A stretch of 64,000 bases of DNA from Thermanaerovibrio acidaminovorans DSM 6589 (lineage in GTDB: Bacteria; Synergistota; Synergistia; Synergistales; Synergistaceae), in NCBI RefSeq assembly GCF_000024905.1, contig NC_013522.1, positions 682,001 to 746,000 on the forward strand, read 5' to 3'. Of this stretch, positions 1-64,000 are shown piece after piece. The translations under genes were made by a program, and so were the position numbers. A model generated the notes under the pieces. That model did not search any database and was not told the DNA's origin. It worked only from the letters and a program-made list of their open reading frames with translations. Every line of letters starts with the position of its first letter. Position 1 is the first letter of the stretch.

Positions 1-1035
1 GAGCGGAAGAAGGTGGTGGCCGCCGGTGGGCTCTGCATCTTGGGGACCGAGCGACACGAGTCAAGGCGGATCGATAACCAGCTCAGGGGGCGGGCGGGCC
101 GCCAGGGGGACCCGGGGGAGAGCCGGTTCTTCATCTCCCTGGAGGACGACCTGCTCCGCCTGTTCGGCTCCGACCGGATCCAGGGCTTCATGGCCAAGAT
201 GGGGATGGAGGAGGGGGAGTCGGTGGAGCACTCCCTGCTCACCAAGGCCATAGAGAACGCCCAGCGGAAGGTTGAGCAGATGCACTTCGACATCCGGAAG
301 CAACTGCTGGCCTACGACAACGTGATGAACCAGCAGCGGGAGGCGGTCTATAAGGAGAGGCAGGAGATCCTCTGGGCGGATAACCTGATCGATCGGGCTT
401 GGTCCATCCTGGAGGACACGGTGTCCGCCATACTGGACTCCCACTCCCAAGGGGGGGAGGACGGTGGTTTCGACCTGAAGGGCTGCTCCCTGCGGCTTAG
501 GTCCGTCTTGGGTCCCGGCTTCGACGCCCCCCTTGGGGAGGACAAGGACCTGGAACAGGTCAGGGGGGAGATCCTGGATCTGGTCCGAAGGGCCTTCGAG
601 ACTAAGGTGTCGGAGCTGGGGGAGCAGAACGCCAGCGAGCTCTTCCGCTTCCTGCTGCTCAACGTTCTCGACTCCCACTGGAAGGAGCACCTTCTGGCCA
701 TGGACGAGCTGCGCCGGGGGATAGGCCTCCGGGCGATAGGTCAGAAGGACCCCCTCCTGGAGTACCAGTTCGAGTCCTTCAACCTGTTCAAGGAGATGCT
801 GGACAAGGTCCGGGAGGGGTTCTGCGAGCTGGCGCTCCGGGTCAGGATCGTGGAGGAGCGCCGCCCCGCCAGGGTCCAGGAGGGCAGGGGGCCCATGCTT
901 CTGGGGTCCTCGCCTGGAGACGGGGCGGAGGAGGGGCATAAGCCGTTCCATCGGGGGCCCAAAGTGGGTAGGAACGATCCCTGCCCCTGCGGGAGTGGCA
1001 GGAAGTACAAACACTGCTGTGGCAGGGGGGAGTAG
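1..1035 (+). CDS. secA: SecA preprotein translocase ATPase, C-terminal part (5' end outside window)
   Basis: The frame is open from base 1, so only the last 344 codons are present. SecA is the cytoplasmic ATPase that drives preproteins through SecYEG. Visible are the helicase-type motif QLRGRAGRQGDPG (fragment residues 27-39) followed by SLEDDLLRLF, the helical scaffold region with FLLLNVLDSHWKEHL (about 217-231), and a terminal zinc-binding SEC-C motif CPCGSGRKYKHCC (about 328-340), which in other bacteria contacts SecB or ribosomes. The next gene starts three bases after the stop, so the two are probably co-transcribed. Identity is firm; nothing can be said about its start or promoter. Confidence 0.97.
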   Translation, partial: ERKKVVAAGGLCILGTERHESRRIDNQLRGRAGRQGDPGESRFFISLEDDLLRLFGSDRIQGFMAKMGMEEGESVEHSLLTKAIENAQRKVEQMHFDIRKQLLAYDNVMNQQREAVYKERQEILWADNLIDRAWSILEDTVSAILDSHSQGGEDGGFDLKGCSLRLRSVLGPGFDAPLGEDKDLEQVRGEILDLVRRAFETKVSELGEQNASELFRFLLLNVLDSHWKEHLLAMDELRRGIGLRAIGQKDPLLEYQFESFNLFKEMLDKVREGFCELALRVRIVEERRPARVQEGRGPMLLGSSPGDGAEEGHKPFHRGPKVGRNDPCPCGSGRKYKHCCGRGE

Positions 1036-1037
1036 GA

Positions 1038-2753
1038 TTGAGGCTCCGTGGATGGCTGGTTCCTTTGGCGGCTTGGCTTTTCCTGGTCCTGTCAACCGGG
1101 GCCCACGCCTTTGACTTGGCTCCTGAGGGGGTGAGGGCCCTCAAGGAGAAGGTGCCGTCCCTGGCGGCCTTCTCTTCCGATGGTCTGGTGTGGAGGCTGG
1201 AGCGCCGTTACCGGATGCTCTCCGATGGCTCCACCGAGGCGTCCTGCACCCTGGTGGCCCAGATTGGGGAGCGGATCCCCGGCGCCCTTCGGAGGCTCTT
1301 CGTCCCCGTCCCCGATGGGGGCAGCGCCCAGGCGGGCCTTCGCTACTACGATCCCATGACCTGGCGGGAGGTGGGGTCGGTGAGTCCCAAGGAGACCCAG
1401 CTGGAGGGGGTGCGGGGGCTCGAGATGAGCCTGCCTCAGGACGCGGCGGGCCGGGTGGTTCTGATCACCCTGGTTCAGCGGGTGCCCTCCAGGGCCAGCC
1501 TCTCGGGCTTCGTGTCCTTCGGCATGGAGCTACCGGTGTGGGAGGAGGTCCTATCGGTGGAGATCCCCTCCGGCAGGGGGCTCAACTTCAAGCAACAGGG
1601 CGTCCAGGAGCCGGTGGTGGGCTCCCTGAGCGGGGTTGAAGCCTACGTTTGGATCAACCGCAACCAGCCCCCCATGTCGGATTCGGGGCTGGTGGATCGG
1701 CAGAGGCCCTGGGTCTCCTTCAGCACCTCCCGGGGGCCCGAGGCCGCCTCCCTCAGGCTTCGGGAGATGGATTCCGTCCGCACCGATCGCCTGTCCGGTC
1801 TTCCCAAGGACCCCAAGGGGAAGCTGGAGGCCCTGGAGTCCAGGTGGTCCTCCTCCCTCAAGGGGGTGCGGGTCATGTCCCTGGTGGGAGGGTCGGATCC
1901 GGTGGGCTCCCGCCTGACATTGGCGCTTCGGGACGCCCTTGAGGCGGAGGGGCATCACGTGGAGACCTGGTGGGCCCCGAAGAGCGGCTTCGCACCCGGG
2001 GATCCCGTGTCCGACGGGATGTGGCTCACCCCGGTGCTCAGGTCCCAGCGGCTCTTCGGCGGATCCCCCTTCTACGTGGGGCAGGGGGTCCCGCCGGGGG
2101 AAGTGCCCATGGGCCTCTTGGGCCGCACCCTCTATAGGTCCCTTCCCTCCGGGGAGATCGGGTCCATGGGGGTGCCCATGCCGCCGGCGGAGAACAGCCG
2201 GGTCAGCTCGTACATAAGGGGCAGCGTTTCCCCTGACGGACGCTTCGAGGGCACCATGGAGGTGCTGATCTCCGGGGCCTGGATCGGCCTTGTGGATCTG
2301 GAGGATCCATTGGGGTGGCTGAACACCGGAGGGAGTTTCATCTTCGATGGGGTAAGGGTGCGCAGGTCCCAGCGAGGGCTGGTGCTGGAGTCCCCCATGG
2401 CGGGCCAGCTGGACGTGGGGGCCAATGGGATGCTCCTCAAGATCCCGTCGGTGTATCCCCGGATGTTGGAGGATCTGGTGTCCCGCGGGGAGGTCCTTAA
2501 GCCCCGGTTCCCTTTCCTCCTGGAGCAGCGGGTGGACCTGGGGGTTCCCAAGGGCACCTCGCCGGTGGTGGAGCCGGTGCTCAAGAACTCCCGTTGGTTG
2601 CGCCAGCGGATCTCCTCCTCGTCCGTGAGGGGGAGGATAAGCTTCTCCGCCGCCCTGACGGTGAGGGACGCCGCCGGCGGGCGATCGGACGTCTCGTCGG
2701 AAGACTTTTTCTTTTTCATCCGGGGCCTGGGGGACGGTATCCTGGTGAGATAA
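1038..2753 (+). CDS. Secreted protein of unknown function, weakly DUF3857-like
   Basis: 571 residues from a TTG start two bases after the secA stop. The first ~24 residues form a clear signal peptide (basic MRLRGW, hydrophobic core, cleavage after STGAHA), so the protein is exported. No lipobox cysteine is seen. The N-terminal half (about 50-200) has beta-rich segments with RRLFVPVPD and aromatic patches that recall the DUF3857 domain preceding transglutaminase-like domains in exported proteins, but I see no transglutaminase Cys-His-Asp triad. The C-terminus ends in a beta-rich ISFSAALTVRD segment. It may be an envelope protein; the function is not recognised. There is no gap after secA, which suggests read-through transcription. 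Confidence 0.8.
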   Translation: MRLRGWLVPLAAWLFLVLSTGAHAFDLAPEGVRALKEKVPSLAAFSSDGLVWRLERRYRMLSDGSTEASCTLVAQIGERIPGALRRLFVPVPDGGSAQAGLRYYDPMTWREVGSVSPKETQLEGVRGLEMSLPQDAAGRVVLITLVQRVPSRASLSGFVSFGMELPVWEEVLSVEIPSGRGLNFKQQGVQEPVVGSLSGVEAYVWINRNQPPMSDSGLVDRQRPWVSFSTSRGPEAASLRLREMDSVRTDRLSGLPKDPKGKLEALESRWSSSLKGVRVMSLVGGSDPVGSRLTLALRDALEAEGHHVETWWAPKSGFAPGDPVSDGMWLTPVLRSQRLFGGSPFYVGQGVPPGEVPMGLLGRTLYRSLPSGEIGSMGVPMPPAENSRVSSYIRGSVSPDGRFEGTMEVLISGAWIGLVDLEDPLGWLNTGGSFIFDGVRVRRSQRGLVLESPMAGQLDVGANGMLLKIPSVYPRMLEDLVSRGEVLKPRFPFLLEQRVDLGVPKGTSPVVEPVLKNSRWLRQRISSSSVRGRISFSAALTVRDAAGGRSDVSSEDFFFFIRGLGDGILVR

Positions 2754-2755
2754 GG

Positions 2756-2764
2756 TGTTATACA
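2756..2764 (+). promoter_or_regulatory. Possible extended -10 promoter for argS
   Basis: TGTTATACA (TG-n-TATACA) lies just after the stop of the upstream gene and about 40 bases before the argS ATG. No good -35 hexamer is seen, so this rests on the extended -10 alone. Confidence 0.4.
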
Positions 2765-2803
2765 ATATCCCAGAGCGATTTGGGCTTCTCTTAAGGGGGG
2801 TTT

Positions 2804-4483
2804 ATGGTGGAGGAGATAAAGCTTTCTTTGGAGGACAAGATCCGGGGCATAGTGACCCAGATGGCCCAGGAGAGGGGTGTTGAGATCCCCGGTAGAGCCA
2901 AGATATACCTGGAGCGTCCCAAGCGGGAGGGACAGGGTGACTGGGCGTGCAGTGCCGCCATGCAGCTTTGCAAGTCCTTTGGGGTGAACCCCCGGGAGCT
3001 GGCGGATGAGATATCCGCCAAGATAGCGGAGGATCCCTCGGTTGAGACGGTTGAGGTGGCGGGCCCGGGCTTCATCAACATAACCCTCTCGAAGGGCTGG
3101 GTTGGGGACCTGATCCGCCGGGTCATATCCGCCGGGGCCGATTATGGCCGGGTGAACGACGGGGGCGGCAAGAAGGTGCAGGTGGAGTTCGTGAGCGCCA
3201 ACCCTACGGGTCCTCTTCACATGGGGCATGGCCGGGGCGCGGCGGTGGGGGACATAACCGCCTCCATCCTCTCCTATGCGGGTTGGAACGTGGAGAGGGA
3301 GTACTACATAAACGACGCGGGGCTCCAGATGGAGATGTTGGGCCGTTCCGCCCGGAGCCGCTATTTCGAGCTTATCGGCCGGGGCGACGAGGCTCCGTTC
3401 CCGGAGGAGGGTTACCACGGAGACTACATGTACGACATAGCCCGGGAGATCCTGGATGAGAAGGGCCCATCCCTGGCGGACCTGCCGGAGGAGGAGGCAG
3501 TACCCCTCTTCACCGACCTGGCCTACGAGAGGACCCTCAAGTGGATAAAGCGGGATCTGGAGGACTTCGGGCTCAAGTTCGACGTCTGGTTTTCCGAGCG
3601 GAGCCTGTACGTGGGTGACCAGGTGGAGAGGACCATAGAGGCCCTTAAGGCCCGGGGCTACGCCTACGAGGCGGAGGGGGCCATATGGTTCAAGTCCACC
3701 GCCTTCGGGGACGAGAAGGATCGGGTCCTCATAAGGTCCAACGGGGCTCCCACCTACTTCATGTCCGATGTGGTGTATCACAAGAACAAGTACGACCGGG
3801 GCTTCGATCTGGTCATAGACGTGTGGGGGGCGGATCATCACGGGTACATCCCCAGGATGAAGTCCGCGGTGGCCGCCATGGGGCGGGATCCGGAGGATCT
3901 TCAGGTCCTGTTGATCCAGTTCGTGACGTTGTTGAGGAACGGGGAGCCGGTTTCCATGTCCAAGCGGGCGGGGGCCTTCGTAACCCTTCGGGACGTGATG
4001 GACGAGGTGGGGGTGGATGCCACCCGGTTCTTCTTCGTCATGAGGCGCTGTGACAGCCATCTGGACTTCGACCTGGAGCTGGCCAAGCGGGCCTCCTCGG
4101 ACAACCCGGTCTACTACGTGCAGTACGCCCACGCCAGGATGTGCAGCATTGAGAGGGAGAGTGACGCCCGGGGGCTCGAGCGGCCCAGTATGGACGATCT
4201 GGATCCGTCGCTTCTCTCCCTTCCGGAGGAGCTGAGGCTGGCCACGGTGATAGCCAAGTTCCCGGAGGAGATCCGAAAGGCCGCCAGGGACATGGCTCCC
4301 CACCGGATAGCCTACTATGCCCAGGAGCTTTCCGAGGCCTTCCACTCCTTTTACAACGTTGCCAGGATAATAGGGGAGGAGGAGCCGGTGAGGCGGAACC
4401 GGATGTTGCTCATGGAGGCTGCCCGGATTGCATTGAGGAACGCGTTGGGCATACTGGGCGTGAGCGCTCCGGAGAGGATGTAG
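2804..4483 (+). CDS. argS: Arginine--tRNA ligase
   Basis: 559 residues, normal for bacterial ArgRS. It charges tRNA-Arg with arginine using ATP (class I synthetase, cytosolic). The HIGH-type signature is in SANPTGPLHMGHGRG (131-145), and the KMSKS equivalent SMSKRAG falls near 385, typical of ArgRS with its degenerate KMSK. An N-terminal Arg-tRNA-specific domain (residues 1-110, with GQGDWACS) and a C-terminal anticodon-binding DALR domain (about 440-559, with YVQYAHARMCS before it) are present. The ATG start follows a run of G (AAGGGGGG) at suitable spacing. The DivIC-like gene follows after 7 bases. Confidence 0.97.
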   Translation: MVEEIKLSLEDKIRGIVTQMAQERGVEIPGRAKIYLERPKREGQGDWACSAAMQLCKSFGVNPRELADEISAKIAEDPSVETVEVAGPGFINITLSKGWVGDLIRRVISAGADYGRVNDGGGKKVQVEFVSANPTGPLHMGHGRGAAVGDITASILSYAGWNVEREYYINDAGLQMEMLGRSARSRYFELIGRGDEAPFPEEGYHGDYMYDIAREILDEKGPSLADLPEEEAVPLFTDLAYERTLKWIKRDLEDFGLKFDVWFSERSLYVGDQVERTIEALKARGYAYEAEGAIWFKSTAFGDEKDRVLIRSNGAPTYFMSDVVYHKNKYDRGFDLVIDVWGADHHGYIPRMKSAVAAMGRDPEDLQVLLIQFVTLLRNGEPVSMSKRAGAFVTLRDVMDEVGVDATRFFFVMRRCDSHLDFDLELAKRASSDNPVYYVQYAHARMCSIERESDARGLERPSMDDLDPSLLSLPEELRLATVIAKFPEEIRKAARDMAPHRIAYYAQELSEAFHSFYNVARIIGEEEPVRRNRMLLMEAARIALRNALGILGVSAPERM

Positions 4484-4490
4484 CTCAGGG

Positions 4491-4787
4491 ATGAGGCTTC
4501 GCTGGGCCGTCTTCTGGTCCGCCGCCACGTTGGTGATGGCCATCCTGGCCACCGCCCTCGTGCTTGAGACCCGAAAGGTGGATCGGCTGGCCCGGTTGGT
4601 GGACCGTAGGCTGGACGAGCTGGTGAAGCTTAGCCGTCACAACCAGATGCTGGAGAGGAAGATCCGGTACTATTCCACGGACGAGGGTTTGGCCCGGTTG
4701 GCCCGGGAGGAGTTCAACCTCTTCTACCCCGACGAGGTGGTCTACAAGATAGAGGTTGTTCCTCCCAAGCCCTTGCGTGGCAAATAG
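4491..4787 (+). CDS. Septum-formation initiator family protein (DivIC/FtsL-like)
   Basis: 98 residues. One N-terminal membrane segment (residues 6-24, AVFWSAATLVMAILATALV) is followed by a coiled coil (about 28-65, LARLVDRRLDELVKL) and the motif YYSTDEGLARLAREEFN, which matches the conserved tail of DivIC/FtsB proteins (EKIAREEL-type). Members of this family bridge early and late divisome proteins at the septum. It sits between argS and the rpsF promoter; its 3' end contains the -35 element of that promoter. FtsB and DivIC cannot be told apart here. Confidence 0.85.
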   Translation: MRLRWAVFWSAATLVMAILATALVLETRKVDRLARLVDRRLDELVKLSRHNQMLERKIRYYSTDEGLARLAREEFNLFYPDEVVYKIEVVPPKPLRGK

Positions 4788-4801
4788 AAAGGCCATATAA
4801 T
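4773..4801 (+). promoter_or_regulatory. Sigma-70-type promoter of the rpsF operon
   Basis: TTGCGT (4773-4778), 17 bases, TATAAT (4796-4801). The -35 lies inside the last codons of the DivIC-like gene; transcription would begin near 4808, giving a leader of about 60 bases before rpsF. Confidence 0.75.
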
Positions 4802-4819
4802 CCCCTAATGTATGTCCCT

Positions 4820-4840
4820 GCCTTCCGTTCGGCGGAAGGC
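4820..4840 (+). promoter_or_regulatory. Hairpin in the rpsF leader
   Basis: GCCTTCCG and CGGAAGGC form a perfect 8-bp stem around the loop TTCGG, 15 bases before the Shine-Dalgarno of rpsF. There is no T-tract, so it is not a terminator. Leader RNAs of rpsF operons in many bacteria bind the S6:S18 complex for feedback control. Whether this hairpin has that motif is not certain, because the stem shows no obvious CCG internal loop. Confidence 0.45.
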
Positions 4841-4868
4841 CTAAGTCCGTAGGGAGGAGGTGAAAGTC

Positions 4869-5153
4869 GTGAGGCCATACGAGTTGGTTACCATTCTCAC
4901 GGCGGATTTGGAGGATCCCAGGTCCGCTGCGGAGGAGCTTGCTGAGGTGCTAAAGTCCCAGGGCGCCGAGGTGGAGAAGGTGGACCTTTGGGGCAAGAGG
5001 CGTCTTGCCTATCCCATTTCCAAGAAGACCGAGGGGGTCTACGTTCTCTACAACTTCAAGCAGAAGCCGTCCATGATCAAGGAGATGGAGCGGGTCCTTC
5101 GCCTGAAGCCCCAGGTGATGCGTCATCTGGTGGTGGCTCGTGACGAGAAGTAG
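4869..5153 (+). CDS. rpsF: 30S ribosomal protein S6
   Basis: 94 residues from GTG at 4869. This start is chosen over the in-frame GTG at 4860 because AGGAGG (4855-4860) overlaps the earlier codon and sits 8 bases before the later one, and because S6 proteins begin MR-x-YE, as here (MRPYELVTIL). S6 binds S18 and 16S rRNA in the platform of the small subunit. Family motifs visible: WGKRRLAYPI and GVYVLYNF. First gene of the rpsF-ssb-rpsR-DUF2232-rplI-dnaB operon. Confidence 0.97.
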   Translation: MRPYELVTILTADLEDPRSAAEELAEVLKSQGAEVEKVDLWGKRRLAYPISKKTEGVYVLYNFKQKPSMIKEMERVLRLKPQVMRHLVVARDEK

Positions 5154-5171
5154 TCGTCTGGGGGTGTTGAT

Positions 5172-5657
5172 ATGTCCCGGGGCTTCAACAAGGTCATACT
5201 GATGGGCAACCTGGCTAGGGATCCGGATGTGCGTTACACCCCTAGCAAGCAGAAGGTGGCCCGGATAACCGTGGCGGTGGGGCGTCAGTGGAAGTCCCAG
5301 TCGGGGGAGGTCCAGAACCAGACGGACTTCATCTCCGTGGTTGCCTGGGGCAACCTGGCTGACCTGTGTGAGCGGTACCTTAGGAAGGGGCGTCCGGTGT
5401 TGGTGGAGGGTCGTCTCTCGGTGAGGGACTTCGACGACGCCAGGACTGGTCAGCACCGTTGGGTCACCGAGGTGGTGGCTCAGAACCTGACCCTTCTGCC
5501 CGGTGGGCGCAGGGAGGATGACGCCTCCTTCCCCGCCGGCCCCAGGGGCAAGGAGGAGGACTTCGGAAGCCTCAGGGACGACGACGACTTCTCCGGCGAG
5601 TTCCCCCTGGACATATCGGGGCTCAAGGACGATGACGAGGTGGATCTGCCCTTTTAG
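5172..5657 (+). CDS. ssb: Single-stranded DNA-binding protein
   Basis: 161 residues with an N-terminal OB fold (residues 1-105: NKVILMGNLARDPDVRYTP, FISVVAWGNLADLCERYLRKG, VLVEGRL) and a low-complexity acidic tail ending DDEVDLPF, the short acidic, Phe-terminated tip through which SSB recruits replication and repair enzymes. It lies between rpsF and rpsR, as in most bacteria. The ATG follows TGGGGGTGTTGAT; the Shine-Dalgarno is weak. Confidence 0.97.
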   Translation: MSRGFNKVILMGNLARDPDVRYTPSKQKVARITVAVGRQWKSQSGEVQNQTDFISVVAWGNLADLCERYLRKGRPVLVEGRLSVRDFDDARTGQHRWVTEVVAQNLTLLPGGRREDDASFPAGPRGKEEDFGSLRDDDDFSGEFPLDISGLKDDDEVDLPF

Positions 5658-5687
5658 TGTTCTTCCTTCGAAGGGAGGGAATCGAAG

Positions 5688-5933
5688 TTGAACGGTCAGT
5701 ATAACAACAACCGTAAGCGCCGGAAGCGTCGGCCGAAGGTCTGTCACTTCTGCGTGGACAAGGTTGAGGCGGTGGACTACAAGGAGTTCGACAAGTTGCG
5801 CAAGTACGTCACCGAGAGGGGGAAGATAATCCCCCGCCGGGTGACCGGGACCTGTGCCAAGCATCAGCGTCAGCTCACCAGGGCCATAAAGAGGGCTAGG
5901 ATCCTGGCCCTGCTCCCCTTCACGGCGGACTAG
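5688..5933 (+). CDS. rpsR: 30S ribosomal protein S18
   Basis: 81 residues from a TTG start 8 bases after GAAGGGAGGG. The basic N-terminus ([11 protein letters not shown]) is followed by [29 protein letters not shown] and the S18 signature [18 protein letters not shown]. Cysteines in CHFC and GTC suggest the zinc-binding (C+) form, though one expected ligand would have to be the histidine. S18 is the partner of S6. Confidence 0.97.
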
Positions 5934-6008
5934 TCCTGGGATAAGCTGGAATCGTAGGTGGGGGGCGGGAGCTCCCCATCCTTTTTTTGAACCGTCCGGA
6001 GGAACGTG

Positions 6009-6968
6009 ATGACTCCAATAAGGTCGTTGGTAGAGTCGGCCCTTCTATCCGCCATGGGGGCGGCGCTGTTCCTGGCCAGCAACTTCATCCCCGTGGCGGG
6101 GGCGTTTCTGACCCTGCTCTGTCCCGCCCCGCTGGTCATCCTTGGCCTGCGGCACAGTCCCAGGAACGCGGTGCTGGGCATGGTGGTGGCCTCCCTGGTG
6201 TCCTTTCTGTTCCTGGGGCTTCAAGGGGGGCTTTTCTTCTTCCTGGGCTTCGGGATCCTGGGGGTTGGGCTCGGCATGCTGGCCAGGACCCGGGAGAGGG
6301 CGGTGGAGATCCTCTTCTACGGGATCATCGTATCCCTGGTGAGCAAGCTGGCCCTGGTGGCGGTGATGGTGAAGCTCACGGGGGTTAACCCCTTCTCCTT
6401 TGGCGATCAGGCCCAGATCGAGGCCATGCTTGACAAGGTCTTCGATTTCTACGCCCGGCACGGCATGGGTTCCGCCGCCATGGAGGAGACCAAGCGGCAG
6501 CTCCTGGCCGCCTTCGGCCAGCTGCCGGACCTCTTCCCGGCGTTGATCACCATGGCGTCCGCGGTGGACTCCTACCTGTCCTACTCGGTTAGCCGGTGGG
6601 TGGCGGGCAAGGTGTCCATGGCGGAGCTGCCCCCTTTGCCTGCCTTCTCCCAGTGGAGGTTCCCGAGGAGCGTGCTGTGGGCCTTCCTGTTGTCGGTAGT
6701 GGTGTCCATGGTGGCGGGGCCAAAGGGACAGGGGGTGCTTCACCAGGCGTCCTTGAACCTTCGGATCCTGATACAGATGTTGTTCTTCATCCAGGGCCTT
6801 GCGGTGGCCTGGTTCTTCATGTTGAAGCGGGGGCTGTCCCGGGGGGTCAGGTACCTTCTGGCGGCCCTGCTGGTGCTCATGCCCCTCCTGTCGGGGCTGA
6901 TCGTGATGGCGGGGCTGTTGGATCTTTGGTGGGATTTCAGAGGCCGTTTCGGAGGTGAGGACCGATGA
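6009..6968 (+). CDS. DUF2232 (YybS-type) membrane protein
   Basis: 319 residues from ATG at 6009. A GTG at 6006 is possible but is only two bases from GGAGGA. The protein has about eight hydrophobic segments: residues 10-60, 60-105, 110-125, then after a soluble stretch (about 125-215) several more to the C-terminus. It is inserted between rpsR and rplI, where DUF2232/YybS proteins sit in Firmicutes. The fold recalls energy-coupling S-component-like membrane proteins; the cellular role is unknown. Its TGA overlaps the rplI ATG (ATGA, 6965-6968). Confidence 0.85.
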
Positions 6969-7405
6969 AAGTTATTCTCAAGGAGGACGTTAGCAAGCTG
7001 GGGCGCAAGGGGGATCTGGTGGAGGTTTCCGACGGTTACTGCAGGAACTTCCTCTTCCCCAGGGGTTTGGCGGAGGAGGCCACCCCTGGGAAGCTGAAGG
7101 AGCTGGAGGAGCGCAGGCGGAGCAAGGCCGCCAAGGACGCGAAGCTGATGGCTCAGGCCAAGGAGCAGGCGGCCCATCTGGGGGGCAAGCGGGTGGTGAT
7201 CAAGGCCTCAGCTGGCGAGTCGGGTAAGCTTTTCGGGGCGGTGACCGCCCAGCAGGTGGCGGAGGCCATAGAGGCCCAGCACGGGGTGAAGGTGGACAAG
7301 CGGGAGATAAAGCTGGATCAGATAAAGCAGCTTGGGGAGTACCGCTTCAAGGTTCGCCTGTACCCCGGGGTGGAGGCGGAGATGTCCCTTTCGGTGGAGG
7401 CGTAG
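6965..7405 (+). CDS. rplI: 50S ribosomal protein L9
   Basis: 146 residues, usual length. The N-terminal domain has [17 protein letters not shown] and [13 protein letters not shown], the long connecting helix spans about 40-75, and the C-terminal domain begins at [14 protein letters not shown]9 binds domain V of 23S rRNA and restrains ribosome spacing. It is translationally coupled to DUF2232 through ATGA and is followed after 4 bases by dnaB. Confidence 0.97.
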
Positions 7406-7409
7406 GGGC

Positions 7410-8753
7410 TTGTCGGAGGTGACCTTCGACCGGGTTCCGCCCCACAACCTGGAGGCGGAGCGATCCGCCTTGGGGGCGTGTCTTCTGGACCGGGAGGCCA
7501 TGTTGGCGGTGACGGAGCTGCTGTCCCCCCTGGACTTCTACGATCAGCGGCATCGGCTTATCTTCGAGCTCATCCAGGACATGGCCCGGAAGGACAAGGT
7601 GGTGGACGCGCTCACCTTCCTGGATGAGGCCCAGAACAAGGGCATGTTGGAGCGGATGGGGGGTAGCGCCTTCGTGGCCGCCCTGGCGGACTCGGTGACC
7701 ACCACCGCCAACGCGGAGTATCATGCCCGGATAGTCAAGGACAAGGCGATCCATCGGCGGCTGATCCAGGTGGGGGGTGACATAGCCCGCTTGGGGTATC
7801 AGGAGGACCGGCCGAAGGAGGAGATCCTGGACGAGGCGGAGCGGATGGTCTTTGAGATAGGCACCGGGGCCTCGGGGGCCCAGGTCAGGCCCATCAAGAG
7901 GGTCATGGGTGAGACGTTCCGTCAGATAGAGGAGCGGTTCGCCTCAGGTAGCATCGTCACCGGGGTTCCCACGGGTTTCGACGATTTCGACCGGCTCACC
8001 GGGGGTCTTCAGCCCGGTAGCTTGAACATCTTGGCCGCCAGGCCTTCCATGGGTAAGACCGCCTTCGCGCTTAACATAGCCCAGAACGCGGCGGTGAGGG
8101 GCAGGACTCCGGTGCTGATCTTCAGCCTCGAGATGGGGGCGGAGCAGCTGGCCCAGCGGCTTCTGGGGGCCGAGGCGGGGGTGAACATCCACGACCTGAG
8201 GACCGGCAGGTTCCCCGAGAGCTGTTGGGACAAGCTGGCCCGGGCGGCGGGAACCTTGAGCGAGGCGCCGCTTTTCATAGACGACAGCTCCATGCTGTCC
8301 ACCCTGGAGATGAGGGCCCGCTGCAGGCGTTTCCTGGCTCATCACGGCAGCCTGGGGCTGGTGGTGGTAGACTATCTTCAGCTGATGAGCCTGCCCGGAA
8401 GGGTGGACAGCAAGCAGCAGGAGGTGGCGGAGATCTCCCGGGCCCTCAAGGGGGTGGCCAGGGAGTTCAACGTTCCGGTCTTGGCCCTGTCGCAGCTGTC
8501 CCGGGCGGTGGAGCTGAGGAACGACAAGCGGCCCCAGCTGTCGGACCTGAGGGACAGCGGGGCCATAGAGCAGGATGCGGATCTGGTGATCCTGCTCTAC
8601 CGGCCCGGTTACTACGAGAGGGACCAGGCGGACACCAACATCCAGGCGGAGGCCATAGTGGCCAAGCACAGGAACGGTCCCACCGGGAAGGTGGACCTGG
8701 TGTTCCTCAAGGAGTTCGCCAAGTTCGAGGGTCTGGAACGGCGGTACGGTTAG
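7410..8753 (+). CDS. dnaB: Replicative DNA helicase DnaB
   Basis: 447 residues from TTG at 7410. The frame is open further upstream inside rplI, but DnaB proteins begin close to RVPPHNLEAERSALGA, which is residues 8-23 here. The N-terminal helical domain is followed by the RecA-type ATPase: Walker A ARPSMGKTAF (about 209-218), Walker B VVVDYLQL (about 318), a DnaB H4-type QLSR element and the terminal arginine-rich ERRYG. It unwinds DNA as a hexamer at the fork. The rplI-dnaB order is classic. An intein is absent. Confidence 0.96.
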   Translation: MSEVTFDRVPPHNLEAERSALGACLLDREAMLAVTELLSPLDFYDQRHRLIFELIQDMARKDKVVDALTFLDEAQNKGMLERMGGSAFVAALADSVTTTANAEYHARIVKDKAIHRRLIQVGGDIARLGYQEDRPKEEILDEAERMVFEIGTGASGAQVRPIKRVMGETFRQIEERFASGSIVTGVPTGFDDFDRLTGGLQPGSLNILAARPSMGKTAFALNIAQNAAVRGRTPVLIFSLEMGAEQLAQRLLGAEAGVNIHDLRTGRFPESCWDKLARAAGTLSEAPLFIDDSSMLSTLEMRARCRRFLAHHGSLGLVVVDYLQLMSLPGRVDSKQQEVAEISRALKGVAREFNVPVLALSQLSRAVELRNDKRPQLSDLRDSGAIEQDADLVILLYRPGYYERDQADTNIQAEAIVAKHRNGPTGKVDLVFLKEFAKFEGLERRYG

Positions 8754-8795
8754 TTCTTAAGGCTTAGCTTGGGCTAGCAAGAAGGAGGGTCTCCC

Positions 8796-9884
8796 TTGGC
8801 GGTGGACAAGATGTGGGATGTTTTGCGTTTCCTTAGGACCCCTCAGAAGGAGGAGGGGGAGGGGGCGGAGGAGGCGGCCTCACCCTCTCCGGAGGAGCTG
8901 AAGCTCAAGATCGACTCCAAGCTGGAGGAGGCGCTGAAGGCCACGGAGGCCATGGTGGACCTGGTGTCCGAGGAGGCCCCTGGGCAGTCCGCCACCGCGG
9001 TTAGTCATGACGAGGAGGGGGTGTTGCTGCCCCCGCCGGACGAGGCGGCCCCGTTCCCGCTTCCGCCGGTTAACGTTCCCTCCGAGGGGCTCAACATGGT
9101 GTCGGTGGATCTGATAAGTCCTAATCCCTACCAGCCCCGGCAGATGATGGACGAGGAGGAGATAAAGGAACTGGCGGAGTCCATCCGGCAGGTTGGAGTC
9201 CTCCAGCCCATCCTCATCCGTCCGGTGGGGGACCGGTACGAGCTGGTGGCGGGGGAGCGCAGGCTACGGGCCGCCAAGGAGGCGGGGCTCGCCACCGTTC
9301 CGGCCCTGATAGTCGACGTGGACCCCCAGGCCCAGCAGCTCCTGGCCCTGGTGGAGAACCTGCAGAGAAAGAACCTGTCCGCGGTGGAGGAGGCCCGGTG
9401 CCTTCAGGACCTGTTGGAGCGCACCGGTCTGAGCCAGGCGGAGCTGGCCAAGCGCCTGGGCCGCTCCCAGGCGGCGGTGGCTAACAAGATAAGGCTTTTG
9501 AGGCTCGATCCGGAGGTTCAGGAGCTGGTGGTCTCCGGCAGGCTCGGGGAGAGGCACGCCCGGTCCCTGCTGGCGGTCCCCCCGGAGAGGCAGCGGGAGC
9601 TGGCCTATCGGGTCATCGACGAGGACCTGAACGTGAGGGACCTGGAGAGGATCGTTTCAATCGAGTCCGGTGGGGAGAAGCCCCAGAGGAAGAGGGCCTC
9701 CTCCAGGTCCGAGGACGAGTCCCGGCCGGTCACCGGGCCCGCAGGGGAACTCCTCAGGGAGCTTGGGGCGTTGGTCAACAAGCACAGGAACAAGGGGCTT
9801 GCGGCCCAGTGGCAGGTGAAGGAGATGGCCCAGAGCGTCCTGGTGGTGGAGATAGTGGTTGACATGAAGGAGACCATAGGGTGA
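8796..9884 (+). CDS. ParB/Spo0J/Noc family DNA-binding protein
   Basis: 362 residues from TTG, with GAAGGAGGG 6 bases upstream. Residues 1-100 are an unusual acidic, Glu/Pro-rich extension. The ParB core follows: NPYQPRQMM (about 109), the CTP-binding arginine box GERRLRAA (154-161), VENLQRKNLSAVEEA, and a helix-turn-helix AELAKRLGRSQAAVANK (about 215-231) for parS recognition. A basic linker and a C-terminal dimerisation region end the protein. No parA is adjacent and no full parS site was found, so chromosome partitioning and Noc-like occlusion cannot be separated. Its stop overlaps the next start (GTGATG). Confidence 0.88.
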   Translation: MAVDKMWDVLRFLRTPQKEEGEGAEEAASPSPEELKLKIDSKLEEALKATEAMVDLVSEEAPGQSATAVSHDEEGVLLPPPDEAAPFPLPPVNVPSEGLNMVSVDLISPNPYQPRQMMDEEEIKELAESIRQVGVLQPILIRPVGDRYELVAGERRLRAAKEAGLATVPALIVDVDPQAQQLLALVENLQRKNLSAVEEARCLQDLLERTGLSQAELAKRLGRSQAAVANKIRLLRLDPEVQELVVSGRLGERHARSLLAVPPERQRELAYRVIDEDLNVRDLERIVSIESGGEKPQRKRASSRSEDESRPVTGPAGELLRELGALVNKHRNKGLAAQWQVKEMAQSVLVVEIVVDMKETIG

Positions 9885-11650
9885 TGAGCCGTAAGGTTAT
9901 TCCCCCCGGTGCGTTGTGGTATCGGAGCCTCGTACCCGATTGGGCCTATCTGGTCCTGGGTGGGGTGGCCCTGGGGCTTCCCAACCTGGTCTTCTCCGGC
10001 TTCCTCTTCTACGATCCGCTGCACCTCCTGAAGTGGATGGTCACCATGGTCCCGGTGGCGCTGCTGTCCGTCTGGTGCGGCCTGTCCATCGCCCGGCGCA
10101 GGTGGGAGGATACGGGTTTCCGGGTGGATCCCCTGGGGGCCCTGTTGCTCTGCCTGATCCTGTGGGCGTCCCTTCAGCCCCTTTTGGGCGGGATCAAGTC
10201 CATGCCCACCTTCGTGAGGGAGTGGTTCGCCTTCTCGGGCCTGGTGGCCTTCTACCTGGTGACGTACAACGTCTTCCGGGGGGAGGGGCAGCTTCGGGCC
10301 TTCATCTGGCTCGGGGTGGTGAACGGGGCGATAAACGTTCTGTTCGCCGAGGTCCAGACCCGGATGTCCGTGATCCCCGTGCCGTTCATATTGAACGCCC
10401 CGGGTAACTACGTGGGTAACACCGCCCAGCAGGAGATGTTCGGCCTTTGGACCGCCATGGCGTGTCTTGGGGGGGCCTATCTGCACATGAGCTACTCCCT
10501 GGAGGGACGACGGGGGGCCGCCAGGTGGTTGAACTTGTGTCTGATGGGGGTCAACGGATGGGGCCTTTGGAACTCCACCGCCCGGGGGGGGATAGTCTCC
10601 CTTATGGTGGGACTTTTCGCCATGGGGATTGTGTCCTGGCGGGGCCTTGAGAGGGGCAGCCTCCGGCGGCTGGGGGAGGCGGTAGTGGTGTTGGTGGTGG
10701 TGCTCTTCCTGACCTTCGGGGCCGGGAAGCTTGGCCTCAGCAGGGCGGAGACGTTGGTGGTCAAGGCCAGCGACGTGATTGAGAACCCGGGGGATCTGGC
10801 GGGGCGGATCGGCATATGGAGGAGCAGCTGGGAGGTGTTCAAGTTCTCCCCCGTGAGGGGGGTGGGTCTTGGGCAGTTCAAGTACCACTACCTGGCGGGT
10901 CAGCGGGTCATGTTCGACAAGTACCCGGACGGCAAGTGGCAGTACACACTCTGGGCCCACAACGAATATCTCCAGTGGATGGGTGAGTTCGGCCTGGTGG
11001 GGGCGGCGCTGCTGGCCATGGCCATGGGGCTTTGGCTATGGGGGTTCGTCAGGGCCTTGATGAGGGGAGAGGAGCTCCCCCGTTACGTGGCTTGGGCGGC
11101 GGGGATGGCCTTCCTGGTTGCCTTCAACGCCCTCTTCAGCCGGCCCTTCCACCGGGTGGAGAACGTGATCTGGCTCGCCTTCGCCCTGGGGGCGTCGTCC
11201 CGTCACCTGTTGCCCCGGGAGGTTCGGTTCAACCGGGTTAACAATCCCTGGCTAACCCGGCTGTTCGGCGGGGTTTGGGCCCTTCTGGCCCTCCTGGGCC
11301 TCGCCTACCTGGTGGACGGATACATCGGGGACCGGAACCTGCTGACCGCCTCCCGGGTTAAGGATCCGGAGATGAAGATGGTGTACATAAACAGGTCCCA
11401 CGGGCACCTGATGACCCGGGAGGAGGCGGAGGAGCAGCGGGGCTACTACTTCCTGGCCCTTGGGGAGTACATGAGGGATCCGGTGCTGTATCGCAAGGGG
11501 GCGGACATCCTCTACGGGGCCTTCAACGCCAGGACGGACACCAAGAAGCTCTTCGATCTGATAAAGGCCTACGGCATCCTCCGGGACAAGGAGAGGGTCC
11601 TGGAGCTGGTCCACTACCTGAAGCCCGGCACGTACAAGGTTCATCTCTAG
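9881..11650 (+). CDS. O-antigen ligase / Wzy-type polymerase family membrane protein
   Basis: 589 residues, about 12 membrane segments. GTG (9881) or ATG (9884) could start it; both overlap the parB stop. The Wzy_C-type core is visible: NSTARGGIVSL (about 230), the large periplasmic loop with RIGIWRSSWEVF, and the signature WAHNEYLQWMGEFGLVG, whose histidine is catalytic in O-antigen ligases. A hydrophilic C-terminal region (about 500-589) with YYFLALGEYMRDP resembles a tetratricopeptide-like tail. It likely joins or polymerises envelope or glycoprotein glycans. A strong terminator follows. Confidence 0.8.
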   Translation: MMSRKVIPPGALWYRSLVPDWAYLVLGGVALGLPNLVFSGFLFYDPLHLLKWMVTMVPVALLSVWCGLSIARRRWEDTGFRVDPLGALLLCLILWASLQPLLGGIKSMPTFVREWFAFSGLVAFYLVTYNVFRGEGQLRAFIWLGVVNGAINVLFAEVQTRMSVIPVPFILNAPGNYVGNTAQQEMFGLWTAMACLGGAYLHMSYSLEGRRGAARWLNLCLMGVNGWGLWNSTARGGIVSLMVGLFAMGIVSWRGLERGSLRRLGEAVVVLVVVLFLTFGAGKLGLSRAETLVVKASDVIENPGDLAGRIGIWRSSWEVFKFSPVRGVGLGQFKYHYLAGQRVMFDKYPDGKWQYTLWAHNEYLQWMGEFGLVGAALLAMAMGLWLWGFVRALMRGEELPRYVAWAAGMAFLVAFNALFSRPFHRVENVIWLAFALGASSRHLLPREVRFNRVNNPWLTRLFGGVWALLALLGLAYLVDGYIGDRNLLTASRVKDPEMKMVYINRSHGHLMTREEAEEQRGYYFLALGEYMRDPVLYRKGADILYGAFNARTDTKKLFDLIKAYGILRDKERVLELVHYLKPGTYKVHL

Positions 11651-11678
11651 GGTAGCAGCCTGGATATGCTTCCCCATG

Positions 11679-11709
11679 GGAGGGGTCGTTGGGCCCCTCC
11701 TGTTTTTTT
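11679..11709 (+). terminator. Rho-independent terminator after the parB/O-antigen-ligase-like pair
   Basis: GGAGGGG (11679-11685) pairs with CCCCTCC (11694-11700) around an 8-base loop, followed by TGTTTTTTT. It marks the end of the operon running from the rpsF promoter. Confidence 0.9.
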
Positions 11710-11762
11710 ATCTCGCATCTTGTGGTAACTTCAGTGTGAATGAAAGAACCGGGGTTGGGGGT

Positions 11763-12965
11763 ATGGCGGTGTCCCTTTTGAAGGAGATTGCGGATCTGAA
11801 CTGGCAGCTTATAGCGTCCCTGGTGCTCATAAGCGCCGTGGTGGCCTACGTGGGGGACGTGTTGGGCATGAAGGTGGGTAAGCGTCGGGTATCCCTGTTC
11901 GGTCTGAGACCCCGGCACACGTCGTCGATCATAACCGCCGTAACGGGGGTGACGATAGCCCTGAGCACCTTGGTGGTTCTGTCCTTCGCCTCCTCCACGG
12001 TCAGGAGCGCCCTTCTGGGAATGAAGATAATCAGCCGGCAGATGCAGGAGCTCAACGTCAGGCTTGAGGAGAGCCGGAGGGAGCTTAGGGACTCCCAGGG
12101 GAAGCTTTTGGAGAGCCATGAGGCAATGAGGGCCATGGAGGAGCGGCTTAAGGCGGTGGAGGGGCGGCTCTCCTCCGCCTCAGGGGAGCTGAACCGGGTT
12201 CGGGGGAGGTACGAGGCCCTCTCGGCCAAGACGTCGGAGCTGGAGGCCAAGCGGTCCGATCTGGAGAGGCAGCTGGTGGAGCTGACCCTTCAGAGGAAGG
12301 CCCTAGAGGCGGAGGTGGCGGAGCTCAAGTCCAAACGGGACAAGCTGGAGCGGGAGCTGAGCCAGATGCGATCCGGCCGGATCCAGGTGCTGGCGGGGGA
12401 GCTCATATATCAACTGCCCTATGTGGGGGACCGGGATCCCCAGGAGGCCATCAAGGTGTTGTTGGAGAGGGGCAGGGCCAACCTGGCCTTCAGGTTTGGC
12501 ACCAGGCCCGAGGAGGTGGCCCTGGTGGCGGACCAGGGGGATGTGTCCAGCGCGGTGGATCGGCTCTCCCGGGCCAGGGGTAGGAAGGTCCTTAGACTCA
12601 CCGCCTCGGCCAACGCGGTGACGGGGCAGGCGGTGCCATGCCGGATAAAGGTCTACGACAGCGTTTTGGTGGTGAGAGACCGGGAGGTGCTGGCCGCCGC
12701 CAGGTTCGACGGGGCCTTGAGCCCTGTGGATGCGGAGTCCGCTCTCTACGCCATGCTCCGGGAGGTCAATCAGCGGGTGGTCCGTCGGGGCCTTCTCACG
12801 GACCCCTTGAGCGGTGCCGTTGGGGGACTTTCGGCGGCGGAGTTCTTCGACGCGGTGGAGCGGATGTCCAACGCCTCGGGGGCTTTCCGGGTGTTGGTGG
12901 AGGCCAAGGGGGACACCTACACCGAGGGTCCGTTGGCGGTGACGGTCAGGGTGTCGGATCTGTAG
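11763..12965 (+). CDS. DUF3084 coiled-coil membrane protein
   Basis: 400 residues from ATG at 11763. The frame is open back to 11676, but that start lies in the terminator stem. Two membrane segments (about 10-35 and 55-82) flank KRRVSLFGLRPRHTS, a motif typical of DUF3084 proteins. A long coiled coil follows (about 90-205: LEESRRELRDSQ, LEAKRSDLERQL, LKSKRDKLEREL), then a globular C-terminal domain with VYDSVLVVRDREVLAAARFDG. The family is widespread but uncharacterised; the arrangement suggests a membrane-anchored scaffold with a cytoplasmic sensor-like domain. Confidence 0.85.
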   Translation: MAVSLLKEIADLNWQLIASLVLISAVVAYVGDVLGMKVGKRRVSLFGLRPRHTSSIITAVTGVTIALSTLVVLSFASSTVRSALLGMKIISRQMQELNVRLEESRRELRDSQGKLLESHEAMRAMEERLKAVEGRLSSASGELNRVRGRYEALSAKTSELEAKRSDLERQLVELTLQRKALEAEVAELKSKRDKLERELSQMRSGRIQVLAGELIYQLPYVGDRDPQEAIKVLLERGRANLAFRFGTRPEEVALVADQGDVSSAVDRLSRARGRKVLRLTASANAVTGQAVPCRIKVYDSVLVVRDREVLAAARFDGALSPVDAESALYAMLREVNQRVVRRGLLTDPLSGAVGGLSAAEFFDAVERMSNASGAFRVLVEAKGDTYTEGPLAVTVRVSDL

Positions 12966-12988
12966 GTTTAGGCGAGGGGTGGTTGGTG

Positions 12989-13414
12989 TTGTCTATCCTG
13001 GGGGAATACGTAACCTACGACAGCAAGGAGTCGGTCCGTCCCGAGGAGTTGCAGGACCTATACCGGTTCACCCACTGGGGGCGTAGCAGGACCCTTGAGC
13101 AGATAGCCCTGATGCTCAAGGGCACCAGTATGTGCTTCTCCGTGAGGCACGGGGGCAGGTTGGTGGCCTTCTGCCGGTTGATAACCGACTTCGTGTTTCG
13201 GGGGACCATATGGGACATCCTGGTACATCCGGATCATCAAGGTAAGGGGGTGGGGAGCGCCCTTCTGGACTATGTGCTGGATCATCCGGTGGTGAGGCCC
13301 ATCCCGCTGATCATAACCTACACCAGCGATCTGTCCTCGTTCCTTATCCGCAAGGGTTTCGAGCCCCGGGAGGGGGCCCTGGTGCTTTTGAAGAGGCCAA
13401 TAGAGTATACGTAG
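12989..13414 (+). CDS. GNAT-family N-acetyltransferase
   Basis: 141 residues from TTG at 12989 (GTG at 12986 also possible), with GGCGAGGGGTGG upstream. The frame runs further upstream inside the DUF3084 gene but has no homology there. GNAT features: GGRLVAFCRLITD (beta4), then the acetyl-CoA motif DILVHPDHQGKGVGSALLDYVL (about 78-99, Q/R-x-x-G-x-G/A form) and the late LIRKGFEP element. Substrate unknown. Confidence 0.88.
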   Translation: MSILGEYVTYDSKESVRPEELQDLYRFTHWGRSRTLEQIALMLKGTSMCFSVRHGGRLVAFCRLITDFVFRGTIWDILVHPDHQGKGVGSALLDYVLDHPVVRPIPLIITYTSDLSSFLIRKGFEPREGALVLLKRPIEYT

Positions 13415-13434
13415 GATTTTGGGGTTGTGTGCCG

Positions 13435-13463
13435 TTGGACTTGGGGGGGGTTTGTGGTATAAA
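13435..13463 (+). promoter_or_regulatory. Sigma-70-type promoter of metK
   Basis: TTGGAC (13435-13440), 17 bases, TATAAA (13458-13463). The ~45-base leader to the metK Shine-Dalgarno is too short for a SAM riboswitch and shows no such fold. Confidence 0.8.
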
Positions 13464-13518
13464 CCCCCTGTCCCGGTGAATTAAAGCCTGGGGCTATCAA
13501 AAACTGGAGGTGTGTTTG

Positions 13519-14727
13519 ATGAGCAAAGAGAGGTTCCTTTTCACGTCCGAGTCGGTGACGGAGGGACACCCCGACAAACTCGCAGACCAGATCTCCGATG
13601 GCATACTGGACGCCATACTGGAGAAGGACCCCATGGGCCGGGTGGCCTGCGAGACCTTGGTGACCACCGGCCTTGTGGTGGTGGCGGGGGAGATAAGCAC
13701 CAGCTGTTACGTGGACATCCCCAGGCTTGCCAGGGACATAGTGAAAGAGATAGGTTACACCCGGGCCAAGTATGGTTTTGACGGGGACACCTGTGCGGTG
13801 GTGTCCTCCATAGACGATCAGTCCCCGGACATAGCCCAGGGGGTGGACCGGGCCCTGGAGGTTAGGGAGACCCACATGACCGACAGCCAGATAGACGCCA
13901 TCGGTGCCGGTGACCAGGGGATGATGTTCGGCTACGCCTGCGACGATACCGAGGAGCTGATGCCCGCCCCCATATCCCTGGCTCACAAGCTGGCCCGTCG
14001 TCTGTCCATGGTTCGCAAGCAGCGGATACTGCCCTACCTGAGGCCCGACGGGAAGACCCAGGTGACATTGGAGTACGTGGATGGCCGGCCGGTGCGGGTC
14101 GACACCATAGTGGTCAGCACCCAGCATCACCCGGCGGTGGATGCCTCCCAGATAGAGGCGGACATTGTGGAGCACGTGATATACCCGGTGATCCCTGCCC
14201 ATCTTATGGAGAGGCGTCCCAGGATCCTGGTGAACCCCACGGGTCGCTTCGTACTTGGGGGTCCCATGGCGGACACGGGGCTCACGGGGCGCAAGATAAT
14301 AGTGGACACCTACGGTGGCATGGTGCCCCACGGTGGCGGTGCCTTCTCGGGCAAGGACCCCACCAAGGTGGACCGTTCCGCCGCCTACATGGCCCGCTAT
14401 GCGGCCAAGAACGTGGTGGCCGCGGGGCTAGCCAAGTCGTGCCAGATCCAGGTGGCCTACGCCATAGGGGTGGCTCACCCGGTCTCCATAATGGTTGACA
14501 CCTTCGGCACCGGGGTTATCTCCGACGAGGCCCTCATGTCCCTTATCCGTGAGCACTTCGACTTCAGGCCCGGGGCCATAATAAGGGATCTGGACCTTCG
14601 CAAGCCCCAGTACAGGCGGCTTGCCGCCTATGGCCACATGGGCCGCACCGACCTGGATCCCCTTCCCGCCTGGGAGAGGACCGACAAGGCGGAGGCCTTG
14701 CGCAAGGCGGCGGAGAGGATGGCATGA
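13519..14727 (+). CDS. metK: S-adenosylmethionine synthetase
   Basis: 402 residues from ATG at 13519, 8 bases after CTGGAGG. Makes SAM from methionine and ATP. Signatures: [20 protein letters not shown] (residues 8-27; substrate-binding His and Asp), [12 protein letters not shown] (ATP-binding), and [19 protein letters not shown] (P-loop-like), in the usual order and spacing. It has its own promoter and a terminator-like hairpin just past the stop, so it may be a single-gene unit despite the overlap with comFC. Confidence 0.98.
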
Positions 14728-15392
14728 CGAGAGATGGGGGGGCCTTCGGGCCCCTCTTTGCTTTACTTGAGGGCATGGGGCGGGGGGTGTTTCACGTCTT
14801 CCTCCCGGTGAGCTGTCCCGTGTGCGGCGCCCTTGGGTATGAGCTCTGTCCGGGTTGTGCCGTGGGTCTTCTTGCCAACGGAGGTAGCGTCCTGTTGGAT
14901 TTGGGTGGATCTTGGCTCCCGGTCCACCATGGGGGACTTCATCGGGGTACGCTGAGGGATGTGATCCACCGGCTAAAGTACAAGGGACTGTCCTCCTTGG
15001 GGGTGCCTTTGGGGGAGGCCCTTGGGGAAGTGTTCGGCCCCATGGGTCGGGGGCTTGTGCCTGTGCCACTTCACGTTGGCAGTCGTAGGGGTTATAACCA
15101 GTCGGAGTTGATAGCTCGGGGGATCTCGTCCGTTTGGGGTGTCCCGGTGGCGGATTATCTACGCTGGAGGGTGCGGGTTGGGAACCAGGTTTCCTCCGGT
15201 GACCGGGTGCTTCCCCGGGGAGCCATGGAGTGGACCGGTCCTCCTATGGATGGACTGGTGTTGGTGGATGACGTGTTGACCTCTGGCGCCACCTTGCGGG
15301 CCGCGGTGGAGGCCCTCAAGGCTGGTTCCTGCGGTACGGAGGGAGCTTTGGTTTTAAGCTTGGCCAAGTCCTTCGGGGGGAGTGGTGTTTGA
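14724..15392 (+). CDS. comFC: ComF-family phosphoribosyltransferase-like protein
   Basis: 222 residues if begun at ATG 14724 (overlapping the metK TGA); ATG 14775 would give 205 residues and avoid the hairpin in between. N-terminal zinc ribbon [15 protein letters not shown] (about 33-47) and a PRPP-binding loop [17 protein letters not shown] (about 175-191) are the ComFC/GntX pattern. ComFC proteins are needed for natural transformation, handling internalised ssDNA in Gram-positive and some Gram-negative bacteria. As in B. subtilis it precedes yvyF and flgM. Confidence 0.85.
14737..14768 (+). terminator. Terminator-like hairpin after metK, inside the 5' end of comFC
   Basis: GGGGCC (14739-14744) and GGCCCC (14749-14754) pair around the stable tetraloop TTCG, extended by flanking pairs and followed by TCTTTGCTTTACTT. 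It would partly separate metK from the comFC-flagellar operon. Confidence 0.65.
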
Positions 15393-15744
15393 GGTGGGAG
15401 AGCTGGATCTGATATCCTGTGTCATATGTGGCAAGGCCTTTGTGGGGGCCAAGGGGGGCTCCCCATTCTGTCCCAGTTGTCAGGACGAGGGTATGAGGCT
15501 CTACCTGCTTCTTAGGGCCATGTTGAGGGACTTCCCTTCCCTCAAGCTGTCGGTGAGGGACGCGGCGGAGATCCTTGACGTGCCTGAGGAGGTGGTGAAG
15601 GCCCTGTTCGTGTGGGACTATCCGCCCTTGGCGGCCCAGGGCAGGGACGTGTGTCCCATGTGCGGGGATCCCTCCCCGCTGGGATGGTTGTGTGACAAGT
15701 GCAAGGCCTACGTTAGGCATAGGATGGTAATGGAGGATCATTAA
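15382..15744 (+). CDS. yvyF: YvyF-type flagellar-operon zinc-finger protein
   Basis: 120 residues from GTG 15382 (or GTG 15385), overlapping the comFC stop by 11 bases. Two cysteine pairs at each end (CVICGKAF, FCPSC; CPMCGDP, CDKC) frame a central helical segment with SVRDAAEILDVPEEVVKALF that looks like a helix-turn-helix. Size, layout and position between comFC and flgM match YvyF of B. subtilis, reported as a flagellar-operon protein of unknown function. Assignment rests on layout and synteny. Confidence 0.75.
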   Translation: MVFEVGELDLISCVICGKAFVGAKGGSPFCPSCQDEGMRLYLLLRAMLRDFPSLKLSVRDAAEILDVPEEVVKALFVWDYPPLAAQGRDVCPMCGDPSPLGWLCDKCKAYVRHRMVMEDH

Positions 15745-15761
15745 AGTCAATCTCTCTTACT

Positions 15762-15789
15762 TAAAGAAGCTCCCTCTCGGATCCGATAC
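15762..15789 (+). promoter_or_regulatory. Sigma-28 (FliA/SigD) promoter before flgM
   Basis: TAAAGAAG (15762-15769), 12 bases, TCCGATAC (15782-15789), close to TAAAGTTT-N11-GCCGATAA. The same architecture recurs before flagellin at 25608-25635. It would place the anti-sigma factor under its own sigma. Confidence 0.8.
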
Positions 15790-15831
15790 AGGGTTTGAGG
15801 GTGAGTTTTATCCTTTTTGGGGGAGATGCGG

Positions 15832-16110
15832 ATGATAGACAGGATAGACAGGATTTACGGGGGCAATCCAATGGAGCGCAAGGGTCGAGGTGGCCGGGTT
15901 AGGCCCTCCGGGGGAGGCGGGGATCAGCTTGAGGTGAGCCCCTTCGCCCGGGAGCTTTCCGATGCGCTCAAGGAGATGCAAAAGTTGCCGGACGTGAGGT
16001 CCGATAAGGTAGAGGAGATACGTTCCAGGATAGAGGCTGGGACGTACCGGCCGGATCTGGACCTTGTGGCGGAGAGGCTGGTTCGGGCGGGGATAAGGAA
16101 GGGTGTGTAG
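15832..16110 (+). CDS. flgM: Anti-sigma-28 factor FlgM
   Basis: 92 residues from ATG 15832, preferred over the in-frame TTG at 15817 because GGGGGAG then has proper spacing. MIDRIDRIYG matches the family N-terminus; the C-terminal half (LPDVRSDKVEEIRSRIEAGTYRPDLDLVAERLV) is the sigma-binding FlgM core. It holds sigma-28 until the hook is complete and it is secreted. Directly downstream of a sigma-28 promoter and 3 bases before flgN. Confidence 0.93.
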   Translation: MIDRIDRIYGGNPMERKGRGGRVRPSGGGGDQLEVSPFARELSDALKEMQKLPDVRSDKVEEIRSRIEAGTYRPDLDLVAERLVRAGIRKGV

Positions 16111-16113
16111 CGG

Positions 16114-16560
16114 GTGAGCGTCCCGGAGCTTATCAAGACCCTTGAGATGCAGGACGAGGTCCTGGGTCAGCTGGGGGATCTTCTGGTGAAGCAGCGGGAG
16201 GCGCTCAAGGATGGGCGCCTTCAAGTTTTGCAGGACCTGTTCAAGGAGATGCAGTTTGTATCCGTTAAGGCTCAGGCCCTGGAGACAAAGCGTTCCAGGT
16301 TGTCGTCCGCCTTGGCGGCCCAGATGGGTTGCGAGCCGGTGCTGTCGCAGCTCTCCGACGTGGTTGGCGGTGAGGAGGGTGAGCGGCTTAGGGCGGCGGG
16401 GGATGCGGTTCTCAAGCGGGTAGGTTTTTTGAGGTCCGAGATGAGGCTGATGGAGCTTCTTATGGACGAGGCCAAGGTGTTGAACGAGATGCTAATAAAC
16501 GAGTGGCGCCGAATGAGGGATCCCATGGAGAACGCCGGGGGGTTCAGCGCCAGGATCTAG
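16114..16560 (+). CDS. flgN: FlgN-family flagellar chaperone
   Basis: 148 residues from GTG. All-helical with MQDEVLGQLGDLLVKQREALKDGR at the N-terminus (family signature L-x-x-Q-x-x-L-L-x-x-E-x-x-A-L), Ala/Glu-rich helices and a short C-terminal stretch. FlgN keeps FlgK and FlgL soluble and delivers them to the export gate. Its position immediately before flgK supports the call. Confidence 0.88.
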   Translation: MSVPELIKTLEMQDEVLGQLGDLLVKQREALKDGRLQVLQDLFKEMQFVSVKAQALETKRSRLSSALAAQMGCEPVLSQLSDVVGGEEGERLRAAGDAVLKRVGFLRSEMRLMELLMDEAKVLNEMLINEWRRMRDPMENAGGFSARI

Positions 16561-16572
16561 GGGGTAGGTGTT

Positions 16573-19149
16573 TTGCTGAACAGCTTCTTCGGCTTTGAGA
16601 TGGGCCGCAGGGCCATGGACTACTTCAGGCGGGGGATGGAGACCGCGGGGCACAACATATCCAACGCCAACGTGGAGGGTTACTCCCGGCAGCGGGTGGA
16701 CGCCTCCTCCAGTCCTCCCTTCACGGACCCGGGCCTTGCCAGGCCCGCGTTGCCCGGTCAGATAGGCACCGGGGTTCAGATCGATGCCATAAGGCGCCTT
16801 CGGGACCTCTTCCTGGACTCCCAGTACCGGGAGGAGGTTTGTGTGAAGGGCTATTGGGATGCGGTGTTGAACGCGGTGAACCAGACGGAGATGTACGTCA
16901 ACGAGCCCGCCGGGAAGGGGTTCCAGGCGGCCATGAACGATTTCTGGGCGGCCCTGCAGGAGGTCTCCAAGCGGCCGGACAACAGCGCCACCCGGGAGAG
17001 CCTGGTCCAGAACGCCAAGAGCGTGGTGGTCTTCCTTCAGCAATTGAACACCAACTACGACCAGTACAGGACCGCGTTGAACAAGGAGATCCGTCTCAAG
17101 GTTGACGAGGCCAACTCCCTGATCGACCAGATAGCCCAGTTGAACGGGGTGATAGAGGAGATAAAGGGGGTTGGGGGCAACCCGAACGACCTGATGGACC
17201 GGCGGGACCTGCTGGTGGAGAAGCTGTCCAAGATAATAGACTGCACGGTGGGGAGCCCCTGTATTGACGAGGCGGACGGGGACTTCAAGGTGGACCTTGG
17301 GGGCAAGCTGTTGGTCCAGGGCACCGAGGCCCGTCACCTGGTGCTGGTTCCCGTGGCTGGCAACCAGGGCTTCTTCGACGTGCAGGTGGAGGACAACCTC
17401 TTCTCCCACGTGTCGGATCCCACGGTGGCTACCGCCATCCTGGAGCAGAAGATGCCCGAGTCGGTGGTGTCCCTCAACGTGAACCGGTTGGCCAGCGAGA
17501 CCCGCTGGGAGCTGGGCCGCGGCGATGCGATGCTCACCGTCACCGACAAGGACAGGGCCCTGGGGCTTAGGGGTAGCTTCGCCTTGCAGGTCTCCTCATC
17601 TGGGGTGGTGAGGAGCTCTGCCGCCTTTCCCGCCGCGGGGGGCAACCCGGTGGGCACAGTCCTGATCCCCCCCACGGGCAACGCTTCCTACCGGTTCAGG
17701 CTCTCCGCCGGGGACTTCGAGTCCATGGTGTCGGTCACCTGGGACAGCGTCAACTCCCGGTGGGACATAACCGACAACCTGGGCAACTCCGCCTCCACCG
17801 CCGGAGGGTTTTTGAACCTGTCGGACCTCAACTCGTTCTTCGCCAACTACTCCGCCAAGGTAACTTCCTCCCTTTCGACCGGTGGGGACCAGCTGACCCT
17901 GTCCAGCGTTGACCGGCATCTGCTCTCCATATCGGACGTCCAGGGCAACCTGGGGTCCCTCCTGGGGCTCACCGGATCGTCCCCTGCGGTGACCATAGAG
18001 GTCACCGAGGCGGACTCGCTGGTCACCATAGCCAACAAGATAAACTCCGCCTACTCCAGCGATCTGGCCAGGAAGGTTCCTCCGGAGTTGACCACTAACC
18101 CGCCTGGCACGCCGCCGGAGACGCCGGAGCAGTGGCTCAGGTGTTTGGTTGAGCAGGACGGGACCACCGGGAACTACTACCTTAAACTCCAGAGTCACCT
18201 GGTGGGGGAGACCTACCGTATAAACGTCCTGGGGGGTAGCGATTGCGGCACCGGTCAGGGTGGCAGCCTATACATGGCCCGGAAGCTGGGGTTCGTTAAT
18301 GCCGATGACTCCACCAGCGTGATGACCTATTCGCAGGACGCCTACTTCGTCTTCGAGGACAAGGAGTACCTGTCCAGCACCAACGCCTTCAAGGACGCCA
18401 GGCGCCTTTCCGCCTCGGACCTCTGGTCCGCCTCCATGCCCACTGAGGTCTACAAGGGCCTCAGGCTGGAGCTCAAGGGGGTTGGGGCGACCCAGATCCA
18501 GAGCCGTCATCACGTCAAGGGTGGGGAGCTGAGGGGGCTTCTGGAGTCCCGGGACGACTTCCTCCTGACCCAGATGGACTGGTTCGACGAGATAGTCTTC
18601 GGTCTGGTGACCGAGTTCAACTCCCTTCACTACTCGGGGCACGGCTCGGGGGACTACATAAACACCACCGGGATAGACTTCTTCGTCCCCGTGGTGGGCA
18701 AGTACGGGGCCTCCTCCAATTTCGCCTTGAACCAGTTGCTGGAGATTCACTCCTCCCTTGTGGCTGCCTCCAGCGGGGATGGGGCTGGTCACGCTCAGGG
18801 GGCGGCGGGCAACTCGTCGGGGGATGGATCGGTGGCGCTGAAGCTGGCGCAACTCAAGCAGGCCAAGGTGTTGAACGGTCGCTCCGCGGACTTCAACGCC
18901 TACTACGAGAGCTTCATTGCAGAGCTGGGGGCGGTGGGGCAGAGGGCCTCCACAATGGCGAAGAACCAGAAGGCCCTGGTGGACCAGATAAACACCCAGC
19001 GGCAGTCCGTCATGGGGGTTAACATGGACGAGGAGATGATGGACATAATAAAGTTCCAACAGGCCTTCAATGGGATTGCTCGTTACATAACCACCATAGA
19101 CGAGATGTTGGACAAGATAATAAACGGCATGGGCCGGGTTGGGCTGTAG
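16573..19149 (+). CDS. flgK: Flagellar hook-associated protein 1 (FlgK)
   Basis: 858 residues, clearly longer than the usual 450-650. TTG start. The N-terminal D0 rod-type motif SFFGFEMGRRAMDY with HNISNANVEGYSRQRV (about residues 29-44) and the C-terminal helix MDEEMMDIIKFQQAFNGIARYITTIDEMLDKIINGMG are canonical. The extra length is a central region (about 290-640) with Ser/Thr/Gly-rich beta segments such as TIEVTEADSLVTIANKINS, similar to flagellin IN-type units. It forms the hook-filament junction with FlgL. Confidence 0.95.
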   Translation: MLNSFFGFEMGRRAMDYFRRGMETAGHNISNANVEGYSRQRVDASSSPPFTDPGLARPALPGQIGTGVQIDAIRRLRDLFLDSQYREEVCVKGYWDAVLNAVNQTEMYVNEPAGKGFQAAMNDFWAALQEVSKRPDNSATRESLVQNAKSVVVFLQQLNTNYDQYRTALNKEIRLKVDEANSLIDQIAQLNGVIEEIKGVGGNPNDLMDRRDLLVEKLSKIIDCTVGSPCIDEADGDFKVDLGGKLLVQGTEARHLVLVPVAGNQGFFDVQVEDNLFSHVSDPTVATAILEQKMPESVVSLNVNRLASETRWELGRGDAMLTVTDKDRALGLRGSFALQVSSSGVVRSSAAFPAAGGNPVGTVLIPPTGNASYRFRLSAGDFESMVSVTWDSVNSRWDITDNLGNSASTAGGFLNLSDLNSFFANYSAKVTSSLSTGGDQLTLSSVDRHLLSISDVQGNLGSLLGLTGSSPAVTIEVTEADSLVTIANKINSAYSSDLARKVPPELTTNPPGTPPETPEQWLRCLVEQDGTTGNYYLKLQSHLVGETYRINVLGGSDCGTGQGGSLYMARKLGFVNADDSTSVMTYSQDAYFVFEDKEYLSSTNAFKDARRLSASDLWSASMPTEVYKGLRLELKGVGATQIQSRHHVKGGELRGLLESRDDFLLTQMDWFDEIVFGLVTEFNSLHYSGHGSGDYINTTGIDFFVPVVGKYGASSNFALNQLLEIHSSLVAASSGDGAGHAQGAAGNSSGDGSVALKLAQLKQAKVLNGRSADFNAYYESFIAELGAVGQRASTMAKNQKALVDQINTQRQSVMGVNMDEEMMDIIKFQQAFNGIARYITTIDEMLDKIINGMGRVGL

Positions 19150-19161
19150 GGGGTGTGACGG

Positions 19162-22100
19162 ATGCTTCAGCGGGTTACTAACAGCATGATGCACGGCATG
19201 TTGCTGTCCGACATGCAGAGCAACTTGGCCAAGATGCTGGAGATCCAGAAGCAGCTGGCCACCCAGAAGAAGTTCTCCAGGCCATCGGACAACCCCATAG
19301 ACGTGACCAGGTCTCTCTCTATGGACACCACCATAACGGAGAACGTCCAGTACAGGAGAAACCTGGACGACGCTCTGACGTGGCTCAACAACACCGAGAC
19401 CGCATTTGACCAGATAACCAGCGTCTATCAGCAGGTCCGTCAGTTGGCCGTATACGCTGGGGACGGGGGGCTGGTGGACGTGGACATGGGGGCCATCGCG
19501 GAGCAACTGTACCAGCTGCAGGAGGAGATGCGGAACGCGGCCAACTACGAGGTGGAGGGCCGTTTCCTCCTGTCAGGTCTCTCCACCGGTGTCAGGCCCT
19601 TCGTTAGGGACTCCAGCGGCCGGGTGGTCTACAAAGGCAGCACCATGCCGGTCTACTTCGAGATGGAGCGCCAGCAGCTGGGCCGGGTCTCCTTTACCGG
19701 CCGGGACGTTTTCCAGGTGAACGAGAAGAAGTACACGTTGAGGAGCTTCGAGGTGCCCTTGGACTTCACCTGGAAGGGGCGGGACGAGATAATCCAGCTC
19801 CAGGTGGGAGATCAGGTGGTGAAGGCCCGTCTGTCGGAGAGGTGGCAGGACGAGAAGCTGGACAACGTGGCGGACAGCACCGACTACGACCGTTTCCGGG
19901 AGGCTTCGGAGCTGGAGGGTTACAGTCTGGACGACGTAGCCAAGGCGCTGAACGACAGCATAGAGATGGGGGATCTCAAGCGGCTGGTGTCCGTATCGGT
20001 GGAGAAGGACACCGCCAAGGGGGTCCAGCGGCTGGTGATAAGGAGCCACAACGGCCTTCCGGTTAGGCTCACCAGCTGGCCCGAGACTGACATACCAAAG
20101 CTCTCCCAGGGTGTTCGGGGTGTCGATGTTCCCCTGGCCCCCCCGTTTGTGGCGGACGCCTCTTCCACCCTTACGGTGGACTTCGGCAATGGGGTGACCC
20201 ACGACGTGGCGGTGGCGGGCAAGACCTTGTCCCAGATTGCCGATGAGCTCATGAAGGTCCCTGGTTTATGGGCGGAGAGAAAGACCGATGGGACCAACGA
20301 GTGGCTCCTGGTGGTATCCCGGGATCCGTCCAGGTCCTTCAGCATAAGGTCCACCGGCAACGTGGCCACCGATGTCTTTGGATCCGACACGGTGTTGTCC
20401 TCCGAGGTCCAGAAGAACGTGGATCACAGCCACATAGACCTGGTGCGGCTTCTCGGCATGGAGACCTCCCTGAAGTCCACCGAGGTTTCCCCCACTTGGA
20501 ACGTGGACACCACCGCATCTCCCCTTCACTGGAAGTTCATGGCGGGGGGGAAGAGGGGGGAGCTCTTCATAAACGGTGACCCGGACCTAACCATGGAGGA
20601 GCTGGCCCAGCGGATAAATGCGGTGATGGGTGAGTGGGTCGAGGCGGTGGTGGAGCTGGACGAGCCGGACGGGGCCAGCCCTAGCCCGGACCCTTTGGGC
20701 AACAGCGGTTCCAACGCCGAGGAGGCCACCAAGAGGCTTATCCTGAGGACCCGGGACGGCTCCCCCCTTGTGGTATACGATGGGGAGAGGGCGGGGGCCA
20801 ACTACGCCTCCCAGCTGGGGGTGGATACCAGCGTCAGGGGGGCGGGGCCTTTGACCTATCCGAGCGACGGGGCTGGGCCTTTCGACGAGAACATGCCCGC
20901 CCTGGTGGAGGTCCGGGTTGGGGACGAGACCTACACGGTGAAGCTCTGTCGGTTGAGGCACGACACGGGGGAGAAGGTGGCGGAGGCCATCGTCGCCCAG
21001 GTGAACCAGATGGCGGGGGAGAGGCTTTTGGACGTGGACAGTCTGTCCTCCTCCGATGACTTCGCCATCTTGTCCCTCACGGGACAGCCGGTTAGCATCG
21101 TGGACCGGGGCTATGGGGATCCCGCCTACGGCCAGTATACCGGTGGCGTGGCCATCCAGCTGGGCATCGCTTCCGGTGTGACCGGGGGCGGCGTGCCGGG
21201 CAACACCGCTGCCGGGGCCGACGGGACGGTCAGGATCTCCTCCCTTGGGCGGTGGGTTGACGTGCCGGTCCTGGCCACCGACGACGTGAAGAGCTTCCTG
21301 GACCGGGCCAGGGACCTGGCGGGGGATTGGTTGGATCTGTCGTACTTCGATCCGAGCCTGTCCAACCCTCCGGGGGGCACTAACGTCAGTTTCTCCATAT
21401 CCGCCAAGGACGGTTCCCCGGTATCCATCTTCGATCTGTCCGGTTCCGCCTCCAGCGTTTTCAACATGGGCACCGGTCTTTCGGGCAGTTCGCTTGGGGC
21501 TTGGACTCCGGTGGCGGGTGACGTGCTCACCATATCGGTAAACGGGGTGACCCACAGCATAGATTTGTACGATGAGAGCAAGGGGCAACCCATCGTATCC
21601 AACTTGGATGAGCTGGCGGATCTGATAAACGCCCGCTTTCAGGGGCAGGATCTCGTGGCTCAGACGGTGGACATGGGGGGGGGGAGCAAGAGGTTGGTGA
21701 TAACCTCCCCGAGGGGCTACGTGGTCAATGTTGACGAAAGCGCCATGTCGGCTGGGACCCAGTTGGGGCTCAATGGGACGTCTCCCTCAAGAGGGGGGTA
21801 CGGCCCTTTCAATCAGAGGGTTCAGGTGCGAACTCTGGGCAATCAAACCAAACAGGACTTTTTCGGTGTCATGGATGACCTGATAAACGCGGTCCGTAAC
21901 GAGGATCGCCGGGGTATATCGGACCATCTCCTAAAGAAAGTGACCGATTGGGGGGATAACCTGCTCCGATGTAGGACCGAGTGCGGGGCCTTGATAAACC
22001 GCTATGAGAACACTCAGGCTAGGCTCAAACAGAACAATGTGAATTTGACAGAACTCCAAAGCAAGATATCCGATGTGGATCTGGCGGAGGCGGCTACGCA

Positions 22101-22188
22101 GTTCCAGATGGCTCAAGCGGTGTACCAGGCCAGTTTGGCGGTCATAGCCAGGATAATCCAGCCGACCCTTGTGGATTTTTTGAGGTGA
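19162..22188 (+). CDS. flgL: Flagellar hook-associated protein 3 (FlgL), giant form
   Basis: 1008 residues against about 300 in model species. N-terminal helix (VTNSMMHGMLLSDMQSNLAKMLEIQKQLATQKKFSRPSDNP, split here as VTNSMMHGMLLSDMQSNL and the next 22 residues) and C-terminal helix with LTELQSKISDVDLAEAATQF are normal FlgL/flagellin D0-D1. Between about 230 and 880 lie repeated ~100-145-residue units, each ending in a strand like RLVIRS-NG-PV near 290, 380, 525, 634, 744 and 843. They resemble flagellin IN motifs and would protrude from the hook-filament junction. 12 bases after flgK. Confidence 0.93.
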   Translation: MLQRVTNSMMHGMLLSDMQSNLAKMLEIQKQLATQKKFSRPSDNPIDVTRSLSMDTTITENVQYRRNLDDALTWLNNTETAFDQITSVYQQVRQLAVYAGDGGLVDVDMGAIAEQLYQLQEEMRNAANYEVEGRFLLSGLSTGVRPFVRDSSGRVVYKGSTMPVYFEMERQQLGRVSFTGRDVFQVNEKKYTLRSFEVPLDFTWKGRDEIIQLQVGDQVVKARLSERWQDEKLDNVADSTDYDRFREASELEGYSLDDVAKALNDSIEMGDLKRLVSVSVEKDTAKGVQRLVIRSHNGLPVRLTSWPETDIPKLSQGVRGVDVPLAPPFVADASSTLTVDFGNGVTHDVAVAGKTLSQIADELMKVPGLWAERKTDGTNEWLLVVSRDPSRSFSIRSTGNVATDVFGSDTVLSSEVQKNVDHSHIDLVRLLGMETSLKSTEVSPTWNVDTTASPLHWKFMAGGKRGELFINGDPDLTMEELAQRINAVMGEWVEAVVELDEPDGASPSPDPLGNSGSNAEEATKRLILRTRDGSPLVVYDGERAGANYASQLGVDTSVRGAGPLTYPSDGAGPFDENMPALVEVRVGDETYTVKLCRLRHDTGEKVAEAIVAQVNQMAGERLLDVDSLSSSDDFAILSLTGQPVSIVDRGYGDPAYGQYTGGVAIQLGIASGVTGGGVPGNTAAGADGTVRISSLGRWVDVPVLATDDVKSFLDRARDLAGDWLDLSYFDPSLSNPPGGTNVSFSISAKDGSPVSIFDLSGSASSVFNMGTGLSGSSLGAWTPVAGDVLTISVNGVTHSIDLYDESKGQPIVSNLDELADLINARFQGQDLVAQTVDMGGGSKRLVITSPRGYVVNVDESAMSAGTQLGLNGTSPSRGGYGPFNQRVQVRTLGNQTKQDFFGVMDDLINAVRNEDRRGISDHLLKKVTDWGDNLLRCRTECGALINRYENTQARLKQNNVNLTELQSKISDVDLAEAATQFQMAQAVYQASLAVIARIIQPTLVDFLR
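20000..21760 (+). repeat. Tandem IN-like domain repeats inside flgL (protein level)
   Basis: About six degenerate copies, recognised by endings RLVIRSHNGLPVRL, LLVVSRDPSRSFSI, RLILRTRDGSPLVV, FAILSLTGQPVSIV, FSISAKDGSPVSIF and RLVITSPRGYVVNV at roughly residues 290, 380, 525, 634, 744 and 843. Units usually include a hydrophobic beta hairpin and T-x-x-x-IA-x-x-L/IN helix. DNA identity between copies is low, so these are old duplications. Confidence 0.6.
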
Positions 22189-22192
22189 TGTT

Positions 22193-22672
22193 ATGAGCGG
22201 GAATGTTAGGACAGTAAGCACCACTAGATTTGGTTTGCTGGAGGTCGGGGATGATGCTATGGTTCGATTCCCCAAAGGCATACCGGCCTTCGAGGATCAC
22301 ACCGAGTGGGCTTTTGTGGGGGAGGATGATAGCCCGGTCAAGTGGCTTCAGAGCCTCAAGGACGGGGACGTTGCATTGCCCGTATGCCCACCCCATCTGA
22401 TCCTGCCGTCTTATCAGGCGAAGTTGACCGCCGATGACCTTAAGATCATAGAGGCCTCTTCGGAGGATGAGCTTGGTATCATGGTGGTGCTTACTATACC
22501 AGGGAACGTGGCGGAGATGACCGCGAATTTGAGGGCCCCTTTGATATTTAACTATATCAAGCAACTTGGATGTCAGGTGATCTTGTCCAACGAGGAGTAC
22601 TCGGTGAGGCACCGGGTTTTTGCCCCTGGGGTGCCTGAGGCGAGCCCCTGTGGCGGTGGGGAGGGGTCCTAG
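22193..22672 (+). CDS. fliW: Flagellar assembly factor FliW
   Basis: 159 residues from ATG 5 bases after the flgL stop. Family features: VRFPKGIPAFEDH (about 23-35), PVCPPHLILPSYQ and MVVLTIPGNVAEMTANLRAPLIFNY. FliW binds CsrA and flagellin in turn: free flagellin titrates FliW, releasing CsrA to block flagellin translation. Its TAG overlaps the csrA GTG by one base (TAGTG), a fused regulatory pair as in B. subtilis. Confidence 0.95.
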   Translation: MSGNVRTVSTTRFGLLEVGDDAMVRFPKGIPAFEDHTEWAFVGEDDSPVKWLQSLKDGDVALPVCPPHLILPSYQAKLTADDLKIIEASSEDELGIMVVLTIPGNVAEMTANLRAPLIFNYIKQLGCQVILSNEEYSVRHRVFAPGVPEASPCGGGEGS

Positions 22673-22938
22673 TGCTGGTCCTCTCTAGGAAGCCTGGGGA
22701 GTCGATAGTCATAGGTGACGGCATAGAGGTTCGGTGCCTGGAGGTCCGAGGCGAGGTGGTGCGCCTTGGCATTGTGGCTCCTCGGGAGGTTAAGGTCTGG
22801 CGCAAGGAGCTGATCCAGGAAGTTACGGAGACCAACGTGGCCGCTGCCTCGGTGAGGCCTCCGGAGGGTTGGAGCCGTATTCTCATGTCCATTGCCAATG
22901 TTGAGGAGAGGAATGACTCGGATGAAGCCAAGGAGTAG
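22672..22938 (+). CDS. csrA: Carbon storage regulator CsrA
   Basis: 88 residues. LVLSRKPGESIVIGD at the N-terminus, GEVVRLGIVAPREVKVWRKEL (given in two parts: GEVVRLGIVAPREV and KVWRKEL) with the family Ala-Pro turn, and a C-terminal extension beyond about 60, of the kind that carries the FliW-binding surface in FliW-containing bacteria. It is an RNA-binding dimer recognising GGA in hairpin loops; probable target is the flagellin leader at 25644-25760. Confidence 0.96.
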   Translation: MLVLSRKPGESIVIGDGIEVRCLEVRGEVVRLGIVAPREVKVWRKELIQEVTETNVAAASVRPPEGWSRILMSIANVEERNDSDEAKE

Positions 22939-22944
22939 AACCCC

Positions 22945-25620
22945 ATGAATTCCCTTTTGCGCAAGAATCTTGAGGAGCTTAGGTCTCGCCAGCCCCTTTT
23001 GGCGGAGCGGATAGAGTCGGAGATGGCCAAGCTTGAGCCCGGGGACTTTACCGTCACCGATGTGTCCTCTGGCCGTTGGGTAAAGGACCCTTCCGGCAAG
23101 GCCTTCTTCGAGCGGATTGTCGATCATAGCCTGAGCGGGGATTGCCATATGGTTCTGGGGGTTGGTTACCCTCCGTACCTCTTCAAGGTGCTTCGGGGGT
23201 TGCCCAAGGAGGCCCTGGCGGTGGTGGTAATAGAGCCGGACTTGAGGCGCCTTTTGGCTACTTTTTCCATGACGTCGGTATACATGGCGCTGCCCAGGGG
23301 GTGTCGCCTCTCCTTCGTCGTCTGGGGTGAGACCGCCTTGGTGGATGAGGCGGTAGCTTACAACGTGGTTCCCCTTGGGATTTTCCTCTTTACCCAGGCG
23401 AGGAAGCTTGTCCACCGGGGCATAGCCGAGGTGGAGGGAGAGGCCTTGTCGGCCTTGGAGGCCAAGTTTTGGGATGTGGTCAGATACAGGGTAGAGTCCC
23501 TGGGGAACTCGCCGGAAGATACCCTGTTGGGTATCCGTCATGGGGCATTAAACCTGCCCAGGATCCTTGAAGGGGTGGATGGTAAGGACCTTGTCCGGAT
23601 ATGGAAGGACCGCCCGGCGGTCTGTGTGGCCTCGGGACCGTCGCTCAAGCGGAACGTGGACCTATTGAAGGGCAACGAGGATAGGTTTCTCATCGTGGCT
23701 TGTGATACCGCCCTGTTGCCCCTGTTGCGGAGGGGTATCGTGCCTCATGCGGTTACCACCATAGAGAGGAACCTCATGTACGAAGTGTGGATGCCCAGTG
23801 TGTTGGAGGAGTTCCCGGAGGAGTGCAGGGGGATACTGTTGGTAAGCCAGTCGGTGAGCGAGCCAATCACTGCCGGCCGGTGGCCCGGACCGGTGTTCGT
23901 GGTCGGGAAGATGGACAGTCCTGCCGACATGTGGTTGGTTAACGATGTCCTGAAGAAGAACACCATGCTGTCCGGGATGAGCGTTGCCCATATGTCCATG
24001 TGTTTCGCCGTTGGTGTGGGTGCCTCCAAGGTGGCATTGATAGGTCAGGACCTATCTTTTGATGACGATGGGGAGACCACTCATATGGAGGGGGCCGCTT
24101 CGTTGACCCCTGATGGGATAGCCCGGGAGCTGGCGTATCCAAGGTTGGAGGTGGAGGCAATTGGGGGGGGCAGGGTTAAGACTCACCAGATGTGGTACTA
24201 CTTCCTCCAAATATTTGAGCGCATCCTGCCCAACTTTGGAGAGGATAAGGTATTTCAGTGTTCCGAGCGTGGAGCCGTGATAAAGGGGGCGGGATGCATG
24301 CCCCTTAGGGAGTTTATGGCTCGATTCGGAGATGCCCAGAGGGTTCCCAGGGTTGGTGAGGAGGATGTTAAGTTTGGAAGTGCCGAGTCGGAGGTCTCTG
24401 GGATCCTTGTCAGGATAGGGAGGGCTAAATCCGACATCTCGTTCTGCCTTGATGTGTTGGATCAGATGGAAGAGGAGATCAATAGGGTATCTGCCCCTGC
24501 ACTGGCCCCTGCCAGGAGGAGGCAGCACGCCATGAAGGTGGCGGAGTTGCTTGACCGCCTTCATGGGGCCAACCGGGCGCTGGCGTTCATTGGTCAGAGC
24601 TACACTCACCTCTCCGGTGTCGTTATCGCCAAGACCAGGTTCCTCGAGACGATGGAGGACGTTAGGGAGTGGACCAAGGTCCACCTGGATATGGTTTCAA
24701 GCCATCGGGTGAATCTGGGCTTTATGCGCCAGTGGCTCGATTACATGGAGGCCATGCTCTCCCTCAATGTGGAGGGGGAGGTTTCAATGTATCGAGGACT
24801 TCGTGATGGGGATCTGCTTGAGCCTCTAGGGGAGGCGCTTGAGAGGTTCTTTGAGTCGGGTGAGTCTGACCTGCTCTCTCCCCTGGGGCTTTCCATATCG
24901 GATATGCTCTGTAGGGTGGATCTGGAGCGGCAGGAGGGGGTCCATCCCGAGCTCCTCTGGATGGCCGCCAAGTTCCTGGCTCTTCAGGGCAGGCCCTACG
25001 AGGCCCGTCGCCTAATGGGCAGAGCCTATGGAATGTGGCACGATACCGTAGCCCCCTCGGAGGTGGTGGCAGATTTCTTCATTGACTGGGCCGCCATTGA
25101 GGCCTCCCATGATCTCGTTCGAGCTCCCCAGTTCGAGCTTGCCATCTCGCTGTTGGACTCCGCAAGGGACGTGATGCCCCAGTGGACGGAGCGGATAGAT
25201 TCACTCAAGACCCAGGTTCTTGAGTCTCAGCGCAGGTACCTTGACGCGGTTAAGCTGGTCCCAGAGTACGACCTCCAACGCAGGCTCATGGAACGTAGAA
25301 ACGCAGCTCAAGAGGCCCTTTTGAGGCAGGATCTTCCACGGGCCTTTGAGGAGGTGATGGCCATGGAGGAGGGGCTTGAGAAGTATCCGGGCGACGTGGT
25401 GCCCCACCTCAGATGGCTGTCCAAGACTGCTCTGGACTGCCTAGGGTGCGATGATCCCCAAGTGGATGCCGCCTGCCGCCGGGCCATTGACTTCATCTGG
25501 GAGATCCGGGATCGGCTAGTGCCACTGGGTTTTCCGTTTGACCGTCGCATGTTGGACTACCTCCGGGATAAGGGGGTTGATGTGGTGGAGATTCAGGTGG
25601 AAGGGTCTCAAGTTCCTTGA
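22945..25620 (+). CDS. Maf-type (DUF115, MptE-like) flagellin glycosyltransferase
   Basis: 891 residues from ATG 10 bases after AAGGAG. The central MAF_flag10 domain (about 195-400) has VCVASGPSLKRNVDLLKG, the conserved FLIVACDTALLPLLRRGIVPHAVTTIE, and ALIGQDLSF. Long helical regions follow to the C-terminus. Maf proteins transfer pseudaminic or legionaminic acid to serine/threonine of flagellin in the cytoplasm before export. It sits immediately before flagellin and a few kilobases before a nonulosonate gene island, the expected donor pathway. Base composition begins to drop in this gene. Confidence 0.85.
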   Translation: MNSLLRKNLEELRSRQPLLAERIESEMAKLEPGDFTVTDVSSGRWVKDPSGKAFFERIVDHSLSGDCHMVLGVGYPPYLFKVLRGLPKEALAVVVIEPDLRRLLATFSMTSVYMALPRGCRLSFVVWGETALVDEAVAYNVVPLGIFLFTQARKLVHRGIAEVEGEALSALEAKFWDVVRYRVESLGNSPEDTLLGIRHGALNLPRILEGVDGKDLVRIWKDRPAVCVASGPSLKRNVDLLKGNEDRFLIVACDTALLPLLRRGIVPHAVTTIERNLMYEVWMPSVLEEFPEECRGILLVSQSVSEPITAGRWPGPVFVVGKMDSPADMWLVNDVLKKNTMLSGMSVAHMSMCFAVGVGASKVALIGQDLSFDDDGETTHMEGAASLTPDGIARELAYPRLEVEAIGGGRVKTHQMWYYFLQIFERILPNFGEDKVFQCSERGAVIKGAGCMPLREFMARFGDAQRVPRVGEEDVKFGSAESEVSGILVRIGRAKSDISFCLDVLDQMEEEINRVSAPALAPARRRQHAMKVAELLDRLHGANRALAFIGQSYTHLSGVVIAKTRFLETMEDVREWTKVHLDMVSSHRVNLGFMRQWLDYMEAMLSLNVEGEVSMYRGLRDGDLLEPLGEALERFFESGESDLLSPLGLSISDMLCRVDLERQEGVHPELLWMAAKFLALQGRPYEARRLMGRAYGMWHDTVAPSEVVADFFIDWAAIEASHDLVRAPQFELAISLLDSARDVMPQWTERIDSLKTQVLESQRRYLDAVKLVPEYDLQRRLMERRNAAQEALLRQDLPRAFEEVMAMEEGLEKYPGDVVPHLRWLSKTALDCLGCDDPQVDAACRRAIDFIWEIRDRLVPLGFPFDRRMLDYLRDKGVDVVEIQVEGSQVP

Positions 25621-25635
25621 TCTGACCTCCGATAA
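25608..25635 (+). promoter_or_regulatory. Sigma-28 promoter of flagellin
   Basis: TCAAGTTC (25608-25615), 12 bases, TCCGATAA (25628-25635). The -35 overlaps the last codons of the Maf gene. Same spacing and -10 as the flgM promoter. Confidence 0.8.
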
Positions 25636-25643
25636 GAATGCAG

Positions 25644-25760
25644 ATGTGTTTGAGGAGGTGATTGGTGGGAGGAGATGTTGCTGGTTTTCGCGCTAGTGGT
25701 GTGATGGAATCGACCAGGGTGCCATGGAAGACGCCCGACGAGACAAGGAGGTAGAGGATT
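25644..25760 (+). promoter_or_regulatory. Flagellin leader with multiple CsrA-type GGA sites
   Basis: The ~115-base leader contains six GGA triplets. The best site ACAAGGAGGT (25743-25752) overlaps the flagellin Shine-Dalgarno and matches the CsrA consensus core ACARGGA; another (AGAGGATT) abuts the ATG. A second dense patch, GGTGGGAGGAGATG, lies near 25666-25679. Distribution mirrors the two-site hag leader of B. subtilis. Confidence 0.65.
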
Positions 25761-28103
25761 ATGAGGGTTTACCACAATATACCGGCGCTTTTCGCGTACA
25801 ACTCTTTGAGTGCCACCAACAACAACCTGCAGAAGTCGATAAACAAGCTCTCTACGGGTCTTAGGATCAACTCCGCGGCGGATGATGCGGCTGGGCTTGC
25901 CATAAGCGAGAAGATGAGGGCCCAGATTCGTGGGTTGGATCAGGCTGTTCGGAACAGCCAGGATGGCATATCCATGATCCAGACTGCGGAGGGAGCGCTA
26001 AACGAGACCCACTCGATACTTCAGAGGATGAGGGAGCTTTCGGTGCAGGCGGCGAACGACACCCTCACGCAGCAGGACCGGAGCTACATCCAGGATGAGA
26101 TTGACCAGCTGAAGGACGAGATAAACCGGATATCCAGCACCACCCAGTTCAACAAGAAGAAGCTGCTGGATGGGTCTGCCGCTGTGCTATGGTCCTCTGA
26201 CAAGCTGACCACCAAGGCTTTCGTGCGGGGTGGTTTGCGGACCGTTGACCAGTTTGGCCAGAAGAACTCTGCAGAGGGTAACTACAACATAAGCATCGTA
26301 GCGAACCCCGGTGATGCGCAGGTTCAGAAGACGGATATCTTTAAGATTAAGCATGAGAACGTGATAATGAACGTCACGAAGAACACCAACAAGGGGGTCG
26401 AGAAGGTTCGGGTTGATTCCCTGCCTGCCGGTAAGTTCACCATCTTGGCGGTTACCTCGGAAAACTTCTCTATCACTGGTGGTTCTCTTCAGGATCAGCA
26501 GATCTTCGGTGCTGCCGACGGCATCATCATATCTGCTCTAGGGGGAGCCAGCAGCGCCGCTGGTGGCGGCGGGTCCATCTATTTTGAGGTTGTGGCGGTG
26601 GACACTGCCAACAGCTCTGTGACGGTCCGCGGCGTGGCCAACGTGCTCTCCGTGGAGGGGGACTCCAGCACCTTCACCAATGAGAACATCATCCTGGCTA
26701 ACATCGCTCTATCCGCCACTACCATGACCGCCTTCGGCACCACCGCCATGGGTGATGGCGTAATTGCCATAAACGCCTCCACCAACTACTCGGTTGGTGA
26801 CAAGATCGTGGTTAATTTTGTCGCCGGGACTGCAGATGGCGACCTGCAGGTGACCATATCTGCCACCAACAACACCAGCTGGTTCGGCAACTGGGACATC
26901 AGTAGCTACACTCTCACCGCCGCGTTCACTCTCGATGCCTCGCAGGTCGCGGGCAAGGACGTTCACTTCAGGAACTTCTACCTGAACACCGCCAACGGTA
27001 CCCTCTATGAGTCGGATATCGTCCTTACCCTCTCTACTAGCTTTACGGCTACGGGCGCTACCCTAGCGGCTTTTGACGCGGCGTATGTGGGTCAGACCGC
27101 TGAGGCGGACGTTCAGCTGAGGGATCTGGACAAGTTCTGGGATGCCAACGGCCGGTTCCTTTTGGACGATCCTAAGGACATAACAATAGTTCAGGGGGAC
27201 GGTACCAAGGCCAAGATCACCCTCTACTCCACCGACACTCTGCGGGATGTGCAGACGAAGATGAACAACGCCATAGCGTTCGATCTCGGTCAGGCCAAGT
27301 ACCTGACTGCGAACACGGACAAGTTTGTGACGTTTGTCGGCGAGAACGAAGTTGTGGCGGGAACCTCCCAGTCGGTTCAGGGGACGTTCGTGATCCGCTC
27401 GGCGGTGGCTGGCAAGGCTGGTGAGCTTAACTTCTCCGGAGACGAGGACCTGATCAAGGCTCTTAGCCTGAACGTGATCCGGAATTCCACCGAGAACCAG
27501 TTCCGGGTGTCCGTGCAGGATGCGCACAGCGGAGCCACGGTGGTTAGCAACGCCAAGGTTACCGGCAACGTTCTCTACGGCATCGTGCACGAGAACGTGG
27601 ATGTGGAGTTTGATAACATGGCCAACGTCAGGGTCAGCTTCCTCAACAACGATTTCACCCTCTCTCAGGATACGGGCAAGATCTACCAGACGAAGCTCCA
27701 CCTGGCGGACAACACCACGGTGTTCCAGATCGGTGCCAACGAGAAGGAGGACATGGGGGTCAACATAGGTGACATGAGCGCCAGGGCCCTTGGCGTTCAC
27801 AACATCTTGGTGACCGATCGTGACTCCGCCGCCCGGTCTATAACGGTGATAGACAACGCCATAGACCGGGTGTCGAAGCAGCGGGCCGCCATTGGTGCCT
27901 ACCAGAACCGTTTGGAGCACACCATCAACAACCTGACGGTTGCGGGACAGAACCTGACGGCGGCGGAGAGCCGTATCCGCGACCTGGACATGGCCAAGGA
28001 GATGATGAACTTTACGCGGCTTAACATCCTTATGCAGGCTGGCAACTCCATGCTTGCGCAGGCAAATCAGTTGCCGCAGAACGTCCTCCAGCTCCTTAGG
28101 TAG
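25761..28103 (+). CDS. fliC: Flagellin
   Basis: 780 residues, large. N-terminal D0/D1: [29 protein letters not shown] (as [17 protein letters not shown] and [12 protein letters not shown]), [12 protein letters not shown]-terminal D1/D0: [17 protein letters not shown] and [12 protein letters not shown]. The variable middle (about 150-650) is Thr/Ser/Asn/Ala-rich beta structure, suited to surface exposure and O-glycosylation by the upstream Maf protein. It has a sigma-28 promoter, CsrA-type leader and a strong terminator, so it is a monocistronic unit. Confidence 0.96.
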
Positions 28104-28115
28104 TGTTGACCCGGT

Positions 28116-28148
28116 AAGGGGGGAGGGAATATTCCCTCCCCCTTTATA
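28116..28148 (+). terminator. Flagellin terminator
   Basis: GGGGGAGGGAAT (28119-28130) pairs perfectly with ATTCCCTCCCCC (28131-28142), further extended by AA/TT, then TTTATAC. Very stable, though the uninterrupted stem needs some bases to open for a loop. Confidence 0.85.
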
Positions 28149-28183
28149 CTAAGCCAATATGGTTGGTCTGGTGGTGGTAATGT

Positions 28184-28534
28184 ATGGCTATCCAACCCAT
28201 AAAGGGAGGTACTGATGAGCCTCAGCCCCGCCTACGCGAAAAGGAATTGCTGATGTCCCTGGACAAGGCTGGAGCTAACGCGTCTCATGCGGAGCGAAAT
28301 CTAATGCCCTCTGAGGAAGAGATTTTGGGAGTGCTCCGAAAGGCGGAGGAGACTGCGAAGGTTTTCGGGAGGGATCTCAAGTTTCAGTATCGCAAGGAGG
28401 CGGATATATACCAGGTGGAGGTGATAGACCGGAGGGAAGATAAGGTGGTAAGGAAGATACCGCCGGATGAAATAGTGAAGCTTATTGAGAACATCAACAA
28501 GCTTTTAGGGATTTTGTTCGATGACAGGTTTTAG
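28184..28534 (+). CDS. flaG: FlaG-family protein
   Basis: 116 residues from ATG 28184 (a later ATG at 28252 would leave 93). The C-terminal two thirds carry the FlaG pattern: LKFQYRKEADIYQVEVIDRREDKVVRKIPPDEIVKL (as LKFQYRKEADIYQVEVID and VVRKIPPDEIVKL). FlaG proteins modulate filament length. Located between the flagellin terminator and its own terminator. Confidence 0.88.
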   Translation: MAIQPIKGGTDEPQPRLREKELLMSLDKAGANASHAERNLMPSEEEILGVLRKAEETAKVFGRDLKFQYRKEADIYQVEVIDRREDKVVRKIPPDEIVKLIENINKLLGILFDDRF

Positions 28535-28548
28535 GAACGATGAAGCGT

Positions 28549-28576
28549 GGCCGGGGGTATCCCCGGCCTATTTTTT
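28549..28576 (+). terminator. Terminator after flaG
   Basis: GGCCGGGG (28549-28556), loop GTAT, CCCCGGCC (28561-28568), then TATTTTTT. Separates the flagellar block from the glycan island. Confidence 0.92.
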
Positions 28577-28588
28577 GGAGGGATATTC

Positions 28589-29446
28589 TTGCAGGATAGG
28601 CTTGTCCTCGGAACTGCACAGCTTGGAATGGTTTATGGAGTTGCAGGAGGCGAAGTTCCTTCCTATGAGAGGGCTTCTTGCCTGTTAAAATCCGCCTGGG
28701 AGGCAGGAGTTCGAATTCTGGATACGGCGCGCCTATATGGTGAGTCGGAGGATTTTATAGGTAGGTTTATGTCGGATACCTCGTTTTTTTTTAATGTAAT
28801 AACAAAGATTTCTGGATCTCGGGATGATATGCAAAAGCAGTTTCAAGTATCCCTTAGTAGATTAAATTTAGATTCTGTTTATGGGCTGATGTTGCATCAC
28901 GGAAAGCTTCTATCGGGTCCACACGCTAGATCCATCGTGTCTTTTATGTTGGATCAGAGGGATAGTGGCAGGGCTAGAAAGGTTGGTTTCTCCTGTTACG
29001 ATCCTGATGAAGCTCTGGCGGCGATCGATGAATTCAAACCGGATGTGGTTCAGATACCATTAAACCTGATGGACCGGCGGTTCATCGCCTCTGGAGTTCT
29101 TCAGAGGCTTAAGGACATGGGGGCTGAGGTGCACGTTAGATCCTGTTTTCTCCAGGGGCTCATGCTAATGGAGCCCCAGTTGTCGTCCGAAAAGGTTAAA
29201 GGGGTGGCCCCTTATGTGGAATCCGTGTGGCGCAGGGCAAAGGATCTTGGGGTATCTCCCATGTCCTTGGCTCTCTCCTTCTGCCTCTCCCAGCCTCAAG
29301 TTGACCTTGTGGTTGTGGGGGTAGATTCCCCGTCTCAATTAATGGAAATTTTAAGAACCCCCATAATAAGTGCTGGACAGGAAATTTATAGGGGGCTTGA
29401 GTGTGATGATTTATCGATCATAGATCCTAGGTCATGGTCAAGATAG
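28589..29446 (+). CDS. Aldo/keto reductase
   Basis: 285 residues from TTG 28589, 6 bases after GGAGGG; the upstream open frame lies in the terminator. Aldo/keto reductase pattern: LVLGTAQLGMVYG (N-terminal strand), RILDTARLYGESEDFIG (catalytic Asp-Tyr region), KVGFSCYDPDEA and VVGVDSPSQLMEIL at the NADPH-binding end. First gene of the glycan island, unusually AT-rich for the window (for example TTTTTTTTAATG near 28785). Probably reduces or epimerises a sugar intermediate; substrate unknown. Overlaps nothing once the next gene is started at 29458. Confidence 0.85.
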   Translation: MQDRLVLGTAQLGMVYGVAGGEVPSYERASCLLKSAWEAGVRILDTARLYGESEDFIGRFMSDTSFFFNVITKISGSRDDMQKQFQVSLSRLNLDSVYGLMLHHGKLLSGPHARSIVSFMLDQRDSGRARKVGFSCYDPDEALAAIDEFKPDVVQIPLNLMDRRFIASGVLQRLKDMGAEVHVRSCFLQGLMLMEPQLSSEKVKGVAPYVESVWRRAKDLGVSPMSLALSFCLSQPQVDLVVVGVDSPSQLMEILRTPIISAGQEIYRGLECDDLSIIDPRSWSR

Positions 29447-29457
29447 GGGGGTTTCCT

Positions 29458-30630
29458 TTGGAGGAACTTCAGCGTTGCAGCCGGTGCGTTCTACCCATAA
29501 CTTGGGAGACGGTATATTTTGACGAGGAAGGCGTCTGCAACATTTGCAGAAATTGGGATGTTAAGCAGAAGGAGATAGATTGGAAGGCTAGAGATCGGGA
29601 GCTCAGGGAGATATTTAATGAGGTTAAGGGCAGGAACTTGCCCTACGACTGTATAGTTCCATTCAGTGGGGGTAAGGACTCGACCTTTACTTTATGGGCT
29701 ATAGTCAGGGAATATGGGTTGAAACCTCTGGTTGTATCCTTCGATCACTGGTTCTACAGGCCTAACATGTTGGAGAACAGGAAGCGCACGTTCCGAAGGC
29801 TTGGGGTCGATGTGATGACCTTCACACCCAACTGGAAAATAGTTAGGCGATTAATGTTGGAGTCGCTCATCAGGAAGGGAGATTTCTGTTGGCACTGCCA
29901 TGCTGGTGTATTTGCTTTTCCAATGCATATGGCGGTTAAGTTCAAGGTGCCGTTGGTGATATGGGGAGAAGGCGGCGGGGAGTACGAGGCCTATTTCCGT
30001 TTTGCCGATCTGGAGGAGACCGATGAGTGGAAGTTCAACCGCCGCATAGTCCTTGGGATGAGGGCGGAGGACATGGCGGGTTTCATCGGAGTTGAGGCGC
30101 GGGATCTGATGCCGTATGCATACCCGTCAAGGCAAGAGCTTGATGAAGTTGGCGTTAAAAGCTTGCCCTTGGGGAAATATCGTCCTTGGGATGTCAAAAA
30201 ACATGTGGAGATCATAAAGAGAGAGCTGGGATGGCAGGAAGATGAGATAGAAAGTGGCTTCCCCGGTCCCACATACGAAAAAATAGAGTGTATGTTCACC
30301 GGAGTAAGGGATTATATAAAATACCTAAAGAGAGGTTTCTCCAGGATAACCCATCTGACAACCCTCGACATACGCCACGGCAGGATGACCAGGGAGGAAG
30401 CCCTGGAGCACATAAAGAGGTACGAGGAGAGGAAGCCCAAGAGTCTGGAGGTCTTCCTTGAGTATATAGGTATAACGGAAGAAGAGTTTAATGAGATAGT
30501 TGCTAGGCACCTAATAAGTCCCGCTCTGCCAAAGGACCCCTCTTCCATACCGGAGGGGGATAAGCTGAGGGACCAGGAAAGTTGGTTCAGAGATTCGGAC
30601 GATCTAAATTACAGGGGAAAGGTCTGGTGA
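29458..30630 (+). CDS. pseA: N-acetyl sugar amidotransferase (PseA/WbpG family)
   Basis: 390 residues from TTG 29458, 6 bases after AGGGGGG; an in-frame ATG at 29434 would overlap the reductase by 13 bases. N-terminal cysteines CSRCVLPITWETVYFDEEGVCNIC (C-x2-C ... C-x2-C, split as CSRCVLPITWETVYF and DEEGVCNIC), then the PP-loop FSGGKDS (69-75) that adenylates the sugar N-acetyl oxygen, and WHCHAG downstream. With a dedicated HisH/HisF pair it converts an acetamido to an acetamidino group, as in pseudaminic acid (PseA) or P. aeruginosa B-band O-antigen. Next genes are that pair. Confidence 0.88.
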   Translation: MEELQRCSRCVLPITWETVYFDEEGVCNICRNWDVKQKEIDWKARDRELREIFNEVKGRNLPYDCIVPFSGGKDSTFTLWAIVREYGLKPLVVSFDHWFYRPNMLENRKRTFRRLGVDVMTFTPNWKIVRRLMLESLIRKGDFCWHCHAGVFAFPMHMAVKFKVPLVIWGEGGGEYEAYFRFADLEETDEWKFNRRIVLGMRAEDMAGFIGVEARDLMPYAYPSRQELDEVGVKSLPLGKYRPWDVKKHVEIIKRELGWQEDEIESGFPGPTYEKIECMFTGVRDYIKYLKRGFSRITHLTTLDIRHGRMTREEALEHIKRYEERKPKSLEVFLEYIGITEEEFNEIVARHLISPALPKDPSSIPEGDKLRDQESWFRDSDDLNYRGKVW

Positions 30631-30636
30631 TGTCCC

Positions 30637-31260
30637 TTGGCCTTTAGACTTGGCATTGTCAGCAATGGTCTTGGCAACGTGGGATCCGTAATGAGCGCTC
30701 TCAGATTCTACGGTTACGATGTGGATCTTGTCTCTTCCCCGTCCCAGGGAGGAGGCCTTTCTATGTTGATTTTGGCGGGGGTTGGAACCTATGGGGCTGC
30801 CGTCTCTTCCCTGAAGAATTGTGGAATGTGGGATTTTATCCGTCAATGGGGTGAATCGGGTCGTCCCATAATAGGAATTTGTCTTGGAATGCAGCTGTTT
30901 GCGTCCCATGGAGAGGAAGGCGGGGTGAATCAAGGTTTCGGGTGGATCCCCGGCAGGGTCGTTAGAATGGAGGGAGTCAAGGTCCCCCACATTGGATGGG
31001 ATAGAGTCAAGCCGAGGGAAAACGACCTTTCTTCCAAACTTTTCTCAGCGGTGAGATATGGTTATTTTTATTTCATGCACATGTACCATATGGAGGTAGA
31101 TTGCCCCGATGATGTGATAGCTGGAGTAGAGTATGGTGGCAAGGATTTTGTGGCCGCGGTCGGGAAGGGTAACGTTATAGGTTTCCAGTTTCACCCGGAG
31201 AAGAGCCAGGGGGACGGTCTCCGAGTCCTGCGCTCCGCCGTGGAGGTGTTGAGCCGATGA
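30637..31260 (+). CDS. hisH: HisH-type glutamine amidotransferase, sugar-pathway paralogue
   Basis: 207 residues from TTG. Class I glutaminase with triad Cys82 (GICLGMQLF), His186 and Glu188 (FQFHPEKS), and the N-terminal GNVGSV loop of HisH. It liberates ammonia from glutamine for HisF. No other histidine-biosynthesis gene is near, and the neighbours are sugar-amidotransferase genes, so it likely serves PseA, not histidine synthesis. Four-base overlap with hisF (ATGA). Confidence 0.9.
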   Translation: MAFRLGIVSNGLGNVGSVMSALRFYGYDVDLVSSPSQGGGLSMLILAGVGTYGAAVSSLKNCGMWDFIRQWGESGRPIIGICLGMQLFASHGEEGGVNQGFGWIPGRVVRMEGVKVPHIGWDRVKPRENDLSSKLFSAVRYGYFYFMHMYHMEVDCPDDVIAGVEYGGKDFVAAVGKGNVIGFQFHPEKSQGDGLRVLRSAVEVLSR

Positions 31261-32018
31261 TGCCGAAGCGAATAATACCCCAGTTTCTGCTTAAGGGGAG
31301 CAGGTTAGTGAAGGGGACTTCCTTCAGGGATCATGTTGACGTTGGGGATCCGGTCTCTCAGGCGATGATACAGGATGCGCAGGGGGCAGAGGAAATAGTC
31401 TTGGTGGACGTGGATGCCACCCGGGAGGGCAGGTTGGTAGATACCTCTTTGATCTCGAGGATGGTTGAGAGATGCCGGTTACCCATCGCTGTAGGGGGAG
31501 GGGTTGGAAACGTTGATGATGCGTCCCGCCTTTTCGTCGCCGGGGCGGACAAGGTGATAGTTAACACCGCTGCGGTTTTGAACCCATCAATGATTCGGCC
31601 TCTTGCGGAGAGATTTGGAGCCCAGTCTGTGGTAGTTTCACTGGATCTCAAGAGAAATTCAAAGCGTGGCTGGGTCCCGGTTGTTCGTTCCGGAGAGGAA
31701 GAAGTGGATTTGGACTTCGTCTACCTGCTGGAGGCATTGGAGGCTAATGGGGCTGGGGAATTCATTGTCACGTCTGTTGATAGGGAAGGTACCCTGTCGG
31801 GCTTTGACCTTGATATGCTCAAGGTAGTTAGAGAGGTCGTCAAGGTCCCATTGATAGCTTCCGGAGGGGCCGGTAATTATCTTCACCTGGTGGAGTTGTT
31901 CCTATCCATAGATTTGGAAGGAGTAGGGATAGGGAAGATGTTGGCCCTTCGGGATTACGATGTGGTCAGGATAAAGGCTTTTCTTAAGGGCAGGGGAATA
32001 CCGGTGAGGGAGGCGTAG
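31257..32018 (+). CDS. hisF: HisF-type cyclase subunit, sugar-pathway paralogue
   Basis: 253 residues, (beta/alpha)8 barrel. PKRIIPQFLLKGSRLVKG replaces the usual RIIPCLDVKDGRVVKG, VDVDATREGR contains the conserved acidic residues, IAVGGGVGNVDDASRLFVAGADKVIVN is a phosphate-binding loop (as IAVGGGVGN and GADKVIVN) and PLIASGGAGN the second. It would channel ammonia from HisH to the PseA-type protein. The deviating N-terminus (QFLL for CLDV) supports a non-histidine role. Confidence 0.9.
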   Translation: MMPKRIIPQFLLKGSRLVKGTSFRDHVDVGDPVSQAMIQDAQGAEEIVLVDVDATREGRLVDTSLISRMVERCRLPIAVGGGVGNVDDASRLFVAGADKVIVNTAAVLNPSMIRPLAERFGAQSVVVSLDLKRNSKRGWVPVVRSGEEEVDLDFVYLLEALEANGAGEFIVTSVDREGTLSGFDLDMLKVVREVVKVPLIASGGAGNYLHLVELFLSIDLEGVGIGKMLALRDYDVVRIKAFLKGRGIPVREA

Positions 32019-32021
32019 GGA

Positions 32022-32522
32022 ATGTTGAGCGTTAAGTTCAAGCTTCTCTCTCCAGATGATGTTGGCCCAGACTACGTGGCATGGATGAACGATCCAGATG
32101 TAACTAGGTATCTGGAGTGTCGCTTCCGAAGCTATACTGAGGAGGATCTCAGAGGATTTGTCCGTGCGATGGTTGACAGCGGGAACAACTTCCTATTCGG
32201 AATATATGATGGGGAAAAGCATGTGGGAAACATAAAAATAGGTAATGTGGATTGGAAACATCGATACGGCGACCTCGGCCTGGTTATAGGGCTTAAGGAG
32301 TATTGGGGCAGAGGGGTAGCCACCAAGGCGATAGATTATTGCTGTTCATACGCAAAATGTGAGCTAGGGTTGAGGAAATTATTTGCTGGCATTTACGATG
32401 GCAACGTGGGATCGCTAAGAGCCTTTCTGAAATGTGGATTCAGCAAGGCTGGAGTTCTAAAGGAGCACAGGATCTGTGGCGGGACTTACGTTGATGAGCT
32501 TATCGTGGAGAGACTGCTCTGA
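32022..32522 (+). CDS. GNAT acetyltransferase, RimJ/RimL type (candidate PseH)
   Basis: 166 residues from ATG 3 bases after hisF. GNAT pattern: DYVAWMNDPDVTRYLE (RimL-like start), GDLGLVIGLKEYWGRGVATKAI (acetyl-CoA motif, about 88-109) and GNVGSLRAFLKCGF. In this island it is the natural candidate for the N-acetylation step (PseH) of nonulosonate synthesis. Only family level is secure. Confidence 0.82.
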   Translation: MLSVKFKLLSPDDVGPDYVAWMNDPDVTRYLECRFRSYTEEDLRGFVRAMVDSGNNFLFGIYDGEKHVGNIKIGNVDWKHRYGDLGLVIGLKEYWGRGVATKAIDYCCSYAKCELGLRKLFAGIYDGNVGSLRAFLKCGFSKAGVLKEHRICGGTYVDELIVERLL

Positions 32523-32626
32523 GGGTGTCCTATCTACCCTATGTCTCTGAATGGGAAGGAGCGTTCCTGTCCCTATCCATATGGGGGAGTGGGTGAGCGC
32601 TACATCGAGTCTGCTGGGATTTGATG

Positions 32627-32642
32627 GTTAATTTATATTAAC
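32627..32642. repeat. Inverted repeat in the gap before the cytidylyltransferase gene
   Basis: GTTAAT, spacer TTAT, ATTAAC: perfect 6-bp arms, in the only sizeable gap (32523-32664) of the glycan island. AT-rich; could be part of a promoter or an operator. Nothing else is recognised in this gap. Confidence 0.4.
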
Positions 32643-32664
32643 GAAATGTTTGGAGATGGTGCTG

Positions 32665-33439
32665 GTGATTTTAGCGGTTCTTCAAGCCAGGGTAAGTTCC
32701 CGTCGTCTCCCCAGGAAGGTAATAAAAGAGATACTAGGTGTCCCAATGATCTTGAGGCAGGTGGAGAGGATAAAGAGATCTGCCAGGGTTGACCAGCTGG
32801 TGGTGGCCACTAGCTTGGACGCGAGCGATGATGTGCTTTGTGATCTGTGCGAGAGAAGCGGCCTAGATGTTTATAGGGGGTCCCTAAACGACGTTTTAGA
32901 TCGCTTCTACAGGGCATGTCTTCCCTACGCACCGGATCATGTGGTTCGCCTCACCGGCGATTGCCCGTTGGCTGATCCCGCGGTTATTGACTTGGTCATC
33001 GACGAACACTTGAAGTGTGGAAGTCAATATACGAGTAATACGTTAGAGCCGACGTTCCCCGATGGGCTTGATGTGGAAGTGATGGCTTTTTCCGCTTTGA
33101 GGGATGCTTTTGAGGAGGCCACGCTACCCTCTGAGCGGGAGCACGTTACGCCTTTCATTTATAAGCATCCCGATAGGTACAGGCTTGTTAACGTAAGGCG
33201 TAAAGGGGACAACCTGTCTCACATGAGGTGGACCGTGGATGACGAACGGGACTTCGAGTTGGTGAGCAAGATCTACGAGGCCCTGTATCCCCTTAGGCCA
33301 GACTTCTCCAGCGAGGATGTTTTGCGTCTTCTGGAAGCCCAACAGGAGCTTAAGGGTATAAACAGCGGAGCCGTCCGGAACGAAGGCTATCTGAAGTCGC
33401 TTGAGGAGGATGCGCAATTTTTGAAACAGAGGGGTGGGT

Positions 33440-33450
<11 letters not shown>
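32665..33450 (+). CDS. SpsF/NeuA-type cytidylyltransferase
   Basis: 261 residues if begun at GTG 32665 (9 bases after GGAG); TTG 32650, ATG 32656 and GTG 32659 are alternatives. Nucleotidyltransferase signature LAVLQARVSSRRLPRKV (about 3-19) and VRLTGDCPLADPAVID (metal-binding DCP). SpsF and PseF/LegF proteins activate nonulosonic acids with CTP. Overlaps the aminotransferase gene by 11 bases. The sugar is inferred from context only. Confidence 0.83.
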
Positions 33451-35787
<2,337 letters not shown>

Positions 35788-35792
35788 TCCGA

Positions 35793-36917
35793 TTGGCTTT
35801 CATTCCCTATGGAAGGCAGTATGTCGACGACGATGACGTTGCGGCGGTGGTGAAGGTCCTAAGGGGCGATTGGCTTACCCAGGGACCCAACGTGGCGGAT
35901 TTTGAGGAGGCCTTTGCCCAAAAGGTGGGGGCTAGGTTCGCGGTATCGTTCTCAAATGGCACTGCTGCTTTGCATGGAGCCTACTACGCCGCTGGGGTGG
36001 GAAAAGGGGACCAGGTGATCACGTCACCGATGACCTTCGTGGCAACCGCGAACGCCGCCCGGTTCCTAGGAGCCCACGTTAGGTTCGTGGACGTGGATCC
36101 CTCAACGCTGTGCATGGACCCCGACCGCCTGCAGGAGATGGTCTCCCCAAGAACCAAGGTTATAGCCCCGGTGAGCTATGCCGGCTACCCGGTCCCGCTG
36201 GACAAGATAACCGCCGTGGCCAGGTCCGTGGGAGCTATTGTGGTGGAGGACGCCTGCCATGCCCTTGGGGCCTCAAGGGAGGGGGGGATGGTGGGAGCCC
36301 AGGCGGACATGACGGTATTCAGCTTCCACCCGGTGAAACACATAACCACCGCTGAGGGCGGCATGGTGACCACCAACAACGAGGAGCTGGCCCGCAGGCT
36401 CCGTCTCTTCAGATCCCACGGGGTAGAGAGGGATCCCTCCAGGATGAGCCGAAACGATGGCCCCTGGTACTACGAGATGGTGGATCTGGGGTACAACTAC
36501 CGCCTCACAGACATCCAGTGTGCCCTTGGCCTGTCCCAGCTGGCCAAGCTGGACCGGTTTGTGCAGGCCCGCCGAAGGATAGCCCGAAGGTATGCGGAGC
36601 TTCTCAAAGGGGTTCCCCCCGTGGGGCTCCCGCCTCATCACCCGGGACACTCGTACCACCTGTACCCCATAAGGGTTCCCGCCGAGCGGAGACGGGATGT
36701 ATTTGAGGCCCTGAGAAGGGAGGGGGTGGGGGTACAGGTTCACTACCTTCCGGTTCACATGCACCCCTACTATAAAGACCTGTACGGGATCCCCGATGAC
36801 GATCTGCCCAATGCCTTGAATTATTACCGGGAGACCATATCACTGCCCATGTTCCCATCCCTTGAAGACCATGAGCAGGATAGGGTGGTGGAGCTTTTAT
36901 CCAGCTACCTGGGGTAG
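35793..36917 (+). CDS. pseC: UDP-4-amino-4,6-dideoxy-L-AltNAc transaminase, PseC
   Basis: 374 residues from TTG 35793, with GGGAGG 8 bases upstream; the upstream open frame overlaps pseB and is rejected. DegT/DnrJ/EryC1 aminotransferase: GDWLTQGPNVADFEEAF, cofactor region FSNGTAALHGAYYAAGV, PLP lysine Lys182 in SFHPVKHITTAEGG, and YNYRLTDIQCALGLSQL. It performs the second pseudaminic acid step. Last gene of the island. Confidence 0.93.
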   Translation: MAFIPYGRQYVDDDDVAAVVKVLRGDWLTQGPNVADFEEAFAQKVGARFAVSFSNGTAALHGAYYAAGVGKGDQVITSPMTFVATANAARFLGAHVRFVDVDPSTLCMDPDRLQEMVSPRTKVIAPVSYAGYPVPLDKITAVARSVGAIVVEDACHALGASREGGMVGAQADMTVFSFHPVKHITTAEGGMVTTNNEELARRLRLFRSHGVERDPSRMSRNDGPWYYEMVDLGYNYRLTDIQCALGLSQLAKLDRFVQARRRIARRYAELLKGVPPVGLPPHHPGHSYHLYPIRVPAERRRDVFEALRREGVGVQVHYLPVHMHPYYKDLYGIPDDDLPNALNYYRETISLPMFPSLEDHEQDRVVELLSSYLG

Positions 36918-36944
36918 GTGAGGGACCTGGATCGCCGGGGGGCT

Positions 36945-37160
36945 TTACAGCCGATGATACCCCGACACGTCTATTTGGCCCTCCTGGACCATGGATCTTA
37001 CCCGCTCCTCCTCCTCGCAGGGGTACCGGCAGGCCAGGCCGCAACTGGAGGACAGCGATCGGGGGACCGGCACTATCTTGACGTTGAGTCCGTTTTTCCT
37101 CATGGTCCGCTCGAAGAGAAGGGCCATGTGGGTGGTCTCAAAGGTGGCGATGCACTCCAA
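36945..37160 (-). CDS. DUF3343 small protein
   Basis: 71 residues from TTG (complement of 37158-37160). Family pattern: ATFETTHMALLFERTMRKNG, VPVPRSLSSSCGLACRY. DUF3343 proteins are annotated as putative Se/S carriers because of the conserved cysteine in the SSSCG motif (here also CRYPC). It is convergent with pseC (27 bases apart) and divergent from ompH. Role here unknown. Confidence 0.82.
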   Translation of the reverse strand: MECIATFETTHMALLFERTMRKNGLNVKIVPVPRSLSSSCGLACRYPCEEEERVRSMVQEGQIDVSGYHRL

Positions 37161-37210
37161 ATCAATACCCCCAGGTCGACCAATTAGGATCCATCTAGGT
37201 AATTATACCG

Positions 37211-37238
37211 GTGGACTGGATGGCGCGGTAGGTATAAA
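37211..37238 (+). promoter_or_regulatory. Candidate ompH promoter
   Basis: TATAAA (37233-37238) with a weak -35 GTGGAC (37211-37216) 16 bases upstream; about 50 bases before the ompH ATG. The region 37161-37287 also must hold the DUF3343 promoter; none stands out. Confidence 0.5.
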
Positions 37239-37287
37239 ATTTACCTTGCGTCCCAGGGTTATAAAAATGAAGGAGGTAGTCGGATCG

Positions 37288-37728
37288 ATGAAGTTCAACT
37301 TTAGGTTTGTGGGCGTCATGTTGGTGGCCACCATGCTTCTGGCCCTTCTAGGTGGGGTAGCCATGGCTAATGAGAAGGTGGGTGTCCTGGATCCCCAGAA
37401 GGTCCTCTACATGCACCCCAAGTTCAACCAGACCCAGAACCAGATAAAGACCATGATGGACAAGAAGCAGGCGGAGATGAAGGCCGCCATCGACAAGGAG
37501 AAGGACAACAACAAGAAGGCCCAGATCTTCGAGGCCAAGAGGCGCGAGGCGGCGGCGGAGGAGAAGAAGCTTATGGATCCCATCTTCAAGGACATCGACA
37601 CCGCCATTCGCACGGTCTGCAAGAACAAGGGCATAACCCTTGTGGTGGCCAAGGACTCGGTCTTCTACGGGGGCATAGACATCACCGATGACGTGCTCCA
37701 GGAGGTCAAGAAGCAGGCGGCCAAGTAA
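37288..37728 (+). CDS. OmpH/Skp-family periplasmic chaperone
   Basis: 146 residues from ATG 37288, 10 bases after AAGGAGGT; an earlier in-frame ATG at 37267 overlaps that site. Signal peptide residues 1-27 (core VGVMLVATMLLALLGGVAMA), mature NEKVGVLDPQKVLYMHP, a Lys/Glu-rich coiled coil (about 45-105) and a C-terminal strand ITLVVAKDSVFYGG, the Skp tentacle-and-body layout. Skp carries outer-membrane proteins across the periplasm, evidence of a diderm envelope. No bam or lpx gene is adjacent. Confidence 0.9.
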   Translation: MKFNFRFVGVMLVATMLLALLGGVAMANEKVGVLDPQKVLYMHPKFNQTQNQIKTMMDKKQAEMKAAIDKEKDNNKKAQIFEAKRREAAAEEKKLMDPIFKDIDTAIRTVCKNKGITLVVAKDSVFYGGIDITDDVLQEVKKQAAK

Positions 37729-37757
37729 GGCCTCTCGGCGGTCAACCGCTAGCTAAA

Positions 37758-37797
37758 GAGGGGGCGGTGGAGTTGCCACCGCCCCCTCTTCACTTTT
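37758..37797. terminator. Shared terminator between ompH (+) and livF (-)
   Basis: GAGGGGGCGGTGG (37758-37770) and CCACCGCCCCCTC (37776-37788) form a perfect 13-bp stem with loop AGTTG, followed by TTCACTTTT on the + strand. Confidence 0.9.
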
Positions 37798-37833
37798 CCT
37801 GTTCTTCTCGTTCCTTACCCTCTCGGGTCCCCC

Positions 37834-38568
37834 CTACCTCTTCTTACCCCCCAGGTAGGCCTCCTCCACGTGGGGGTCGTTGAGCAACTCCGTGGAGGGG
37901 CCCTCCATGATCATGTGCCCCGTCTGGAGCACGTAGGCCCGGTGGGAAAGCATCAGCGCCTGCCTGGCGTTCTGCTCCACGATGAGGATCGTTAGCCCCA
38001 TCTCCTCGTTGATCCGCTTGAGCTCCTTGAATATCTCCTTGATTATTATCGGTGCCAGCCCCAGCGAGGGCTCGTCCAGCAAGAGGACCCTGGGACGGGC
38101 CATGAGCGCCCTGCCTATGGCTAACATCTGTTGCTCTCCCCCGGAGAGGGTCCCGGCGTACTGGTTCATCCGCTCCTCCAGCCGTGGAAACAGATCGAAG
38201 ATCTTGCGCATGTCGGACCTTATCTGCTCATCGGACTTCTGCGGGAAGGCCCCCATAAGCAGGTTCTCCTTCACGGTCAGCGGGGCGAAGACCTTCCTGC
38301 CCTCGGGCGATATGGCAACCCCCCGGGTTACCACCTGGTAGCTCTTGGTTGGGAGCTCCTCCCCGTCAAGGAATATCTTGCCACCCTGGCGGGGAACGCT
38401 GCCCATTACGGCGTTCATGAGGGTGGATTTGCCCGCCCCGTTGGCTCCTATGACCGCCACTATCTCCCCGGGATACACGTCCAGGTCAACTCCCTGAAGG
38501 GCCTTTATGGCCCCGTAGTTCACCACAAGGCCCCTCACAGAAAGGATCGGCGTCCGCTCCTGGCTCAT
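37834..38568 (-). CDS. livF: Branched-chain amino-acid ABC transporter ATPase LivF
   Basis: 244 residues from ATG (complement of 38566-38568), with GGGGAGGAGGAG upstream; the open frame extends 39 codons into livG and is rejected. Walker A GANGAGKST (41-49), Q-loop region, signature LSGGEQQML (141-149), Walker B VLLLDEPSLG, and the LivF-typical C-terminus AYVLQTGHMIMEGPSTELL. Cytoplasmic ATPase partner of LivG. Confidence 0.95.
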   Translation of the reverse strand: MSQERTPILSVRGLVVNYGAIKALQGVDLDVYPGEIVAVIGANGAGKSTLMNAVMGSVPRQGGKIFLDGEELPTKSYQVVTRGVAISPEGRKVFAPLTVKENLLMGAFPQKSDEQIRSDMRKIFDLFPRLEERMNQYAGTLSGGEQQMLAIGRALMARPRVLLLDEPSLGLAPIIIKEIFKELKRINEEMGLTILIVEQNARQALMLSHRAYVLQTGHMIMEGPSTELLNDPHVEEAYLGGKKR

Positions 38569-38573
38569 GGCTG

Positions 38574-39341
38574 TCACTCCTCCTCCCCAAGGTAGGCCTT
38601 TAGGACCTCCGGATGGCTCTGGATCTCCTCCGGGCCACCCTCGGCTATCTTGGCGCCGAAGTTCATGCAGATTATGTGGGGACATATGGCCATGACCAGC
38701 TCCATGTGGTGCTCGATCACCAGGATGGTGAGGCCGAAGTCCCGGTGGATGCCCACTATGAGCTCGTTGAGCTGTTCCACCTCTTCGGGGTTCATCCCCG
38801 CCGCGGGCTCGTCAAGCAGCAACAGCTCCGGCTTCAGCGACAGGGCCCGGGCGATCTCAAGCCGTCTCTGAAGTCCGTAGGGCAGGGTCCCCGCAAGCTG
38901 ATGAGCCCGATCCGCCAGCCCGACCCGGTCCAGCAGCTCCATGCTCAGCTTCCGGTTGGCCTCCTCCATGGACCTCCAGCGCCCCAGGTGGGTGAAGGCC
39001 TCGGCGAAGCTGTACTTGTAGTGCTGCTGGCAGGCGGTCATCACGTTCTCCAGCACCGACGAGGACTGAAAGAGCCTCAGGTTCTGGAACGTCCTGGCGA
39101 TACCACGGCCTATGACCTCGTAGGTCTTGAGGGGGGTTATGTCCTCCCCCTTAAAGGTTATCTTCCCCTCCGAGACGTCGTAGACCCCGGTTATCAGGTT
39201 GAAGATGGTGGTCTTCCCCGCCCCGTTGGGGCCTATCAGGGCCGCCAGCTCCCCCTTCTCCAGCGAGAAGGTCATGTTCTGGACCGCCTTGACTCCGCCG
39301 AAGTTCTTGCTCACCCCTGAAAGCTCTAACACGAAGGACAT
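38574..39341 (-). CDS. livG: Branched-chain amino-acid ABC transporter ATPase LivG
   Basis: 255 residues. Walker A GPNGAGKTT (37-45), the LivG-specific ARTFQNLRLFQSSSVLENVM, a degenerate signature LPYGLQRRLEIARAL, Walker B LLLLDEPAAGMNPEE and an H-loop VIEHHMELVM. Sits 5 bases before livF and 4 bases after livM in the operon. Confidence 0.95.
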   Translation of the reverse strand: MSFVLELSGVSKNFGGVKAVQNMTFSLEKGELAALIGPNGAGKTTIFNLITGVYDVSEGKITFKGEDITPLKTYEVIGRGIARTFQNLRLFQSSSVLENVMTACQQHYKYSFAEAFTHLGRWRSMEEANRKLSMELLDRVGLADRAHQLAGTLPYGLQRRLEIARALSLKPELLLLDEPAAGMNPEEVEQLNELIVGIHRDFGLTILVIEHHMELVMAICPHIICMNFGAKIAEGGPEEIQSHPEVLKAYLGEEE

Positions 39342-39345
39342 GGGG

Positions 39346-40218
39346 CTAGGCCACCTCCTTGGGGCTGGTCTTCTTGGGCTTGAACATGCTGGTGATCACG
39401 CTCTTCAGCTCCCGCTGGCCCATTATCCCCTCGGGCCGCAGGACCATGATCAGCACCAGCACCAAGCCGTATATCAGCATCCGGTACTGGGAGATGGGCC
39501 TGAAGAGCTCGGTCACCAGGGTTATGACCGTTGTGCCTATCAGCGTCCCGCTGAGGGACCCCAGCCCCCCGAAGACCACCACCGCGGTGAGCTCCGTGGA
39601 CTTGTTTATGTCGAACATCACTGGCTGTATGAACCCCATGAACCCCGCCAGCATACCCCCCGCTATTCCGCAGTAGAATCCCGATATGGTGAGGGAAAGT
39701 ACCCGATAGCGGGCGGTGTTGAAGCCCAGAAGGGAGGCGGCCAGGTAGTCGTCCCGACAGGCCTTGAAACCCCTGCCGAAGTTGCTTTGCACCAGGAAGA
39801 ACATGAAGGTGCCCAGCAACAGGGCTATCCCCACCGCCACGGGGGCGCTGACGAAGTCCTCGATTCCCGGGTAACCCCTGGCCCCCCGGGTGACGGACTG
39901 CCAGTTCTCGATGATGAGCCTTATGGCCTCACCAAGGCCTATGGATGCGATGGCATAGTAGTCCCCCATGAGCTTCAGGGTGGGAACCCCCACCACGAAG
40001 GCCAACAGGGCGGCGAAGAGTCCCGCGGCTATCAATGCGAGGGCCCAGGGGATCTCGTGCTCCACCGTGAGGATCGCCACCGCGTAGGCCCCAACCGCCA
40101 TGTAGCCCGCATGCCCAAGGCTGAAGATGCCGGTGAAGCCGGTGAGAAGGCTGACCCCCATGGCGGCTATGCAGTTTATGCAGAGGAGGATGATTATTCC
40201 CTGTAGGTACTGATCCAT
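39346..40218 (-). CDS. livM: Branched-chain amino-acid ABC transporter permease LivM
   Basis: 290 residues, about nine hydrophobic segments. Family motifs: GYTGIFSLGHAGYMAVGAY equivalent is GFTGIFSLGHAGYMAVGAYA (about 22-41), LMGDYYAIASIGLGEAIRL, and GGLGSLSGTLIGT near 215. Inner-membrane permease paired with LivH. Confidence 0.94.
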   Translation of the reverse strand: MDQYLQGIIILLCINCIAAMGVSLLTGFTGIFSLGHAGYMAVGAYAVAILTVEHEIPWALALIAAGLFAALLAFVVGVPTLKLMGDYYAIASIGLGEAIRLIIENWQSVTRGARGYPGIEDFVSAPVAVGIALLLGTFMFFLVQSNFGRGFKACRDDYLAASLLGFNTARYRVLSLTISGFYCGIAGGMLAGFMGFIQPVMFDINKSTELTAVVVFGGLGSLSGTLIGTTVITLVTELFRPISQYRMLIYGLVLVLIMVLRPEGIMGQRELKSVITSMFKPKKTSPKEVA

Positions 40219-40228
40219 GCCTTGTCAC

Positions 40229-41113
40229 CTACACTTTCTCCCCAACGGACTTTCCGAACAGCCCGGTGGGACGGATTAGAAGGGTGAAGATCAGCAGGGC
40301 GAACACCACAAGATCCCTGAACTGGCTCGATATGAGCCCCGCGGTCAACATCTCCGCCAGGCCCAATATGAGGCTACCGACCACCGCCCCGGGAAGGCTC
40401 CCAAGACCCCCGATGACCGCCGCCACGAAGGCCTTTATGGTTATGATCCCCAGCTGAGGATACAGGGTGTAGCGGACCGAAAGGAAGATCCCCCCGATGG
40501 AGGCCAACAGGCCCGCCACGAAGAAGACTATGGATATCAGGAGGCTCACGTTGACCCCCATGAGACCTGCGGTTCTAAGGTTGTAGGACGCGGCCCTTAT
40601 GGCTAGCCCCCACTTGGTCTTCGAGAGGAACAGCTGAAGCCCCGTCAGACACACCACCGCGGTGACCAGGGATATTATGTCGAACGCGCTGGTGGTGGCT
40701 ATGCCGAAGAAGTTGACCGGGTTCGTGGGGATCACCGGCGGTAGCGCCCTGAAACGGCCCCCCACGGTTACCACGAACAGGTTCTCGATCACTATGCTCA
40801 TCCCCATGGAGGCGATGAGGAGATACAAGGTCACCGACGTCCTTTCCCGAATGGGCTTGTAGGCGATCTTCTCGGTCAACACCGCAGAAAGACCCCCAGC
40901 CAACAGCGACAGGGCCCCCGCCACCCATATGTTGACCCCCATGGAGTTCAACGCGTAGTAACAGGTGTAACCCCCGATGACCAAAAAGCCCCCGTGGGCG
41001 AAGTTGGAGAAAAGAAGTATGGAGTAAACCAACGAGTAACCCACCGCTATCAGGGCATACACAGACCCCAGGGACAGACCGTTTATGATCTGCTGAACTA
41101 CCGTGCCGCCCAT
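40229..41113 (-). CDS. livH: Branched-chain amino-acid ABC transporter permease LivH
   Basis: 294 residues from ATG (complement of 41111-41113), 8 bases after TGAGGGGT; GTG three codons earlier is possible. Features: INGLSLGSVYALIAVGYSLVY, NFAHGGFLVIGGYTCYY and VAAVIGGLGSLPGAVVGSLILG. First gene of the liv operon. No LivK/LivJ binding protein is in the operon. Confidence 0.94.
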   Translation of the reverse strand: MGGTVVQQIINGLSLGSVYALIAVGYSLVYSILLFSNFAHGGFLVIGGYTCYYALNSMGVNIWVAGALSLLAGGLSAVLTEKIAYKPIRERTSVTLYLLIASMGMSIVIENLFVVTVGGRFRALPPVIPTNPVNFFGIATTSAFDIISLVTAVVCLTGLQLFLSKTKWGLAIRAASYNLRTAGLMGVNVSLLISIVFFVAGLLASIGGIFLSVRYTLYPQLGIITIKAFVAAVIGGLGSLPGAVVGSLILGLAEMLTAGLISSQFRDLVVFALLIFTLLIRPTGLFGKSVGEKV

Positions 41114-41179
41114 GCGCAACACCCCTCAGTCCTAGAGATGAGACCGTACCGATACAACAAGACCACCTCCCTGGCTTGA

Positions 41180-41196
41180 TCGCGCCCCAGGCGCGA
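41180..41196 (-). promoter_or_regulatory. Hairpin in the livH leader
   Basis: TCGCGCC and GGCGCGA form a perfect 7-bp stem with a 3-base loop about 70 bases before the livH start, just past the expected transcription start. No T-tract; a regulatory or stabilising role is possible. Confidence 0.35.
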
Positions 41197-41200
41197 ATAA

Positions 41201-41209
41201 AGTATATCA
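41201..41209 (-). promoter_or_regulatory. Extended -10 promoter of the liv operon
   Basis: On the minus strand TG-A-TATACT. No good -35. The 180-base gap 41114-41303 also contains the hairpin at 41180 and a Rex-like site at 41230. Confidence 0.5.
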
Positions 41210-41229
41210 GAAAATTAGTTCACTTATCC

Positions 41230-41247
41230 TTGTTTTGCCGTTAACCT
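41230..41247. promoter_or_regulatory. Degenerate Rex-like inverted repeat between liv operon and adenosine-kinase-like gene
   Basis: TTGTTTT, spacer GCCG, TTAACCT: 10 of 14 arm bases agree with the clostridial Rex box TTGTTAA-N4-TTAACAA. A better relative lies at 44478. No rex gene is in the window. Confidence 0.3.
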
Positions 41248-41303
41248 TTAGGACGATAAGCCCACTTTGGAGATGGTAAAATGAGGCTCAAGGGGGTGAA
41301 GGT

Positions 41304-41798
41304 ATGTCCGATGTGAGCCTTTCTTTGGTCAAGGTCAACGTGCCCGATGGATGTAACGTGATAGTTGGACAGAGCCACTTCATAAAGACGGTGGAGGACC
41401 TCTACGAGGCGCTGGTCACCTCCTCCCCGTCGTTGGAGTTCGGCATAGCCTTCTGCGAGGCCTCCGGTGAGTGCCTGGTCAGAAGGGATGGCAACAGGGA
41501 GGACCTCATCGAGGCAGCGGTATCCAACGCCCTGGCCATAGGGGCGGGGCACGTCTTCGTGGTGGTGCTCCGGAACGGCTACCCGATCAACGTGATGGAC
41601 CGGATCAAGTCGGTCCAGGAGGTGTGCAGCATCTACGCCGCCACCGCCAACCCCCTCCAGGTGGTGGTGGCCGTCAGCGACCAGGGAAGGGGAGTGCTGG
41701 GAGTCATAGACGGGTTCCCCCCCAAGGGGGTCGAGTCCGAGGAGCACGTCAAGTCCAGAAGGTACCTCTTGAGGGACATTATCGGCTACAAGCGCTGA
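41304..41798 (+). CDS. Adenosine-specific kinase family protein (DUF355)
   Basis: 164 residues from ATG, with AGGGGGTGAAGG upstream. Family features: [19 protein letters not shown] (about 20-38), [30 protein letters not shown] and [17 protein letters not shown] (as [11 protein letters not shown]). The founding archaeal member binds adenosine; enzymatic activity in bacteria is unproven. Its 3' end overlaps the convergent symporter gene by 13 bases. Confidence 0.88.
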
Positions 41799-43180
41799 GA
41801 TCCCCGGGAGGACGCAAGCCCTAACATAAGACCCGCCATCGACAGGGCGAGCCCCGCGTATAGGGGTTCGCCCTTCATGTCCATCATCCCCCAAAACAGG
41901 GTCCCCAAGAGCCCCCCCGAGGAGGAGACCAGGGCCCACCGGGGGGAAAGCCTCCGGGGGAACAGGACCGCCCCTATCAATGGGAAGAACGTGCCGGACC
42001 CCCTGAGTCCCATGCTAAGGTACCCCCAGTTCAGGATGGTGCCGTCCCGGCTGTCGAGCGCCACCCCCAAAGCCAGCAGGACCACCGACAGGATCGACCC
42101 CCTCAGCACCGTTACCTCCCATCCAGAGGGGTTCATCCCCCGGGATGTCATGGCACGTCTGATAAGCGGGGATATGAAGTCCCTGGCCACGTTGGTCCCT
42201 ATGCCTAGCACCAGCCCTGCGGCGCACCCCACGGTGGTTATGAGCAGCGCCGACCACAGGATGCCCCCCACCAGGGGGCTGAAGTGGTGAACCACGAACC
42301 ATGGCAGCGCCTGGGAGGGCTCGATCTCAACCCCAGCGCTCCTTAACGACAGCCCAACCCATATGCCCATGAGACCCAGGGGAGGCATCAGGAAAGCGGA
42401 CAGCAAAGCCCCCCTCCTGGCGGTGGCCTCGTCACGGGCGGCCAGGATGGACTGAACGTATATCTGGGTGGAGAAGACCCCCACGATCAGGGCCACAAGG
42501 GACCCGAGATCCTTCGCTATCCCCCTCCCGAAGGGGTTGAAGTAGGGGGTCGAGGGAAGGGTCCCGAATATCTTGACCGGGGTCTCCCCGGTGGAGACCG
42601 CCTTGATGGCGCAAAGGCCCATCAGGATGTAAAGCAGGACCAGCTTGGCCTTCCCCAGGGCCCCGTAGCTCTTGATCCCCCCGGAGGCTATGAAGGCCAG
42701 TACCAGGAGGGCCATGATCCCGAGGGAAACCTGGGGCCTCAGGTTGACCACCGTGGCCACCAGGGCAGCCCCGGAGAGGAACTGGGACACCACCGAGAGG
42801 AAGGTGCCCACCACCGACGAGATCAGCACCGTGAAGGCCACCCTGCGGCCGAAGGCCCCCTGGATTATCTGAATTATGGTCTCCTTGCCGCCCCGCCGAA
42901 GGGGCTTGGCCAGCGTGACCGCCAGAAGGAGACAGCCTATGCCGGCCCCCAAGGTGAACCATATGGCGGATATCCCCCACATGTAGGCCATCTGAGCGGT
43001 CCCCACCGTGGAGGCCCCACCCACCAGGGCCCCCAGCAGTATCCCCACCACCGACCAGGCGGAGGCCTTGCGTCCCGCCACGGTGAACTCCTCCGCCCTC
43101 TTGACCCCCCGGGAGGATAGCTTGCCGATGAGGGCGAACGAAACCAACACCAGGAGAACGCCGAAAAGGAAAAGGGTCAT
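41786..43180 (-). CDS. Sodium:solute symporter family (SSS) transporter
   Basis: 464 residues from ATG (complement of 43178-43180), 7 bases after GGGAGG; an ATG two codons earlier is too close to it. About 12-13 hydrophobic segments. The start of the fold is typical: [26 protein letters not shown] (as [15 protein letters not shown] and ILLGALVGG), [18 protein letters not shown], and [12 protein letters not shown]. Substrate unclear (solute/Na+ symport at the inner membrane). Divergent from the periplasmic-binding-fold gene across a 31-bp palindrome that abuts its Shine-Dalgarno. Confidence 0.88.
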
Positions 43181-43191
43181 CTTCATACCTC

Positions 43192-43222
43192 CCTCATGTG
43201 GGGTATCATACTCCACATGAGG
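43192..43222. promoter_or_regulatory. 31-bp palindromic operator candidate between divergent genes
   Basis: Arms CCTCATGTGGGGTAT (43192-43206) and ATACTCCACATGAGG (43208-43222) around a single C: 14 of 15 pairs match. On the minus strand the centre contains TATGAT, a plausible -10 of the symporter gene; the left arm overlaps its Shine-Dalgarno. A GntR-like dimer site is conceivable from the GTATnATAC core. Confidence 0.7.
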
Positions 43223-43251
43223 ATATTCACCATGAAGCGGGGAGATTTTCT

Positions 43252-44457
43252 ATGATGCAGAAAATTACGTTATCTAAACTGCTTGCCGTATGGCTCCTGG
43301 TCCCCTTGTTCCTGGTGGTCCTGGCTGACCCTTCCATGGGGACCAGCGGGGAGGATCTGACGGCCCTCAAGGAGGGTTGGGGATGGCCGGTGGTGGTGAT
43401 ACCCCCCAAGGGGGGCTGGGGCTCCCCCGAGGGGGACTCGGTGAAGTGGGCGCTGCGCACCGCCGAGATGGAGGTGTCTCTTAGGCACGGGGGGGTGCAC
43501 GGCAGGGACGTGGTCTTCATGTACCCCAACCTGAACGGCCCCGAGGACGCGCTGAAGCGGCTCCAGATATGGAGGGCCATTGGGGTCGGGGTGATACTCT
43601 GCTTCGACCAGGGGCCCATAATGGAGGCCCTGATTCGGGCCTGCAGGGAGAGGGGGCCTTCCCTGATCCTATCCGATGGGGAGGATATCTCCCTCCGGTC
43701 CCCCTCCGGCCCCCCCTGGCGGTATCTGTTCTCCCTCGGATTCTTCAGGAACTACCGGGCAAACGCCCTGGCCCAGTTGGCCACCAGGGGAAACCTGAAG
43801 CCTGCCATAATTTCCGACAGGTACGACCCCGACATGGAAAGCGGAACCGAGGCCACCTATCGCCTGCTGTCCGGCCGCTTCCGGGGGTTGAGGACCTTCT
43901 GGCTCATGGGGCGAGGGGACGTCAACTTCCGCTACAGGCTGGCGGAAGCCTCCGCCGATGGGGCTGTGGTGATCGTAAGTTGGCTGGACTCCCTGTCCTC
44001 CGTGTCCCTCTGGAGGACCGCCAAGTCCTACAAGCTACCGGTGGAGATATGGCACGCCGCGCCCCCGAACCACCAGATCCTCAAGGAAGCGGACGGCCTC
44101 CTCTACGTGGACGGTGACCTCCTCCTGGCCAGCAGGACCAAGGAGCTCAACGATCTCCGGTGGAAGATAATAAGGACCACCCGCCGGGAGGTCCGGGACC
44201 TGGTGATGGCCGGCAAGTCCTACGCCATGGGGGTTTGGGTGATAAGGGCCCACGAAACCGCGGGGACCAATCGGGCGGACGTACTGGTCTCCCACCTGGC
44301 CTCCACCAGGGAGGTCCCCCTGCTGGGGGAGATGCTAAGCATCAATCCCGTAACCCACAGGCCCCTAAAAAGGACCTTCGGGGTCATCCGGGTGAGCGGA
44401 AAGGCCCCTAGCCTCCATAGTACCCTGTCCATAACGTCAAATTCGGTGGAGGAGTGA
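43252..44457 (+). CDS. Exported type-1 periplasmic-binding-fold protein
   Basis: 401 residues from ATG 43252 (7 bases after GGGGAGA). N-terminal signal peptide (KLLAVWLLVPLFLVVLADPSMG, residues about 8-28, given as LLAVWLLVPLFLVVLA). The rest follows the alternating strand-helix order of LivJ-type binding proteins: KWALRTAEMEVSLRHGGVHGRDVVF, GVGVILCFDQGPIMEAL, PSLILSDGEDISL, PAIISDRYDPDMESGTEATYRLL (quoted in parts), VVIVSWLDSLSS. It could be the binding protein missing from the liv operon 2 kb away, or a sensor. Moderately sure of the fold only. Confidence 0.7.
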   Translation: MMQKITLSKLLAVWLLVPLFLVVLADPSMGTSGEDLTALKEGWGWPVVVIPPKGGWGSPEGDSVKWALRTAEMEVSLRHGGVHGRDVVFMYPNLNGPEDALKRLQIWRAIGVGVILCFDQGPIMEALIRACRERGPSLILSDGEDISLRSPSGPPWRYLFSLGFFRNYRANALAQLATRGNLKPAIISDRYDPDMESGTEATYRLLSGRFRGLRTFWLMGRGDVNFRYRLAEASADGAVVIVSWLDSLSSVSLWRTAKSYKLPVEIWHAAPPNHQILKEADGLLYVDGDLLLASRTKELNDLRWKIIRTTRREVRDLVMAGKSYAMGVWVIRAHETAGTNRADVLVSHLASTREVPLLGEMLSINPVTHRPLKRTFGVIRVSGKAPSLHSTLSITSNSVEE

Positions 44458-44477
44458 CTTGTTTTAAGGGCGGTCTT

Positions 44478-44495
44478 TTGTTAACCTTTTCTCAA
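44478..44495. promoter_or_regulatory. Rex-like site upstream of the DRTGG/hydrogenase-like operon
   Basis: TTGTTAA (44478-44484), CCTT, TTCTCAA (44489-44495): 12 of 14 arm bases match TTGTTAA-N4-TTAACAA. It lies about 50 bases before the first gene. TTGTTT (44460-44465) 17 bases before TAACCT may be the promoter it overlaps. Confidence 0.45.
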
Positions 44496-44545
44496 GTGCC
44501 CATTCCTTTGTTGAGAGACGCTAAGCCGGGAGGAGTTGTTGTCCA

Positions 44546-44908
44546 ATGAAGCTGAGGGATATCGTGGAGGCGATCGATGGCAGGGTCCTTTGCTGTGAGG
44601 ACAGGCTTGACCAGGAGGTCGGTTCCGCCTACGCATCGGACCTCATGAGCGATGTGCTGGCCTTCTGCAGCCCCGGGGCCCTTCTGATAACGGGACTCAC
44701 CAACATTCAGATAGTGAGGACCGCCCAGATGCTGGACCTCTGCGGTGTGATCTTCGTGAGGGGCAAAGCCCCCCAGGACGACACGGTCAAGCTGGCGGAG
44801 TCCAGCGGCATACCCATAGTTCTCTGCGGTCACAGCATGTACATGGTCTGTGGCGAGCTCTATGCCAAGGGGCTGCCCGCCTGCCACCTTCCCAGCGAGG
44901 GGGATTAA
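44546..44908 (+). CDS. DRTGG-domain protein (first copy)
   Basis: 120 residues, ATG preceded by GGGAGGAG. MKLRDIVEAIDGRVLC and the later ALLITGLTNIQIVRTAQMLDLCGVIFVRGK (as ALLITGLTNIQIVRTAQML and CGVIFVRGK), ESSGIPIVLCGHSMYMVCGEL follow the DRTGG domain plan, found in bacterial phosphotransacetylases and CBS proteins and probably ligand-binding. First gene of a five-gene operon; a paralogue lies at 46701. Confidence 0.8.
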   Translation: MKLRDIVEAIDGRVLCCEDRLDQEVGSAYASDLMSDVLAFCSPGALLITGLTNIQIVRTAQMLDLCGVIFVRGKAPQDDTVKLAESSGIPIVLCGHSMYMVCGELYAKGLPACHLPSEGD

Positions 44909-44914
44909 TCAGCG

Positions 44915-45343
44915 GTGGACGTGCCGGTCAGCTTGGAGTACAGCGTGGAGGGGGATGACTTTCTGGCCGCCGGGGAGGCATCGAACAACATCAAGGAGAC
45001 CCTTAAAATGTTGGGGGTCCCTTCCCCCATATGCAGGAGGGCTGCGGTGGTGACTTATGAGATGGAGATGAACCTGGTGATCCACGCGGGAGGCGGCACG
45101 CTGAAGGCCATGATATACCCGGACAAGCTGGAGATCCTGGCCATAGACCAGGGGCCCGGCATACCGGACGTGGAGAAGGCCCTCCAGGAGGGGTGGTCCA
45201 CCGCCCCGGACCACATAAGGGAGATGGGCTTTGGCGCCGGGATGGGGCTCCCCAACATCCGTAAGAACTCCGACATCTTCGAGATCCAGACGGAGGTGGG
45301 CAGGGGGACCACGGTCCGGTCGGTGATCGCCTTCAGCGCCTAG
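44915..45343 (+). CDS. RsbW-like anti-sigma-type ATP-binding protein
   Basis: 142 residues from GTG 6 bases after the DRTGG gene. GHKL ATPase boxes: N box VVTYEMEMNLVIHA (about 45-58), G1 box IDQGPGIPDVEKAL, G2 box GFGAGMGLPNIRKN, and a GRGTTVRS end. Proteins of this group are serine kinases or ATP switches in partner-switching systems. No cognate STAS protein or sigma factor is adjacent; its partners may be the flanking DRTGG or hydrogenase-like proteins. Confidence 0.88.
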   Translation: MDVPVSLEYSVEGDDFLAAGEASNNIKETLKMLGVPSPICRRAAVVTYEMEMNLVIHAGGGTLKAMIYPDKLEILAIDQGPGIPDVEKALQEGWSTAPDHIREMGFGAGMGLPNIRKNSDIFEIQTEVGRGTTVRSVIAFSA

Positions 45344-45388
45344 CGGGGGTTGTATAATCGACTCATACGAAGCCGAGGGGTGGTCCTC

Positions 45389-46693
45389 TTGTCTCACAGC
45401 GTAAGGATATTCGAATCCGCCTGTAAGGGGTGCGTGAACTGCCTCAAGTCCTGTCCCACCGAGGCCATCCGGGTGGTGGACGGGTCAATACGGATCCTCA
45501 AGGACCTCTGCATAGACTGCGGCGAGTGTCTCCGCACCTGCGGGAAGAAGGCCTTGGGGCTGGAGGAGGACGACTGGGACATCATAAAGTCCCACACGCC
45601 GGGCATCCTGGCGGTGGACCCCACGTTCTTCGCCCAGTTCGGGGCCTATTGGCATCCCTCCATGGTCATCCAGTGCCTTAGGGAGTGGGGGTTGGACATG
45701 ATAGTGGATCAGGCCCCCAGGGCCTTCGACCTGGCTGCCTACGCGGTGGCCAAGTCTATTGAGATGGCCTCCCGGGAGCAGCTACCCTTAATATCCACCT
45801 ACTGCCCGTCGGTGGTGCGCCTCATCCAGGTCAGGTTCCCGGAGCTCATCGGCCGACTGGTGACGGTCCAGAACCCCCTGGACATAATGGGGGACCTATG
45901 GCGGATGGAGACCGGAAGACGGGATCCCATAACCCTGCTGGCCCCGTGCCCGTCAAAGATAACCCTGGTCCGGTGCCCCGTGTCCCGATCCAGTAGCCCC
46001 TTCCAGCACGTGGTGTCGGTCCGCAAGGTCACACGACAGCTCCTGGCGGCGGGCCCCCAGGTGGCGGACAACCTGCCGGATCCCACCAACAAGAGGTGGC
46101 TCAAGTGGGCCCTCCGGGGCGGCGAGGCCCGGCACGTTAGGGCCTTCTCCTCGAAGCCCATAGTCACCCTGGCGGTGTCGGGCCTTAGGAATACCCTGGA
46201 CCTGCTTCAGGACCTGGAGCTGGGGAGGTTGTCGGGGGTGGACTTCGTGGAGTGCCGGGTGTGCGACCTGGGGTGCATAGGCGGCATAGCGAACGCGGAG
46301 TCCCGTTTCCTTGCCAGCCTTAGGCTCCAGCCCCTGTCGGCCCCCTGGGACATCTCCCCGGAGGAGAGGGAGGAGATAGCCGCCCTGTACGATCGGGGCA
46401 CCTGGGCCCTTGAGATGCCGGTGCAACCCAGGCCCAGGCTCCCGCTATCCCAGGATCTGACCGAGGCAATGGCCAAGCTGAAGGAGATGAAGGCCATCTA
46501 CGCCCAGCTGCCCCACATAGACTGCGGCTCCTGTGGGCGCCCCTCTTGCAATGCCATGGCGGAGGACATAGTCCGGGGAGAGGGGGAGATCACCGACTGC
46601 ATATTCAAGCTCCGGGACGAGATATCGGACCTGGCGGGGAGGATAGCCGCCCTCTCCAAGAGCGTTCCCCACACCATGAAGGGAAGGAGCTGA
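45389..46693 (+). CDS. Fe-hydrogenase large-subunit-like iron-sulfur protein
   Basis: 434 residues from TTG 45389 after GAGGGGTGG. N-terminal two [4Fe-4S] motifs: CKGCVNCLKSCP (about 10-21) and CIDCGECLRTCG (about 39-50). The middle is the Fe_hyd_lg_C fold, but its H-cluster loops are altered: TYCPSV instead of TSCCPxW, APCPSKITL instead of MPCxxKxxE, ECRVCDLGCIGG instead of ExMACPGGC. A C-terminal [4Fe-4S] domain (HIDCGSCGRPSCNAMAEDIV) and a helix end it. It is therefore likely a redox sensor or electron carrier, not a standard hydrogenase. T. maritima has a similar protein beside its bifurcating hydrogenase. Confidence 0.85.
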   Translation: MSHSVRIFESACKGCVNCLKSCPTEAIRVVDGSIRILKDLCIDCGECLRTCGKKALGLEEDDWDIIKSHTPGILAVDPTFFAQFGAYWHPSMVIQCLREWGLDMIVDQAPRAFDLAAYAVAKSIEMASREQLPLISTYCPSVVRLIQVRFPELIGRLVTVQNPLDIMGDLWRMETGRRDPITLLAPCPSKITLVRCPVSRSSSPFQHVVSVRKVTRQLLAAGPQVADNLPDPTNKRWLKWALRGGEARHVRAFSSKPIVTLAVSGLRNTLDLLQDLELGRLSGVDFVECRVCDLGCIGGIANAESRFLASLRLQPLSAPWDISPEEREEIAALYDRGTWALEMPVQPRPRLPLSQDLTEAMAKLKEMKAIYAQLPHIDCGSCGRPSCNAMAEDIVRGEGEITDCIFKLRDEISDLAGRIAALSKSVPHTMKGRS

Positions 46694-46700
46694 TCCGCCT

Positions 46701-47036
46701 TTGAAGGTCAAGGAATTGATAGATCACCTGGACTGCCGGCTACACGCGGAGGGTAGGCCGGATGAGGACGTCTACCGCGGGGTGGCGGGGGATCTCCTAA
46801 GCCACGTGATGGGGGCTGCCCCCGAGGGCTCCTGCTGGGTCACCATCCAGACCCACGTCAACGTGGCGGCGGTGGCGGTGCTGAAGGAGATGCCCCTGGT
46901 GATCCTGGCGTCGGACCGGGAGCCCGCCCCGGACCTGGTGGAGCGTTGCTTGAAGGAGGGCATATGCCTCGTCTCGACCCCCCTCTCCATCTTCGAGGTC
47001 TGCTCCCGGCTGGGTAATCTTGGGATAGAGGGTTGA
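46701..47036 (+). CDS. DRTGG-like domain protein (second copy)
   Basis: 111 residues from TTG 8 bases after the previous stop. MKVKELIDHLDCRLH, AGDLLSHVMGAAPEGSCWVTIQTHVNVAAVAVL (as AGDLLSHVMGAAPEGSCW and QTHVNVAAVAVL), PLSIFEVCSRLGNLG parallel the first DRTGG protein of the operon. Its stop overlaps the PHP gene start (TTGATG). Confidence 0.75.
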   Translation: MKVKELIDHLDCRLHAEGRPDEDVYRGVAGDLLSHVMGAAPEGSCWVTIQTHVNVAAVAVLKEMPLVILASDREPAPDLVERCLKEGICLVSTPLSIFEVCSRLGNLGIEG

Positions 47037-47815
47037 TGGGGCTTAGACCTTTCAAACTGGACCTTCACGTTCATTCGGTCCTCTCCCCCTGCGGGGAGCT
47101 GGAGATGGGCCTGAGCGACATCGCCCGGCGGGCGGCGGAGGTTGGCCTGGACGGACTTGCCCTGACGGACCACAACGCCTGCGCCAACGCGGCGGGCCTG
47201 ATCGAGGCCGCCCAGGAACTTGGCCTCTGGGTTATACCCGGTTGCGAGGTCCAGACCGAGGAGGACATCCACGTGGTGTGCCTCTTCCCAACCCTGGGCT
47301 CCGCCATGGATTTCCAGGGCTGGACCTGGAACCTGCTGAACCCGGTGGCCAACGATCCGGACGTTTTCGGTTACCAGCTGGTGGTGGACAAGGAGGGCAA
47401 CATCTTGGACCAGGTGGACACCCTCCTGGTACAGGGGATCCGGGCCGGGGTGGACCAGGTCCTCCTGGAGGTGAGGCAGCGTGGTGGCATCACCATCCTG
47501 TCCCACGTGGACCGTCCCTCCTTCTCCTACCCGGCGGTCTTGGGGCCCATCCCTCCAGATCTTCCGGTGGACGCCATAGAGATATCCTGGAGGGCCTCAG
47601 ACCAGGAGGCGGAGCGCATAAGGCGGTCCCTGCCGCACCTTCCTTTCCTCCGGTCCTCGGACTCCCATTGCCTGTCGCACCTCTCCGCCCAGCGGTGCAC
47701 CACCTTTCTCATGGGGGACCTGTCCTTTCCGGAGCTGCGCCTGGCCCTCAAGGGGCAGGAGGGCAGGGGTATCCTGGCCCCCTACAGGTTCCCGTCGGAT
47801 TTGGAGGTGAGGTAG
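47036..47815 (+). CDS. PHP-domain phosphoesterase
   Basis: 259 residues from ATG 47036. PHP metal motifs: KLDLHVHSVLSPCGEL (HxH, residues about 6-21), LALTDHNACANA (D-H), VIPGCEVQTEEDIHVVCLF (E and H), TILSHVDRP and FLRSSDSHCLSHL (DxH). Such domains hydrolyse phosphate esters or nucleotides. Last gene of the DRTGG/ATPase/hydrogenase-like operon, followed by radA after one base; perhaps removes a phosphate in the same signalling circuit. Confidence 0.9.
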   Translation: MGLRPFKLDLHVHSVLSPCGELEMGLSDIARRAAEVGLDGLALTDHNACANAAGLIEAAQELGLWVIPGCEVQTEEDIHVVCLFPTLGSAMDFQGWTWNLLNPVANDPDVFGYQLVVDKEGNILDQVDTLLVQGIRAGVDQVLLEVRQRGGITILSHVDRPSFSYPAVLGPIPPDLPVDAIEISWRASDQEAERIRRSLPHLPFLRSSDSHCLSHLSAQRCTTFLMGDLSFPELRLALKGQEGRGILAPYRFPSDLEVR

Positions 47816-47816
47816 G

Positions 47817-49169
47817 TTGGCGCCCAAGACCTCTTCCCGATACCGGTGCTCCAACTGCGACTTCGTGAGCCTCACCCTGGTGGGGCGATGCCCCTCCTGT
47901 GGTTCCTGGGGTACCATGGAGAGAGAGGAGATCCTGCCCGTCTCGTCCGCCCCTTCCGGGGGGCTACCCAAGCTGGTCACCCTTGAGGAGGCGCCGCCGG
48001 AGAGGCGGATCCTGAGCGGCCTTCCGGACCTGGACCTGGTTCTGGGGGGCGGCTGGCTCCCCGGTGGGGTGGTGCTCCTGGGGGGCGAGCCGGGGGTGGG
48101 GAAGTCAACCCTTCTGTTGCAGTCCTGTTCCGCCGTGGCCCAGGGGGGCACCAAAGTGGTCTATGTCTCCGGAGAGGAGACCCCGTCCCAGATAGCCTCC
48201 AGGGCTAAGAGGTTGCAGTTAACCTTGGGGGAGAACTTCAAGGTCCTGGTGTGCGATGACGTCATGAAAGCCATAGGGGCCGCGGAGGCCCACGGGGCGG
48301 AGCTCCTGGTGGTGGACAGCGTCCAGGCGCTGAGACATCCCGATGCCTCCGGGTGGCCCGGCTCGCCCAACCAGGTGAGGGCGGTGGCGGAGAACGTCAT
48401 AGGCTTTGCCAAACGTACCGGGGCCTCGGCGGTCATGATAGGCCACATAACCAAGCAGGGAGCCATCGCGGGCCCGAAGGCGCTGGAGCACCTGGTGGAC
48501 GTGGTCCTGGTCTTCTTCGGGGAGCGCACCTCCAGGAACCGGCTGCTGAGGGCGGAGAAGAATCGCTTCGGTGGCACCGAGGAGCTCGGGATCTTCCAGA
48601 TGTGCGAGCGAGGTCTCGTGCCCGTATCGGATCCCAGCGCCCTATTCTGGGGCGAGGACGAGGGGGTGGCGGGGGTGGCCATGGGGGTCCCCATGGAGGG
48701 CTCAAGGCCCATCCTGTCCGAGATCCAGGCCCTCACCTGTCAGTCCCCATACCCCTATCCCAAGAGGGCCTCAAAGGGTATAGAGCTGAACAGGCTTCAG
48801 TTGCTCATGGCGGTCATGGATCGTCGATGTGGCATGTCCCTCAGGACCAGCGACGTGTACCTGAACGTGGCGGGGGGGCTGGCGATCCAGGATCCCGCAG
48901 TGGACCTGGCGGTCTGCGCCGCCATAGCCAGCTCCGTGGAGGACGTGCCCCTGGACATGAAGGCTTGCTTCATCGGTGAGGTGGGGCTGGCGGGGGAGGT
49001 CCGGCCGGTTCCCAGGATGGCCCAGCGGGTCAGGGAGGCGGAGCGCTTCGGTTTTAGGAGGTTCGTGGTGAGCGCCAAGGACCTGAAGGCCGATGGTTTA
49101 GACTGTTCAAGGGATGATATCATACCGGTTAGGAACGTGAGGGAGATGGTCAAGCTAGTGCTGGGCTGA
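47817..49169 (+). CDS. radA: DNA repair protein RadA
   Basis: 450 residues from TTG. Zinc finger Cys11-Cys14/Cys25-Cys28 (CSNC, CPSC), Walker A GGEPGVGKST (89-98), RadA-specific KNRFG (248-252), and a C-terminal Lon-protease-like domain (about 280-450). RadA helps branch migration in recombination. Start codon is one base past the PHP stop. Confidence 0.97.
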   Translation: MAPKTSSRYRCSNCDFVSLTLVGRCPSCGSWGTMEREEILPVSSAPSGGLPKLVTLEEAPPERRILSGLPDLDLVLGGGWLPGGVVLLGGEPGVGKSTLLLQSCSAVAQGGTKVVYVSGEETPSQIASRAKRLQLTLGENFKVLVCDDVMKAIGAAEAHGAELLVVDSVQALRHPDASGWPGSPNQVRAVAENVIGFAKRTGASAVMIGHITKQGAIAGPKALEHLVDVVLVFFGERTSRNRLLRAEKNRFGGTEELGIFQMCERGLVPVSDPSALFWGEDEGVAGVAMGVPMEGSRPILSEIQALTCQSPYPYPKRASKGIELNRLQLLMAVMDRRCGMSLRTSDVYLNVAGGLAIQDPAVDLAVCAAIASSVEDVPLDMKACFIGEVGLAGEVRPVPRMAQRVREAERFGFRRFVVSAKDLKADGLDCSRDDIIPVRNVREMVKLVLG

Positions 49170-49205
49170 TGGCCGTTTTGCCCTTCGAAAGGGGGATTCC
49201 TCGAG

Positions 49206-49523
49206 TTGGACTACCCGGTGGAGGTCTGGTTGGGTTTTTTGGCCCTTGGGGTTGTGGTGGTGGTCCTGTCCGCCAAGGCGCTAAGGCAGAAGCCGTCCTT
49301 CGGCAAGGAGGGGATGGAGGGCTCCAGCGCCCTGGCGCTGACGGACCTGTCCCCCCGAGGGACCGTATTCTGCCACGGAGAGATATGGAAGGCCCGGTCG
49401 GTTGGGGGATCGATACCCAAGGGATCCCAGGTGGTGGTGGATCGGGTGGAAGGGCTGACGCTGGTGGTTCGCCCGGATGACGAGAAGGATGGAAAGACAG
49501 GAGGGGGTGCGGATGTTGTTTGA
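49206..49523 (+). CDS. NfeD-family short membrane protein
   Basis: 105 residues from TTG after AAAGGGGGA. One membrane segment (about 4-24, [20 protein letters not shown]) and a small OB-like beta domain with [37 protein letters not shown] (as [14 protein letters not shown] and [13 protein letters not shown]), the NfeD C-terminal domain. It lacks the serine-protease part of long NfeD. The stop overlaps the stomatin-like gene by 11 bases, the common NfeD-SPFH pairing. Confidence 0.87.
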
Positions 49524-50292
49524 GCTGATCGGCATGATCCTGGACCTGGGGGGTAGCCTGCTTGGGGTGGTGCTCCTCCTCGTCCTTGCCACGTCGGCGA
49601 TAAAGATAGTGCCCGAGTATCAGCGGGCGGTGGTCTTCCGGCTGGGGCGCCTGATAGGGGCCAAGGGGCCCGGGTTGATCGTGGTGATCCCCCTCATAGA
49701 CCGGATCCTCAAGGTGGATCTGCGGGTGGTGACGCTGGACGTGCCGGTCCAGGAGGTCATAACCAAGGACAACGTGCCCATAAAGGTCAACGCGGTGGTC
49801 TACTTCCGGGTCATGGATCCCTCCCGGTCGGTGGTGGAGGTGGAGAACCACATCATGGCCACCAGCCAGCTCTCCCAGACCACCCTGAGGTCCGTGATCG
49901 GCAGGTCCGAGCTGGACGAGGTGCTCTCCTCTCGGGACAAGATAAACATGGAGCTTCAGCAGATAATAGACGAGCGCACTGATCCCTGGGGGATCAAGGT
50001 CAGCGCCGTGGAGGTCAAGGAACTGGAGCTCCCGGAGGGGATGAAGCGGGCCATGGCGAAGCAGGCGGAGGCGGAGCGGGAGCGCAGGGCCAAAGTCATA
50101 GCCGCCGAGGGAGAGCTCCAGGCCGCCAAGGCCCTTTCGGAGGCCGCCTCGGTGATGGAGAGCTCCCCCATAACGCTTCAGCTCAGGTACCTGCAGACCC
50201 TGAGGGAGGTGGCCAGCGAGAAGAACTCCACCACCCTCTTTCCGGTGCCCATCGACCTGCTCAGGCCTTTCCTGGAGAGGAAGGGATCCTGA
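49513..50292 (+). CDS. SPFH-domain protein (stomatin/slipin type)
   Basis: 259 residues from ATG 49513 preceded by CAGGAGGGGG. N-terminal hydrophobic segment (about 8-32), SPFH domain beginning [16 protein letters not shown], then [24 protein letters not shown] (as [15 protein letters not shown]), [16 protein letters not shown] and an Ala/Glu-rich coiled coil [22 protein letters not shown] (first 20: [20 protein letters not shown]). Forms membrane microdomain oligomers with NfeD. Confidence 0.93.
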
Positions 50293-50326
50293 CCGGCCTT
50301 GCAGTGCATCAGACCATGTGCCATCA

Positions 50327-50352
50327 GGGGGGATCCCGGATCCCTCCCTTTT
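50327..50352 (+). terminator. Terminator between stomatin-like gene and leuS
   Basis: GGGGGGATC (50327-50335) pairs with GATCCCTCC (50339-50347; one G-T), followed by CTTTT. Confidence 0.75.
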
Positions 50353-50378
50353 GCTATTTAGGCGGGGCTGGTTATAAT
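50351..50378 (+). promoter_or_regulatory. Sigma-70-type promoter of leuS
   Basis: TTGCTA (50351-50356), 16 bases, TATAAT (50373-50378). Transcription would start about 30 bases before leuS; no room for a T-box leader. Confidence 0.78.
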
Positions 50379-50417
50379 GGAGCCCATTACGAGTTCTAAG
50401 GTATGGAGGCGAGGGGT

Positions 50418-52907
50418 ATGGCTTACGATTTTGGGACCATAGAGCCCAAGTGGCAGAAGGTGTGGGAGGAGAGCGGCGCCTTCCACGTGGAGCGTGGTGG
50501 GGATAAGCCCAAGTTCTACTGTCTTGAGATGTTCCCGTACCCCAGCGGGGCCCTGCACATGGGACATCTGAGGAACTACTCCATCGGAGACCTGATGGCC
50601 CGGTTCCTCCGGATGAACGGTTACAACGTCCTCTACCCCATGGGCTTCGACGCCTTCGGCCTGCCTGCGGAGAATGCGGCCCTCAAGTTCGGGGTCCAGC
50701 CGGCGGAGTGGACCTGGAAGAACATAGAGCACATGACTGGCCAGCTGAAGAAGATGGGGTGCAGCTACGATTGGCGCCGCCGGGTTGAGACCTGCAACCC
50801 GGACTACTACCGCTGGACCCAGTGGCTGTTCCTGCAGTTCTTCAAGAAGGGGTTGGCCTACCGCAAGGAGGCGCCGGTTAACTGGTGCGAGTCCTGCAAG
50901 ACGGTCCTGGCCAACGAGCAGGTGGTGGACGGGGGACATTGCTGGCGCTGCGGCACCGCGGTCACCAAGCGCAACCTGGAGCAGTGGTTCCTGAGGATAA
51001 CCGACTACGCCCAGGAGTTGCTGGACTGCCTGGACTCCCTGGAGGGGTGGCCCGAGCGGGTCAGGATGATGCAACGAAACTGGATAGGTCGGTCCGAGGG
51101 GGTTCGGCTCTCCTTCGCCATAGACGGCACGGACCTCACCATGGAGGCCTTCACCACCAGGATAGACACCATCTTCGGGGTCACCTTCGTGGCCCTTGCG
51201 GCGGAGAACCCCCTGGTCAGGCAACTGGCGGCCGTATCCCCCAAGGGGGATGAGATGCTCGCCTTCGCCGAGAAGGTGATGCGCCAGAACGAGATCGAGC
51301 GGTGCGCCGCCGGGGGCGAGAAGGAGGGTTTCGATACGGGCTTCTTCGCCGTTAGCCCCGTGGACGGCCGGAAGATCCCCATCTGGATAGCCAACTACAT
51401 CCTCATGGACTACGGAACGGGGGCCATCATGGGTGTCCCGGCCCACGACCAGAGGGACTTCGAGTTCGCCAGGAAGTACCAGCTTGACGTGGTGCCGGTG
51501 ATAAGGCCCGTGGACGGTCCCATCCCGGACGGATCTTCCATGGATAGGGCCTTCGAGGACGAGGGCATACAGTGCAACTCCGGCCAGTTCGACGGGCTCC
51601 CCACCCGAGAGGCCATATCGAAGATGGCCCTGTGGTTCGAGGAGAACCGGTGGGGAAAGCGGGAGGTCAACTACCGCCTCAGGGACTGGCTCATATCCCG
51701 TCAGCGCTACTGGGGGGCCCCCATCCCGGTGGTCTACTGCGACTGCTGCGGCATTGTGCCCGTGCCGGAGGATGAGCTGCCGGTCAAGCTCCCCATGGAC
51801 GTCACGGTCCTCGAGGGGGGTGGATCCCCCCTGCCCGGTGCCAGTCACTGGGTCAACACCAGCTGCCCCAAGTGCGGTGGCCCCGCCAGGCGGGAAACCG
51901 ATACCATGGACACCTTCATCTGTTCCTCCTGGTACTTCCTCCGGTACACCTCCCCCTCGAGCAAGGATGCCCCGTTCGACTTCGATGATGTGTCCTACTG
52001 GATGCCGGTGGATCAGTACATAGGCGGCATAGAGCACGCGTGCCTGCACCTAATCTACGCCCGGTTCTTCACCAAGGTCTGCTCGGACCTGGGGCTTCTG
52101 CCCAAGGACCTCCGGGAGCCCTTCACCAACCTGCTCACCCAGGGGATGGTGATAAAGGACGGCTCCAAGATGTCCAAGTCCAAGGGCAACGTGGTGGATC
52201 CCGACGAGATAATCCGCCGCTACGGGGCGGACACCGCCAGGCTCTTCATCCTCTTCGCCGCCCCGCCGGAGAAGGACCTGGACTGGTCCGACAAAGGGGT
52301 TGAGGGGGCCCATCGGTTCCTGAGCCGGGTCTTCCGGCTGGTGGAGGAGAACCTGGAGGGGCTCATGTCCGCCCCGTCCCCCATGGACGTGGACTCCATA
52401 GGGGATAAGGCCCTCCGGGACGTGAAGCGACAGATCCACAGGACCATAGACAAGGTGACCCGGGACATATCCAAGGAGAGGCAGTTCAACACCGCTGTGG
52501 CGAGCCTGATGGAGCTCTGCAACTCCCTCCAGAGCCTCAAGCCCTCCAGCCCGGAGGGGTGGAGCGTGCTCCGGGAGGGGGTCGAGTCCCTGGTTCTCTG
52601 CCTGGCCCCCTTCACCCCCCACGTGTGCGAGGAGCTCTGGAGCATGCTCGGCAAGAATGGGCTGGTGTCCCTGTGCGGCTGGCCCAAGGCGGATCCCAAG
52701 GCCCTCGAGATGGAGGACGTGACCGTGGTCTTCCAGGAGAACGGCAAGGTCCGGGAGCAGCTCAAGGTTCCCGCGGGGCTCTCCAAGGATCAGCTGGCGG
52801 AGAGGGTGTTGTCGGATCCTGCGGTGGCCAAGAGGCTGGAGGGCAAGGAGATATTGAAGGTCATAGCGGTGCCCGACAAGCTGGTGAACGTGGTGGTGAA
52901 GCCCTAA
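50418..52907 (+). CDS. leuS: Leucine--tRNA ligase
   Basis: 829 residues from ATG 50418; an in-frame ATG at 50403 is inside the Shine-Dalgarno region GGAGGCGAGGGG. HIGH motif HMGH (47-50), CP1 editing domain with TRIDTIFGVTFV (about 235-250) and GVPAHDQRDFEFA, zinc-type CDCCGIVP...CPKCGG, KMSKSKGN (584-591) and the anticodon-binding domain. Charges tRNA-Leu and edits misacylated tRNA. Followed by holA after one base. Confidence 0.97.
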   Translation: MAYDFGTIEPKWQKVWEESGAFHVERGGDKPKFYCLEMFPYPSGALHMGHLRNYSIGDLMARFLRMNGYNVLYPMGFDAFGLPAENAALKFGVQPAEWTWKNIEHMTGQLKKMGCSYDWRRRVETCNPDYYRWTQWLFLQFFKKGLAYRKEAPVNWCESCKTVLANEQVVDGGHCWRCGTAVTKRNLEQWFLRITDYAQELLDCLDSLEGWPERVRMMQRNWIGRSEGVRLSFAIDGTDLTMEAFTTRIDTIFGVTFVALAAENPLVRQLAAVSPKGDEMLAFAEKVMRQNEIERCAAGGEKEGFDTGFFAVSPVDGRKIPIWIANYILMDYGTGAIMGVPAHDQRDFEFARKYQLDVVPVIRPVDGPIPDGSSMDRAFEDEGIQCNSGQFDGLPTREAISKMALWFEENRWGKREVNYRLRDWLISRQRYWGAPIPVVYCDCCGIVPVPEDELPVKLPMDVTVLEGGGSPLPGASHWVNTSCPKCGGPARRETDTMDTFICSSWYFLRYTSPSSKDAPFDFDDVSYWMPVDQYIGGIEHACLHLIYARFFTKVCSDLGLLPKDLREPFTNLLTQGMVIKDGSKMSKSKGNVVDPDEIIRRYGADTARLFILFAAPPEKDLDWSDKGVEGAHRFLSRVFRLVEENLEGLMSAPSPMDVDSIGDKALRDVKRQIHRTIDKVTRDISKERQFNTAVASLMELCNSLQSLKPSSPEGWSVLREGVESLVLCLAPFTPHVCEELWSMLGKNGLVSLCGWPKADPKALEMEDVTVVFQENGKVREQLKVPAGLSKDQLAERVLSDPAVAKRLEGKEILKVIAVPDKLVNVVVKP

Positions 52908-52908
52908 G

Positions 52909-53826
52909 TTGCCTCACCTGGTGCTGTTGTTAGGGGAGCCATCGTCTATAAAGGGTCTCGTACAGAGGGCCCTCGAGGACCTGGGGGCCCCGGGACAGGA
53001 GGTGACCAGGAGGTCCTACCAGAGCTGGTCGGACCTCCTGGGGGATAACAGCTCCTGTGGGCTATTCGCCGAGCGCTCCTTCGTCCTGGTTGAGGTGGAG
53101 GGGGATCTGGGCCCCTTTCCCCTCCACATGACGCCCCTTTTGGAGGGGCCCGAGGCGGACAACGTGGTGCTCCTGGCGGTTAATCAGCTCCCCAAGGAGC
53201 TGTCCCAGGGGGAGCTGAAGGGCAGGGTCTCGGTTTACCGGGACGAGCCCCTGCCCCGGTTCGGCCGGGACAGGATCCGCTGGATCGAGAACCAGGCCAG
53301 GGGACTGGGGCTTTCGATATCCTCCGATGGCCTGGCCTTCATATCCGACGCCTTCGAGGACCGGGAGGAGATATCCGGTGAGCTTCGGAAGCTGAGCATG
53401 CTGGGACGTGCGGTGTCGCTGGAGGACGTGAGATCCCTCTGCCTGGGGGACGGTCAGCGAAACCTGGTGTCGTTCCTGGACCTCTTGTGCGCCCGGCGGG
53501 ATGTGGAGGCCATCAAGACCTTGGAGGCCCTGAAGCGGGATCAGGACCTTCTTCCGCTGGTGTCCGCCACCTACAACCGGTTCAGGCTTGCCTTTTACGC
53601 CCACCGCTTCGGTGAGGGGTGGGTGAACCGGAACCTATCCCCCAGGCCCTATGCCATGAAGATGGCCATGAGGGCGGTGGAGGCCTACCCGCTGGCGGCC
53701 TTGAGGGATTTCGTATGGGAGCTCATAAGGATCAACGTGATGGAGAAGATGGGGCTGGGGGCCGGCTGGGCCCGGTTCGATATGGCGGTTTTTGGCCTTC
53801 TCAACTCGTCGAGGGGAAGGAGATAG
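52909..53826 (+). CDS. holA: DNA polymerase III delta subunit HolA
   Basis: 305 residues from TTG. AAA+-like clamp-loader subunit without Walker A, as usual for delta: VLLLGEPSSIKGLVQRAL, LLAVNQLPKELSQG, GLAFISDAFEDREEISGELRKLSML (in part), then the C-terminal collar domain (about 190-305). Delta opens the beta clamp. The leuS-holA-rpsT arrangement supports the call, since holA sequences diverge widely. Confidence 0.86.
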   Translation: MPHLVLLLGEPSSIKGLVQRALEDLGAPGQEVTRRSYQSWSDLLGDNSSCGLFAERSFVLVEVEGDLGPFPLHMTPLLEGPEADNVVLLAVNQLPKELSQGELKGRVSVYRDEPLPRFGRDRIRWIENQARGLGLSISSDGLAFISDAFEDREEISGELRKLSMLGRAVSLEDVRSLCLGDGQRNLVSFLDLLCARRDVEAIKTLEALKRDQDLLPLVSATYNRFRLAFYAHRFGEGWVNRNLSPRPYAMKMAMRAVEAYPLAALRDFVWELIRINVMEKMGLGAGWARFDMAVFGLLNSSRGRR

Positions 53827-53836
53827 GAACAGAACA

Positions 53837-53873
53837 AGGTCCCCTTCCATCCTCTGGGGATCGTAGGGGACCT
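53837..53873 (-). terminator. Possible rpsT terminator
   Basis: AGGTCCCC (53837-53844) and GGGGACCT (53866-53873) are perfect inverted repeats; on the minus strand the stem is followed by TGTTCTGTTCC. The 21-base loop weakens it. Confidence 0.5.
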
Positions 53874-53898
53874 GATCTAGCGATTGACGTTACGGATC

Positions 53899-54177
53899 TT
53901 AAACCTGGGCGCCCTTGACGAGGGCGTGAACCTTGGCGGCGACGCCCGACTTCCGCCGGGCCGCGGTGTTCCGGTGAATGACCCCCTTGACCACCGCCTT
54001 GTCGAGCACCTTCTGGGCCTCGTCGAGGCGCTTCTTGGCCATATCCACGTCCTTGCTCTGTACCGCCTCAAGGACCTTCTTGATGGCGTTCTTGCAGCGG
54101 GTCTTCCAGAACCGGTTGTATAGGCGGTTCCTCTCGGCCACCAGGACCCTCTTGGCTGCGGACTTCTTGTTCGGCAT
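53899..54177 (-). CDS. rpsT: 30S ribosomal protein S20
   Basis: 92 residues from ATG (complement of 54175-54177), with AAAAAAGGAGGTGAC upstream; the 7-codon upstream extension is the Shine-Dalgarno. MPNKKSAAKRVLVAERNRLYN and the C-terminal FTPR-like GVIHRNTAARRKSGVAAKV (MPNKKSAAKR quoted) match S20. Binds 16S rRNA early in assembly. Opposite strand to holA, the common arrangement. Confidence 0.97.
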   Translation of the reverse strand: MPNKKSAAKRVLVAERNRLYNRFWKTRCKNAIKKVLEAVQSKDVDMAKKRLDEAQKVLDKAVVKGVIHRNTAARRKSGVAAKVHALVKGAQV

Positions 54178-54292
54178 ACCGTCACCTCCTTTTTTCAAAC
54201 GTTGGACATCATATCATAGTCATCGTCATGGCCGCAAGGGCGATGATCGAGCCCCTCCGATTCCCACGGCGCATGGGTTATTATAGATGCAA

Positions 54293-54309
54293 CTGGCCGT
54301 TATGGCCAG
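54293..54309. repeat. Inverted repeat between rpsT and the NeuD-type gene
   Basis: CTGGCC, spacer GTTAT, GGCCAG: perfect 6-bp arms in the divergent gap 54178-54338. A TATAAT on the minus strand (complement 54278-54283) may be the rpsT -10, with weak TGGCCA 17 bases away inside this repeat. Confidence 0.4.
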
Positions 54310-54338
54310 GTATTCCAATCGTTGGGAAGTGGTGATCC

Positions 54339-55004
54339 ATGTCCTATGGGATTGACCCCGCTGAGCCCCTCATCTCCCGTGGGGCGGTTATCCTCTGTGC
54401 CGGTGGGCACGGTGCGGTGTTGTATGACCTTATACGGTGTTTGGGCGTCTCCGTCCTGGGGGTGGTGGACCGGGATTCCCGGATTCGGGAGGCCTTTGAT
54501 GGGGTCCCGGTCCTTGGGGGGGATCCGGTGCTTGAGGAGCTGTCCCCTCAGGAGGTCTGGCTGGTTAACGGCCTTGGGGCGAATCCGGACTGTGCTCCCA
54601 GGAACGCCCTCTACCGGATGGCCAGGGGGATGGGTTTTGAGTTTCCGCCCCTGGTTCACCCTTCGGCGGTTTTGGCCCGGGACGTTCGGCTCTCCCAGGG
54701 GTGTCAGGTCATGGCCGGGGCGGTCATCCAGACCGGAGCTGTCATAGGGGAGAACAGCGTGGTGAACACCCGGGCGTCGTTGGATCACCATTGCGTGGTG
54801 GGGTTCGGGGCCTTCATATCCCCCGGGGCGGTGCTCTGCGGGGGAGTGAGGGTTGGGGATGGGGCCTTCGTTGGGGCCGGGTCGGTGCTCTTGCCCGGGG
54901 TATCGGTCGGTGACGGTGCGGTTGTAGGGGCGGGATCCACGGTGGTGGAGCCCATACCGGCTGGGACGGTTGCCATAGGTAGCCCCGCCAGGGTCAGGAG
55001 GTAG
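54339..55004 (+). CDS. NeuD/PglD-type sugar O/N-acyltransferase
   Basis: 221 residues. N-terminal Rossmann-like sugar-binding domain (GGHGAVLYDLIRCLGVSVLGVVD) then a left-handed beta helix of hexapeptide repeats (about 100-215: VHPSAVLARDVRLSQG, GAVIGENSVVNTRASLDHHCVVG in parts, GVRVGDGAFVGAGSV) with catalytic-type DHHC. NeuD enzymes acetylate sialic-acid-like sugars; PglD acetylates UDP-4-amino sugars. It stands alone, 17 kb from the nonulosonate island. Confidence 0.87.
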   Translation: MSYGIDPAEPLISRGAVILCAGGHGAVLYDLIRCLGVSVLGVVDRDSRIREAFDGVPVLGGDPVLEELSPQEVWLVNGLGANPDCAPRNALYRMARGMGFEFPPLVHPSAVLARDVRLSQGCQVMAGAVIQTGAVIGENSVVNTRASLDHHCVVGFGAFISPGAVLCGGVRVGDGAFVGAGSVLLPGVSVGDGAVVGAGSTVVEPIPAGTVAIGSPARVRR

Positions 55005-55028
55005 CCGGGCGATGTTGGCCGTCCCGTG

Positions 55029-55057
55029 TTGCTCCCTGGGGCAGGCTATGATATAGT
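55029..55057 (+). promoter_or_regulatory. rpmH promoter
   Basis: TTGCTC (55029-55034), 17 bases, TATAGT (55052-55057) preceded by an extended -10 TG (55049-55050). Confidence 0.8.
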
Positions 55058-55059
55058 AC

Positions 55060-55073
55060 CAAGGCATGCCTTG
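55060..55073. repeat. 14-bp palindrome at the rpmH transcription start
   Basis: CAAGGCATGCCTTG is a perfect palindrome right after the rpmH -10. It may be an operator or an RNA feature in the leader. Confidence 0.45.
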
Positions 55074-55118
55074 AAGAGGCTTTAGGGCCCACCAAGACCG
55101 AACGGGGGGGTGTAGACT

Positions 55119-55253
55119 TTGAAGCGCACTTATCAGCCGCACAACACGCCCAGGAAGCGCAGCATGGGTTTCCTGGTGCGCTCCGCTTCCGCCAGCGGCC
55201 GCCGCGTGCTGCGCAACAGGCGCCGCAAGGGCCGCAAGCGCTTGGCCGTCTAG
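55119..55253 (+). CDS. rpmH: 50S ribosomal protein L34
   Basis: 44 residues from TTG 55119. [18 protein letters not shown] followed by [17 protein letters not shown] and KGRKRLAV is the full L34 sequence. Strong promoter upstream and rnpA 5 bases downstream, the universal rpmH-rnpA pair. Confidence 0.97.
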
Positions 55254-55258
55254 GGGTC

Positions 55259-55681
55259 GTGTCGGGCACCTGTCATCTTCCCGGCAGGTCTGGGAGATCG
55301 TTCCCCTTCCCTAAGGACGTTCGTCTGCGGAGCGGATGGGAGTTCGACTTCGTGTTCCGCACCGGCCGCCGGTCATGTGGCGAGCTGGTGCGGCTGTTCT
55401 TCGTTACCTCGCCGGATGGGACCACCAAGGTGGGGGTCACGGTGGGGAAGAAGATGGCCAAGGCGGCCAGGCGGGTCAGGGGCAGACGATGCGCCAGGGA
55501 GGCGTTGAGAAGACTGATCCCGTGGATCAAGGACGGAGTGTGGCTCGCGGTGTCCATGAGGGAGCGGGGGTTGAACGCCACCGCCAGGGATGTCTACGCG
55601 GACCTGGCGGCCCTTCTGTGGAGGAACGGCCTCCTTTCAGATCAGTGGCCGGGGGAGAATTGGGAGGTGGACCGAGGGTAA
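55259..55681 (+). CDS. rnpA: Ribonuclease P protein component
   Basis: 140 residues from [25 protein letters not shown] at the N-terminus (in part), the RNR-type signature [13 protein letters not shown] (about 79-91; R-x-x-x-R-R pattern) and [21 protein letters not shown]. Assists RNase P RNA in tRNA 5' maturation. Stop overlaps the yidD ATG (TAATG). Confidence 0.93.
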
Positions 55682-55908
55682 TGCGCAACCCGATGGTCCT
55701 CCTCTGTTTGTTTTCTATAAGGGTTTATCAAATCTTCCTTTCCCCCTTGTTAGGCAGGAACTGCAGGTTCCACCCCACCTGTTCCCAGTACGCCTTCGAG
55801 GCCATATCCAGGTTCGGGGTTCTAAGGGGGATCTGGTTGTCCGCCAAGAGGCTTGTGAAGTGCGGACCCTGGCACCCGGGAGGCTACGACCCGGTGCCAC
55901 ATAGGTAA
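55681..55908 (+). CDS. yidD: Membrane-protein insertion efficiency factor YidD
   Basis: 75 residues from ATG overlapping the rnpA stop. [29 protein letters not shown] (quoted as [12 protein letters not shown] and [14 protein letters not shown]) and [14 protein letters not shown] are diagnostic. Acts with YidC at the inner membrane. Gene order rpmH-rnpA-yidD-yidC is standard. Confidence 0.95.
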
Positions 55909-55960
55909 GCCGAGGCGTTTTCGTCGGTACGTCAATAAATTGATGGGGAGGTAGAGTTAA

Positions 55961-56767
55961 GTGGGTTCTCTTTGGAGCGCAGCGGGTGACCTCATGCTGA
56001 GGACGCTGAACCTTTTCTACGCCATAACCCATTCGTACGGTCTTTCCATAATAATGCTCACCGTGGTGGTGAGGATCCTACTGCATCCCCTGTCTCATAA
56101 GCAGATGGTGAGCATGCAGAAGATGCAGAAGATCCAGCCCCGGATAAAGGTCATCCAGGAGAAGTACGCCAACGATAAGGAGAAGATGAACCAGGAGATC
56201 ATGCAACTTTACAGGGAGAACGGGGTCAACCCCGCGGCGGGCTGCCTTCCCCTGTTGGTCCAGCTACCCATATTCATCCTCCTCTACAGGGCCCTGATCA
56301 ACTACGACTTCTCCAACACGTCCTTTCTTGGGGTCAACCTGAGCATGTCCGCCCTGGGGGCTATGGCCAACGCGCTGGGGATTAGCTCCGCCAAGCCGAC
56401 CTTCACCGCCATCCTGAGCGGGATCCTGACCAACCCCGCCGGATTGGCCAACGTTGGGGTCTACGCCCCGTCGGTGATCCTCATCGTCCTGGTGGGATTT
56501 CTCACCTGGTATCAGCAGAAGATGAGCTCCGGCAACAATCCCCAGATGGCCTTCATGAACTGGTTCATGCCCCTGTTCATGTCCTTCATCTGCTTGAGCT
56601 TGCCTGGAGGGGTCATGATCTACTGGGGAGCCTCCTCGTTCATAAGCGTTGCCCAGCAGAAGTGGGTCATGATGAGGACCGAGGAGGAGATGAAGGTGAA
56701 GCCTACCCTTCACAAGAACAAGCCGGAGCATCAGGAGAAGGCCGAGAAGACCGGCTCGGAGGACTAG
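55961..56767 (+). CDS. yidC: Membrane protein insertase YidC/Oxa1
   Basis: 268 residues from GTG after TGGGGAGGTAGAG. Short form (no large periplasmic domain, as in Gram-positive/Oxa1 type). Membrane segments at about 15-40, 90-115 (LPLLVQLPIFILLYRAL), 150-180, 195-215; cytoplasmic loop KMQKIQPRIKVIQEKYAND. Unusual for a diderm is the absence of the P1 domain. Basic C-terminal tail. Confidence 0.94.
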   Translation: MGSLWSAAGDLMLRTLNLFYAITHSYGLSIIMLTVVVRILLHPLSHKQMVSMQKMQKIQPRIKVIQEKYANDKEKMNQEIMQLYRENGVNPAAGCLPLLVQLPIFILLYRALINYDFSNTSFLGVNLSMSALGAMANALGISSAKPTFTAILSGILTNPAGLANVGVYAPSVILIVLVGFLTWYQQKMSSGNNPQMAFMNWFMPLFMSFICLSLPGGVMIYWGASSFISVAQQKWVMMRTEEEMKVKPTLHKNKPEHQEKAEKTGSED

Positions 56768-56823
56768 CGGGCCCCAAGGGCCGAGCGCTGGATTTTTCTC
56801 TTTCACGGGTGAGGTGATGACAG

Positions 56824-57519
56824 GTGATCCATGAAGATGCTTCCGTGGTGGTGGAGTCCGCATCCCTTGACGAGGCCCGGATCCAGGGGGCTTTGAAGCT
56901 GGGGGTCGATCCCACGGACCTGGAGGCGGAGGTGGTGGGGGAGGAGAAGCGCCTGTTCGGGCTCCTTGGGAGGAAGCTCAAGATAAAGGTTTACGCCAAG
57001 GAACCCATGGAGCTACTGAAGGTCAGGCGTTGCGCCGGCCAGCTGTTATCCATGATGGACCTGGACCTCAAGTCCTCCATATCCCCCGAGGGGCTCGTAG
57101 ACCTGGATGGCCCCGATTCGGGCATAATAATAGGCCGCTACGGGGAGACCCTCAAGGCCCTGGAGCACATATGCAACCTGATGGTCAACAACAAGGCCGG
57201 TTCCCCCAAGGTAAGGTTCGACTGTGGTGGCTACCGGGAGAAGAGGGAGGCCAGCATAGAGCGCCTGGCCAAGTCCGCCGCCGCCAGCGCGGTGAGGCGG
57301 GGACGGCCGGTGAGCCTGGAGCCCATGTCCAGCTGGGAGAGGCGGATTGTCCACCTGGCGCTCAAGGACAACCAGGAGGTGGAGACCAAGTCGGTGGGGG
57401 AGGATCCGTTCCGCAAGGTGGTGGTGTGGCCCAAGAGGTCCCCGGGCCGTCAGATGTCCTCGGATGGACGCCCTTCCGGCAGGCCCAGGGGCAGGATGGG
57501 TCGGCAGACGGGACGGTGA
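56824..57519 (+). CDS. jag: RNA-binding protein Jag/KhpB (KH and R3H domains)
   Basis: 231 residues from GTG. Jag-N domain (VVVESASLDEARIQGALKLG and GLLGRKLKIKVYA), KH domain with GIIIGRYGETLKALEHICNL (about 99-118), R3H domain with MSSWERRIVHLALKD. KhpB is an RNA chaperone linked to cell elongation. C-terminal Arg/Pro/Gly-rich tail. Follows yidC as in many bacteria; mnmE does not follow. Confidence 0.93.
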   Translation: MIHEDASVVVESASLDEARIQGALKLGVDPTDLEAEVVGEEKRLFGLLGRKLKIKVYAKEPMELLKVRRCAGQLLSMMDLDLKSSISPEGLVDLDGPDSGIIIGRYGETLKALEHICNLMVNNKAGSPKVRFDCGGYREKREASIERLAKSAAASAVRRGRPVSLEPMSSWERRIVHLALKDNQEVETKSVGEDPFRKVVVWPKRSPGRQMSSDGRPSGRPRGRMGRQTGR

Positions 57520-57528
57520 GAATGGCAT

Positions 57529-57566
57529 GAGCGGGAGGGGGAATACACCCCCTCCCGCTCCGATTT
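57529..57566. terminator. Terminator between jag (+) and DUF1445 gene (-)
   Basis: GAGCGGGAGGGGG (57529-57541), loop AATACA, CCCCCTCCCGCTC (57548-57560), a perfect 13-bp stem followed by CGATTT. Confidence 0.85.
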
Positions 57567-57572
57567 CATAGT

Positions 57573-58376
57573 TCAGAACACCGCCAGCTCAGAGTTCCTG
57601 ATGTCGCATATGAACATGTGTCCCGGCGAGTGGGATATCATGAACGGAACCTTGCTGGCCATGGCCACCGCCTGGGGTGTCACCCCGCAGGCCCAGAAGA
57701 CCGGCACCTCCCCCTCCTTTATGGTTACCGGATCTCCGAAGTCGGGCCTCGATATGTCCTTGATACCTATGGAGGAGGGATCCCCCACGTGAACCGGCGC
57801 CCCGTGGACGAAGGGGAACCTCCCGGTGCACAGCACCGCCTTGGGAACCAGGTGGTGGGGTATGGGCCTCATGCTTACCACCATGGGGCCCTTGAATACC
57901 CCCGCCTCCTTGCACATGATGTCGGTCACGTACATGCTCACGTTCTTTCCCTCTTCAATGTGCCTCACCGGTATCCCCTGATCCAGGAGGGCCCACTCGA
58001 ACGAGAAGGAACACCCGAGGAGGAAACCCACCAGGTCATCCCGCCAGTGGTCCTTGACGCACGAGACCTCCTCCGCCAGCTCGCCGCCCACGTATATCCG
58101 GTACTTGGGTATGTCGGTCCGTATGTCCGCCCCGGGGGCCACCAACTTGGGCTCCCATCCGCCCGGATCGGTCACGTCCAGCAGGGGGCACGCCTTCTGA
58201 TTCCGCTGGCAGAAGATCAGGAAGTCCATGGCGAACTCCCTGGGCAGCGCCACCAGGTTAGCCTGTGCGTGCCCGTCGCATAGCCCTGCAGTGGGTCCCC
58301 CCCATTGGCCCTTCCGGATGACCCCCCTGACCTGGGATGGGCTCATCCCCTTTAGTTCCTGGTGGGATAACTTCAA
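57573..58376 (-). CDS. DUF1445 / YcsI-type putative hydro-lyase
   Basis: 267 residues from TTG (complement of 58374-58376) overlapping the pxpA stop as TTGA; the open frame runs 45 codons further upstream but inside pxpA. Features: GMSPSQVRGVIRKGQW, GHAQANLVALP, DFLIFCQRNQKACPLLDVTD, FLLGCSFSFEWALL, VSMRPIP and ITHSPGHMFI-like ISHSPGHMFICD. Family members in this neighbourhood (B. subtilis ycsI) and a mitochondrial relative are linked to D-glutamate cyclase (5-oxo-D-proline) activity. Likely part of 5-oxoproline metabolism. Confidence 0.88.
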   Translation of the reverse strand: MKLSHQELKGMSPSQVRGVIRKGQWGGPTAGLCDGHAQANLVALPREFAMDFLIFCQRNQKACPLLDVTDPGGWEPKLVAPGADIRTDIPKYRIYVGGELAEEVSCVKDHWRDDLVGFLLGCSFSFEWALLDQGIPVRHIEEGKNVSMYVTDIMCKEAGVFKGPMVVSMRPIPHHLVPKAVLCTGRFPFVHGAPVHVGDPSSIGIKDISRPDFGDPVTIKEGEVPVFWACGVTPQAVAMASKVPFMISHSPGHMFICDIRNSELAVF

Positions 58377-59149
58377 AGCCCCAACACCTCCCTCAGGGGC
58401 CTTATCCGGATCCCCGCATCGGAGAGGGCCCCGGCGATGGATGAGGCAAGGGCGGACGCCTCCCTGGTGTCTCCGTGAACGCATATGGAGTGGGGCCTCA
58501 TTTGAACCCATGAACCGTCAACCGCCTTGACCCGGCCGTTGAGCGCCATCTCCACCGTCCTGCTCACCGCCTCCGCCGGGTCGTGGATGACCGCCCCAGG
58601 CTGAGACCTGGGAACCAGGGTCCCGTCCGGGTTGTAGGCCCTGTCCGCGAAGGCCTCCTCCGCGAAGGGTATCCCAGCTTGTCTCGCGGCCTCCTCGAAG
58701 GCGGATCCCGCAAGCCCCAGGAGGATGAGCTCCTTGTCCACGTCCCGGATGGCCTGGGAGATGGCTTGGGCCAGGTTCGGATCCTTTGCCGCCTGATTGT
58801 ACAGGGCCCCGTGGGGCTTCACGTGCCTTAGTTCCGTGCCGTTGGCCCTGCAGAACCCCATGAGGGCCCCCAGCTGGTAGACCATGATTTGGTAGACCTC
58901 GTCGGGGGTCATGGCCATGTTGCGCCTTCCGAACCCCTGCAGATCCGGATATGAGGGGTGAGCCCCCACCGCCACCCCCTTCTCCACACAGGCCCTTACG
59001 GTCCGCCCCATAACCGATGGATCCCCCGCATGGAACCCGCAGGCCACGTTGGCAGAGGATACCACCCCCAGCAGGGACTCGTCATCGCCTATCCGGTAGG
59101 CCCCGAAGGACTCCCCAAGGTCACTGTTCAGGTCGATCAGAACCGACAC
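58373..59149 (-). CDS. pxpA: 5-oxoprolinase subunit PxpA (LamB/YcsF)
   Basis: 258 residues from GTG. IDLNSDLGESFGAYRIGDD at the N-terminus, SANVACGFHAGDP, VGAHPSYPDLQGFGRR and VKPHGALYN are the LamB/YcsF signatures. With PxpB and PxpC it hydrolyses 5-oxoproline to glutamate with ATP. 22 bases after pxpC. Confidence 0.96.
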   Translation of the reverse strand: MSVLIDLNSDLGESFGAYRIGDDESLLGVVSSANVACGFHAGDPSVMGRTVRACVEKGVAVGAHPSYPDLQGFGRRNMAMTPDEVYQIMVYQLGALMGFCRANGTELRHVKPHGALYNQAAKDPNLAQAISQAIRDVDKELILLGLAGSAFEEAARQAGIPFAEEAFADRAYNPDGTLVPRSQPGAVIHDPAEAVSRTVEMALNGRVKAVDGSWVQMRPHSICVHGDTREASALASSIAGALSDAGIRIRPLREVLGL

Positions 59150-59171
59150 GCCGCGTTCCCCCTCTCGGATG

Positions 59172-60233
59172 CTAGATCTCCTCCACCGTTACGGTGAAGC
59201 TCCGTCCCCCCAGCCTTACCTCCATATATCGCCGGCCCATGGGGGGGCTTACTAAAACCTTGTGACCACCGCTCCTGTAGCGGGCCCTGATGGTTCGGGC
59301 GTGGGCGAGCAGGTTCTCAAAGGACAGCAGGTCCTTGATGGCCTTATCCCGGTCCACGGGTCGGAAGCGAAAGGCTTCCCCCTTGGCGGCCTGGGCCAGC
59401 CGGGCACAGGACCAGCGGGTGAGCACCCCTATCTTTGAGTAGCCGCCGGTGGTCTGCCTATCCGCCATCATTACTATAGGGTTACCCCCTCCCGGAACCT
59501 GTATGGCCCCCAGAGGGATCGGGTCGGATATTATGTCCGCCCCGCCGGAGTGGGCCACCTTGGGGCCCTCCATTCGGTATCCCATCCGGTCTGCCTCGTC
59601 CGATACGACATAGGATGAGGAGTAGAAGGTCTCTATCCCCTCGGGGCTAAACATGTGCTCCTGGGGGCCGGGTATGACGTCCAACACGTTCTCTCCCAGC
59701 AGCAGATCCAGATGGGATCTCTCGAGGGATAGCCCCGCCCCCAGGTCCCACAATGGATCCGGTGGTCCGGTTAAGATCTGATCCCCGGCCTTGAGGGGGC
59801 GTCCCTCCAGGCCCCCCAGGCGGGACCTGGTGTGGGTGGACCTGCTGCCCATGACCAGGGGAACCTGGACCCCCCCGCTGAAACACAGGTACCCCCGGCA
59901 ACCCAGCCCCTTGGGGCCCGAGAAGGCGATCACATCCCCCTTGCTGGGGGTGAGGACGGTCCACGGGGGGATTGGTTTCCCGTTCACCGTCATGCCCAGG
60001 TTGGGTCCGGCCAGGGTCAGTGCCCCCTCGGCGTGGAGCACTTCCATAGTGGGTCCCAGGAAGGTTATCTCCAGGGCCGCGGCCCCCTCGGGGTTGCCCA
60101 GGAGGACGTTGCCCAGCCTAAGGGAGAAGGGATCCATGGCCCCCCCCACCGAGACCCCCTTGTCCTGGTGTCCCCACCTGCCAAGGTCCTGAACGGTGGT
60201 GAAGAGCCCCGGGGCCTTTACGCTCAGGATCAA
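59172..60233 (-). CDS. pxpC: 5-oxoprolinase subunit PxpC (KipA-type)
   Basis: 353 residues from TTG (complement of 60231-60233), overlapping the pxpB stop by 4 bases. VQDLGRWGHQDKGVSVGGAMDP, LGNVLLGNPEGAAALEIT, and GYLCFSGGV, SDEADRMGYRMEGP follow the biotin-carboxylase-carrier-like (urea amidolyase C-terminal) family. Catalytic partner of PxpB. Confidence 0.95.
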   Translation of the reverse strand: MILSVKAPGLFTTVQDLGRWGHQDKGVSVGGAMDPFSLRLGNVLLGNPEGAAALEITFLGPTMEVLHAEGALTLAGPNLGMTVNGKPIPPWTVLTPSKGDVIAFSGPKGLGCRGYLCFSGGVQVPLVMGSRSTHTRSRLGGLEGRPLKAGDQILTGPPDPLWDLGAGLSLERSHLDLLLGENVLDVIPGPQEHMFSPEGIETFYSSSYVVSDEADRMGYRMEGPKVAHSGGADIISDPIPLGAIQVPGGGNPIVMMADRQTTGGYSKIGVLTRWSCARLAQAAKGEAFRFRPVDRDKAIKDLLSFENLLAHARTIRARYRSGGHKVLVSPPMGRRYMEVRLGGRSFTVTVEEI

Positions 60234-60979
60234 GCCTCCTCACCCCCTCTTTGTCTTTTTACCCTGTAGGTCCCCGCCATTACCTCCTTTGATATCCGTT
60301 GAAACTCGGCGAGGTCGATGGGCACGAACCTGACGAAGTCCCCCGCCCTTATGAGGGTTGGTTCCTCCCTGGAGGGATCGAAGAGCTTGAGAGGGGTCCT
60401 GCCTATGAGCTGCCATCCCCCGGGGCTCTCGATGGGGTATACGCCAGTCTGCTTGCCCGCGATGCCAACGCTTCCCGCGGGGATGCACTTCCGGGGGGTC
60501 TTCAGCCTCGGGGTCTCCAGTGACTCGTCCATACCGCCCAGGTAGGGGAACCCGGGGGTGAAGCCCACCATGTAGCAGTAGTACTCCCTGGAGGAGTGGC
60601 GCCTAACCACCTCGTCTTCGGAGAGCCCCGTGTGGAAAACCACGGTTTCAATATCCGGCCCCATCTCTCCCCCGTAGCAGACGGGTATGTGGACCACCTC
60701 CCTCTGTCCCCTTTCCGTCTGGGCCCCTTGGTTCAGGAGGGTCATGATGGTTGATGAAAGGGCCTCCACGTCCATCACCAACGGGTCGTAGTAGACCGCC
60801 ATGGACGAATAGGCCCCCACGCACTCTATCAGCCCTGCCCTTGACTTGCTCATCAGGCTCTCCCGGATACGGTGTAGTTTCAGGTTCACCTCCATGTCTA
60901 TCCGGTCTGACAGCTCCAGTAGAAGCGCCCCTTCCCCGGCGCAACGTATCCGGGGGAAGTGGTTGGACAAATCGGTCAC
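60230..60979 (-). CDS. pxpB: 5-oxoprolinase subunit PxpB (KipI-type)
   Basis: 249 residues from GTG (complement of 60977-60979). GEGALLLELSDRID, VGAYSSMAVYYDPL, YYCYMVGFTPGFPYLGGMDESL (in part), GSVGIAGKQTGVYPIESPGGWQLIGRTP (quoted as GSVGIAGKQTGVYPIESPGG) are diagnostic of allophanate-hydrolase subunit 1/KipI. In B. subtilis KipI also inhibits the sporulation kinase KinA; no such target is seen here. Confidence 0.96.
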   Translation of the reverse strand: MTDLSNHFPRIRCAGEGALLLELSDRIDMEVNLKLHRIRESLMSKSRAGLIECVGAYSSMAVYYDPLVMDVEALSSTIMTLLNQGAQTERGQREVVHIPVCYGGEMGPDIETVVFHTGLSEDEVVRRHSSREYYCYMVGFTPGFPYLGGMDESLETPRLKTPRKCIPAGSVGIAGKQTGVYPIESPGGWQLIGRTPLKLFDPSREEPTLIRAGDFVRFVPIDLAEFQRISKEVMAGTYRVKRQRGGEEA

Positions 60980-61026
60980 CTCCTATCTCGACATCTAAGT
61001 TAGTGTGGCATTTAATTTAAATTTGG

Positions 61027-62247
61027 CTATTTGAAGAGCTCCGCTATTTTTGATAGGGATGTTACTCCCATCCATCCTGTGAAGGCCACCATCACGTATC
61101 CTAGTAATGTAAGTAGTTTGGGATGTTCATAATCTCCAACTATATCCTTTCGGTGGGCGGCTAGTAGCACTGATAACAACGACAGAGGAAGGATTAGACC
61201 GTTTACCGCCCCGGCGAATATTAGGAGCTTAACCGGTTTCCCTACGGTGGAGAATATGGCGGTTGAGGTGAGAATGAACGCTATTATCCAGCGACGCTGG
61301 TGGGTGTCAACGGACCTGAAAAGGGTCTTGAGGAAGGATATTGAGGTGTAGGAAGCTCCCACCACTGAGGTTACTGCCGCGGACCATAGGACTACTCCGA
61401 AGAACCTGTATCCTATTTGCCCTGCCCCAAGTAGGAATGCCGAGGCTGGAGGGTTTTCTGGGTCAAGGGCTTTCCCAGAGACTACGACGCCAAGGATTGC
61501 TAGGAATAGCAGATATCTCATTATAGCGGTTATCCCGATGGCGTTTACAGATCCCCTACTTATCTCGGCCAAGCGATTGGTTCCTGTTACACCCGCATCT
61601 ATTATACGGTGAGCTCCTGCGAAGGTGATATATCCCCCAACGGTACCTCCGACTAGGGTTAAGACCGTCATCCAATCAACCGTCGAAGGGAGAAGGGTTT
61701 CCTTGAGAGCGAGCCCCACTGGGGGTTGGGTTTTTAAGGCTACGAAGAGGACAAGTGCTATCATGAGGATACCGAGTGCCTTTGTGAAGTTGTCCATGGC
61801 TTTCCCCATCTCTTTTCTCAGGAATAGAGCGATAGCCACAGTTGAGGATAATATTGCTCCCGGTACCAACGGTACTCCAGCGACTACGTTAATTCCCATG
61901 GCTGCTCCAGCCACATTGCCTATGTTGAATACAAGTCCTCCCAAGGCAACCGCGAAAGCCAAGAAGTACCCTAGGCCGGGGAGAACCCGGTTGGCCACGT
62001 CCTGCCCACGCATTCCCGATACCCCTAGGATTCGCCATATGTTAAGTTGTACCGCGATATCTATTAGAACCGAGGAAAGTATGGCAAACCCGAAAGCTGA
62101 CTTAAGCTTTTCTGTGAATACTGCTGTTTGAGTTAGAAATCCTGGGCCTATAGCGGATGTGGCCATGAGGAAAGCTGCTCCTAATAACACGCTACCGCTA
62201 AGCCCTAGGTAACCCCCTCTTACCTTGTTTGCTTCTTTTCCGCGCAT
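61027..62247 (-). CDS. Nramp-superfamily (YcsG-type) transporter without the metal-binding motifs
   Basis: 406 residues from ATG (complement of 62245-62247), 9 bases after AGGAGGTGG. Eleven hydrophobic segments in Nramp order. The TM1 metal site DPGN is replaced by ATSAIGPGFLTQ (no Asp, no Asn), and the TM6 MPHN by GGYITFAGAHRII. B. subtilis ycsG holds the same place in the ycsFGI-kip cluster. It probably carries an organic solute such as 5-oxoproline, not Mn2+ or Fe2+. Base composition is lower in GC than in the pxp genes. Confidence 0.88.
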   Translation of the reverse strand: MRGKEANKVRGGYLGLSGSVLLGAAFLMATSAIGPGFLTQTAVFTEKLKSAFGFAILSSVLIDIAVQLNIWRILGVSGMRGQDVANRVLPGLGYFLAFAVALGGLVFNIGNVAGAAMGINVVAGVPLVPGAILSSTVAIALFLRKEMGKAMDNFTKALGILMIALVLFVALKTQPPVGLALKETLLPSTVDWMTVLTLVGGTVGGYITFAGAHRIIDAGVTGTNRLAEISRGSVNAIGITAIMRYLLFLAILGVVVSGKALDPENPPASAFLLGAGQIGYRFFGVVLWSAAVTSVVGASYTSISFLKTLFRSVDTHQRRWIIAFILTSTAIFSTVGKPVKLLIFAGAVNGLILPLSLLSVLLAAHRKDIVGDYEHPKLLTLLGYVMVAFTGWMGVTSLSKIAELFK

Positions 62248-62285
62248 TTCAGAACCACCTCCTGAGTTGGTATCTCTTGGAGTGT

Positions 62286-62314
62286 ACTATATGCAGAAAT
62301 GCCGTAGCGGTCAA
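62286..62314 (-). promoter_or_regulatory. Sigma-70-type promoter of the Nramp-like/pxp operon
   Basis: Minus strand TTGACC (complement 62309-62314), 17 bases, TATAGT (complement 62286-62291); about 40 bases before the ATG. Confidence 0.82.
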
Positions 62315-62407
62315 GCAAGAAGGTTATCAAATGTTACAAGGATTTCACTTTGGAGTTTTGCAAGGGCGCGAAGTATCGTGCGATATCCGCTCAGGGGGTG
62401 CGGAAAC

Positions 62408-63560
62408 TCATCGCCGCTTTCGATGGTGAGGCACGGTTCGACGAGGTGCTCCAATTCTTAATGAGATATGAAGGTCAGATTTGCCATCAGCTCTTTGATG
62501 AGCTATTGTTATCTTTAGTTTATGAGCCGAAGTGCCACTCCTGGATCTGAGTGGTCTTGATAATAGATTTTAAGTCTAATGGTCTAATGGTCCCAATGCG
62601 GGTTATTGTGTACGTGCTGTTAGTACATCTAGAGATGGTTGATGTGGCAAGTCCGATAACCTTGGCTATCTCGGAAGCGGTCTGGGGCTCTAAATATTCC
62701 TGATCACCGCTAAGGAAGGCTATCTGTCTACTAGATATCAATAGTCCGATCAGGGCCAAGACCCGGCGTCGGCCTAAGAGCTTGCTTATAAGATCTTTTA
62801 CCAACCCTTTGGGATTTTCAGGGTTGTTTAAACTTATGGATTGTATGTTTTCCTTGAATACCTTTAATGATACACCTGCTCCCATTGGCATCATTGACAA
62901 TTCATGACTTAAGAGAGGGGCTTTTATGCCTAGAGGGCTTGGGTCTAGGTGCCTGAGTTGAGCTATGGCGAGTCTCACGCGATCTTCTCCCCACCCTGTT
63001 GCCCCGGTTAGTCGCCTCATGTCCATACTCTCCAGTTCATTGTGGAAACGTGTTAACAAAATGGCTCCATCTGATTCCTCCATGGAAAGCCGTCTAAGTT
63101 AGATAATTAGACAGTCCCTTAGTGCGAAGGTGCCTGGCGGATCCACCAGATCCTGTATCCTCACTCGATGAGTCCAGAAATGTGGGCAAATCCAGTCCCA
63201 TGTAGCTTGCGCAGACCTCCAGTGGGGAGTCAAGTTAGTCCCGTTGTCCAATTAGACTCAGCCATAACCTAGGCGATGTTCCTGCTGGGAGATCGGTCAT
63301 GATGCTAATCTGAAACTCCAAGTTGGAGAGCTCGTCAAGGTAACTCGGCATATCCTCAATATCGGCTTCTGTGCAAAGTATCCCAGATGGCTTGCGCATT
63401 GAAATGTTAGGCATCTTAGCAACGCTTCTTGAATTGCCTCCGCCAGTTGATCTGGGGAAATGGTTAGCCAGTTCCAGTTTCCTTGGGCCCATACGTAGGA
63501 CCTCAGTGCGAGCTCGTTTTTGTTGACTTCTTTTAGTAGGTTTATCTCAATAGATCTCAT
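62408..63560 (-). pseudogene. rpoN: Decayed rpoN (sigma-54 factor)
   Basis: Successive minus-strand segments in different frames give a sigma-54 order. N-terminus from ATG 63560 (NELALRSYVWAQG); then LIGQRD, stop, LDSPLEVCASYMGLDL (to about 63165); a shifted frame IQDLVDPPGTFALRDCLII, matching the conserved IQxLDPPGVGARDLRECLLIQL, with TAA (63099-63101) exactly where CAA for the final Gln is expected; LRRLSMEES...LDPSPLG; the DNA-binding region LSGDQEYLEPQTASEIAKV and STISRCTNSTY (family STISRVT); stop at 62520; and a shifted RpoN-box relic APRRTVPHHRKRR (family ARRTVAKYR) ending at 62408. At least five lesions. Non-functional. Confidence 0.87.
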
Positions 63561-63789
63561 GCCTTTGTAGTCTCCTTAGGAGAATGAATCTGGATATGCC
63601 CAGCATTTTTGCTGCTTGGATTTTGTTGCCTCCACAAGCCTCGAGGGCCTCCGCTATCCATTCCCTTTCTTTTATGGATAGCCTTTGAGCGAGGGATATT
63701 CCGCAGGTAGAGTCTTCCTTCGCGGATTACAACATATCTTCCGGAAGATCCTTCAAAAAAAGTTGGATAATGAATTCTCGGTCGAGAAT
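63547..63789 (-). pseudogene. C-terminal remnant of a sigma-54-dependent activator (Fis-type HTH)
   Basis: Minus-strand frame ILDREFIIQLFLKDLPEDML, stop (63727-63729), SAKEDSTCGISLAQ, RLSIKEREWIAEALEACGG, NKIQAAKMLGISRFILLRRL, QRHEIY and stop. The linker DLP and the element EREWIAEALEACGGNK-QAAKMLGIS match the end of NtrC-family activators (ILEALExTGGNKxxAAxLLGIS). The AAA+ domain that should precede is missing; upstream sequence is unrelated AT-rich DNA. Its end overlaps the rpoN start by 14 bases, as in an operon. Confidence 0.78.
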
Positions 63790-63790
63790 T
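63773..63790. repeat. 18-bp inverted repeat near the end of the window
   Basis: AATTCTCG, GT, CGAGAATT: perfect 8-bp arms. It lies where the activator remnant ends and about 125 bases before the partial gene at 63912, so it may be an operator of that gene. A second palindrome, ATCTTCCGGAAGAT (63736-63749), is inside the remnant. Confidence 0.5.
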
Positions 63791-63854
63791 TATGATGATT
63801 ACTGTTGTAACAAGTATTATAGCTAAATTGCATTAAAACCGGAGACTTATTGGT

Positions 63855-63863
63855 TGATATAAT
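63855..63863 (+). promoter_or_regulatory. Extended -10 promoter in AT-rich end region
   Basis: TG-A-TATAAT (63855-63863), about 50 bases before the partial gene start. No clear -35. Apart from this and the 18-bp repeat, 63790-63911 holds nothing recognisable. Confidence 0.5.
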
Positions 63864-63911
63864 GTACTTTGGTAGCTTTTTTATATTAAAATGACAAATA
63901 TTTTCGGGATT

Positions 63912-64000
63912 GTGTTTGATAGAATGGAAATAGATAGTATAGATAGGGAAATATATATTATACTTATGAATGTGAGCGATATTGATAACATAAACATGGT
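63912..64000 (+). CDS. Start of a possible gene cut by the window end
   Basis: Open frame from GTG 63912 or ATG 63924 to the last base. It reads MEIDSIDREIYIILMNVSDI, reminiscent of regulator N-termini of the Lrp/AsnC form (LDxxDxxIL). An extended -10 promoter lies upstream. Only about 26 residues are visible, so both existence and family are uncertain. Confidence 0.35.
   Translation, partial: MFDRMEIDSIDREIYIILMNVSDIDNINM

Follow-up and report, generated by a model that had tools for sequence, protein, structure and literature searches.

[FeFe]-hydrogenase-like proteins of group D that adjoin bifurcating hydrogenases and a kinase-like ATPase have already been described (PMC8163306, PMC3561251, PMC3608648). 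TamHydS from Thermoanaerobacter mathranii (PMC8163306, PMC10407848, PMC13104023), whose gene precedes a bifurcating hydrogenase and has a kinase-like ATPase close by, binds the H-cluster despite altered residues (PMC8163306). A 2026 study of this protein holds that its signalling mechanism cannot be clarified unless its interaction partners are found (PMC13104023). In Halanaerobium hydrogeniformans, the genes Halsa_1862-1871 start with an unidentified ORF, an anti-sigma factor/kinase, two Fe-S/hydrogenase-like genes and a PHP gene, and continue with NuoE, a kinase, a ferredoxin, HydB and HydA; the authors did not assign the block genes a role (PMC4237134). For the NiFe-HydABCSL enzyme (NiFe-Bfu) of Acetomicrobium mobile, the accessible text of the report deals with the enzyme and not with the five upstream genes, and places the products of a hisK-like gene and of hydD of the operon outside the holoenzyme subunits (PMC9304861).

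The window, which is a 64,000-nucleotide stretch of the Thermanaerovibrio acidaminovorans chromosome, contains five ORFs on the forward strand at 44546-47815 in the order DRTGG, SpoIIAB-like ATPase, [FeFe]-hydrogenase-like protein (FEH), DRTGG and PHP. An earlier note had described them as an operon, and the operon is real: the genes share the strand, lie at the positions it gave and have their domains matched by Pfam, in four of the five above the cut-off. They are separated by 6, 45 and 7 nt and the last two overlap by 1 nt (TGATG), where the 45-nt gap presumes that the FEH gene starts at TTG 45389, a start backed by homologues. The FEH reading frame is open from 45350. The note was also correct that no hydA, hydB or hydC follows the block and that radA (Sms; 47817..49169, forward strand; TIGR00416, 449 bits) does; radA is outside the block, starts 1 nt past its end and is probably in one transcript with it, and a terminator-like hairpin is found between genes at 50327-50347, downstream of radA. 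The upstream gene at 43198-44457, which encodes a periplasmic-binding-protein-like protein and is a neighbour of the block in part of the Synergistota, is outside the block.

A tentative Rex-type operator, TTGTTAA-CCTT-TTCTCAA (44478..44495, forward strand), is located some 50 nt upstream of the DRTGG gene that opens the block and has 2 mismatches to TTGTTAA-N4-TTAACAA. The 1.85 Mb genome, which encodes a Rex-type regulator, has only two distinct sites of such type, this being one, and a like 18-mer is present at the equivalent position in a same-genus genome and in several other genera of group f1. The backward control pattern for the search also produced a match. The same positions may equally be a promoter; because of this overlap, and with only two distinct sites genome-wide, the site is kept as a candidate only.

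The five-gene order is intact in 44 of the 46 Synergistota loci inspected, with FEH identity down to about 45%, and one of the two exceptions is interrupted by a contig end. One Clostridia and one Bacteroidota record have the same order at 32-34% FEH identity. The note had named a lack of co-occurrence across genomes as refuting; this was surveyed, and the idea survived. Plasmid records from Parabacteroides, Subdoligranulum and R. albus gave matches, two viral-contig scans gave none, and a wider scan of genome contigs with one protein as query matched only Thermovirga. The surroundings of the block vary between loci and include radA, his genes, hyd and fdh. A bifurcating core with [NiFe] subunits follows the block in eight loci and one with formate dehydrogenase in three, plus one divergent, and [FeFe] HydABC adjoins it in three, divergently so in Subdoligranulum, which bears out the suggested kinship to blocks beside hydABC. 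The block is next to a bifurcating-enzyme operon in at least 14 related loci but not in T. acidaminovorans, where the hydFCBA cluster, with hydC-hydB-hydA at about 157.9-162.5 kb of the same chromosome, is 564 kb from the block, so that the system called stand-alone in the note is so only locally.

A HydB-like subunit is present in 70 of 72 genomes with FEH versus 46 of 79 without it (Fisher p 3e-9, or 6e-4 once an over-sampled genus is removed), both p values being uncorrected for phylogeny and the association resting on related genomes. HydA is found in 34/72 and 56/79 of them, respectively, with no statistical link to FEH (odds ratio 1.1 without the dominant genus), and both HydA and HydF are missing from 35 of the 72 carriers. 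What the block goes with is therefore the NAD(H)/ferredoxin core of the bifurcating enzymes and not [FeFe] chemistry, and, since HydB also occurs in the 46 genomes without FEH, the block is not required by the complex. We give an even chance to the reading in which HydABC-type (Bfu) complexes have these genes as their fixed redox-regulatory block, separated here from the partner operon and working by the mechanism set out below. Redox or H2 control is physiologically plausible in T. acidaminovorans, because H2 is its sole reduced product and it grows better with methanogens (PMC3035242).

FEH (45389..46693, forward strand, 434 aa from TTG 45389) matches in Pfam a Fer4 pair (PF13237), Fe_hyd_lg_C (PF02906, 67 bits) and FeS PF04060, with no PAS domain, and is organized as two ferredoxin clusters, an H-domain and a C-terminal Cx2Cx4Cx16C cluster. 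Its 16 cluster cysteines are invariant in 28/28 sequences, both those at 25/28/31/35, 54/57/60/64 and 392/395/400/417, which give the group D (M2e) architecture, and the four of [4Fe-4S]H (C152, C200, C305 and C309). The structure model has a pLDDT of 33. At the positions of the proton-relay C299 and of M497 (CpI numbering), all 28 Synergistota proteins carry Tyr and Arg, so FEH lacks the small residue (Ala) of group D at C299, and its pocket does not look fit for [2Fe]H; the Subdoligranulum protein has Ala at C299. FEH is filed here as group D-like and not as a hydrogenase. The H2-activating diiron site has most likely been lost in this lineage, and FEH more likely reads the redox state of the cell than H2.

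It is unlikely, although several features point that way, that FEH is a true group D sensor which holds an H-cluster, binds H2 and signals via the ATPase and DRTGG proteins to a hydrogenase. FEH has the architecture of TamHydS, including the Cx2Cx4Cx16C cluster and the lack of PAS, and TamHydS holds its H-cluster in spite of residue changes; the CxxK Lys is retained in 22/28 proteins, and the GGE motif (E259), invariant in all 25 FEH of an alignment that excludes TamHydS, may match the group-D-specific Glu E252 of TamHydS (PMC10407848). HydA and HydF are both encoded in the T. acidaminovorans genome, so by gene content alone FEH may carry a [2Fe] site. TamHydS, however, has Ala and Leu where FEH has the bulky invariant Tyr and Arg, and an H2 sensor fits poorly with a block that adjoins [NiFe] and formate enzymes. 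As a default reading, H2 sensing is weakened by the carriers that miss HydF and HydA.

The second gene encodes HAT (44915..45343, forward strand, 142 aa, GTG start), a GHKL ATPase/kinase of the SpoIIAB/RsbW type, which matches HATPase_c (PF02518) with 28.0 bits; its nearest NCBIfam relative is SpoIIAB, and SpoIIAB (anti-sigma F factor) is the sole PDB match of its profile (E 6e-11). The motifs E49xxxN53 (N-box), D78xGPG, GFGAGMG and GT are invariant, and the N-box Glu and Asn, which have catalytic and Mg roles in SpoIIAB-type proteins, are aligned with their SpoIIAB counterparts. From its sequence, HAT is predicted to be an anti-sigma-type GHKL kinase with an intact ATP site.

DR1 (44546..44908, forward strand, 120 aa) is a stand-alone DRTGG protein both by sequence (PF07085, 31.2 bits, cut-off 25.2) and by fold model (pLDDT 72, best PDB fold match 2ioj, DRTGG), and its motifs DLMSDVLA and TGLTN...RTA are invariant in 28/28. 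DR2 (46701..47036, forward strand, 111 aa, TTG start) scores below the PF07085 cut-off (16.1 bits) and is placed as a second stand-alone DRTGG-type protein by its clear homology to DR1; its Parabacteroides orthologue is above the cut-off with 29.3 bits. DRTGG is a regulatory ligand-binding domain, and the conserved Ser and Asp of these proteins may be structural or ligand-binding, which counts against a phospho-acceptor role. The PHP-family phosphoesterase (47036..47815, forward strand, about 260 aa, from ATG 47036 or TTG 47033) matches PF02811 with 41.5 bits and has a complete and invariant set of metal ligands (HxH, DH, E, H, H and DxH, 27/27). Its closest named families are nucleases and nucleotide phosphatases, and PHP enzymes usually act on nucleotides or small phosphoesters.

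We infer the protein contacts, phosphorylation, signal and output of the block as follows. FEH, as a group D (M2e)-type protein with four [4Fe-4S] sites, would not sense H2 but how reduced ferredoxin, or the NAD(H)/ferredoxin core, is, and its state would control HAT, which would act via DR1 and DR2 as phospho-acceptors or as receptors of a nucleotide-type ligand. The PHP enzyme would strip the phosphate or degrade the ligand, and the synthesis or activity of a bifurcating hydrogenase or formate dehydrogenase would be regulated; this output is a guess, as the block encodes no DNA-binding or sigma partner. Only tentatively do we propose the more specific version, in which an [FeFe]-fold sensor that formerly served H2 and now has all-[4Fe-4S] clusters drives a switch of a new type, in which a GHKL kinase works on DRTGG proteins and the PHP enzyme resets it, re-used for [FeFe], [NiFe] and formate bifurcating complexes.

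It is rather improbable that the block instead serves to assemble or repair bifurcating complexes, with FEH as a Nar1-like Fe-S carrier, HAT as a chaperone-like protein and the rest as accessories. Eukaryotic Nar1/NARF, which are kin of [FeFe] hydrogenase, keep the Fe-S cysteines and have lost the diiron residues, as FEH has; the HydB core is present in nearly all carriers, a second GHKL protein (HAT2) lies inside the enzyme operons, and hisK and HydD are reported to lie outside the NiFe-Bfu holoenzyme (PMC9304861). This role is at odds, however, with the anti-sigma kinase branch in which the profile places HAT, with the regulatory nature of DRTGG domains and with the HydB genomes that have no FEH.

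A canonical partner-switching circuit on a sigma factor, by cross-talk of the SpoIIAB-like HAT with the only STAS protein and the only strong SpoIIE of the genome, is very improbable, since these are found together at 192-196 kb with a HATPase of their own, STAS, PP2C/SpoIIE and sigma factor are all missing from the block, and PHP is not known as a phosphoserine phosphatase family; absence calls from such genome scans are approximate, as the PF13581 scan overlooked HAT itself. Of the sensor, kinase, receiver and phosphatase circuit proposed in the note, the conserved operon of such gene types stands, and canonical partner switching does not.

The block supplies four candidate partners for a group D-type protein, conserved with it in strict order; the records examined come from three phyla or more. 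That the block follows the bifurcating core and not H2 chemistry speaks for a sensor of redox state, and not of H2, in this branch of FEH proteins at least. Control of bifurcating enzymes decides electron disposal in anaerobes and syntrophs, which makes the idea of use for other genomes too.

Compared with known systems, FEH is closest to TamHydS in its architecture and in its kinase-like ATPase neighbour, but differs in its C299 and M497 residues, in the many carriers without HydF and HydA, in its additional location beside [NiFe] and formate enzymes and in its distance from hydABC in this genome. Group C HydS with a SpoIIE phosphatase (R. albus L083, and an about 580-aa paralogue in L069-L078) is a related Fe-S/H-domain protein near signalling genes, but, unlike FEH, it has a PAS domain, a PP2C phosphatase neighbour and a different operon; no such second protein was found in the T. 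acidaminovorans genome. SpoIIAB/RsbW systems share the GHKL kinase motifs with HAT, but use a STAS antagonist, a PP2C phosphatase and a sigma factor. The operon behind the block in the eight [NiFe] loci has the same make-up as NiFe-HydABCSL, with a hisK-like gene and hydD (PMC9304861). The Halsa_1862-1871 order, compared by annotation only, matches the block followed by hyd in one operon, whereas in T. acidaminovorans the block is separate and radA follows; the gene list is already in print for Halanaerobium (PMC4237134), so this kind of block is already known.

The genome of Thermanaerovibrio acidaminovorans, a member of the phylum Synergistota, is a single contig of 1,848,474 bp. T. acidaminovorans Su883 is an amino-acid fermenter, with H2 as its sole reduced product, and its growth is improved by a methanogen partner (PMC3035242). 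Reading of the ORFs confirms the positions and domains of the five genes as the earlier note described them. They lie head to tail on the + strand at 44546-47815 and encode DR1, a DRTGG protein of 120 aa; HAT, a GHKL ATPase of 142 aa; FEH, a group D (M2e)-like [FeFe]-hydrogenase homologue with two ferredoxin motifs, a Fe_hyd_lg_C domain and a C-terminal FeS region; DR2, a DRTGG-type protein of 111 aa; and PHP, a phosphoesterase. The gaps are, in order, 6, 45 and 7 nt and then a 1-nt overlap, counted with the FEH start at the TTG at 45389, a choice backed by homologues. radA begins 1 nt after this block and is probably on the same transcript, and the first plausible intergenic terminator downstream of radA is found at 50327-50347, past a stomatin-like gene. 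Directly upstream of the block, a periplasmic-binding-protein-like gene (43198-44457) has no Pfam match in the window copy and a Peripla_BP_6 match in the same-genus orthologue (L043); roughly half of the loci have such a gene immediately 5' of the block, with branched-chain amino acid transporter genes nearby.

About 50 nt upstream of DR1, the 18-mer TTGTTAACCTTTTCTCAA resembles Rex operators; several members of the family have a similar sequence in the corresponding position, and Rex itself is encoded in the genome. Since only two distinct Rex-like sites of such quality exist genome-wide, the other one also being inside the window (28788-28805, 2 mismatches, TTTTTAATGTAATAACAA), and a backward control pattern also matched once, this candidate operator is kept as a lead only.

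Of 151 Synergistota genomes searched, 72 encode FEH (two further matches, making 74, came through a PAS-bearing paralogue alone), and the order DR1-HAT-FEH-DR2-PHP is whole in 44 of 46 Synergistota loci read, the exceptions being a contig end (L104) and a locus without DR2-PHP after FEH (L048). What surrounds the block differs among loci: it may be radA, histidine genes or an enzyme operon. With FEH identity of 32-34%, the same five genes are found in records of Parabacteroides distasonis (L080, NZ_OY725779), where a second GHKL gene comes next, and of Subdoligranulum variabile (L081, OY725842), divergent from hydC-HAT2-hydD-hydB-hydA. Both records are plasmid-labelled in PLSDB, yet carry gyrA or core operons, and are probably mis-labelled chromosome fragments. 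HAT2, the second GHKL protein (hisK of the NiFe-Bfu operons; L061 10985-11557, L080 14432-14965), has a MutL-like ENS N-box and accompanies the block even in Parabacteroides, without adjacent hyd genes.

The earlier note took the block for a stand-alone system, which is not borne out in relatives, where it adjoins bifurcating operons of [NiFe], formate dehydrogenase or [FeFe] type. In eight loci (L061, L063, L090-L092, L097, L098 and L102) it is followed by NuoE, GHKL, 2Fe-2S, HydB, NuoG-like, [NiFe] small and [NiFe] large genes, directly in four of them; in L090 and L091 genes for a formate transporter and a MobA-like protein come in between. The bifurcating NiFe-HydABCSL of Acetomicrobium mobile has the same composition, and hisK and hydD are reported to lie outside its holoenzyme (PMC9304861). 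Formate dehydrogenase is the catalytic part of the operon by the block in L093, L094 and L096, while in L053 a formate dehydrogenase set is divergent from the block and broken at one point, as would be expected for a selenocysteine codon. [FeFe] HydABC is downstream of the block in L106 and L108. Because the block adjoins such operons in relatives, and the T. acidaminovorans hydF-hydC-hydB-hydA cluster is at 156.6-162.5 kb, ~564 kb away, the block accompanies HydABC-type (Bfu) enzymes as a movable unit, and in this genome it is detached from them. A FocA-type formate/nitrite transporter gene adjoins hydA in T. acidaminovorans (L010 9590-10432) and recurs beside the block in relatives (L053, L060, L062, L079).

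A HydB-like subunit is encoded in 70 of the 72 genomes with FEH, against 46 of the 79 without it (Fisher p 3e-9, or 6e-4 without the over-sampled genus, both too small because the genomes are related). HydA is found in 34/72 carriers and 56/79 non-carriers, and HydF, which is required for building the diiron site, in 37/72 carriers. In a first-look filtered search both were undetected in 35 of the 72 carriers, including genomes of estimated 99% completeness (G010, G018, G019, G042, G047). The same filter failed to pick up one known protein in a different search; the absence pattern holds across many genomes despite this limit.

The 16 cysteines of four [4Fe-4S] clusters, [4Fe-4S]H included, are invariant in 28/28 FEH sequences, and the C-terminus carries an exact Cx2Cx4Cx16C, a motif described from sensory enzymes of groups C and D (PMC8163306). 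No PAS domain was found in FEH, and in the tree the block FEH and PAS-bearing HydS-like proteins form separate groups, with support of 1.0 for Parabacteroides plus Synergistota FEH and a poorly placed Subdoligranulum member (0.18). The proton-relay position C299 (CpI numbering) is Tyr and the M497 position is Arg in 28/28, while the CxxK Lys is retained in 22/28. TamHydS, the group D putative sensory hydrogenase of Thermoanaerobacter mathranii, takes up the diiron site and has Ala and Leu at these two positions (PMC8163306, PMC10407848). These pocket changes together with the HydF absence make an H-cluster unlikely in FEH of many carriers, and its loss is likely in T. acidaminovorans FEH. With the sensory motif on one side and the altered pocket on the other, a true H2 sensor is an unlikely reading of the block. 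The PAS-bearing paralogue (ORFs of about 571-684 aa, L069-L078) has a SpoIIE phosphatase gene beside it in every locus read. In G029, G043, G087, G105 and G122 no other Fe_hyd_lg_C protein has an E below 1e-30 and a search for HydF gave no match, so that an H-cluster is questionable there too.

Most probably, though with moderate confidence, the block senses redox state and regulates bifurcating complexes. Its anatomy and co-occurrence are observed, and every contact and reaction is inferred: FEH would be an Fe-S sensor that signals to HAT, HAT would be a GHKL kinase acting on the DRTGG proteins, and PHP would reset the switch. The only PDB match of the HAT profile is the anti-sigma F factor SpoIIAB (E 6e-11), and its N-box, G1 and G2 motifs are intact. 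The DR1 model, from a two-sequence alignment, has a DRTGG fold (pLDDT 72) and matches best 2ioj, then DRTGG domains of peptide-ligase and pyrophosphatase. DR1 and DR2 share Asp32, Ser35, Thr49 and Ala60 without exception in three phyla. Ser35 is at a helix start following a strand, a placement reminiscent of the Ser that is phosphorylated in STAS proteins, but it may simply be ligand-binding. PHP keeps every metal ligand, and its nearest named kin (TrlF-type proteins, endonuclease Q and nucleotide phosphatases) favour a nucleotide-like substrate over phosphoserine. That these proteins form an assembly or repair apparatus is still less likely than an H2 sensor. Canonical partner switching is highly improbable for all the SpoIIAB likeness of HAT, and is not encoded in the block, since the lone STAS protein and the one strong SpoIIE of the genome lie elsewhere, at 192-196 kb, together with a HATPase of their own. 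Besides this set (G000:C1 192397-195887, L011), no canonical partner-switching kit was found in the T. acidaminovorans genome.

In the literature searched, which leaves most subscription papers outside, no paper was found that takes the five genes together, connects the block with [NiFe] and formate versions or describes block carriers without HydF. Earlier work describes group D proteins encoded near both a bifurcating hydrogenase and a kinase-like ATPase (PMC8163306, PMC3561251, PMC3608648). The block's gene order has also appeared in print once, with no function proposed (PMC4237134): compared by annotation, the published gene list of Halanaerobium hydrogeniformans apparently gives this order, linked to hydABC. 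According to a 2026 study of TamHydS, the partners with which that protein interacts need to be identified (PMC13104023), and the putative redox-sensing regulator matters because its block supplies candidate partners for a sensor of the TamHydS type.
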